From Armatimonadota bacterium (GTDB lineage Bacteria; Armatimonadota; UBA5829): a DNA stretch of 33,309 nt. A model generated the notes under the pieces. It was not told where the DNA came from, made no database searches, and saw nothing but the letters and a program-made list of their open reading frames with translations. Location: positions 1 through 33,309 of the forward strand of contig JBDKUO010000068.1 in assembly GCA_039679645.1 (NCBI GenBank), in the 5' to 3' direction. Made by a program: the position numbers and the translations under genes. Positions 1-33,309 of this stretch are shown piece after piece. Every line of letters begins with the position of its first letter. Positions within the stretch are counted from its first letter, which is position 1.

Positions 1-10
1 CAGGTTGCTC

Positions 11-147
11 TAATCGCGAAAACACGAAAGGGCGAAAACGCGAAAGGATCAGCGAGTGAAATGAATTCCAATGCAATTTATGGTTTGCTTCTATATTAAG
101 ACCATATCCTATTTCGTGCTTTCGGAAATTTCGCTCTTTCGCGATTA
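11..147. repeat. GCGAAA-type short repeats with 11-bp inverted pair
   Basis: TAATCGCGAAA at 11-21 is repeated inverted as TTTCGCGATTA at 137-147. Between 11 and 46 the units GCGAAA/ACGAAA recur four times (TCGCGAAA, CACGAAA, GGCGAAA, CGCGAAA). The inverted side also holds TTTCGCTC and TTTCGGAAA. No ORF of note covers the stretch. It resembles short dispersed intergenic repeats, but a genome-wide count would be needed to call it a family. Confidence 0.4.
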
Positions 148-189
148 ATAATCCGTGAATTTGACACGCACCCTGCGCTGGAGCGGGTG

Positions 190-218
190 TTGAAGTATAA
201 TTACATATGTATGATAAT
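190..218 (+). promoter_or_regulatory. Putative sigma70-type promoter of mfd
   Basis: TTGAAG (190-195) and GATAAT (213-218) are separated by exactly 17 bases, giving a start near 225 and a leader of about 45 nt before the mfd ATG. A TATAAT also occurs at 196-201, but no -35 sits at the right distance from it. Direction and position fit mfd. Confidence 0.45.
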
Positions 219-270
219 TACCATTTCCTTGTAATCCGAACAGCTTGAAAAGGGTCGACTAAGCATTAAA

Positions 271-3200
271 ATGAGTTTGCAAAATCTTCTTCAAATAAAT
301 AAGCGATTCTCCAAGTCACGCGAAGTGACCGATTCTATAATTAAAGGCGCTAAACTGGTCCAGGTGGAGGGGTTAGCCGCCGCTGCAAAAGGCTGGCTAC
401 TCGCCGGACTCTATTCTCACGTCCAGCGCACAACACTCGTGCTCACATTTACCTATGAGCAGGCCGAGCGTATAGCCGAAGACCTGCCTCTATATGGAAT
501 CCCCGCCGATCAGGTGATGTTCTATCCTCCAAGCGACTCGCTGATATATGAGGAGGGTCCGCCCAACTACAGTGTGATTGGCGAGAGACTTGCGGCGCTG
601 CAGGCTCTGGCGCTGGGCGAAAAATCTGTGATAGTGGCACCGATAAATGCTGCCCTGAGGCGGACCATGACCGGCAGCGAACTGCTGTGCTCATATGCCA
701 GCGTCAAGGTCGGCGACGAAATGGACATGGACAAGTTCGCGACGTTGCTGGTAAGCATGGGCTATGAGCATGCGGATGTGGTGGACCGCCACGGCGAGTT
801 CAGCAAACGCGGCGGCATAATCGATGTCTACGCGTCCAATCATGAAAGTCCGATACGTATAGAACTTTGGGGTGACGAAGTCGAAAGCATCCGACACTTC
901 GACAGCGCCAGCCAGCGCTCTACGTCCAAGGTCGAGTCTGCGCTGATCTTGCCGTCGCGCGAGGTGCTCTTAAATGGCGAGAGGGCTAAAAGCGCAATAG
1001 CCAGGATCCAAAAAGAACTCGACGCTCAGCTAAAGAGCCTGGCGGAGTCGGATGACAGTGAGTCCGCAAAACGTTTGTCAGAAAAGGTCAATGATGATAT
1101 TCGCCGGATCGAGAACCTGGACTATTTCGACGAGCTTGAGTATTATCTGCCGTATCTCTTGTCCGATGAGGTTTCAATATTTGACTATCTGCCTGCCGAC
1201 GCACTGATAGTGCTGGATGAGCCTATGCAGATCAAGAGCCACTGGGAGCAGCACGAGGAGCAGATGGTCGAGACTCTGATAAACAGGGCAGGCAGAGGGC
1301 TTTTGCTGGCATCGCAGCGAAGGCAGCATGTGCCGTTCGAATCCACTGTCAAGCGCGCCCTGGCGAGCCGCCAGGCCGTCGCGCTCACACTGCTTCCGAG
1401 ACCGGTCAGTTGGGCAAAGTCTGACGTAATTGTTCAGATAGACTCCGCACCGATGGAGAGTTACGGCGGCAAACTGGAGGCTGTAGCCGACCAGGTCAAG
1501 ACATGGCAGTCTAATGACCTGACAGTAGTCCTTGCCAGCCAGCAGGCCAAACGCATGCTCGAAATCCTGGCTGAGTTCCAGATCATGGCTGCAAGACTTG
1601 AGGATATCGGCGGCGGCTCGCAGGATGACGCGAACTCCGGCATCCCTGCGCCCGACACCCTGATTCCAGGCGTATATGTAGCGCAGGCCCCGCTTCGCTC
1701 GGGATTCAAGCTCAATGACGCCGGGTTGATGGTCGTCACCGATTCGGACATATTCGGAGCGCAGAGGCTCCACCGTCCGCGCAAGGCTTCCCATGAGGGC
1801 ATACCGATCTCAAGCGTCCTCGATCTCAAAGAGGGCGATTATGTGGTCCATGTAAACCATGGCATCGGATACTATAGAGGCATTCACAAGCTCACCACGA
1901 ACGGCGTGGAGCGCGAATACTTATTACTGGAATATGCTCACGACGATAAGCTCTACGTGCCGGCTGAGCAGATTGACCGAGTGCAGAAATATATCGGCGG
2001 TGAAGCCAGCCCACCTACAGTCCATCGACTCGGCGGCAGCGAATGGCAGCGCACGACCAGCAAGGTCAAAAAAGCTGTTCAGGAGATGGCGAAAGAACTC
2101 GTCGAGCTTTATGCGTGGCGGCAGGCTCTGGGCGGACACAGCTATAGCCCGGACACGGTATGGCAGGAGGAGATGGAGTCGGCGTTTCCATACCGCGAGA
2201 CTCCCGACCAGCTCGCAGCAATTCACGACGTCAAGTACGACCTGGAGCAGCCCAAGGCTATGGACCGCCTGATCTGCGGCGATGTCGGTTACGGCAAGAC
2301 GGAGGTCGCCATACGCGCCGCATTTAAGGTTGTCAATGAAGGCAAACAGGTGGCTGTGCTCTGCCCGACTACTGTCCTTGCGCAGCAGCACTTCAACACA
2401 TTCAGCGAACGTCTTGCGGCATTCCCGATCTCGATAGGCCTGCTCTCGCGCTTCCGCACCAAGAAAGAACAGAAGGAGACCACTGAGGGGCTCAAATTCG
2501 GGACGGTCGATATCGCGATAGGCACGCACAGGCTCCTTTCAAAAGATGTCGAGTTCAAGGAACTGGGTCTTCTGATTATAGATGAGGAACAGCGCTTTGG
2601 AGTGCGCCACAAGGAGAAGCTAAAGCAGCTCAGGAAGACTGTCGACGTGCTCACCATGACCGCGACACCCATACCGCGCACTCTGCATATGTCACTCTCG
2701 GGCATTCGAGATATGAGTATAATCAACGACCCGCCGGAGGGACGCCAGCCGATCAAGACCATGGTTCGTGAGGCTCAGTCCGATATCGTGCGCGACGCTA
2801 TCGTGCGTGAACTCGACCGCGGCGGGCAGGTGTTTTTCGTCCATAACCGGGTCGAGAACATCGGTCATGTGGCGGAACAGGTGCAAAAGCTGGTCCCATA
2901 TGCCCGGGTCGATATCGCGCACGGTCAGATGCCTGAAAGCGAGCTTGAACGGGTAATGATGGACTTCTACGAGCACAAGTTCGACATCCTGGTGTGCACG
3001 GTCATCATCGAGAGCGGTCTGGACATCCCGAACGCAAATACGATCATACTAAATGACGCAGATAAGCTCGGTCTGGCTCAGTTATATCAGCTCAGGGGGC
3101 GGGTCGGGCGTTCGGACAGGCAGGCGTATGCCTATCTGCTCTACAGGCCGGACAAGGTGGTGAGCGAGATCGCCGAGAAGAGGCTTGCCGCTATCAAGGA

Positions 3201-3837
3201 GTTCACGGGTCTGGGCAGCGGATATCGTATTGCACTGCGTGACCTCGAAATCCGCGGCGCGGGTAATATACTCGGCGCCGAGCAGAGCGGTCAGATGGCC
3301 GCTGTCGGATTCGATCTCTACTGCCAGTTGCTGTCCAAGGCTATTTCGGAGTTTAAGGGTGAGGAAGTCAGTGAGATCGAGCTGCCGCCCGTGGACCTGC
3401 CTGTGGACGCATTCATCCCGCAGGGATATATGCCCACCGAGGCGCATCGAATCCTTTTCTATAAGAAGATGGCAGCCATAAAGAGCAAGGATGATGTGCA
3501 GGCTGTGCAGGACGAGCTTGAAGACCGCTTCGGCGACCCGCCGAGGGCCGTATGGAACATGCTCGCTATATTAAGGCTCCGCCTGCGCTGTTATGAGCTT
3601 GGGATCGCAAGCATATCTACCCTCAAAAAACAGGTGATTGTCCACTTCGGCCATGGCGTGCGCCTGACACAGAGCGTCTGCCTTGAGATTGGCCGCCAGC
3701 ACCGCACGCACTATTTCCAGACGGATAAGCTCACTATAAATGTCTCCACGCCCTCGCGTGTGATCTCAGAGGTCGAGGATATGATTGAGGTTCTTGCGAA
3801 GGGGTTTAAGAGGGTGAAGGAGATGTTGATTGGGTGA
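271..3837 (+). CDS. mfd: Transcription-repair coupling factor Mfd
   Basis: Mfd binds RNA polymerase stalled at DNA lesions, pushes it off with an ATP-driven translocase and recruits UvrA. The 1188 residues match the usual length, and the domain order is complete. The N-terminal UvrB-like part is followed by a CarD-like RNA-polymerase interaction domain starting near residue 521 (EGDYVVHVNHGIG). The superfamily 2 motor has Walker A GDVGYGKT around 670-677, DEEQ at 771-774, TATPIPRTL, and motif VI QLRGRVGRSDRQ near 940. The C-terminal TRCF domain follows. The ATG at 271 is the first in frame; a purine-rich AAAAGGG lies too far upstream to be an obvious ribosome site. It is the only plus-strand chromosomal gene seen complete and is more GC-rich than the defence genes beside it. 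Confidence 0.97.
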   Translation: MSLQNLLQINKRFSKSREVTDSIIKGAKLVQVEGLAAAAKGWLLAGLYSHVQRTTLVLTFTYEQAERIAEDLPLYGIPADQVMFYPPSDSLIYEEGPPNYSVIGERLAALQALALGEKSVIVAPINAALRRTMTGSELLCSYASVKVGDEMDMDKFATLLVSMGYEHADVVDRHGEFSKRGGIIDVYASNHESPIRIELWGDEVESIRHFDSASQRSTSKVESALILPSREVLLNGERAKSAIARIQKELDAQLKSLAESDDSESAKRLSEKVNDDIRRIENLDYFDELEYYLPYLLSDEVSIFDYLPADALIVLDEPMQIKSHWEQHEEQMVETLINRAGRGLLLASQRRQHVPFESTVKRALASRQAVALTLLPRPVSWAKSDVIVQIDSAPMESYGGKLEAVADQVKTWQSNDLTVVLASQQAKRMLEILAEFQIMAARLEDIGGGSQDDANSGIPAPDTLIPGVYVAQAPLRSGFKLNDAGLMVVTDSDIFGAQRLHRPRKASHEGIPISSVLDLKEGDYVVHVNHGIGYYRGIHKLTTNGVEREYLLLEYAHDDKLYVPAEQIDRVQKYIGGEASPPTVHRLGGSEWQRTTSKVKKAVQEMAKELVELYAWRQALGGHSYSPDTVWQEEMESAFPYRETPDQLAAIHDVKYDLEQPKAMDRLICGDVGYGKTEVAIRAAFKVVNEGKQVAVLCPTTVLAQQHFNTFSERLAAFPISIGLLSRFRTKKEQKETTEGLKFGTVDIAIGTHRLLSKDVEFKELGLLIIDEEQRFGVRHKEKLKQLRKTVDVLTMTATPIPRTLHMSLSGIRDMSIINDPPEGRQPIKTMVREAQSDIVRDAIVRELDRGGQVFFVHNRVENIGHVAEQVQKLVPYARVDIAHGQMPESELERVMMDFYEHKFDILVCTVIIESGLDIPNANTIILNDADKLGLAQLYQLRGRVGRSDRQAYAYLLYRPDKVVSEIAEKRLAAIKEFTGLGSGYRIALRDLEIRGAGNILGAEQSGQMAAVGFDLYCQLLSKAISEFKGEEVSEIELPPVDLPVDAFIPQGYMPTEAHRILFYKKMAAIKSKDDVQAVQDELEDRFGDPPRAVWNMLAILRLRLRCYELGIASISTLKKQVIVHFGHGVRLTQSVCLEIGRQHRTHYFQTDKLTINVSTPSRVISEVEDMIEVLAKGFKRVKEMLIG

Positions 3838-3864
3838 TGGGTGTTAGGGGTTAGGTGTTGGGGT
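3831..3864 (+). repeat. G-rich GGTGTTAGG-like tract overlapping the mfd stop
   Basis: Four G runs occur within about 34 bases: GGG, GGG, GGGG and GGGG, with loops of roughly 4, 5 and 9 bases. The GGTGTTAGG-type units are degenerate tandem copies and begin inside the last codons of mfd. The spacing allows a G-quadruplex on the sense strand or its RNA. Confidence 0.35.
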
Positions 3865-3886
3865 GGCAATTTGCGAATTGCCACCC
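3861..3886. repeat. Perfect 11-bp hairpin after mfd (REP-like or weak terminator)
   Basis: GGGTGGCAATT (3861-3871) pairs perfectly with AATTGCCACCC (3876-3886) across the tetraloop TGCG. There is no clear U tract in either direction, so a standard intrinsic terminator is doubtful, although it lies between convergent mfd and thsB. The arm resembles the inverted repeat at 5502-5523 and 5758-5779 (shared GGGTGGC, ATTT, CGAAT), which suggests one dispersed repeat family. Confidence 0.5.
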
Positions 3887-3906
3887 AGAAAATATTCCAT
3901 CTACAC

Positions 3907-4491
3907 TTACTTGCGAATATTACAGAATGTGTCATAGCATGTTAGGTATCCAAATGCTTCATGAGCTTCGTGTGAATAATGATTAACACTGCCATTTAGT
4001 TTCATGCTAAGTACATCAAATTGTCCAATAGCATCAAGAAGCGCATTTTTAGCAAAAGGTATATGAATTGCATTGGCGGTTGTATTATTAATCCTTTTAC
4101 TGAGAGCTGTTGGCCAGTAACTCGAGAGCTTTTGCGGGTCAGCAATCGCCTTATATTCAACATACGCTATAATCAGCGGTAGTTTATAATTATCGACAGC
4201 ATTTTCGATCTCGTATGAGAGTTTGCTCCCTGATTTACGAGTATCAGAACTAAGTATTACAACCATATTTTTTGAATAGGAAAGGCGCTCTTTAATCCTT
4301 GACTCGAGAGTCGCATCGAGACTTGTATCCCTAACAGCATAAGTTTTTTCATGGCTGTCAACATATGCAAATTCTATATTATTATTAGCATTCCAAGCTT
4401 TAATGTCGGCAAAATACTTGAAATCTGAAAGTACTGGATTTGTTTCTCCCAGCCCATCAAAAGCTATGTATGTTCCGTTTCGATATGCCAT
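3907..4491 (-). CDS. thsB: Thoeris ThsB, TIR-like signal-producing sensor
   Basis: ThsB proteins of Thoeris detect phage infection and use NAD+ to make a nucleotide messenger that activates ThsA; for type II Thoeris a histidine-ADP-ribose signal has been reported. The 194 residues begin MAYRNGTYIAFDG, the N-terminal pattern of the TIR-like (DUF1863) ThsB family. The core follows: W33 of KAWNANN, DSHEKT at 45-50, SKNMVVILS at 73-81 and YEIE at 93-96, where E94 or E96 is the likely catalytic glutamate. The C terminus carries a Tyr/His-containing tail (NHYSHEAHEAFGY). The ATG at 4491 is preferred because GGAG lies 6 nt upstream and it starts 2 nt after the thsA stop; a TTG at 4503 would add four residues. 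It forms an operon with thsA and is visibly AT-richer than mfd, consistent with transfer. Confidence 0.88.
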   Translation of the reverse strand: MAYRNGTYIAFDGLGETNPVLSDFKYFADIKAWNANNNIEFAYVDSHEKTYAVRDTSLDATLESRIKERLSYSKNMVVILSSDTRKSGSKLSYEIENAVDNYKLPLIIAYVEYKAIADPQKLSSYWPTALSKRINNTTANAIHIPFAKNALLDAIGQFDVLSMKLNGSVNHYSHEAHEAFGYLTCYDTFCNIRK

Positions 4492-4493
4492 TA

Positions 4494-5339
4494 CTAGCTC
4501 CAATTTTGCTTTATTGATATAAGGTTTATCTCTGACATCTTCACTGTAGGTAATACTATTCGAATCTCATCTGAGATTTTGTTAAACTTTGTCTCCTCAA
4601 ATACAGCTGTTAGAATAAGATCGACGAGTATGTTGCTCTTGATACCCGTTCTTGCTAAGCCAGAGCCCATGAGAGGAATATTGATTGGTTCATTTGCACA
4701 TACAGAACGCGCTTTTGTCAATAATCCCCTGAGAGCTTTATTAAGATCAGACGAATCCGCTTTTGTTTGCAATGTATTAATATCTGTGTGTGTGAGAGCC
4801 ACAAAGAGAAACTTATTGCCACCTGTTGTAACAGCTGCTGTTGAGCCAATATCATATCTCTGTTGCTTACCACTTGCACGGGAAACAGTAGTAGAATCAA
4901 TAGTTTTCAACTGCTCTGCTACTTGGGTATCCCAATCGTTTATGTTTCCACCCCAATATTTTTTAAGTACATTGCCATGCACACTTCTTTCTGCTATATG
5001 CTTGTTATCCACTATGCTATCAAAAAAATCATTAACGGCAATTGCTTTCCATCCGTTATTGCAGAACATGTCTGCAAATTCCACAATGATTTTCGTATCA
5101 AAGCCGTTGCTCATTATCTGGATGCTTTTCCTGAAGAAGCCAGAAATATAATAGCCATCAATAATCATCCACAAAATGCCAGCCATCGCCGAAAATAATA
5201 GTAGCTGCCAATATTTTAGATTGATCGATTTTCCTGTTAATCCGATGGCTGGATCAATTACAAGCCAAAATGCACCAAGCACGGTAAAAATTGATTTTGG
5301 ATAACGCCAACCCACTGCTTTCAAGAATCGAAGAAACAA
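4494..5339 (-). CDS. thsA: Thoeris type II ThsA effector (two TM segments plus macro domain)
   Basis: This is the membrane effector of type II Thoeris: the macro domain binds the ThsB-made signal and the membrane segments presumably oligomerise and damage the inner membrane. The 281 residues contain hydrophobic helices at about 17-33 (TVLGAFWLVIDPAIGL) and 43-66 (LLLFSAMAGILWMIID). A ThsA-type macro domain runs from about 80 to the end, with ALTHTD, and the ligand-loop signature IPLMGSGLARTG. The start is TTG at 5339 with AGGAG 8 nt upstream; no ATG fits better. The gene order thsA-thsB is the usual one, with only 2 nt between the stop and the thsB ATG. There is no SIR2 or SLOG domain, which separates it from type I ThsA. 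Confidence 0.85.
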   Translation of the reverse strand: MFLRFLKAVGWRYPKSIFTVLGAFWLVIDPAIGLTGKSINLKYWQLLLFSAMAGILWMIIDGYYISGFFRKSIQIMSNGFDTKIIVEFADMFCNNGWKAIAVNDFFDSIVDNKHIAERSVHGNVLKKYWGGNINDWDTQVAEQLKTIDSTTVSRASGKQQRYDIGSTAAVTTGGNKFLFVALTHTDINTLQTKADSSDLNKALRGLLTKARSVCANEPINIPLMGSGLARTGIKSNILVDLILTAVFEETKFNKISDEIRIVLPTVKMSEINLISIKQNWS

Positions 5340-5437
5340 TTCAACAGCTCCTAATATTATTTGTTATATCTAGAAGCATTTTCCAAGAGCTGCTGGACAT
5401 TCAGCCAAAAAGGAAAATAACTCAACAATATGCCCAC

Positions 5438-5466
5438 ATTCTATCCACAATCAGCCAGGTTGTCAA
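5438..5466 (-). promoter_or_regulatory. Near-consensus sigma70 promoter of the Thoeris operon
   Basis: On the minus strand a perfect -35 TTGACA (5461-5466) and -10 TAGAAT (5438-5443, 5/6) are separated by exactly 17 bases. This predicts a start near 5431 and a leader of about 90 nt before the TTG of thsA. It is the best-matching promoter in the window. Confidence 0.7.
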
Positions 5467-5496
5467 CAAAAACAATACTATCAAAAACAATACTAT
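5467..5496. repeat. Two tandem 15-bp copies directly upstream of the Thoeris -35 box
   Basis: CAAAAACAATACTAT occurs at 5467-5481 and again, identically and without a gap, at 5482-5496. It ends one base before the TTGACA of the promoter. The AT-rich position suits an UP element or a two-site operator. Confidence 0.75.
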
Positions 5497-5501
5497 CTTT
5501 C

Positions 5502-5779
5502 CTGGGTGGCGATTTCCGAATCCCGAAACTAATCAACCAACAAATGGCGCATCGCTACAGAGTAATCCCCGAAGAAACCTATCCCTATCTGATCACGTGC
5601 ACAATCATAAGATGGCTGCCTGTATTCATTTAGGTGCACAATAATCCGGTGCGCAAGGGGTTTAATCTTGGATGCTGGGGACTCAAGCGCAGGTTTTTAC
5701 CTAAATAAGTGAGAAGGTCCGCTGGAAGTTGATATAACTGAGTGGTTGAGGTTTGCCGGATTCGGAAATAGCCACCCAG
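5502..5779. mobile_element. Decayed element bounded by 22-bp inverted repeats
   Basis: The 22 bases at 5502-5523 (starting CTGGGTGGCGATTTCC) are repeated as reverse complement at 5758-5779 with a single mismatch. The 278-bp interval encloses an N-terminal transposase fragment (5544-5633). The arms resemble the hairpin after mfd. I read this as the remains of a REP/RAYT-type mobile unit. Ends and any target duplication are not certain. Confidence 0.5.
5544..5633 (+). pseudogene. N-terminal fragment of a REP-associated (Y1/IS200-like) transposase
   Basis: The 29 residues from the ATG at 5544 to a TAG at 5631-5633 read RVIPEETYPYLITCTII, then RWLPVF. This matches my memory of the N-terminal pattern of RAYT-type Y1 transposases, in which a PxxYYFIT-like strand is followed by T-hydrophobic-W-hydrophobic-PVF. 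The HUH histidine pair and catalytic tyrosine that should follow are absent, so this is a broken remnant. It starts 20 bp inside the left 22-bp inverted repeat. The recognition rests on pattern memory only. Confidence 0.45.
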
Positions 5780-5895
5780 AATGCAAAAAGCTCGTGGGAA
5801 CGATAACCGATCCAAGGGCTTATTGGTGAGAAGCATGGCGGTCCCAAGGGGAACCGGGGTATATGTATATTCCCTACCTCATTTCGCTTCACAGC

Positions 5896-6128
5896 TACAC
5901 TCAACAAGAAACGCGGGCATGGGTTTAGATCGGCGTAACTTATTCTGCCATATCAGATGGCCACTTTCTTCCTCGTATCGCACTGACAGGTAAAGCCATT
6001 TGCCGAGCGCATTCGCTCCGCAGGGGCGAGGAGCTTTGTAAGGAGCGCTGGAGTATGATTATTCAAACTCGCTACTGATATCTTACACCCAACAAAAAAA
6101 ACGTAAGCATGGGTGTAGAGCAGCGTAG
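5896..6128. repeat. Imperfect 45-bp direct repeat pair with hairpin potential
   Basis: Copy 1 is 5896-5938 and copy 2 is 6084-6128. Both read TACAC[TC]CAACAA, then an A-rich stretch with ACG, then GCATGGG, TAGA/TAGAG and GCGTA. In copy 2, TACACCCA (6084-6091) pairs perfectly with TGGGTGTA (6110-6117); copy 1 keeps the stem with one mismatch and a G-U pair. Partial retention of pairing suggests that structure, not coding, was conserved. Confidence 0.5.
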
Positions 6129-6223
6129 TTCTCTTAATACCGACCACGTCGTCAAGCAAATCCGGCAGATTGCTCCTGTGTAAGCTGTTATGGAGGACCT
6201 CATTGGGATTGTATATCTTTCTA

Positions 6224-6334
6224 TCAATATGCAAACTTCTCTTTCAAAACAACTCGCAGCCTGGTTTTGATCTCGTCTATGTCTGAGTTCTCAGGGATTG
6301 TAGTCCAGTAGTGCAGCAGTATGCCCGGATGCCA
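6224..6334 (-). pseudogene. Decayed C-terminal coding fragment, family unknown
   Basis: On the minus strand a 36-codon open stretch reads WHPGILLHYWTTIPENSD, continues as a charged helix (IDEIKTRLRVVLKEKFAY) and ends in TGA at 6224-6226. It is blocked upstream by TAG at 6335-6337 and a further in-frame TGA. The composition is protein-like, but 36 open codons can arise by chance. I do not recognise the family. Confidence 0.25.
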
Positions 6335-6481
6335 CTAATTATCTTTTGTTCTTCACAACGTCAGTACGTAGATAGCAATTGAGCTGCAAACTTAACATTT
6401 GTCAGTCAGAAGTAATGCAAAAAGTATATGTGCATTATGGCAGGTTTGATTGACTCGATGCACATTGGTTTTACATAGCAG

Positions 6482-7453
6482 TCACTTGCAAATTGGCGAA
6501 CAAAAACACTTTATTCTGCAAGCATGATCGTGATCGTCAGGTGTTACTTGAATACCTGTAGAACTGAAACAGAAAGATATATCTCCCGCGCAAGGCACAT
6601 TAGTGTCACTTGAATTGCCACTGCAGAGATGTGTCGCCTGAGTGCAAAGTATCTTTTTGACATATTGACATTTTGAAATTGCCCGTATTGCGCTTTCGGA
6701 AGGGTGTTTGTATTTGTTAATAGAACCAACTGAGATCACGACATATTCGGGTTGGATTGCATTCAATACATCATCGACGGACACTTGATCATTCGAAAAA
6801 TCAGAACCATGGTGTGGAAAGCGAAACACATTGGCTTGTGGGTCAAAACCATTAGATAAAATCCTACCCCAAGCCTCGGCTTGACTATCGGCACCAACGA
6901 GAATCCCATATGTCTTTTCATCTATTTTATATGATATTTTCACTACCGTTCCTATATCATTGCATACAGAAGTGGTATAAAAATCACCAAACCCAATATC
7001 AAGAATGTCGTTTTCATCCGGATAGATGGAATTTACACTCATGTTCCCAAGCTGTATAGACCCATTAGGGAGTAGAAATGTCGGTTTTGCCTTACAATGT
7101 TGAGCGATTGTTTGTCTGATTCCTTGTATCACAGATCGTGATCGTTTTCCTGCTCGCGTGTCTCGTTTATAAGATAGGCCAAGAATGAAATAAGTAAGCG
7201 CAGAAATATCCACACTACTAAGAACTCTTACGAACCCAGCATAGTGGTCTTCGTGGCAATGTGTTAGTACGATCATATCAAGCTTGATACCATTCTTGCT
7301 TAGATCAGTAAGTCGCTCAATAGTGGGCTTGGCATTAGCACAGTCAATCATAGCTGCAGTTTTGCCACCATAGTCAATTACCATTGAGCAGTCACCTTGC
7401 CCCACATTAAAAAATACGGCCTCAAATACTGTATTTGTTTTGGTTTGCCGCAT
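6482..7453 (-). CDS. ComEC-type metallo-beta-lactamase-fold hydrolase paired with DNA methyltransferase
   Basis: The fold uses two metal ions to hydrolyse phosphodiester or other bonds; the ComEC/Rec2 branch is linked to nucleic acid cleavage. The 323 residues show the full motif set: NVGQGDCS near the N terminus, metal-binding THCHEDHYAG around 64-72, the HHG motif in FPHHGSD near 212, an aspartate in ILVGADSQAE, and SVGSINKYKHP late in the domain as in ComEC-type hydrolases. The C terminus is cysteine-rich (ten Cys in the last 60 residues or so, among them CKC-like and PIC patterns), which may bind another metal. I chose the ATG at 7453, which has AGGTGA 8 nt upstream; a GTG at 7465 overlapping the methyltransferase stop would add four residues. 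There is no signal peptide, so it is likely cytoplasmic. It is co-transcribed with the methyltransferase. Confidence 0.8.
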   Translation of the reverse strand: MRQTKTNTVFEAVFFNVGQGDCSMVIDYGGKTAAMIDCANAKPTIERLTDLSKNGIKLDMIVLTHCHEDHYAGFVRVLSSVDISALTYFILGLSYKRDTRAGKRSRSVIQGIRQTIAQHCKAKPTFLLPNGSIQLGNMSVNSIYPDENDILDIGFGDFYTTSVCNDIGTVVKISYKIDEKTYGILVGADSQAEAWGRILSNGFDPQANVFRFPHHGSDFSNDQVSVDDVLNAIQPEYVVISVGSINKYKHPSESAIRAISKCQYVKKILCTQATHLCSGNSSDTNVPCAGDISFCFSSTGIQVTPDDHDHACRIKCFCSPICK

Positions 7454-7457
7454 GATT

Positions 7458-10166
7458 CTAGTCACCTATGCCCGAAAGCAGTTCATCGTTGTTTAAATAT
7501 CCATAATCTAAAGGCTGAATACACATTAAGACTGGTTCGTGATGCTTTGAGTACAATAGATCAGCAGAAAATGTGGATTCCTTTCTTAGTAACCATCCTG
7601 AGCATTCAGTAGGAATTGCAATCCATACAGCTTCGTCATCAATATCACTGCTGCTCACCCAGATTCTCATTCGACGGTTTGTAACATCCAAGTCCTCTAC
7701 AACTCCAACGATGGGAACTGGTTCGCCTCCCGGCCTTTGTGGCTCATTAGATGGTAGTGGTGTGTCCATCATCCACTTCTCTTTAGGTGGGCCAAACCCA
7801 GCGAAAAGAGTGTCCAAGAAGGCACACTCTGAGGTGCTAAGCTCGTAGGCTTGCCTAAGTATGAAGTCAATCTCAAGGAAGAGCTTTCTTCGATCTTCCG
7901 GTTCGTGCGTGCCAAACAGACTTAGCTCTGAGAGGCGGCGAACCAGTTCAACGATCTGATTTTGCTGAACCTTATCGAAGCAAGGGAAAGGAACCTGTTC
8001 CACCAAAACCGGTGATACCGACCGCGATGCTCCTCGAAAATAGGCCCAAGCGTTGGCAACGGTGCCGTTTACAACTGCCGCAATCTCTTCCAGTGTCGTT
8101 TCGGTTCCTTCATTAGGCACAATGCAGTGCATGTAGTTGGATGGAACCAAGCCAGCTATATCCACACAACCATACAGTCGCCATGGATTCCCGCCGGGTA
8201 TAGCGCGTGCGCTAACGATCACTTTTGACTCTGACATGCGGTTCAAGACACCCAACGATATTGGTTTTGTAAACGTTCCGGGGAACTCGGCATAGAGCCG
8301 ATCCTGCTCAGACCAGTTAGAGCAAAATGCCGCAAGGAACTTTTGCCCTCCGAGCCATTTTCGCCAATGGGGACCGGACTCTCGTTTGCTGAATCGCCCC
8401 CCAGTAGGGGGTTGGCCGCTAAAGACGCTGGCCCGATCTGACAACACACCTCTCTCGCAAAGCCGACTCCACATCTCACCGAGAGGTAGCGTAGAAATCA
8501 CGCACGAATCCCGCCATTCTTTAGCCGCCAATGAGACCTCTGAGAAAGTTGGCCGTCCATGCTGGAGGAGTGCCTCTCGATCATCCTCCCTATGAACCGT
8601 CCATTGAACTTTGACGGGAAAGGCGAATTGTGGAGTCTGCCGTATCTTACGGACGAACATGACCACGGTCGATGCTGATGACATCGGCATCACGTCCCGT
8701 GGCAGATGCCACAATTCGAATATCTCAGCCTTATCCAGTAACAGCCGACGTTGCTGAGCACTTGTGCTGCTATCCAGGAATGTCTCTGGCAGTATCATGG
8801 CCAAAAAGCCATCATCGGCCAGCATATTCAAACTGCTGATCAAGAAAGCAGATGCACGTTCTTCGGAACGAGACCTAAGTTCGCGCATACGCTGCACTTG
8901 GGACTCACCGTCCTCCGCATCACCACCAAATGGAGGATTGCCAACTATGATCGATGGTCTGAGTGAATTGTCGAAATCCTGGGGAAAATACCCGCACTTC
9001 ACTTTCCAGTTGTTCCCTGATGGAAGGCTATGCAGGATCAGAGAGACTGTCGCTATTTCCTTCGCAACGCGATCTGCATCTATGCCGAGTATGTGCTGGG
9101 ACAGATATTCATGGCGCTCAGACGGTGTATACCACTTGGGCAGAAGCTGCTCCAAACGGTCATATGCTGCACGAAGAAATGTTCCAGAACCGCATGTAGG
9201 ATCGAGAATTGTTCTCTGTTCCCGAGGCAACTCTTCCAGCGGAACGCATTGCAATATCTGGCGAGCAAGAGCTGTCGGCGTATAGTGAATGCCGTACTTC
9301 TTACGGTACTTATCATGTGGTGTAAGAAAGACGTTCTCGTATACGTCGCTCAATACCTCGTTTGTAAGTGCCCGAAAAGACATTCCGCACCTGAGAGTCG
9401 TTAGCATATTATCCAAGACACTATAATCCAATACCTCCTCCGCTTCCGGCGGAAAATAGTGAGGAAATAGGCGACGGACACATGGCAGCAATTCCCGAAC
9501 GGATGCTCTTCTCATATCTGATTCGAGTAGGTTTGGGGCCTTCTCAGCAACTGCTTGTGCAGCTACAAGACGAATCGTAGCCTCCAACACTTGATGCTCA
9601 TCTAGTAATACTTTCCTGTCCATCCGCGATCCTTCGGCCACCGCCATTTCCACTCGTTCCTTAAGCAGATTGCCGGTAATATTAAGTGCGTACGCAAGTA
9701 GATCAGGGTCGAAATCAAACAGCGAGTGTTGAAGATAATGGTGATTGCGGGTTTTCGCCTTTAATAAAGTGCGAGGTTCGAATGTTGCAAGGTTGTCCCT
9801 TAGGAATCGCTCAAGTTTATCATAGCCGATTTTTACCGGCTTGGGGATATGATGAGCATTAGAGTGAACTGTATAGAACGTAGTCTCGCGAGGGCTTAGC
9901 AAAGCAGCGATGGGACTCGCCAGATACAGAGACGGCTCTAGAACTTTTCCCACTGCCTTGGATGAATCCACCCAGGTGCCTGTTATACATGCGGTCTGTT
10001 GATCTTTACGTAATGAATCACCAAAAGCGACTAAGTCGACATTAACCCGGACTTTTTGGATAGGTACGGGGACTGGAAAGTCTCGTTCCAAAGCTTCTGA
10101 GGGGTAACCGATTGTTGTAAGAGCTTCGGACAGTATATTAACGGCTTCTTTCTTGTGAACGTTCAT
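7458..10166 (-). CDS. N6-adenine DNA methyltransferase (type IIG/Eco57I-like) of a putative defence pair
   Basis: It is predicted to transfer a methyl group from S-adenosylmethionine to adenine N6 in DNA. In the 902 residues from the ATG at 10166, the SAM motif ILDPTCGSGTF starts at about residue 320 and the catalytic NPPF at about 410. A target-recognition-like region follows (SGQPPTGG, KWLGGQKF, a long variable part, then VEQVPFP), and a roughly 100-residue C-terminal extension has no clear homology. The N-terminal 130 residues look like a degenerate PD-(D/E)XK fold: VDLVAF is present, but the following strand reads ACITGTW instead of ExK, so cleavage activity is doubtful. GGGGGC lies just before the ATG; a TTG at 10181 is possible. 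The stop is 4 nt before the MBL ATG. Confidence 0.85.
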   Translation of the reverse strand: MNVHKKEAVNILSEALTTIGYPSEALERDFPVPVPIQKVRVNVDLVAFGDSLRKDQQTACITGTWVDSSKAVGKVLEPSLYLASPIAALLSPRETTFYTVHSNAHHIPKPVKIGYDKLERFLRDNLATFEPRTLLKAKTRNHHYLQHSLFDFDPDLLAYALNITGNLLKERVEMAVAEGSRMDRKVLLDEHQVLEATIRLVAAQAVAEKAPNLLESDMRRASVRELLPCVRRLFPHYFPPEAEEVLDYSVLDNMLTTLRCGMSFRALTNEVLSDVYENVFLTPHDKYRKKYGIHYTPTALARQILQCVPLEELPREQRTILDPTCGSGTFLRAAYDRLEQLLPKWYTPSERHEYLSQHILGIDADRVAKEIATVSLILHSLPSGNNWKVKCGYFPQDFDNSLRPSIIVGNPPFGGDAEDGESQVQRMRELRSRSEERASAFLISSLNMLADDGFLAMILPETFLDSSTSAQQRRLLLDKAEIFELWHLPRDVMPMSSASTVVMFVRKIRQTPQFAFPVKVQWTVHREDDREALLQHGRPTFSEVSLAAKEWRDSCVISTLPLGEMWSRLCERGVLSDRASVFSGQPPTGGRFSKRESGPHWRKWLGGQKFLAAFCSNWSEQDRLYAEFPGTFTKPISLGVLNRMSESKVIVSARAIPGGNPWRLYGCVDIAGLVPSNYMHCIVPNEGTETTLEEIAAVVNGTVANAWAYFRGASRSVSPVLVEQVPFPCFDKVQQNQIVELVRRLSELSLFGTHEPEDRRKLFLEIDFILRQAYELSTSECAFLDTLFAGFGPPKEKWMMDTPLPSNEPQRPGGEPVPIVGVVEDLDVTNRRMRIWVSSSDIDDEAVWIAIPTECSGWLLRKESTFSADLLYSKHHEPVLMCIQPLDYGYLNNDELLSGIGD

Positions 10167-10223
10167 TTTGCCCCCGAACAAGTCTTTCTATCAGAAAACT
10201 TGCCAGCGTCAGTCAATGCACTT

Positions 10224-10252
10224 AATGTATTACAATACTGGCTTAATGTCAA
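10224..10252 (-). promoter_or_regulatory. Promoter of the methyltransferase-MBL operon with operator-like repeats
   Basis: On the minus strand TTGACA (10247-10252) and TACATT (10224-10229) are 17 bases apart, giving a start near 10217 and a leader of about 50 nt. Around the -10, GTATT-GT-AATAC forms a 5-bp inverted repeat and CATTAAG occurs twice, once on each side of it. This is a plausible binding site for a regulator. Confidence 0.5.
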
Positions 10253-10313
10253 ATCGTGTCAGGATGGATGCCTCTTTTTTTGCATCTTTGGCGGTTTTAT
10301 TGTATGGACATAA

Positions 10314-11147
10314 TTAGTAATTCCTCCACACACACTCTATCCTCTTCTGTCTCTCACCCATCGCCCCAACGCCCTGCAGCCCGCTTGCCCGCGTCCGTCC
10401 GGCAGCTTTGCAGTTGACCTCCCACTCCTGCCGCTGCCAGCCGAGAGTGTCGTATAGCTCGTTGGGATAGCCGGAAAGCATTGCTTTGCCCTTGACATGC
10501 CGCAGCAGCTCCACCAGGTCCTGATGGTCCTCTTCCGTCATTTCGTGCCGGTAGCCGCCAGCGCGGCGAGTGCTCGGCACATAAGGTGGATCGAGATAGA
10601 AAAACGTCTCCGGCGTGTCATATATTTTGAGAATCCGGCGGAAGTCGTAGCACTCTATCTCTACTCTGCTGAGCCTCTCAGAAATGAGCGGAAGCATACA
10701 GAGCACATTCTTGTAGGCCGACGCTTTTTCGGCCATCCCGCGCGATGAAGAAGTAACACCCAGGCCGAAAGCATTACCGACTATACCGCTGAAACTGAAC
10801 CTGGCCAGCACAAAGAACCTGCGCGCTCGCTCAACCGGATCGGTGTCATCATTGAGATGCTGGCGGCAGAAATTGTATTCCTCCCGGCTGTAAGGGCTGA
10901 GCCAGGCGCGCTGGTAGAAGTCGGCAAACTGGGTCGGATCGCGGAGGACTCGAAAGAAATTGACCAGGTCGCCGTCAAGATCATTGTATACCTCAACCGG
11001 ACTGGGGTCCTTAGATAATAGTAGCGAGCCGCCTCCGCCGAACGGCTCGACATAGGTATGATGCTCGGGGAAGAGTGGAAGAAGCTTTTTGGCAAGCAGC
11101 TGCTTGCCGCCAAACCACTGAATTGGGGAATGAAGTTTTGTGGACAT
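10314..11147 (-). CDS. dam: Phage DNA adenine methylase, D12 (Dam) class
   Basis: It methylates adenine in DNA, typically at GATC or a related short site. The 277 residues show IQWFGGKQ at 9-16, the SAM-binding VEPFGGGGS at 33-41, DLDGDLVNFFRVLR after it, and the catalytic DPPY at 186-189 with the following STRRAGGYRHEMTEEDH typical of D12 enzymes. The ATG at 11147 has GGAGG 5 nt upstream; an earlier GTG at 11171 is less likely. It is the last gene of the prophage late region, behind the amidase terminator and a LexA-like box. A prophage solitary methylase may protect phage DNA from host restriction or alter host expression. Confidence 0.9.
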   Translation of the reverse strand: MSTKLHSPIQWFGGKQLLAKKLLPLFPEHHTYVEPFGGGGSLLLSKDPSPVEVYNDLDGDLVNFFRVLRDPTQFADFYQRAWLSPYSREEYNFCRQHLNDDTDPVERARRFFVLARFSFSGIVGNAFGLGVTSSSRGMAEKASAYKNVLCMLPLISERLSRVEIECYDFRRILKIYDTPETFFYLDPPYVPSTRRAGGYRHEMTEEDHQDLVELLRHVKGKAMLSGYPNELYDTLGWQRQEWEVNCKAAGRTRASGLQGVGAMGERQKRIECVWRNY

Positions 11148-11164
11148 AATTACCTCCAAAAGCT

Positions 11165-11178
11165 CGAACACTTGTTCG
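11165..11178. promoter_or_regulatory. LexA-type SOS box upstream of dam
   Basis: Read on the minus strand the site is CGAACAAGTGTTCG. This fits the Gram-positive LexA consensus CGAAC-RNRY-GTTYG at every specified position and is a 10-base palindrome with 4 central bases. It lies 18 bp upstream of the dam ATG and downstream of the amidase terminator. I could not find a convincing promoter overlapping it, so its role is inferred. Confidence 0.45.
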
Positions 11179-11189
11179 CTTAATGATGC

Positions 11190-11222
11190 AAAAAAAGAGA
11201 GGCAGAGACACTACTCCCTGCC
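11190..11222 (-). terminator. Rho-independent terminator after the amidase
   Basis: On the minus strand GGCAGGGA pairs with TCTCTGCC (8 bp, one G-U) around a six-base loop at 11201-11222. A T-rich run that includes seven consecutive T follows, ending at 11190. It lies 10 bp after the amidase stop and isolates dam. Confidence 0.75.
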
Positions 11223-11232
11223 CATTAATAAT

Positions 11233-11721
11233 CTACTGCAGATAACCTCTGACCAACTTCCCGAAAGCCTCCCATGGATAATTCTCCGGGTCAGTTTTGC
11301 GGCCTTTCGGAGTGGCGACTGCCGCGTGAGACTGAATGCAGTGGTCGGCGAGCGACAGACCGAACTTTGATATCAGCCAAGCGCACAAGCGAGCCGCAGC
11401 CTGGACTTGCTTTGTAGTCCACGCTTCGCCTGTTTTGTGTTCCTGCTCAATGCCGAACGAGATATCGTTGATGTTTTTGCGCCCGTTCCACGCGCTGACT
11501 CCCGCATGCCAGGTGTAATACTCCGACAACTGAGGATTGAGCTTATAGATCACTCCATCCTTGGTGATGTAGAAATCAGCCGACACGTATGATACTGCCT
11601 TTGTGAGCCAGTTCAGGTCACCCAGAGCATTTCCACCGGAATGATGAAGCACAATCAAGAGTGGCTTTTGCTTTCGCTTACTGAGATTTGCTGCAGGTTT
11701 TTCAATGAAGTTGGGTTGCAA
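11233..11721 (-). CDS. Phage endolysin: N-acetylmuramoyl-L-alanine amidase (Amidase_2)
   Basis: It is predicted to cut the bond between muramic acid and L-alanine in peptidoglycan, releasing phage progeny. The 162 residues contain LIVLHHSGG at 22-30 with the first zinc histidine, YTWHAGVSAWNG in the middle, and the closing SHAAVATPKGRKTDP with the second histidine and the RK-x-DP signature. There is no signal peptide or membrane segment, so export would need a holin. I place the start at TTG 11721 because GGAGGAGG sits 5 nt upstream. Upstream ATG codons at 11745 and 11775 have no ribosome site, and the latter lies inside a perfect hairpin. No separate cell-wall-binding domain is present. Confidence 0.85.
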   Translation of the reverse strand: MQPNFIEKPAANLSKRKQKPLLIVLHHSGGNALGDLNWLTKAVSYVSADFYITKDGVIYKLNPQLSEYYTWHAGVSAWNGRKNINDISFGIEQEHKTGEAWTTKQVQAAARLCAWLISKFGLSLADHCIQSHAAVATPKGRKTDPENYPWEAFGKLVRGYLQ

Positions 11722-11752
11722 GATAACCTCCTCCGTGGTCATCATGACCATG

Positions 11753-11793
11753 GTTCCGAAGGGTACCGTCATCACGACGGTACCCTTCGGAAC
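11753..11793. repeat. Perfect 18-bp inverted repeat upstream of the amidase
   Basis: GTTCCGAAGGGTACCGTC (11753-11770) and its exact reverse complement (11776-11793) are separated by ATCAC. A second small palindrome, GGTCAT-C-ATGACC, lies at 11737-11749. Neither strand has a T run after the stem, so it does not look like an ordinary intrinsic terminator. It falls in the gap between the 107-residue gene and the amidase, where it could limit transcription or protect an RNA end. Confidence 0.85.
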
Positions 11794-11800
11794 AATTTGC

Positions 11801-12124
11801 CTACTGCGCAGCCGCAGTGCCTATTACGGCAGTTGCAGTGGCCGTGGCAGATTTGTGTGTGAACTCGCCGATTCTGTTCTTGACCTCGACGATCAGGTCA
11901 ATGAGCTTGCCTGCGATTGCCATCACCGCCTCGGTAGGAAGCTGGACATCGAGGAGCATTGTTCCTGTCTCCATTCCGATCTCAAGCGCCTTGAGAACTG
12001 TCGCTTTCTTCTCCACGCCAGTGGACTTGTCGTCCTCAAACTCAGTAACGAGCTCCTTGACCGAGCTTACGATTGTCGGCAACGTGCCGATCAGCGCAAT
12101 TGTTTTTGTAAGGTTGACTTTCAT
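11801..12124 (-). CDS. Small phage protein in the lysis region, unknown function
   Basis: The 107 residues begin MKVNLTKTIALIGTLPTIV and contain amphipathic helices (KELVTEFEDD, VEKKATVLKALEIG, VMAIAGKLIDLIVEV). The tail is rich in Ala and Thr (ATATATAVIGTAAA). No strong membrane segment is evident, although the last 15 residues are mildly hydrophobic. The ATG at 12124 has GGAGGG 6 nt upstream and is preferred to an earlier start. It sits between an XhlA-like protein and the endolysin, so a role with the lysis apparatus is possible, but I do not recognise the family. Confidence 0.7.
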   Translation of the reverse strand: MKVNLTKTIALIGTLPTIVSSVKELVTEFEDDKSTGVEKKATVLKALEIGMETGTMLLDVQLPTEAVMAIAGKLIDLIVEVKNRIGEFTHKSATATATAVIGTAAAQ

Positions 12125-12143
12125 TGTTGACCCTCCAGTCAAT

Positions 12144-12172
12144 AAAAAAGCCCGCCTCCGGAGAGGTCGGGC
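12144..12172 (-). terminator. Rho-independent terminator after the tail/XhlA operon
   Basis: On the minus strand GCCCGACCTC pairs with GAGGCGGGC (9 pairs with one bulged A) around the loop TCCG at 12150-12172, followed by TTTTTTATT. It lies about 35 bp after the stop of the 88-residue gene and overlaps the leader of the next gene. Confidence 0.8.
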
Positions 12173-12206
12173 AGTAAAGCCGATGTTGAGTATTTTGTGC
12201 GGAATG

Positions 12207-12473
12207 TCAACGTGATATCAGATACACGATGAGAGCGCCATAGAGAGTGACTGATATTCCCCAGAGCAGATTGAGACTGATCGCCGATGCGCGAGTCTTC
12301 CAGAGCTTTTCGATCTGTTGTTCGGCTGTCTCCATGCGTTTCTTCTCCACTGCACAGCTCGGAATATCACCATCGATTATCTGATCAATCTGCTCTTTTA
12401 TGTGTCCAACATCACCAGCTACGGTGACGAGCAGGTCATGATCAGATAGGTTATTGCGTTCGGATGCAGGCAT
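12207..12473 (-). CDS. XhlA-like small membrane protein, possible holin component
   Basis: The 88 residues have a charged, helical N-terminal part (DVGHIKEQIDQII, KKRMETAEQQIEKLWK) and a single C-terminal membrane segment (LLWGISVTLYGALIVYLI) ending in a final Arg. This is the layout of hemolysin XhlA-type proteins, which work with phage holins and sit next to endolysin genes. AGGAGGGG lies just before the ATG at 12473. It is the last gene before a strong terminator and follows the receptor-binding protein by 24 bp. The assignment rests on architecture more than on sequence. Confidence 0.65.
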   Translation of the reverse strand: MPASERNNLSDHDLLVTVAGDVGHIKEQIDQIIDGDIPSCAVEKKRMETAEQQIEKLWKTRASAISLNLLWGISVTLYGALIVYLISR

Positions 12474-12497
12474 TCAACCCCTCCTAGAATAAATACT

Positions 12498-15400
12498 TTA
12501 ACTCAGCGACTGCCAGTGCTCGCCGTTATCTAGGCTGTAATACTGCAAATTGTCCCCATTGGCGTTCTGATACATCACCCGCCACGATCCATGCGCATCT
12601 GCCACCGCGTCCAAGGCTGGTGTTTGCTCATCGACGGCCGAAGCGATGGTGTAGGGACCAAAAAATGTAAGCGCGGCGTCATGCGACCGGTAGGCCACAA
12701 GATTGCTATCGGAGTTTAGTCCCACGGCCATCACCACCCCCGTCAAGGGGTGGGCGACTACCCTTACGTTCTTAACATTTGCGAGCAATGTCTTTACCTC
12801 CTTGCTGATGAACCCGTCCCGACTATAGGCAGCCTTGGTATCGCTGCCGGAGGTCCAGGCGATTCCCCAGACGCCACGCCCATCGGGAACCTCAAATACG
12901 CAGGGACTTCTCACGTCCGAGGATAGCTCAAGCACGCGCTCCTCCGAGTGCGTCATCCCGCAGTCGTATGTCTGAAAGACTGAGATGCGATCAGCAGTTG
13001 CCATGGCCAGGGCCCCGACCCCGGTCTTACGACTATGCCGATGATCCAGGGCGATCTTTCCAGCGGATACGATCAGCCCGGCGACCCGCGTCCATAATCG
13101 ATTGGCGACGTAGAGGCTGGTCGGTTTTTCATCACCACCCCCCCTAGCAGTCACCATTCCTTCCGTGTTTACCGCCACAGACTGAAAAAATCCGCATGCG
13201 TTAGACTGAGCTGTGGTGGTCTCAATATAGCTTGGCGAGGCGTTTGGCGTTGCGATCTGCACGTCCCCCTCGCCCGGCCTACCATTTGTTTTCCACGCCA
13301 GTCCCCATATTTGCCCGCGATACTGCTTCTGAAACGAGTTCACCTTCCCGGTCGATCCGGGGAAGTGTGACCAGGCCGATACCCAGGGCTGTAAATCCAA
13401 GCCGACATGACCGTTAGCGTCAGCGTAATGTATACCGCTCTCAAGCCAGGTGGCGAAGTCGTTCTCCTGCGCCCAAGCATTCTGACCCCAGCTCGTCTTG
13501 GGCGTGATCGTCACGACACCGTTGAGGGGAAAATTTGCCGGAGTTGCATAATCATCCTGTGGGCAACCACCCCAACCACTGCCCGGCGCCGATATGTTGC
13601 GAATGCGCTCCGGTAAAAACGTATACACCATATCGTAATCAGGCGGGGCGGCCTGGTGATAGCTGCAAATGCCTGCATAGAGTTCCCATATGACCGCGCC
13701 GTCCACGATCAAGTATAATTTTGGTATGGTGGCGATCTCGTCATCCGGATAGCCGCTCGCCGGATCATGCGTGATTACGCCTGTGCTAGGCCATGCAGGA
13801 TCGTAAATATCTCGAATATCGTTCCAGGCGGGCTGATGGGGCAACACAAACACTGCTGCAAATCCGCCCTCGGCACTCGTGCGCCTGTAGAGCCGGACGT
13901 GCTCAAGCCAGTATTCGCAATCAGGTGTCGGGCACTCTATTTTGAGGCTAACAATTCGCCCAACACCCCAACCTGCCGGAAACTCCCAGTCATAGGTCGA
14001 ATCGTTGTTCCGCTTCGCTCTCTCGTCCACGTCATCCCAAAGGCGTTTGTCGAACGGCTGCTCGTAGGGAATGATGGACTGCTGAGTGCTGACCTCGTGC
14101 TCCCCGGCGCTGTCCGGTCTGCACAGGTCTATAAACGATGCGTGGTATGGCAGCCAACAACCAAGATCAAGGTCAGGTGCAGTCGATGAGCCAACGGCGT
14201 GCATACAGGTATAGACAATCGAGTTGTATAAGACATGATCGCCCTGCTTGTATGACCCGCCGGACTCCCAATCAACACCCTCATCGTATACCAAGTCCCA
14301 TCGATGCTGTCCGATGTTGAGTTTTGCGGTCGCGCCGTTGACGCTCGCCCGCCATTTGACGACAGCAAACCGTGTGCCGGTCAGACGGATGTTGTCCGAG
14401 AGCATATCGGAGTCCTCGATATAGGCTGCAGTCACACCCTCACCGACTGTTACATGCTGTGTGCTATCTACCACGTCTGTTGTGCAGTTGTTTGCTGCCC
14501 ACGTCGGCGTTATAAATTGCAATGGCGGATTGGCAACCAACCCCGTTGACACAAAATCAAACTGCAGCGCGTCGGCGGTGTCAAAGTCACTGCACCGGAC
14601 AAGTATTTCGGTATCGTAATATGCTGGGCTGTCCGTCGCCCATAAAGGCTCGCCGTCCGACGTATACATCGGGTTTCCGTTGTCATCGCGCATCTGCTGA
14701 GGGAACGGTTGCCAACACGGGTGGGATGGATGTTCCCCGCTCTTTGTATAATTGTTCTTGAACACACGCAAATCAGTTATAGAGATAATGGCAAGGTTTT
14801 CGCCTGTGACGACTTTTGCTAACCGCAATGTGCCCGACGCAATAGCCGGAGCAGTCGCGCCGTTCGCGAGGACGGTATAAAGCAGCGTCGCGGAACTGTC
14901 GATATCGATATAGATATCCCGCGAATCTGGGTGATTATAGTAAGCGTCCTCTGAGAGTGTCGCCGTGTTTCCGCCAATGTGCGCGACGCCTGCGGCAATC
15001 ATAATGTTGCCATAACCCTCCTGCACCACAAAGCCGCTTTCCACATAATCATTCTGAGCTGTTTCCCCCCACACACTCGGCACGTTCTTCGCTATCAGAT
15101 GTCCGTGCTCTAGGTAATCTGTGAGCGCCGCAATGCTGTTCGGCAAGTCACCGTCTGTCGCGTTCAGAAAGCGCTCCTCCGTGCCGCTGGAGTCCCAGAC
15201 GGAACCGAGGAAGCTGACCATACCGGTATATGTAATTGTCCCTCCGTCAGAGTCAAATTCGATTAACTCGGTATCGCCTACATGCTTCTCGTTTGTCAGG
15301 ATCACAATGTCGTTGCGAGCTTCGCCGTCCATGTTCTGCACTTGCCCGGCATAGTCCACTGTGTATGCTCCGCAGTAATCGTGAATGGCAGCCATCGCCT

Positions 15401-16247
15401 TACCGTGACTGTCCTCCAGTGTGCATGCTGCACGTAATGACACACTGCCGTTTCCGACATTCACCTCGGCTGTTAGATAGCCGCCACTACCACCATAGTC
15501 ATAGACCGTGCACGAATCCGAGCGCGTGCACGCGCATACGCCGGTCGAGCGTGAATAGGTTGCCGACGCATATGTGGTCATCGACGTTGCAACCGATTTG
15601 TTTGGCAGGCCCTCCTCTACGGTGTATACGCCGTCACTGTATGTGATCTTGCCGTCGGGGTACAGCAGTGAGCACGAGGCCTCTATCTGCTGATTTGTTG
15701 CCCCATCTGGATACGTGGTGTCAAACTCCACGGTCTGACCGCCCATCGAGACCACCCAATGCAGGGACGTATAGACATCCTTGACCGTTACCATGCTCGC
15801 GCCCATGATGTTGGCAGCAGACCCGACGCGGCCCTTGCCGGGATACAGTCCTCCAGAGGCGTTTTGCGTAAAATCCGCGTAACGACGTAAAGTCCCGCTG
15901 CAAGATACGCTGAACGATCCCCCGCCGCCATCAATAACAACTATCGCCTCATCGGGGCTAAACGACCCCGGGCCGCCGCCGCCGTCCCAGCGCAGGGTAT
16001 GACCCCTGTGAACATCGCCGCCGCCGATTATCACATGATTTTCGTCGTAGATGTAGGGGTCTTGCCAAACGCAAGACCCAATGCTAAACGACTTTCCCGC
16101 CAGCGATATGCCGACCGAGCCGCACGAAACATTATCCAGATACACCCCGCCATCGGGACGGTCAGACAGGTCGTATAGCAAGATCGCGCTGCCCGACGCG
16201 CTCAAAGAAAGTGTGCCAACGTTGTTATTTACGAGTAGGTACGACAT
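12498..16247 (-). CDS. Large phage tail/receptor-binding protein with carbohydrate-binding and sialidase-like repeats
   Basis: At 1249 residues this is the largest phage gene, and it is placed at the distal end of the tail module. The N-terminal part is glycine- and serine-rich beta structure (DGGGGSFSVSCSG). The middle holds WESGGSYKQGDHVLYNS, then IVYTCMHA, the pattern of a family 5/12 carbohydrate-binding module, which often binds chitin or related glycans. The last 350 residues carry repeated YSRDGF, YRSHDAALTFFG and YSLDNGEHWQS units, like the Asp-box (BNR) turns of sialidase propellers. No catalytic set is evident, so binding is more likely than cleavage. The ATG overlaps the preceding stop by one base (TAATG), which suggests translational coupling. 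Confidence 0.75.
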   Translation of the reverse strand: MSYLLVNNNVGTLSLSASGSAILLYDLSDRPDGGVYLDNVSCGSVGISLAGKSFSIGSCVWQDPYIYDENHVIIGGGDVHRGHTLRWDGGGGPGSFSPDEAIVVIDGGGGSFSVSCSGTLRRYADFTQNASGGLYPGKGRVGSAANIMGASMVTVKDVYTSLHWVVSMGGQTVEFDTTYPDGATNQQIEASCSLLYPDGKITYSDGVYTVEEGLPNKSVATSMTTYASATYSRSTGVCACTRSDSCTVYDYGGSGGYLTAEVNVGNGSVSLRAACTLEDSHGKAMAAIHDYCGAYTVDYAGQVQNMDGEARNDIVILTNEKHVGDTELIEFDSDGGTITYTGMVSFLGSVWDSSGTEERFLNATDGDLPNSIAALTDYLEHGHLIAKNVPSVWGETAQNDYVESGFVVQEGYGNIMIAAGVAHIGGNTATLSEDAYYNHPDSRDIYIDIDSSATLLYTVLANGATAPAIASGTLRLAKVVTGENLAIISITDLRVFKNNYTKSGEHPSHPCWQPFPQQMRDDNGNPMYTSDGEPLWATDSPAYYDTEILVRCSDFDTADALQFDFVSTGLVANPPLQFITPTWAANNCTTDVVDSTQHVTVGEGVTAAYIEDSDMLSDNIRLTGTRFAVVKWRASVNGATAKLNIGQHRWDLVYDEGVDWESGGSYKQGDHVLYNSIVYTCMHAVGSSTAPDLDLGCWLPYHASFIDLCRPDSAGEHEVSTQQSIIPYEQPFDKRLWDDVDERAKRNNDSTYDWEFPAGWGVGRIVSLKIECPTPDCEYWLEHVRLYRRTSAEGGFAAVFVLPHQPAWNDIRDIYDPAWPSTGVITHDPASGYPDDEIATIPKLYLIVDGAVIWELYAGICSYHQAAPPDYDMVYTFLPERIRNISAPGSGWGGCPQDDYATPANFPLNGVVTITPKTSWGQNAWAQENDFATWLESGIHYADANGHVGLDLQPWVSAWSHFPGSTGKVNSFQKQYRGQIWGLAWKTNGRPGEGDVQIATPNASPSYIETTTAQSNACGFFQSVAVNTEGMVTARGGGDEKPTSLYVANRLWTRVAGLIVSAGKIALDHRHSRKTGVGALAMATADRISVFQTYDCGMTHSEERVLELSSDVRSPCVFEVPDGRGVWGIAWTSGSDTKAAYSRDGFISKEVKTLLANVKNVRVVAHPLTGVVMAVGLNSDSNLVAYRSHDAALTFFGPYTIASAVDEQTPALDAVADAHGSWRVMYQNANGDNLQYYSLDNGEHWQSLS

Positions 16248-16429
16248 TAGTTTCGCACCTCAAGCTCCACGCGGTCGCCCCAGGTTATGTCGCCCTGCTG
16301 GATCGCCTGGGTGACGTAGCTCGCCGGGCGGTTCTGGGCTGCGGTGATCTTGACCCGCCGCGTATCCAGAGCGAGTTCTCTCGCGTAGCGCTCTCTCAAA
16401 TTGGCCAAAAAGACTTTTTGCGCTCTCAC
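16247..16429 (-). CDS. Small phage tail-region protein, unknown
   Basis: The 60 residues are basic at the N terminus (RAQKVFLANLRERYARELALDTRRVKI) and end with QGDITWGDRVELEVRN. The GTG start at 16429 overlaps the preceding stop as GTGA, and its own stop overlaps the next ATG. This coupling on both sides supports a real gene. I do not recognise the family; by position it may be a small distal-tail component. Confidence 0.6.
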   Translation of the reverse strand: MRAQKVFLANLRERYARELALDTRRVKITAAQNRPASYVTQAIQQGDITWGDRVELEVRN

Positions 16430-18663
16430 AGTATGACCCTCCCCGTGTAGGTGGTGCTCTCGGTCGTCTCTAGCGCCTTGATACTTTCGGCGTCGGTCGA
16501 AAGCTCAACAATCTCGACGTCGCAGACCCCCTCTAAGGTCCAACGTGTGCCTATCGCCAAGTCGGAGTTAAATGGCCCTCGCCAAGACACGGTGATATAC
16601 GGACGGAAGCCCTCTGTGGCCATCTTGGTCAGGCAGTCGTTCAGCGCGGCCATGGTGTTAAGATCGAAGTTGATCAGAACGGCCTGATCACGCTCCCCCA
16701 CGTAGCTGAGTGGCTTGGGGTTCTCCGCACATTCGATGCTGATGGGGTTGACGGCCTCGTTGGCGATGGTGTCGCCCTTGTCCGTCTTGCCGATCACATA
16801 CAGAGAATTGCACTCCGGCGGCTCGGCCTCAATTTCATATTCCTCGCTCATCCACGGTTCGCCGTTCATTATCTGTTGCAGAGTAGGCAGCTTTTGAATA
16901 ACGCCCTGGCTTGAGGTTGGCGTCGTATCGGCTCCAATTTGCCAATAACCATTTCCACGATAGCGAGCCAACCAGTGAGGAGAGAAGTTCTCTATAATGT
17001 ACTCAAAGAACTCCCGCACAGGCGTGTTGGGCTCCGGCTGCGACTTGAACCCCGGGCTGTCCTTTTCCTTTGGGTCGTCCGTGTCCTGCCCCTGTAAGCT
17101 GGACTGCGGAAGAAGCGTCGCACACGCCTCTATGGATATCTTCTCGTCAGGAAAGCCGCACAGCCGCAGAAGCCAATTGAGAGCATCGGTGACGCTGAGG
17201 TTTCCGTAGCTGGCCGACCATAGAAAGCGCTTCTTTGTGAGCCGAAAGACCCCGTAGTTGACTCCTGTGAGCGTGATCCGGTTGTATTGTCGCCGACAAG
17301 TGGTCTTGGGTTTGGAGAACATAACCCGCATGTAGTCGACGCCGTCGATCACCAGCTTGCCGTTAAGTCGGGTGCGCCACGTCAGATCGCTAATCGCCGA
17401 GTCGGTAAAATCGTCCATCACCTCTGCCGTAAGCGTCTGCGAATCCCAGTCTTTGCCGTCTTCGATACGCAGGCTTAAAATCTTGCTCTCGGGGATAGTG
17501 ATGACTGTCGGCGTCCTATGCCCGACTAGCTCAGGAAACACTAGGTGGTATCCGTCGACCCAGGGCGTGCATGTTCCATCACCCGATAAAGTTAATTTTG
17601 TCTTAAATGTTCGCCGCGTACCATCAGCTACAAAAGCGTTCCCATCAGCATCTAGCACCTCCGAAGTCACTGCGGGAGTACCGTAAGTGCGAGACCATAT
17701 CTCCGTGACAAGTGGCATCTGCGTCGGAAAGTAGGGCAGCTGATCTTGAGTATCAGTAAACGTCCCGCTCGTCGGATAGCCGATCAACGACACCGATAAT
17801 TTGACCGCGTGCGAGTCGTTTCCGTCGACATAGACCCCGAACTTGCCAGCCTTGGTGATCTGGTAGGTGTTGTCGACAATGGTCGCTTCGTGATGCGTGT
17901 AGACGTCGTGAAATATTTTGCCCCCGCTCTGCATCATGAAGAGGATGTTGCCGCGCCCAAATGGGATGATGTAAAGGTGCATAGCCGCGTTGGGTATAAA
18001 ACCGATAATACTGCTCGACATGCCTTTCGGGTCAGCGAATGTTCCAAACTCCTTTACGTGCACCCAGTGAGAGGGGTCGCAGGAGCCATCCGTGCTCCAC
18101 ATAAGATCGGTCCCACCATCTGTATGCATTCGAAGCATAAAATCGCCAAACTTAAAACCTAGATAGTCATGAGCAAATGTTCCAAAATAGGCGGTCGATT
18201 CGATGCCCAGGTGATAGCCCTGATTGACGGGATATGAGTCCTTGCTCACGATAACCGGCACTAATTCATGTCCTGACTCCAGACTGGCTTTGGGCAAATC
18301 TGCTATCGCGACGGACAGCAACGTGTTTATGAGTCCAAAGTTTGCGCCGCCCGTCGACATGATGGAGTGCGTGCCGCTGTTGGCCGGCAGCACCTGCGGA
18401 TGTTCATGCCAGCAATCTGCCGCCAGGGACATCGCCGCAGCGTGTAGCCGCAGGCCGTCCGTGCTTGGCGAGTACCACGCCACCGGGTCGAGATTGAGTG
18501 GTTTTAGCATCAGGGTCCCCGTCTTGGGTTCCAGCATACAATTAGAGCCGATCTGCAAGGACCGTCCCGTGCGAAGGTCCTTGCACAGCCGACTCTTCTG
18601 ATACCCCTCCTCGATGAGGACGTCGTAAGGAATATCTAGTTGTAGCTGATATCGGTCGCTCAT
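16426..18663 (-). CDS. Distal tail/baseplate protein (siphovirus tail component)
   Basis: The 745 residues follow the tape measure and precede the receptor-binding protein, the usual place of the tail-associated distal and hub-like proteins. It begins MSDRYQLQLDIPYDVLIEEG. The central region is beta-rich with aromatic and glycine patterns (ESTAYFGTFAHDYLGFKFGD, HLYIIPFGRGNILFMM). The C-terminal third (DVEIVELSTDAESIKALE, VSWRGPFNSDLAIGTRW) resembles a hub fold. The start overlaps the tape-measure stop as ATGA. No lysozyme or peptidase motif is evident. Confidence 0.65.
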   Translation of the reverse strand: MSDRYQLQLDIPYDVLIEEGYQKSRLCKDLRTGRSLQIGSNCMLEPKTGTLMLKPLNLDPVAWYSPSTDGLRLHAAAMSLAADCWHEHPQVLPANSGTHSIMSTGGANFGLINTLLSVAIADLPKASLESGHELVPVIVSKDSYPVNQGYHLGIESTAYFGTFAHDYLGFKFGDFMLRMHTDGGTDLMWSTDGSCDPSHWVHVKEFGTFADPKGMSSSIIGFIPNAAMHLYIIPFGRGNILFMMQSGGKIFHDVYTHHEATIVDNTYQITKAGKFGVYVDGNDSHAVKLSVSLIGYPTSGTFTDTQDQLPYFPTQMPLVTEIWSRTYGTPAVTSEVLDADGNAFVADGTRRTFKTKLTLSGDGTCTPWVDGYHLVFPELVGHRTPTVITIPESKILSLRIEDGKDWDSQTLTAEVMDDFTDSAISDLTWRTRLNGKLVIDGVDYMRVMFSKPKTTCRRQYNRITLTGVNYGVFRLTKKRFLWSASYGNLSVTDALNWLLRLCGFPDEKISIEACATLLPQSSLQGQDTDDPKEKDSPGFKSQPEPNTPVREFFEYIIENFSPHWLARYRGNGYWQIGADTTPTSSQGVIQKLPTLQQIMNGEPWMSEEYEIEAEPPECNSLYVIGKTDKGDTIANEAVNPISIECAENPKPLSYVGERDQAVLINFDLNTMAALNDCLTKMATEGFRPYITVSWRGPFNSDLAIGTRWTLEGVCDVEIVELSTDAESIKALETTESTTYTGRVIL

Positions 18664-20291
18664 CCGATGACCCCCGTCCCCATCGCGCCGTAAAGAGCAC
18701 GCATCAGATCGCCCTGATTATATCGCCCCTGCATTCGCTTGCCGCCGCCGATCAGGATGGCCTTCTGATCCTTGCCCAGCTTTACGAGCTGTTCAAGCAG
18801 TTCGTTGGTTCGACTCTTGGGGTTGATCTGTCCCGTTGTGCCTCGCTCAGAATCAACCTTCTTTTGCACGTCTTCCCACTTGCTCTTGGCATCATACATC
18901 CCCTTGACTGCGCCGATGACAGCCCCGGCCGCCGCGCCCCAAGGACCTCCAAACGAGTATCCAGCCGCTGCACCCGCCACGCCGCCGCCGAGGGCACCGC
19001 CGCCAAGAAGCTTGAGGCCTCCCCACACTCGCGCCTTGGAGCCGTAGGGGGTCTTAGCCCACTTCTCGATGTCCTTGTCGTTACTGGTGGCGCTCGATAT
19101 GGCTCCTCCGGCTAAAGCACCGATAATTCCGACACCAATTCTACCGATGGTGCTGCCGAGAACCTTGCCAATTACACCCTTAAAGCCTGCCGATGCCGCG
19201 GATTTTGCTCCGGCCGCGCCCGCCCCGGTTGCCGCAGCTGCGCCGGTGGCTGTGCCTGCCCCAGAGGCTGCAGCAGTTGCTCCAGATCCAGCTCCGGCCG
19301 TTGCGGCGGCTTTCTGAGCTGCGCCCGCGCCACGAGCCGCAATCGCGATCTCAATCCACATGTTTCGCAGGGCCTGTAGACCCGGCATGATGAGTGTGAT
19401 CCCGCCGCCGACTACCGCGAGAGCCCCGGCTGCAAACAAAATCGCGCCTGCCGCACCGCCGGTGTGCTCATTGAGGGTCGTAAAGCTCTTGACGAGCGGT
19501 TTCAGAACCTTGTTGGTCGACGTGAGGATCGGTAGCATCCCTGCACCCATGGACTCGTTAAGACTATTTATCTCGACATCGAGTTGCTCTATCGCTCCGC
19601 CGTAGCCCTTGGCCGCCTCGGTTGCCTGGCCCTTGAATTTCTTGTCGAGCTCCTCCAGAATGGCCTTGTAGCCGATCTGTTTGTAGCGGTTCTCATCCAC
19701 CATGACGCCGACCCGGCGGAGGGCTGTTATCATCCCCATGTGGCCCTTGCCGAGCATGATGGCGATCTGCTCCAGCGACATCTCCTCGCCCCCGAGCTTC
19801 TTGAGTCCCTCCTGCATGTCGAGCATTCGGGGCAGGTAGTCCTTGATTTCCTTTGAGCCCATGTGGAAACTCGCAAGGACAGCCGCCGCGTTGATGAGTT
19901 GTTCATCGCCGACAGCGGTCGTATCCTCAAGGCTCTTGGCGTAGCGGTCAACTTCCTTTGCAGCGGCGGCCCCGCCCTTGCCGGAAGCCGTAAGGGCAGT
20001 GCGAAGGCGACGCTCCGCGGCTGCCTGCATCGCGGCAGCCTCGGTCGCCTTGTGCATATAGGCAAGTATTCCGGCTCCAGCCCCCGATATCATTGCTCCC
20101 GCCATCATCATCTCGCCGCCGGAGATTCCGACGCGCTTGAACGCAGCCTGGGTCGCGTTCGCGTCCCCGGTCATACCCTTGAAGCAGCCGCCAATGATCC
20201 GGCTGCCCCGCTGAAACGTCTCCACCCCGGTCAAAGATACGTAGGTGTTGAAGTTCTCGCCGTTCTTGGCTCCCGCTGCGCCCAGTCCCAT
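18660..20291 (-). CDS. Tape measure protein
   Basis: It is predicted to set tail length and to help DNA passage. The 543 residues have helical N-terminal parts (MQAAAERRLRTALTASGKGG, YLPRMLDMQEGLKKLGGEEM) and hydrophobic segments at about 280-305 (AAGAILFAAGALAVVGGGI) and in the Gly/Ala-rich region near 380-450. A very low-complexity Ala/Gly/Thr stretch (GAGAAQKAAATAGAGSG and onward) lies around 320-370. At this length the tail would be short for a siphovirus. It follows the tail assembly gene by 6 bp. Confidence 0.85.
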   Translation of the reverse strand: MGLGAAGAKNGENFNTYVSLTGVETFQRGSRIIGGCFKGMTGDANATQAAFKRVGISGGEMMMAGAMISGAGAGILAYMHKATEAAAMQAAAERRLRTALTASGKGGAAAAKEVDRYAKSLEDTTAVGDEQLINAAAVLASFHMGSKEIKDYLPRMLDMQEGLKKLGGEEMSLEQIAIMLGKGHMGMITALRRVGVMVDENRYKQIGYKAILEELDKKFKGQATEAAKGYGGAIEQLDVEINSLNESMGAGMLPILTSTNKVLKPLVKSFTTLNEHTGGAAGAILFAAGALAVVGGGITLIMPGLQALRNMWIEIAIAARGAGAAQKAAATAGAGSGATAAASGAGTATGAAAATGAGAAGAKSAASAGFKGVIGKVLGSTIGRIGVGIIGALAGGAISSATSNDKDIEKWAKTPYGSKARVWGGLKLLGGGALGGGVAGAAAGYSFGGPWGAAAGAVIGAVKGMYDAKSKWEDVQKKVDSERGTTGQINPKSRTNELLEQLVKLGKDQKAILIGGGKRMQGRYNQGDLMRALYGAMGTGVIG

Positions 20292-20297
20292 CTTTGA

Positions 20298-20867
20298 TTA
20301 CTCCCCTTTCGTCTTTTCGGTCTCTTCCTCTAGGGCCTTCTCCTTGAGAGCTTCCACGTCCAGTTCAGCCTCGACCTCAGCCGCGGCCAGGTATCGCATA
20401 AACTCTTCTTCCGAGACGGCGTCAAGCTCCGCCGGGAATCGCCCCAGCTTCTCGACGCAGACGGTGTAGAGGCGTCGCACGTAGGGGTTTTGTTTCATGG
20501 CGGTCTTTAGCCCCTCGTACATGTCTTGACTTCGATAGCTAAGGCTCAGCCCTTTTTCGATGATCTTGTCGGCGATTCCGTCGGCGATCTCAAGCAGATG
20601 TCCGGTGTCCTCCAGACTGAGTTTCGGCTCAGTCATAATATAGACGACGGACAGCAGGCGGTCCTGTTTTGAGTCGTAATGCGTCTTGCCCTTCTCATCA
20701 ACGGGATGCGAGGCGGCCTGGATCGTTGCCATGCCGCCAATCGAAAAACCTCGCACGCGAACGGCCTTGTCAGGACCCAGTTCCGGGAGAAACAACACGT
20801 CCTCAGCCGGTCTTCCGTCTCTGAAAAACTCTTCCTTTGAAATTATTTTGGGGTTATCATCTGCCAT
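20298..20867 (-). CDS. Tail assembly chaperone-like protein
   Basis: The 189 residues lie between the tail tube and the tape measure, the fixed position of tail assembly chaperones. It has the acidic, helical C terminus of that group (EEFMRYLAAAEVEAELDVEALKEK). The N-terminal part (LPELGPDKAVRVRGFSIGG) resembles chaperones that bind the tape measure. Many relatives make a longer form by a -1 frameshift, but I see no second ORF and no clear slippery site near the 3' end. Confidence 0.65.
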   Translation of the reverse strand: MADDNPKIISKEEFFRDGRPAEDVLFLPELGPDKAVRVRGFSIGGMATIQAASHPVDEKGKTHYDSKQDRLLSVVYIMTEPKLSLEDTGHLLEIADGIADKIIEKGLSLSYRSQDMYEGLKTAMKQNPYVRRLYTVCVEKLGRFPAELDAVSEEEFMRYLAAAEVEAELDVEALKEKALEEETEKTKGE

Positions 20868-20882
20868 TTGTTTGGCTCCTTT

Positions 20883-21311
20883 TTATATTGATCGGCCCGC
20901 GATGTAAACCGGGTCATCAGCCGCAACGAATGATATATCCTCATCAACCAACCCAGCAGGCATCGAGAGCGTGCCCTTCTCGACCCAGATTGGTCCCTCG
21001 AAAATCCGCGTCGAGGTGTCGTGCTCGTCTTGGTAGACTACGATGGTCGCAGGTGTCCGATTATCCCCCGCACTCGGGGTCGATGCGGCCAAATCGAGGA
21101 CTGCGGCGATGCTTGACGGAATAGAATATCTCTTAGCGGTAACGCTAAAGTCGGCTTCGTCCGGGATGCGCTTCTTCCATGACCTTCCAAATGGACGAGG
21201 CTCCAGGAACGTGTTCGATATCTCCACCGTAACCTCGTAGGCGTCCATCAGTGTAACACCCCCGATTTTAACTTGGGCGTACTTCCCAGTCAGCTCCTGT
21301 GCAGCAGACAT
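20883..21311 (-). CDS. Tail tube (major tail) protein
   Basis: The 142 residues read as a beta-rich tube subunit: GKYAQVKIGGVTLMDAYEVT, then VEISNTFLEPRPFGRSWKK, DFSVTAKRYSI and WVEKGTLSMPAGLVDEDISF. Its length and its place just before the tail assembly gene fit tube proteins of siphoviruses. There is no sheath gene next to it, so the tail is likely non-contractile. Confidence 0.75.
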   Translation of the reverse strand: MSAAQELTGKYAQVKIGGVTLMDAYEVTVEISNTFLEPRPFGRSWKKRIPDEADFSVTAKRYSIPSSIAAVLDLAASTPSAGDNRTPATIVVYQDEHDTSTRIFEGPIWVEKGTLSMPAGLVDEDISFVAADDPVYIAGRSI

Positions 21312-21321
21312 TTTCTTCTCC

Positions 21322-22080
21322 TTATTCTACCGGCGTTCGGTCGGTCTTGGTCTGAATCTTGAACGTATTGCCCGCCGCGCCCCCGGTGATCGTCACCGAT
21401 GCCGTGTTTACGAGCTTCTTGCCGTTGGCCGCGATCAGGTTAACCTTGGTCCCCGTCGCGCCGTTCAGCGTCCCAGTGCAGTTGGTCGACGCGCCGTCCA
21501 CATCGGTCGCCACCGCGGTGATCGCCACATTGGAGCAGGCCGCAGTGGCCTCAGCCTCTATGTCGGCCCCGCCGTAAAGGCTTGCGTCGATTGGCCCGCC
21601 GTCAGTGTAGGTTCCGGCCCCCGCGCCCGAGACGGAGAAGCTGCCGAGCAGCGTCACCGGCGGGTAGACATTGTTCGCGCTCAGGGCCACTCCCTGACTG
21701 CGGGCGAGTTCCGCGAATGACGGGGAAAACCTCGCCGCGTTGGCCGTAGCCATCAGGTCCAGGGTGTTGTGCGATACATCACCTCGATTTCTGAGGTGCG
21801 CCATCAGATTGTTGAGCGAGAACGCCAGCAGGCCGTAGAGGCTCTTCGCCCCCGCTTTCAGATTCTCAAGATGCTGAAGTTCGCCGGGCAGCAGGTCTGC
21901 CGCCGTAGATGCGTCGTCGCCGCCGGTCGGCGAGGCGATAGTTTGCACCCGCGTGACGTTGACCTTTGCCGCCTTGCTGATAGCTCCGGCCTCGACCCCC
22001 GTGCCGAACGCCGTCGCGATGCGGTCCAGTTGAACCCCCAGCGAGTCTGTCATGGCGAGTAGATTAGCCCAGGTTATCAA
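21322..22080 (-). CDS. Virion structural protein of unknown role, TTG start
   Basis: The 252 residues combine a helical N-terminal half (LGVQLDRIATAFGTGVEAG, LPGELQHLENLKAGAKSLYG) with a beta-rich Thr/Ala/Gly C-terminal domain (GTLNGATGTKVNLIAANG, SVTITGGAAGNTFKI) that looks immunoglobulin- or jelly-roll-like. The TTG at 22080 is preferred because GGAGGTGA lies close upstream; the ATG at 22053 has no ribosome site. It overlaps the end of the upstream gene by 17 bp. The position just before the tail tube suggests a tail terminator-region or decoration protein. I do not recognise the family. Confidence 0.6.
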   Translation of the reverse strand: MITWANLLAMTDSLGVQLDRIATAFGTGVEAGAISKAAKVNVTRVQTIASPTGGDDASTAADLLPGELQHLENLKAGAKSLYGLLAFSLNNLMAHLRNRGDVSHNTLDLMATANAARFSPSFAELARSQGVALSANNVYPPVTLLGSFSVSGAGAGTYTDGGPIDASLYGGADIEAEATAACSNVAITAVATDVDGASTNCTGTLNGATGTKVNLIAANGKKLVNTASVTITGGAAGNTFKIQTKTDRTPVE

Positions 22081-22330
22081 TTGCGGTCACCTCCATTCCC
22101 TCGATCTGCCTGAGCTGAGTTGCCAACTCCGACAGTTTGTAGGGAAAATCCTCCGGCAGGTCGTGAGACGTTATCCTCAGCTCCTGCCCGGTCTCGATTA
22201 CGAGGCCATTGTTGCTGTAGACCCGACGCACTCCTTCCGGCCCGACATCAAACTTTATGGCCAGCCCCTTTGGCTCCACGATACTCGTGGTCTTCGGTGC
22301 CTCGGTCTTATCTTCTGTATTAGCAGGCAT
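22064..22330 (-). CDS. Small phage protein, unknown
   Basis: The 88 residues begin MPANTEDKTEAPKTTSIVEP and contain GLAIKFDVGPEGVRRVYSNN and LRITSHDLPEDFPYKLSELA. The ATG at 22330 is chosen because AGGAGGG sits 5 nt upstream; the open frame runs 12 codons further but has no such site. It lies between the gp10-like protein and the 252-residue structural protein in the neck/tail region. Confidence 0.65.
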   Translation of the reverse strand: MPANTEDKTEAPKTTSIVEPKGLAIKFDVGPEGVRRVYSNNGLVIETGQELRITSHDLPEDFPYKLSELATQLRQIEGMEVTAIDNLG

Positions 22331-22340
22331 TATTGCCCTC

Positions 22341-22868
22341 CTATGCTCCAGGAATGATTCCTGCACGCATAGCGCGCACGATTCCCTCCCGGTAAAATTG
22401 TCTTGCTTGTGAACCCATAGTCTGAATAGCCCGTGTTCGCCAAGGCGCTGGATAACGACATTTCATGTCGTGACGAGCTGCCGCATAGCCACTATCGTTG
22501 AAGATAACCCCCAGGTAGGCCGACGCGATCCGCATTCGCTCTGATCGCCGCAGGTTGCCTGACCGATGCCAGGCCGGTTTCTTGCCCTCGCGCGTCTCTG
22601 ACATGGTTCGAGAGTTCAGGAAGTTCTTACGAGCGCTAAACCGTCGCCCATCCGAGTCCGCTTTACGCTTGCGTTCGATCTGTGTCTCCATGCGGTTGGG
22701 GATAGGCTTATCGTAGATCATCTCTTTCAGGTTCTTGCGCGATTCTTGATAGATCGCGGCGGTAGCTTTGGCCGTGGCCGCCCTCATCTCCGGGGCAATA
22801 GCTTGTTCTCGACGCTGCCAGGCGCGCGATAATTGTTGAGCATTTGATCGTATGCCGACGTTTATCAT
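22341..22868 (-). CDS. HK97 gp10-like neck/tail-completion protein
   Basis: The 175 residues are basic and helical at the N terminus (AQQLSRAWQRREQAIAPEMR), followed by WHRSGNLRRSERMRIASAYL and VIFNDSGYAAARHDMKC, the pattern of gp10-like proteins that join head and tail (compare PHRTGNLRRS followed by a short beta strand and YA..). The start overlaps the upstream stop by 4 bases. It lies exactly between the connector gene and the tail genes. Confidence 0.7.
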   Translation of the reverse strand: MINVGIRSNAQQLSRAWQRREQAIAPEMRAATAKATAAIYQESRKNLKEMIYDKPIPNRMETQIERKRKADSDGRRFSARKNFLNSRTMSETREGKKPAWHRSGNLRRSERMRIASAYLGVIFNDSGYAAARHDMKCRYPAPWRTRAIQTMGSQARQFYREGIVRAMRAGIIPGA

Positions 22869-23365
22869 GGCAGATAAGACCCGTTTGAATCTTCGAGAGT
22901 TTCCCAGAGAGCAGTCAGCCCGCCGCTTTTTGAATCCGTGTCAGGAGTGCTCGTCACAAAAGCGGGAAGTGCGAATCCCACGTCTCCCTCGGGTTGGATG
23001 TCATACATTGCGAAGATGTCCTGTGCGCGTTTACGGTAATCATCCCGCAGCGCGGCGGCCTCCTCCGGGTCGATATACTCCCGAGGAAGGTCTGAGCCCA
23101 CAAAACCGATCATGGTCGCCGTGATGGCCTGCCAAATCACCGCCAACGTCGCCCAGGTTACCGAGTTCTTGAGCAAGATCGCGTCGTCGTCGCTCGCCGC
23201 GGTGTAAACATCCCCGAGTTGCTTGCGATAAAGCGCATCGACCACGGTGATCTCCCTTTCGCAGAGCGCGATCATCTCGTCCTCTGTGTCAAATTTTGGA
23301 AAGTAGGCAAGAAGCAACTGCCCCTCGTCCACCACTTCCTGGCCGGTCGGCTTAACGGTTGCCAT
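22865..23365 (-). CDS. Head-tail connector/adaptor-like protein
   Basis: The 166 residues are acidic and mainly helical (DEGQLLLAYFPKFDTEDEM, VTWATLAVIWQAITATMIGF, PEEAAALRDDYRKRAQDIF). Size, composition and position between the capsid group and the gp10-like gene fit a gp6-type adaptor. No specific motif settles it. Confidence 0.5.
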   Translation of the reverse strand: MATVKPTGQEVVDEGQLLLAYFPKFDTEDEMIALCEREITVVDALYRKQLGDVYTAASDDDAILLKNSVTWATLAVIWQAITATMIGFVGSDLPREYIDPEEAAALRDDYRKRAQDIFAMYDIQPEGDVGFALPAFVTSTPDTDSKSGGLTALWETLEDSNGSYLP

Positions 23366-23367
23366 AA

Positions 23368-23805
23368 CTAACTATCCTCTCCTGATTGAGGCTTCCGAGT
23401 CTTCGACTTCGAGTCATCGCTCTTACTCTCGACTTTAGTCCTGGCCTGAACTTCGCCATCGGCGACTACCTCGGACGAAGCAGTTACCTCCGTCTCCGGT
23501 TCCGCCGTTGCGCCATCCGGAGTAGGACCCTCTTCTAACTGTGTCTGATCGCCCTCTGGTCTGGGCTGAAGCTCGGCCTCACCCACGCCTGGATCGTCCT
23601 CAATCTTGATCTCGGCCTCAGGCTTCGCCTCAGACTGGGCATCTTCCTCGATCTCGACCTCCTCGACAACCAGCGCAGGATCGTCTTCAATCCCCGGCGG
23701 CAACCTATCGATGTAGGTCCATTCGCTCGCCGACCAGAACCGCCCCGCGGCATACCAGCCGTCCTCGCCCTTGTGTTGTTTTATGGCTTTTACTCTGTAA
23801 AGCAT
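23368..23805 (-). CDS. Acidic low-complexity phage protein, unknown
   Basis: The 145 residues have a short globular start (MLYRVKAIKQHKGEDGWYAA, GRFWSASEWTYIDRLPPG). A long Glu/Asp/Pro/Ser/Thr-rich tail follows (EEVEIEEDAQSEAKPEAEIK). TAGGAGA lies upstream of the ATG. N-terminal parts of this kind occur in small phage proteins next to the capsid gene; the tail is probably disordered. Confidence 0.6.
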   Translation of the reverse strand: MLYRVKAIKQHKGEDGWYAAGRFWSASEWTYIDRLPPGIEDDPALVVEEVEIEEDAQSEAKPEAEIKIEDDPGVGEAELQPRPEGDQTQLEEGPTPDGATAEPETEVTASSEVVADGEVQARTKVESKSDDSKSKTRKPQSGEDS

Positions 23806-23822
23806 CGTGTTCTCCTAACAAT

Positions 23823-23850
23823 TCAGGCGAGACCGTTAAGCCTCGCCTGA
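23823..23850 (-). terminator. Hairpin after the major capsid gene, possible attenuator
   Basis: TCAGGCGAG (23823-23831) pairs perfectly with CTCGCCTGA (23842-23850) around a 10-base loop. On the minus strand only a weak ATTGTT follows, so termination would be partial. It lies in the 72-bp gap just after the capsid stop. Confidence 0.5.
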
Positions 23851-23877
23851 TGATCTTTAGCTCAATTGGTTATTAGT

Positions 23878-24801
23878 CTAAGTGACGATGCTGCCGACCG
23901 CGTTCTGCCACAAGCCGTAGCCCACATTGAAGCGCTCTCGGACGCCATACGTATAGCAATCAGTCATGAAGCCGATCTCCGAGGCGGCCTCAAGAGACCG
24001 GAGCTCCACAGCATCACTCTGTTGCAGAATAAGCGGCTTTATGACGCCCTTGGTGCAAAGTAGAAACCAGTCGCTGCTGTCGGTCAGATACGGGTTGACT
24101 TGAAGATCAACAATACCCTGGAGGGTATTCTTTGCCAGGTTAGCCGTAGTAGTGCCCTCCCCCGGATAGTAGACCGACTCAAGCAGCTCGCGTGCAGTAA
24201 ACTGCAGGGCGGGCGGGACCACGAGCATGTCAGGGATAATCCCCAGGAGTTCGCCATTCTCATCCTTGAAACCCTCCATCAGGAGGATAGCCGCGATCAG
24301 GGAGCTCTTGCTGAGAGCGTCGGTAAGTTTGTTACTCTGAACCGGGCTCTTCGGGTTGTTGGGTTCCTGGTGAGTCGTGTCGAAGAAGTACTTGCCGTCA
24401 TAGCATTTGTTTGTTGCACCAGCAGCTAGAGTCTGGAGAACGAGCTTGCCCTTGAATCGAGCAGCTTGCTGTGCAAGGCTCTGCACACGCAGTTTGACCT
24501 GGCCATACTGGTCAGCGTCAATGACCTCGCGCTCAATTGCAAGTGTGTCTTCCCACTTCTTGTTCTTGATAGTATAGTCGTGGGCCACAAGTCCCTGCGG
24601 AACCCTGCGGTCCTTGAACTCGCGCATGCCCTTGGTCGGGCCAAGCCAACCATACTTCTCTCCGTCGCGCCCATCGCCACTCGGGGCAATGGTAACGATG
24701 CGCTGATATTGGTTGTCAGTCTCGGCCTCCAGGGCCATAAAAAATAAGGTCTTCAGGGCATCCTGAAGAACCTCTTGAACATTACCTTTGGTTATCGGCA
24801 T
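23878..24801 (-). CDS. Major capsid protein, Mu gpT-like
   Basis: It forms the icosahedral head shell. The 307 residues begin MPITKGNVQEVLQDALKTLF and contain features of the Mu gpT group: YGWLGPTKGMREFKDRRVPQ, YTIKNKKWEDTLAIEREVID, DGKYFFDTTH and PDMLVVPPALQFTARELL. AGGAGGGAG lies upstream of the ATG at 24801. It follows the decoration protein by 13 bp and is separated from the next gene by a hairpin. Confidence 0.9.
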   Translation of the reverse strand: MPITKGNVQEVLQDALKTLFFMALEAETDNQYQRIVTIAPSGDGRDGEKYGWLGPTKGMREFKDRRVPQGLVAHDYTIKNKKWEDTLAIEREVIDADQYGQVKLRVQSLAQQAARFKGKLVLQTLAAGATNKCYDGKYFFDTTHQEPNNPKSPVQSNKLTDALSKSSLIAAILLMEGFKDENGELLGIIPDMLVVPPALQFTARELLESVYYPGEGTTTANLAKNTLQGIVDLQVNPYLTDSSDWFLLCTKGVIKPLILQQSDAVELRSLEAASEIGFMTDCYTYGVRERFNVGYGLWQNAVGSIVT

Positions 24802-24814
24802 CTATGTCTCCCTC

Positions 24815-25273
24815 CTAGCTAGCGGCCGCCTGGGTCACCCCGGCATATCCGTCAATGCTGATTCTAACTTCGGTCGCGCTGATAACCTCAACGACGCGAC
24901 CGACCTTACAGCCCAAATTAGCGGGCGCGGTCTTGGTAACCGTGGCATTATCCGCCGTGGCCCCGAGGTCCATATAGACCTCCTGCTGTAGCCATGTCTG
25001 GTCCGCGCCGGAGCACTTCATCACGTGTGCGCCCTTGCGGCTCACACGGCATTCAAGGTCTCCTGCTGCACCACTTGAGTTGTCGATCCCCTCGTAACTC
25101 ACACCCGAATATGGCATACTCGCCGTCCCGGAGAGAGGGTTCAGGTAGCCAGTGCTCGGAGCTACCCCTACGAGGCCTCCCTGGCAAATCTTAACCGCAG
25201 CCATTTTGAGTGAGAGGACATCGTCCATCTTTCCTTGGGTATCGCGATTTTGCGAAATTGCTGCCCAGGCCAT
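24815..25273 (-). CDS. Head decoration/cement protein
   Basis: The 152 residues are beta-rich with many Gly/Ala/Thr (GGLVGVAPSTGYLNPLSGTA, TAPANLGCKVGRVVEVISAT, EVRISIDGYAGV). The gene lies between the protease/scaffold and the major capsid gene, the usual place for a decoration protein. GGAGG lies upstream of the ATG. Confidence 0.7.
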   Translation of the reverse strand: MAWAAISQNRDTQGKMDDVLSLKMAAVKICQGGLVGVAPSTGYLNPLSGTASMPYSGVSYEGIDNSSGAAGDLECRVSRKGAHVMKCSGADQTWLQQEVYMDLGATADNATVTKTAPANLGCKVGRVVEVISATEVRISIDGYAGVTQAAAS

Positions 25274-25275
25274 AA

Positions 25276-26340
25276 TTACTTACCTCCCTCCACCTGCTCA
25301 GCCGTTACGCCGAGACCGGCATAGATTTTGCCCTTAATGTCATCAGAGAACTGGCTTCCCTCGCCGTCCCCATCGTCCTTGGTCTGCTTAGCAGGCATCT
25401 TGTCCACCATTTCTGCGAAGGTCTTCGCGCTCTCCCCTCCGGCTGCCATAAGAGCCTCGGCAAATGGCACCATCTCAGGGGTCAGTTTGCCCTCATCAGT
25501 CCACTGTTTGACCCTGTCGACCCGGCGTTCACTGTGGAACTGAGCCACGGCCTCAGCGCTTGACTTACAGATATCAACCAAGGGCTGAATCTGCGCAGAG
25601 AACTGAGCTTTGAGAGTCTCTGTAAAGCTTTGCATCGCCTCGTCGACGATCTTCCTTACTTCTTCTGCATTCATACTTGTAGTAGTCCTTTCTGCGCTTT
25701 CGCGCTTTGGTTGCCATACCTGTTCCATTTCCACAGGCTCGCCCAACACCAATGTCCCATCCACAACTGAGAATGGGTATTTGAAATATCTCCCATCGCC
25801 TTTCTGAACTATTGCTGAATCCTCATAGAGAGGATATAAGCTAATGCTATAGTCGTCCGACCCGGTGCCTAGCTTCGCACGAAACAGAGAGGTTACCTGA
25901 TCATCAGTCAAGCCATCCCAACCCATTTGGACAACCGAACCGGTGAATGTTATGCGTCCATCTGCAAAAACGGACGCCGATGCAACTCGCGGATTTTGCA
26001 CGATAGAGACCTCAAGCAGCCGATCCTTTTCGCGAGGAATCGTAACTGAGACTTTCTTCGCCTTAGCTGCTTCCATCAGGCTCCAGACATGAGCCGGAGT
26101 TCGCAAGGTCCCCATGAGTTCCTTGCCCTTTCGATAGACATTTTTGACAATGCCCATTGCGCCATCGAACGGGGTCGGAACATGCTCGATTCCAATTGGA
26201 GCCTCGGTGGTATTCGCAACGATATTATCAAGATCGTCTTCGGTCACCTCGATATCCTTGTCGGGGTAGGACCCTGCCTCAAATAGCTTGACCGGACGTT
26301 CGATAAAGTCATCAGTGCTGAAACTAATAGCTTTATTCAT
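25276..26340 (-). CDS. Phage head protease/scaffold protein (Mu gpI-like)
   Basis: It is predicted to process head precursors and, through its C-terminal part, to scaffold capsid assembly. Of 354 residues, the first 150 hold the protease-like region (IEVTEDDLDNIVANTTEAP, IGIEHVPTPFDGAMGIVKN, SVTIPREKDRLLEVSIVQNP). The HVPT region and the SVT strand match the His and Ser positions expected in such proteases, but I cannot prove the catalytic set. The last 130 residues are helical and scaffold-like (VRKIVDEAMQSFTETLKAQF) and end in IYAGLGVTAEQVEGGK. It overlaps the upstream gene as ATGA. Confidence 0.75.
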   Translation of the reverse strand: MNKAISFSTDDFIERPVKLFEAGSYPDKDIEVTEDDLDNIVANTTEAPIGIEHVPTPFDGAMGIVKNVYRKGKELMGTLRTPAHVWSLMEAAKAKKVSVTIPREKDRLLEVSIVQNPRVASASVFADGRITFTGSVVQMGWDGLTDDQVTSLFRAKLGTGSDDYSISLYPLYEDSAIVQKGDGRYFKYPFSVVDGTLVLGEPVEMEQVWQPKRESAERTTTSMNAEEVRKIVDEAMQSFTETLKAQFSAQIQPLVDICKSSAEAVAQFHSERRVDRVKQWTDEGKLTPEMVPFAEALMAAGGESAKTFAEMVDKMPAKQTKDDGDGEGSQFSDDIKGKIYAGLGVTAEQVEGGK

Positions 26341-26687
26341 TTCTTTCCTCCCTTACCGTAGCGCTCCACGTCCTCAGGGGTAACGCCCAGACCGTCATAA
26401 ATCTTCTGGGCTTCGGAATCCGCAGGGAGTTCACTCACCCGCGTTGAAATCTGAGACATAGCGACAGGTGGGCGATAATTATCCCAACGTTTCTTGTATT
26501 CATTGAGGACTCGCTGCAGCTTCAATACATCGGCTCCCTCCGTCGCAAATGTCGCGGATTCAGGTTCTCCGATCAGCTTGCCGATCCGCCGGATTTCACC
26601 CTTGAGGAAGCGCACGTAACGTTCACCATCACGAGCCTGCTGCTTCAATTTCAGAAAGTCACTCTGGCTCATCTCGATCTTGTCCAT
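26337..26687 (-). CDS. Small scaffold-like phage protein
   Basis: The 116 residues are charged and helical (DFLKLKQQARDGERYVRFLK, VLKLQRVLNEYKKRWDNY) and end in KIYDGLGVTPEDVERYGKG. That C-terminal motif is almost the same as the end of the protease/scaffold protein encoded next to it, so the two may dock on the same capsid surface. The ATG at 26687 has AAAGGAG 6 nt upstream; longer starts lack a site. Confidence 0.65.
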   Translation of the reverse strand: MDKIEMSQSDFLKLKQQARDGERYVRFLKGEIRRIGKLIGEPESATFATEGADVLKLQRVLNEYKKRWDNYRPPVAMSQISTRVSELPADSEAQKIYDGLGVTPEDVERYGKGGKK

Positions 26688-26698
26688 ATCGAACTCCT

Positions 26699-27580
26699 TT
26701 ACAGGTCCTCGGTCCCCACATATGCCTGGCAAATCTCGCAAGCTGTAGCTGCAATGTCATATATGACTGCGTTCTTCTCAGCATCGATTGTCAATGCGCA
26801 CAGGCAATTAGGATGAAATGGTGGCTTCTCGCTTGTTGCATCACGGAATCCCTGGGCCTGAAATTCATTTACTTGGCCTTGGTTCTGGGCAGCCGAGACC
26901 TCCGTCCTGGCCAGTCGCTCAAATTCCCAACCGCGATATGCATCAAATTGCTGAGATAATTGACGGCCTACGTCAATCGGACTCATACCTGCGTCCATAG
27001 CGCCGAGTAGCATCCCCTGGATATCGTCTTTGACACCCTCAAGGCGCAACTGCCCATTCTCTGAAAGCCGCTCAAACGCCTCGTTGAGCATCTTCTTTAC
27101 GCCCTCGCTGTTGCGGTCCGGGAGAGCCTTTGTCGCATCGGCCCCAGCTATTTCGTCAGCTCGATTGCCCCCAATACTATATGCAAAACGATCCCACTGC
27201 TGAATAAGCCCATCGGAACTCTCGCTTCCGATAAATCCCAATGCCGACCGGTCACGCCCGGCCATAGCATCCAGGAAGTCATCAATAGCCCAGTCAATCT
27301 GCTCTTGCTGTGCAGCCGAATATTCAAAATGCGGTTCTGCCTCAAAACTGATCGAATCTATTTGGCGTGTTTTTTGTTTTGATGATAGCTTCGCGGGAAG
27401 TTTAAGCGCTCTCCATATGCGCTTCTCTAAAATATCAACCTGAGCCTGAATGTCGGCATGAAATTTGCCAATCGCTTTAGCTATCCGAGGGTCCTTTGGT
27501 GACTCATCTGTTCCAATCGAGGCCTGGGCGTCACTGATGGCAAACTTAATAAGTGAATGACCTTGGCAATGTTCCATCAT
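26699..27580 (-). CDS. Phage head morphogenesis protein, Mu F-like
   Basis: It is predicted as a minor head protein ejected or assembled with the portal. The 293 residues have a helical N terminus and a Mu F-like second half: LEGVKDDIQGMLLGAMDAGM, FERLARTEVSAAQNQGQVNE, and the closing PPFHPNCLCALTIDA with the HPNC signature of the family. It overlaps the end of the portal gene by 35 bp and precedes the scaffold-like gene. Confidence 0.85.
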   Translation of the reverse strand: MMEHCQGHSLIKFAISDAQASIGTDESPKDPRIAKAIGKFHADIQAQVDILEKRIWRALKLPAKLSSKQKTRQIDSISFEAEPHFEYSAAQQEQIDWAIDDFLDAMAGRDRSALGFIGSESSDGLIQQWDRFAYSIGGNRADEIAGADATKALPDRNSEGVKKMLNEAFERLSENGQLRLEGVKDDIQGMLLGAMDAGMSPIDVGRQLSQQFDAYRGWEFERLARTEVSAAQNQGQVNEFQAQGFRDATSEKPPFHPNCLCALTIDAEKNAVIYDIAATACEICQAYVGTEDL

Positions 27581-28949
27581 CTGCCCCTTTCGGCAACTGG
27601 TTACTCAGTGCCTGATTAGGGTCCTGTAGATCGCCGTTTGGTGTTGGCTCGTCTATCCCCCCTGAGGGACCCAAGACAGTAACCGCCGTCGGAGTGTCTT
27701 TCTGCTCGGCAATCTCGCCGTCGAAGCGCTCACCCAAGACATATTCTGCATACTGCTCCTGGGTAAAGATTCCATTGCGCCAGAGCGAGGTTCCGACTGT
27801 CTCGCGCGTCTTGTCGGCATTAGCCTGCGCATATTCGGCCTGGGCGGTCTGAACGGCGTCCTGTAGAGACACAGCATTCCACTTGAGGTCAAACTCACCC
27901 TCGCGTCCGGTCAGGTCTAACCAGCGTTGAATTATAAACTTTGCAGTATAGAGGCTTTCATCTTGCACTGAGTTGATGTAGGAAATCAGCACGTCGGCCT
28001 GTTGTGTAGAAAGCCTCTCCGTGGTGCTCCAATTGAACCCGAGCATCCAAGAGGGCAGACCAGTGCGGCCTACAATCTGCTCCAAGAGGGCCTTGCCGTC
28101 GATAGAAAAGTCGAGTGTCTGTCCATCTGCGCCAATAACACTGACTGTGACCGCGCCCGAAGTGAAGAAATCGCGCACTTCGCCTTTCTTGCGGGCTTTC
28201 ATAGCCTTGTTGAAGTTAGCCTCGAAAGCCTTCATTATTCCAGCAGTCTTTTGTCCGCTGGAATCAGAAAATCCCTCGGGCGGCGTCCAATTAACGTGAA
28301 ACGCAGGAACGCCAAAGCGCTCCCAGTTCTTGCCAAGGGACTCTTCCATCTTCATGAATATCTCGGCCGTGAACGGCAGGCTTGCAAACAGTGACCGTCC
28401 GTTCGGGTTCGCATCAGCCTCGTGAACACTGACAGTAATCCAGTTTCGATCCAGGACAACCGGCAGACCTTGGCCCTGCTGACGCTGCGCAACGTCGACT
28501 TCTAAATTGCCTCTGCCCGAAGGCTTGAAGACAATTGTCTCACTCTCTATGTTTGCAAGCGCATAGATGTCATCTCCCGCATTGTTGGGCACGATCTCTA
28601 TCGCAGCAGGTCCATATTGCAAGCGCTGTCTAATCTCAGAACGCAGAGCAGTCATCAGCCCATTTTGCACGTGATTGACTTTGACATTCTCCATAAATGT
28701 CTCGATATCAGACTTGAGTGGCTCGTCCGTGACGACTTCCAGTGTTCCGCAGAGTCGTGCTGTTTGACTTAATGCCAGATCAAGGCAAGGGATAGCATCC
28801 CGCATCAGCTTGTAGAGTTTGTATGGCTGATCGTTAGGGACCTCATAGAATGCATTCAGCCAGGGAGAATCCCATGAAGCTCTTGACTGGCTCGTCCCTG
28901 TTGAGATTGGCATCGGCTTCTTACCGATGTAAAACTTGCCGATTCGCAT
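27546..28949 (-). CDS. Phage portal protein
   Basis: It forms the ring at the head vertex through which DNA is packaged. The 467 residues show portal features: KLMRDAIPCLDLALSQTARL, IRQRLQYGPAAIEIVP, WERFGVPAFHVNWTP, GRTGLPSWMLGFNWSTTERL and STQQADVLISYINSVQDESL. Its position directly after terL and before the Mu F-like gene is the standard order. GGAGG lies upstream of the ATG. Confidence 0.85.
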   Translation of the reverse strand: MRIGKFYIGKKPMPISTGTSQSRASWDSPWLNAFYEVPNDQPYKLYKLMRDAIPCLDLALSQTARLCGTLEVVTDEPLKSDIETFMENVKVNHVQNGLMTALRSEIRQRLQYGPAAIEIVPNNAGDDIYALANIESETIVFKPSGRGNLEVDVAQRQQGQGLPVVLDRNWITVSVHEADANPNGRSLFASLPFTAEIFMKMEESLGKNWERFGVPAFHVNWTPPEGFSDSSGQKTAGIMKAFEANFNKAMKARKKGEVRDFFTSGAVTVSVIGADGQTLDFSIDGKALLEQIVGRTGLPSWMLGFNWSTTERLSTQQADVLISYINSVQDESLYTAKFIIQRWLDLTGREGEFDLKWNAVSLQDAVQTAQAEYAQANADKTRETVGTSLWRNGIFTQEQYAEYVLGERFDGEIAEQKDTPTAVTVLGPSGGIDEPTPNGDLQDPNQALSNQLPKGADDGTLPRSFTY

Positions 28950-28951
28950 TC

Positions 28952-30328
28952 CTATCCTCCAAGGCGATAAATACTACCTCGTGATTCACCCGCAGATGAA
29001 TAAGCGCCAAAACCGCCGTCACCTTCCACCATCAATTCAGTAAGAGCCCAAACCAGAGCATCGAGTCGGTTAGGACTTTTTCCGCTGGTGGGAACCCAAT
29101 TACATAACTCGTCTTCAAGTTCGGCGAACGCGCCGACGTGATGAACGAAACCCTGTTCGTAAAATGCTGCTATCGGTTCCGCCCGTGTGTATTTGCCTCT
29201 ACTCGCCCAAAGCTTCTTGGTTGCGACATTCTGATCAACTGATTTGATCGTCAATATGACCATCTCGCCGCCATTATTGACCTCTGCAGCAATCCGATCC
29301 GCTTGGTGTTCCCAATATCCCGCTATTGCAGCAGATGCCCATTCGAGAGGACCACCCTGCAAACTCTTATCCTCAAGCACATAAGCATGACCGTTTTCAG
29401 CCAACCCGACGATGAGGATACCGGCCTCGTCCGCATCCTCTGCCGTCGAATCCGAAACAGCGGGGTCAACCCCCACAACCACTCTTATTAGTGACGGAGC
29501 GGACCGAACTCGTAGAGCATCGATCATTGATCGCTTCCAAAGAGCACCAGGCACGTCTGTTAGAAGTTTTGCGTGGAGTTCCTGCAGACCTAATCGCGTG
29601 CCCTCATAGCGTTTGACCACACGCTGAATGAAATTTGGTGATAGATTTGCGTAATTGTCATACGTCGAGCCTGAAGTCACTACTGTCTGTGGGTCCTGAA
29701 CCAAATCTCGAATGAGTTTCGTCGGTCTCGGCGTCGTTGTTGCACAAGCTTGAGGCTGAGGACCTAGCCTGAGACCAAACTCCATATTGCTCCAGGTTTC
29801 ATCAGCATACTTCCACTTGGCCGGTTCATCGGTCCAAGCAGTATCATGCTGTGGTCCTCGGAGCTGGTCGGGGTCCTCTCCCGAATAAGCGATTGCAATA
29901 GCTCCATTCGGCCATGTCAATCGCCGTTTAGACGGCTCGTATACGGGCATGAACCACGGCGGCGAAATCTTTAGTATCGATGATTCCCCGGCCTCGATCA
30001 TAACATCGCGCACATCGGCGGCGGTTTCGCCGATCAGTGCAGCATGGCCGAATCGTCCACTTTTCATGCGGGCAATAACCCACTCTGCACCAGTTCGCGT
30101 TTTCCCGAACCCGCGTCCTGCCATGATGAGCCAGCAAAACCAATCGCCTGGAGGAGGCAACTGCGCAGGACGCGCCCAAAACGCCCAATCGTAGATAAGA
30201 GTCTCTGCATCTGCTTCGCTGAGTGAGCCTAGGTAGGCCAGTCGCTCCTCCAGCGACAACTTGATAAATCGAGCGGCGAGCGACTCTTCGGCCTCTCGCC
30301 CACTCAGAGTATTCCTGCCTGCTTCCAT
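28952..30328 (-). CDS. terL: Terminase large subunit
   Basis: It is the ATP-driven motor and nuclease that packages phage DNA. In 458 residues the Walker A is GRGFGKT at 71-77, and the Walker B region is TAWTDE at 163-168 with catalytic E168. The nuclease domain starts with VVGVDPAVSD near 265 and closes with SPNRLDALVWALTEL near 420-430. The start overlaps the preceding small gene by 25 bp and has only a weak ribosome site, which fits coupling. Confidence 0.93.
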   Translation of the reverse strand: MEAGRNTLSGREAEESLAARFIKLSLEERLAYLGSLSEADAETLIYDWAFWARPAQLPPPGDWFCWLIMAGRGFGKTRTGAEWVIARMKSGRFGHAALIGETAADVRDVMIEAGESSILKISPPWFMPVYEPSKRRLTWPNGAIAIAYSGEDPDQLRGPQHDTAWTDEPAKWKYADETWSNMEFGLRLGPQPQACATTTPRPTKLIRDLVQDPQTVVTSGSTYDNYANLSPNFIQRVVKRYEGTRLGLQELHAKLLTDVPGALWKRSMIDALRVRSAPSLIRVVVGVDPAVSDSTAEDADEAGILIVGLAENGHAYVLEDKSLQGGPLEWASAAIAGYWEHQADRIAAEVNNGGEMVILTIKSVDQNVATKKLWASRGKYTRAEPIAAFYEQGFVHHVGAFAELEDELCNWVPTSGKSPNRLDALVWALTELMVEGDGGFGAYSSAGESRGSIYRLGG

Positions 30329-30531
30329 GCGTCGAAGAACCGTTTGTAGCCCTTGGTCGTGCCGTCGCCATTATCGTCTGCGGCGCAAAGCTGGGCGTAA
30401 CTGCCGTCTGTGGAGCCGAAGAATGACTCGAAGTCGACAATGTCAACCATCTGTAGAGCATCCAACCGTATCGTTGCACCGTCGTTAATGAGCAAGCCTG
30501 CCTCACCAAGTTTACTGATTAGTTGATTCAT
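30304..30531 (-). CDS. Small protein between terminase subunits, unknown
   Basis: The 75 residues begin MNQLISKLGEAGLLINDGAT and contain FESFFGSTDGSYAQLCAADD and a helical end (KRFFDAWKQAGIL). It overlaps terL and follows the 148-residue gene closely. I do not recognise it. The DDNGDG segment is acidic but not a proven calcium site. Confidence 0.6.
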   Translation of the reverse strand: MNQLISKLGEAGLLINDGATIRLDALQMVDIVDFESFFGSTDGSYAQLCAADDNGDGTTKGYKRFFDAWKQAGIL

Positions 30532-30534
30532 CTG

Positions 30535-30981
30535 TTATACTCCGATTCCGGCCATCTTGAGCCAGTAGTTGCTCACCGAACTACCCGTGTTTTTAATACG
30601 TAATTTCAGTGTCTTGCCAAAAGGCGAGGACCCACTGATCATGTTGTCCTTCCATTCGGTTGCAGCAGTTGTTAATACGCCGCCGATGGAGAGTTCGGAT
30701 GTTGATACATGTCCCTCGTCATCGGCCCTGCTATAGTATAGTGATCCTATCTCGCTAGATTTGTAGAAAAAATGTAGATAGGCCATCCAGTCGGCATTAT
30801 CCACAGTCACGTAGTCTGTGTATGCCCCGACAGCTATCCCGTAACCATTATCACCTTCTGCGTCCGCCTTGAAGAGATTAACGAAACCAGCGTATTTGCG
30901 CCGGGTTATGACCGCACCGGACTGATCTGCTGCAACATCTACCAACTCTTTTGTTTTTGTGTCTATTGCGGTTATTATCAT
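30535..30981 (-). CDS. Virion-like protein between terminase subunits, unknown
   Basis: The 148 residues are beta-rich with aromatic residues (MIITAIDTKTKELVDVAADQ, GYGIAVGAYTDYVTVDNADW, LKLRIKNTGSSVSNYWLKMA). This is the style of phage decoration or fibre-associated proteins and unlike packaging proteins. Its ATG overlaps the terS stop as ATGA, with AGGTGA upstream. It is an unusual insertion between terS and terL. Confidence 0.6.
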   Translation of the reverse strand: MIITAIDTKTKELVDVAADQSGAVITRRKYAGFVNLFKADAEGDNGYGIAVGAYTDYVTVDNADWMAYLHFFYKSSEIGSLYYSRADDEGHVSTSELSIGGVLTTAATEWKDNMISGSSPFGKTLKLRIKNTGSSVSNYWLKMAGIGV

Positions 30982-31454
30982 TTTTCTTCACCTGTGTTTT
31001 GAGCATTATCCATGCGATCAGATAACCTATCGAGCATATCTATAAGCCGCTCTTTGGCCGAACAATCATTAATTGGAGCGCCATCCTTGCCCGTGAGCTC
31101 AACAGAGTGGTTGTCTCTAAACTTCTCCGGTTTTCGGCTCTTCATGAGGAACATCAACAGGGTGTCGGAATAGCGCCTGATATGGCCGACCTCCTCGCCC
31201 TGATAGAACACCGGCTCCAGGCAACCAGTCACAGCTCTTCGGTGAGCTTCAACTTCCATCGCATCGACTGCGGATTCGAGAGCGTCTTCCCACTCAGCCT
31301 CAAATTTAACATCTTCTGATTTATGTTTATATGCTGTAGCTCGAACTATTCCCGCAGCGCTGCATGCCGTTGACACAATACCTGTCTCGCTGAGCGCTTG
31401 GAGAAAGATTTCCCTCTTCTTCTTTGAAAAGCGAGCAATTTTTGATGCAGACAT
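30978..31454 (-). CDS. terS: Terminase small subunit
   Basis: It recognises the packaging site and recruits TerL. The 158 residues begin with a helix-turn-helix: KREIFLQALSETGIVSTACS, AAGIVRATAYKHKSEDVKFE. The oligomerisation part follows (EDALESAVDAMEVEAHRRAV), then a characteristic LLMFLMKSRKPEKFRDN near the end. GAGG lies 5 nt before the ATG at 31454. Confidence 0.88.
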   Translation of the reverse strand: MSASKIARFSKKKREIFLQALSETGIVSTACSAAGIVRATAYKHKSEDVKFEAEWEDALESAVDAMEVEAHRRAVTGCLEPVFYQGEEVGHIRRYSDTLLMFLMKSRKPEKFRDNHSVELTGKDGAPINDCSAKERLIDMLDRLSDRMDNAQNTGEEK

Positions 31455-31456
31455 AT

Positions 31457-31603
31457 CTACCTCGCTACCCGCACGTATTTACCAGCCTGTGCTTTGCCTC
31501 GGCGCCGCTGATCTTCTTTACGTGCAGCGTTGATCTGAGCAATTGGACTGAGAGCCTCACGAGCCTCTTTTCGCTGATTGGTAGTGTTTGGTTGATAGCT
31601 CAT
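31457..31603 (-). CDS. Small basic phage protein upstream of terS
   Basis: The 48 residues from the ATG at 31603 read MSYQPNTTNQRKEAREALSP, then a basic end (RKEDQRRRGKAQAGKYVRVA). The stop lies 2 nt before the terS ATG, which supports a real gene. No clear ribosome site precedes the ATG, and the frame is open further upstream. The role is unknown; the charge suggests nucleic acid binding. Confidence 0.4.
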   Translation of the reverse strand: MSYQPNTTNQRKEAREALSPIAQINAARKEDQRRRGKAQAGKYVRVAR

Positions 31604-31656
31604 AGTTGTAAAAGTAATCCCAGCATATAGCCAGAGTCGAAATATAATTAAATGGG

Positions 31657-31840
31657 AGGGCCCGATACTGTCGCTTATGCGCCCGCGTCGGGCCGCGCGG
31701 GGAGATGATAGTAAAACAACATACACCTATAAGCTCTAAACTGGCTCAGGGGGCGACCATTTTGAGCCTAAAAACGCTGCCTGCTTGAGCGTGAAGAAAA
31801 CATTTTTGAGCGTGAAATTGGGGGGCGACCACTTTTTTTG
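31657..31840. other. Repeat-rich region before terS, candidate packaging site
   Basis: It holds nested GC-rich inverted repeats: GGCCCGA (31659-31665) with TCGGGCC (31688-31694), and CCCGCG (31682-31687) with CGCGGG (31696-31701). Short direct repeats follow: GGGGGCGACCA near 31750 and again near 31822, and TTGAGCGTGAA near 31785 and 31804. The part from 31768 also codes the end of the late regulator. Position next to terS suggests a pac or cos site. Confidence 0.35.
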
Positions 31841-32274
31841 TTTTCTTGCGTATCAATCCATTCTTCATATGTATTAGTCAGGTGTTCCCGCATTGCTGCC
31901 CACGGAAAAGTCTCAAGCATTACAGTAAGAAGCCCCCGTCTTTTTGGTTGATATAAACTTATCTTGTCCAGTGCAGCCACGCGAGACTTCTGAACATTTC
32001 GCCTTGTGCAATCAAACCGCTCTGCTATCTCATAATCACTATTGCCGAGCAGATGACATACCAGCACGACAAGCTGCCAATCCGTAAGCCCTCCGCGCTG
32101 CCGTCGTGACCAGCGGATCATCTTGCGAACTTCCCGCCACAATAGGCCGGTGACGCCGGGGTCTTTACATATGTCACTGACATACGAAAACGGATCGCAA
32201 GCCTTTTCCCACAGACCCGCACCTACTGCAAATACATCCTCAATATCCTCAATCGCTATCGTTCGCCTTGCCAT
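31768..32274 (-). CDS. Sigma-like helix-turn-helix late regulator (ArpU-type)
   Basis: It is probably an activator of the phage late genes. In the 168 residues a sigma region 4-like helix-turn-helix is clear: LTDWQLVVLVCHLLGNSDYE, IAERFDCTRRNVQKSRVAAL. It is located just before terS, the normal place for ArpU-type late regulators. The C-terminal end (KKSGRPPISRSKMFSSRSS) is basic and looks out of character, because it is read through the direct repeats near 31804-31830. GGAGG with GGGAAG precedes the ATG. Confidence 0.75.
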   Translation of the reverse strand: MARRTIAIEDIEDVFAVGAGLWEKACDPFSYVSDICKDPGVTGLLWREVRKMIRWSRRQRGGLTDWQLVVLVCHLLGNSDYEIAERFDCTRRNVQKSRVAALDKISLYQPKRRGLLTVMLETFPWAAMREHLTNTYEEWIDTQENKKSGRPPISRSKMFSSRSSRQRF

Positions 32275-32303
32275 CTTCCCTTTCGCCTCCTGCGTATATG
32301 TGG

Positions 32304-32309
32304 TATAAT
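32304..32309 (+). promoter_or_regulatory. Extended -10 promoter element on the plus strand
   Basis: TGGTATAAT at 32301-32309 is a full TGn extended -10 with a perfect TATAAT. The -35 position (TTTCGC) is weak, as allowed for this class. It points against the surrounding phage genes, and a terminator follows at 32339-32370. Confidence 0.4.
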
Positions 32310-32338
32310 ATGCTCGTCTGATTTACTACATCTTGAGG

Positions 32339-32370
32339 CGCTCACGGAAGATCGTGGGCGTTTTTGTTTT
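32339..32370 (+). terminator. Rho-independent terminator on the plus strand
   Basis: CGCTCACG (32339-32346) pairs with CGTGGGCG (32353-32360), 8 pairs with one wobble, around the loop GAAGAT. TTTTTGTTTT follows (32361-32370). It points opposite to the neighbouring genes and, with the extended -10 at 32304, frames a transcript of about 55 nt. Confidence 0.6.
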
Positions 32371-32746
32371 ATTTGGCCTTTTGGCCTCTTGCTACAAGTT
32401 CAACTTCTTGCCAATCCTCCGGCAGCCGCCAAACATAGACCTCTTGATTCGCAGCAATCAAAGCATCTATCCACTCCTGCTGTTCATCAGTGACTTTCCG
32501 CCGCTTTGTTTTAAGCTCAGCGATTACAAGCCTCTTGAAACTAAAGTGGACTGCCCAAAGGTCGGGAAATCCTGCCTGGTCACGTTTTGGTTTTTTCGCG
32601 TGATAACAAAGCCATCCATAACGTCTGAAAAGTTGCTCGACCTTTGCTTGCCACAGCGTTTCAGTAGCGTCAGGACTGGGCAGCTTGATCTCACCACCAC
32701 GCTGATATTCGCGATATTGTTCGGTTGTCCAGATTTCCTGATTCAC
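32369..32746 (-). CDS. VRR-NUC domain nuclease
   Basis: It is a small PD-(D/E)XK-type nuclease common before phage packaging genes; a role in Holliday junction or branched DNA cleavage is known for relatives. The 125 residues show the motif set: E29 in the first helix, GFPDLW with D62, AELKTKRR with E77 and K79, then TDEQQEW with Q89/Q90, and the closing VYVWRLPEDW. The start overlaps the stop of the preceding gene by 4 bases. Confidence 0.88.
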   Translation of the reverse strand: MNQEIWTTEQYREYQRGGEIKLPSPDATETLWQAKVEQLFRRYGWLCYHAKKPKRDQAGFPDLWAVHFSFKRLVIAELKTKRRKVTDEQQEWIDALIAANQEVYVWRLPEDWQEVELVARGQKAK

Positions 32747-33195
32747 TGCCCGAGCCTCCCCGGCAGCATCCTTGGCAGCTCGCCATTAGCCGCAAACCTG
32801 CACAACTGCGCTTCGGCTAAATCACCGATTCTGCCATGCCCAGGCAGCATCGCGTAGCTCAGAAACTCGCCCTCAAATGTCACGTCGCTATCTTCCGATG
32901 CCGACTCGACTATGAGCACTTTGGCCTTTACAATCAATGCCAGTTCACGCCACCGCCGTCTGCATTCGCGCTCCCAAGCGTCTTTTTGTTGATCTGATGT
33001 TCTGCGTGAATAACCGGTTCCGCATCGGCGGAGCTTGAACTCAGCATCATCAACAGCAGGTAGAAATACCTGCATGCGATATGGTCGTCTATTTCTCTCG
33101 AACACAGCGGTAGCACCGCCGTCATATGCACCAATAAGGATGTTTTCACAACCGAACCGCTCCAAAATCTTTCGGATTTCAGGAGGCTGTCTCAA
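32743..33195 (-). pseudogene. Phage protein truncated at its N terminus by an insertion sequence
   Basis: The remaining 150 residues (PEIRKILERFGCENILIGAY, then AVFERNRRPYRMQVFLP, WERECRRRWRELALIVKAKV, FLSYAMLPGHGRIGD, GELPRMLPG) match a phage/prophage family of unknown function that I recall from many phage early-to-late boundaries. Relatives start about 10-15 residues earlier. Here codons before residue 4-5 come from the IS end: the TTG at 33195 lies within GGCTGTCTCAAAA. Whether it is still expressed from this TTG is unknown. Confidence 0.6.
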
Positions 33196-33309
33196 AATTA
33201 TTTTCTAAAACATTGAGAATCAGGCATGGATTGATGTGTTGGATGTCGAACTCCTATATATGAGGAGGTTGCCATGCCACAGTTCAAAGAAATGCCGATG
33301 CCACCTGAT
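33185..33309 (+). mobile_element. Left end of an insertion sequence, cut by the window edge
   Basis: GGCTGTCTCAAAA at 33185-33197 has the form of an IS terminal inverted repeat and interrupts a phage reading frame. A leader of about 75 bp and a strong ribosome site then lead to the ATG at 33274. The other end and target duplication lie outside. The family cannot be fixed; an IS1182-like or IS4/IS5-like element is possible. Confidence 0.55.
33274..33309 (+). CDS. Start of a presumed IS transposase (12 codons visible)
   Basis: The visible residues are MPQFKEMPMPPD. GAGGAGG lies 5 nt before the ATG. The short MPxFK beginning resembles IS1182-type transposases, but 12 residues do not allow a firm family assignment. 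The gene runs off the right edge of the window. Confidence 0.5.
   Translation, partial: MPQFKEMPMPPD

What the first reader, a model, noticed from the sequence alone, without database searches (positions are those of the whole stretch)
6482..10166. Methyltransferase-MBL pair as a possible undescribed defence module
A large Eco57I-like N6 adenine methyltransferase and a ComEC-type MBL hydrolase share one promoter, are spaced by 4 bp and sit next to Thoeris. MBL-fold nucleases are known in DNA uptake and in some defence systems, but I know of no named system made of exactly these two genes. Inference: the MBL protein supplies nuclease activity to a methyltransferase lacking its own.
Basis: inference. 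Interest (0 to 1): 0.7.

Follow-up and report, generated by a model that had tools for sequence, protein, structure and literature searches.

The report
DNA methylase with swappable toxin partner
A large bacterial DNA-marking enzyme is inherited as a tight gene pair with a predicted DNA-cutting enzyme, and in related bacteria the same marking enzyme is paired with other toxins instead, which suggests an undescribed anti-virus module in which the marking enzyme holds and triggers an exchangeable weapon.

Summary
A 902-aa N6-adenine methyltransferase (MTase) and a 323-aa ComEC-type metallo-beta-lactamase (MBL) lie 4 bp apart at the cargo end of a Mu-like prophage, next to Thoeris, in an Armatimonadota genome. 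The pair is conserved: 10 of 10 relatives carrying this MTase type in Armatimonadota, Cyanobacteriota and Planctomycetota have the MBL gene directly downstream (gap -14 to +8 bp). It matches no named family tested; the look-alike name "6A-MBL" is something else.

A sister branch sharing the N-terminal, catalytic and target-recognition regions carries a PIN ribonuclease gene (5 loci) or a RES NAD-depleting toxin gene (1 locus) in that slot. In the RES case the MTase ends in the cognate Xre/MbcA/ParS antitoxin domain; MBL-linked MTases share a C-terminal domain that the others lack. I infer a methyltransferase chassis that restrains and triggers an exchangeable toxic effector, rather than plain restriction. 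In a sister genome the same prophage slot holds CRISPR-Cas9 instead. Nothing has been tested at the bench; RES is n=1.

The parts
7458..10166 (-). N6-adenine DNA methyltransferase, 902 aa, first gene of the pair
   Evidence: Open frame; N6_Mtase 1.4e-21, Eco57I 5.2e-9; motifs DPTCGSGTFL and GNPPF kept across relatives
9402..10166 (-). MTase residues 1-255: N-terminal region of unknown function, shared by MBL-, PIN- and RES-linked relatives
   Evidence: Profile from MBL-linked rows finds PIN/RES-linked rows at 1e-8 to 2e-10 and no other MTase; no Pfam hit
8622..9401 (-). MTase residues 256-515: catalytic domain
   Evidence: Pfam/PADLOC matches confined here; nearest solved structures are type I M subunits and BseCI
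7797..8621 (-). MTase residues 516-790: probable target-recognition region
   Evidence: Weak TaqI_C match in the 49%-identical relative; CamA aligned to profile position 759; shared with PIN/RES-linked relatives at 1e-17 to 1e-22
7461..7796 (-). MTase residues 791-902: C-terminal domain present in all ten MBL-linked relatives and not detected in PIN/RES-linked ones; inferred MBL-coupling or restraint domain
6482..7453 (-). ComEC-type MBL-fold protein, 323 aa, predicted DNase effector, second gene of the pair
7244..7264 (-). MBL metal-binding motif THCHEDH (residues 64-70)
   Evidence: H65, D69, H70 invariant and H67 H or D in ten relatives
6584..6646 (-). MBL C-terminal Cys motif C270..C277..C288-A-G, invariant in ten relatives
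10224..10252 (-). sigma-70-like promoter TTGACA-17-TACATT upstream of the pair
   Evidence: 10 of 12 matches; consensus match only
3907..5339 (-). Neighbour: Thoeris ThsA (macro domain) and ThsB (TIR-like)
   Evidence: separate unit, not part of the pair
10314..11171 (-). Neighbour: phage Dam-type MTase (phrog_56), the conserved prophage gene bordering the cargo slot
   Evidence: 90% aa identical next to the same slot in G004

Best explanation
The pair is an anti-phage (or anti-mobile-element) module made of a methyltransferase chassis and an exchangeable toxic effector. The chassis (N-terminal region, N6-adenine MTase domain, target-recognition region) reads and methylates DNA. Its C-terminal tail is matched to the effector encoded by the next gene and keeps that effector inactive while the chassis is bound to or busy on normally methylated host DNA. 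When incoming DNA presents unmethylated sites, or a phage interferes with the MTase, the effector is freed or switched on. In this window the effector is a ComEC-type MBL DNase; in relatives it is a PIN ribonuclease or a RES NAD-depleting toxin. Shown by sequence: the conserved pair, intact catalytic motifs, the shared chassis, the partner swap, the fused RES antitoxin in one relative, the MBL-specific tail, the defence neighbourhood. Inferred: methylation and cleavage activities, restraint by the tail, the trigger, and protection against phage.
For: 1) Ten MBL-linked loci in three phyla, gaps -14 to +8 bp. 2) Profiles built only from MBL-linked MTases find the PIN/RES-linked MTases in the N-terminal (1e-8 to 2e-10), catalytic (1e-30 to 1e-52) and TRD (1e-17 to 1e-22) parts, while ordinary type I MTases match only the catalytic part. 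3) In that sister set the next gene is PIN (L002, L004, L043, L045, L100) or RES (L003); the tree nests PIN/RES among MBL-linked rows. 4) The tail of the RES-linked MTase matches free Xre/MbcA/ParS antitoxins at 34-36% identity, E about 1e-20, and the two such loci opened have a RES gene directly after the antitoxin; one of 15 MTases hits TIGR02293, a TA antitoxin model. 5) The C-terminal domain is found in MBL-linked MTases only. 6) MBL metal ligands conserved; closest solved fold is the ComEC nuclease domain. 7) MBL nucleases of this kind are shown effectors in Hachiman and AVAST (PMC12799240). 8) Defence context: Thoeris here; CRISPR-Cas9 in the same slot of a sister genome; PDC-S28 and Shedu beside L004; type IIG R-M beside L003.
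Against: RES fusion is a single locus. No antitoxin function is shown for the PIN-linked or MBL-linked tails; one PIN tail had no match in plasmids, and the MBL-linked tail showed no significant relation to the protein upstream of another defence-like MBL. The MTase model is too poor to use (pLDDT 36), so domain borders rest on alignment. Several MBL-linked loci show no clear defence gene nearby. No activity data exist.
Confidence: 0.5

Rival explanations
1. A two-protein restriction-modification system: the MTase methylates host sites and recruits the MBL, which cuts unmethylated invading DNA.
For: Conserved pair; DNase fold with intact metal site; MTase without a recognisable nuclease domain; tail specific to the MBL branch could recruit it.
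Against: PIN and RES toxins fill the same slot on the same chassis and are not DNA endonucleases; a fused RES antitoxin in one relative.
Confidence: 0.27
2. A toxin-antitoxin or addiction module that stabilises the prophage or plasmid, with the MTase as antitoxin and no direct role against phage.
For: Toxin-like partners, antitoxin fusion in L003, several copies on plasmids and one in a prophage.
Against: Catalytic MTase motifs and target-recognition region are kept, which an antitoxin alone would not need; defence neighbours and swap with CRISPR-Cas9.
Confidence: 0.13
3. A phage-serving modification gene: the prophage uses the MTase to protect its own DNA from host restriction, and the MBL is a separate nuclease of the phage.
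For: Mu-like prophage with a Dam-type MTase next to the pair; right-end modification genes are known in Mu (own knowledge).
Against: The other MBL-linked loci showed no phage genes in the ORFs I read around them (not scanned systematically); no full-length member in phage records or IMG/VR; strict coupling to the MBL.
Confidence: 0.06

Closest known systems
MBL nuclease effectors of Hachiman, AVAST (Avs1a), Lamassu (LmuA) and DRT
   Same: ComEC-like MBL nuclease used as a defence effector; weak profile matches to RTasMBL, LmuA and Avs1a
   Different: [quoted passage not shown] Here it lies downstream of a DNA MTase and no protease domain was found in the pair
6A-MBL (NCBIfam NF058524)
   Same: Has an MBL-fold protein; similar-sounding name
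   Different: Window MBL scores 31.8 bits against a cut-off of 220. In a locus above the cut-off (L102) the MBL is followed by an E1-like/JAB-like protein, read by eye from motifs, not an MTase
ResTA (RES toxin with Xre/MbcA/ParS antitoxin)
   Same: In relative L003 the MTase C-terminus is this antitoxin and the next gene is RES
   Different: The antitoxin is fused to a DNA MTase; the window copy has MBL instead
Type I M subunits and type IIG enzymes
   Same: Catalytic domain; nearest solved structures StySJI M (2okc) and BseCI (7qw5)
   Different: Distinct N-terminal region, no HsdS/HsdR evident in the open frames around the pair, no recognisable nuclease domain, effector in trans
BREX PglX and MADS Mad2
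   Same: Defence-linked adenine MTases with similar catalytic domain
   Different: Scores far below cut-offs: 49 vs 500 and 35 vs 720 bits

Membership tests
6A-MBL | MBL protein above the curated cut-off of NF058524 | tested here: not met
   31.8 vs 220 bits
6A-MBL | Partner gene as in a real member locus | tested here: not met
   Above-cut-off locus L102 has an E1/JAB-like partner (motif reading) and no MTase beside it; window has an MTase
Nuclease-protease MBL systems (Hachiman, AVAST, Lamassu, DRT) | MBL directly upstream of a trypsin-like protease fusion | tested here: not met
   MBL is downstream of the MTase; no protease domain in the pair; definition from PMC12799240
ComEC-type MBL nuclease fold | Fold and metal ligands of the ComEC nuclease domain | tested here: met
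   9ic4 Z 23.5, rmsd 3.1 A over 251 residues; H65, H/D67, D69, H70, D189, H250 kept in 10 of 10
ComEC proper (DNA uptake) | Membrane channel domain | tested here: not met
   323-aa protein, MBL domain only
Type IIG R-M enzyme | Nuclease domain fused in the MTase | tested here: inconclusive
   No Pfam hit in residues 1-269; profile comparison with one IIG N-terminus gave nothing; MTase model unusable
Type I R-M | hsdS and hsdR genes | not tested
   None evident among the ORFs beside the pair, but the genome was not searched for them
BREX | PglX above NCBIfam cut-off | tested here: not met
   49 vs 500 bits
MADS | Mad2 above NCBIfam cut-off | tested here: not met
   35.4 vs 720 bits
ResTA toxin-antitoxin | Xre/MbcA/ParS antitoxin domain and RES toxin | tested here: not met
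   Not in the window; met in the MTase relative L003
Anti-phage defence system | Measured protection against phage | not testable with these tools
   Needs bench work

The most novel reading that the evidence does not exclude
A previously undescribed class of immunity in which a DNA methyltransferase acts as an antitoxin-like guard: one chassis, with effector-specific C-terminal restraint domains, arms DNase (MBL), RNase (PIN) or NAD-depleting (RES) effectors according to the methylation state of DNA or attack on the MTase.
Probability: 0.4. Interest if true: 0.87.

Novelty: new variant of a known kind. Interest (0 to 1): 0.66.

Why it matters
If right, it joins three things usually treated apart: DNA modification, toxin-antitoxin restraint and exchangeable immune effectors. 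It would give a testable answer to why some lone adenine methyltransferases with no restriction partner persist on plasmids and prophages, and a simple rule (read the MTase tail, predict the next gene's toxin) for finding more such modules. It also separates this pair from the similarly named but unrelated 6A-MBL system.

Tried and rejected
- 6A-MBL as the answer: rejected after finding an above-cut-off locus whose partner is not an MTase. No held paper contains the name.
- A degenerate PD-(D/E)xK nuclease in the MTase N-terminus: suggested to me by DLVAF-like motifs without E-x-K; profile comparison with a type IIG N-terminus and another MTase was no better than shuffled controls. Left as unproved.
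- The MBL-linked tail as a relative of the response-regulator-like protein upstream of the Hymenobacter/Burkholderia MBLs: shuffled alignments scored higher. Rejected.
- Phage copies: scans of viral contigs with the MTase alignments and phage records found only the catalytic domain of other MTases; viral MBL hits had no such MTase nearby.
- AlphaFold model of the MTase: pLDDT 36, not used.
- Free copies of the PIN-linked tail in plasmids: no match. The MBL-linked tail alignment had no stretch conserved enough to scan with.
- Hits L013-L022 of the genome scan: no MBL of this type found beside them and only the catalytic domain matched.
- Rfam: one sub-threshold match only between 3800 and 12500.

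Full report
What is there. The window is contig C68 of an Armatimonadota genome: it has 3.41 Mb, and a same-order relative, G018, is named Armatimonadota in the genome collection. On the minus strand, a 902-aa N6-adenine methyltransferase (7458-10166) is followed after 4 bp by a 323-aa MBL-fold protein (6482-7453). The MTase keeps motif I (DPTCGSGTFL) and NPPF; the MBL keeps THCHEDH, D189, PHHG and H250. A promoter-like site lies before the MTase. Upstream lie phage genes: a Dam-type MTase (phrog_56), endolysin, further late genes, Mu-like major head gpT, portal and terminase. Downstream lie Thoeris ThsA (macro) and ThsB, then the host gene mfd.

Is the pair real? A 49%-identical MTase in another Armatimonadota family is followed after 4 bp by a 36%-identical MBL, outside any obvious prophage. 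More distant MTases (about 20-23% identity) in Pseudanabaena and other Cyanobacteriota (L005, L012, L036-L039) and in Planctomycetota (L044, L046) all have an MBL directly downstream, gaps -14 to +8 bp. Decayed copies exist in Cyanobacteriota; one (L042) still has an MBL remnant downstream. The family is rare: strong matches in 2 of 291 Armatimonadota, 8 of 386 Cyanobacteriota (3 of them broken), 3 of 294 Planctomycetota, 1 of 68 genomes of the Hydrogenedentota group and 1 of 386 Actinomycetota genomes; thresholds and query alignments differed between these searches. I found no full-length member among phage records or viral contigs.

The partner is exchangeable. Plasmids of Rhizobiaceae and two Planctomycetota genomes hold MTases that match the MBL-linked profile not only in the catalytic domain but also in the N-terminal and target-recognition regions, which no other MTase tested did, apart from one weak target-recognition match. 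Their next gene is a PIN-domain protein (L002, L004, L043, L045, and L100 from the Hydrogenedentota-group search) or a RES-domain protein (L003); of the PIN proteins, L002 was confirmed by Pfam, L043 and L045 by alignment to it, L100 by reading its sequence. One genome, G823, holds both kinds. In a maximum-likelihood tree the PIN/RES rows form one supported group (100/100) nested among MBL-linked rows with moderate support, so the partner was probably swapped on a conserved chassis; some long branches make the deep order unsure.

The tail goes with the partner. The last 110 or so residues of the MBL-linked MTases are not detected in PIN/RES-linked ones. The RES-linked MTase L003 instead ends in a domain that matches free Xre/MbcA/ParS antitoxins at 34-36% identity and E about 1e-20. 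In the two matching loci I opened, that antitoxin gene is directly followed by a RES gene, just as in L003. One of the 15 MTases hits the TA-antitoxin model TIGR02293; I take this to be L003, though the output does not name the row. So in that relative the MTase is fused to the antitoxin of the toxin encoded next. By analogy I infer that the MBL-specific tail binds or restrains the MBL. PIN-linked tails are short; one searched had no match.

What the MBL most likely does. Its closest solved fold is the nuclease domain of ComEC (9ic4: Foldseek 1.5e-13; VIA Z 23.5 over 251 residues; next best, CbpE, Z 20.0). All ten family members keep the metal ligands and an extra Cys motif (C270, C277, C288) near the C-terminus. 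Similar MBL nucleases are experimentally shown effectors in Hachiman and AVAST, where a fused protease activates them (PMC12799240). No protease domain was found in this pair, so activation must differ.

Defence context. In the sister genome G004 (Mfd 92-93% identical) the stretch between mfd and the same phage Dam gene (90% aa identical) holds a CRISPR-Cas9 locus with Cas1, a Cas2-like ORF and an array, plus an unknown 286-aa ORF, in place of the MTase-MBL pair and Thoeris. In G001 ordinary host genes follow mfd. The prophage end is thus a slot in which defence cargo is exchanged. Elsewhere, L004 lies beside PDC-S28 and Shedu SduA, and L003 beside a type IIG enzyme. Several MBL-linked loci have no clear defence neighbour, so I put a defence role at about 0.75.

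Against known systems. NCBIfam lists an 'anti-phage 6A-MBL system', whose name invites confusion. The window MBL scores 31.8 bits against its cut-off of 220, and an above-cut-off locus in an actinomycete has a partner with E1-like and JAB-like motifs (my reading of the sequence) and no MTase. PADLOC and NCBIfam give only generic MTase matches confined to the catalytic domain; BREX and MADS models are far below cut-off. Literature searches in the held library found no MTase-MBL or MTase-PIN pair of this kind; preprints and subscription papers are largely not held, so prior description cannot be excluded.

Verdict. Its mechanism is one of two live options. The exchange of a DNase for an RNase or an NAD-depleting toxin, and the fused antitoxin, make me prefer a guarded-effector module (0.5) over plain two-protein restriction (0.27).

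Noticed in passing
L081 (G004:C2:499000-517500): Sister genome has Cas9, Cas1, a Cas2-like ORF and a CRISPR array (repeat reading IIAYRRTEGNYS) in the same prophage slot between mfd and the phage Dam gene, plus an unknown 286-aa ORF without Pfam or PADLOC match.
   Followed up: partly
window 5513-6060: A noncoding stretch between Thoeris and the pair is 79-91% identical to one between the two cargo units in G004 although the cargo differs; smaller pieces recur elsewhere in the genus. No Rfam match.
   Followed up: partly
L010, L103, L104: A different cluster in Hymenobacter and Burkholderia plasmids: N6-MTase, double-HATPase protein, response-regulator-like protein and MBL; a Pseudanabaena plasmid has the last three, its MBL split by an IS982 transposase.
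   Followed up: partly
L005, L036, L039, L004: A MerR-like regulator lies beside the MTase in three cyanobacterial loci (divergent in L039), and a small HTH-like gene precedes the PIN-linked MTase in L004; the window copy has none.
   Followed up: no
L040, L041, L042: Cyanobacterial copies of the MTase broken by stops, one with an MBL remnant: the module is lost repeatedly.
   Followed up: no
window 3907-5339: Thoeris here has a ThsA with N-terminal hydrophobic segments and a macro domain rather than a SIR2 domain.
   Followed up: no
window 3860-3890: Hairpin GGGTGGCAATTTGCGAATTGCCACCC after mfd; a similar hairpin lies near the shared noncoding stretch in G004, so it may be a repeated genome element.
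   Followed up: no
L095, L097 (G1063 chromosome ends): Two copies of the 6A-MBL MBL gene lie near the two ends of a 9.2-Mb actinomycete chromosome contig, followed in L102 by an E1/JAB-like and a patatin-like gene.
   Followed up: partly
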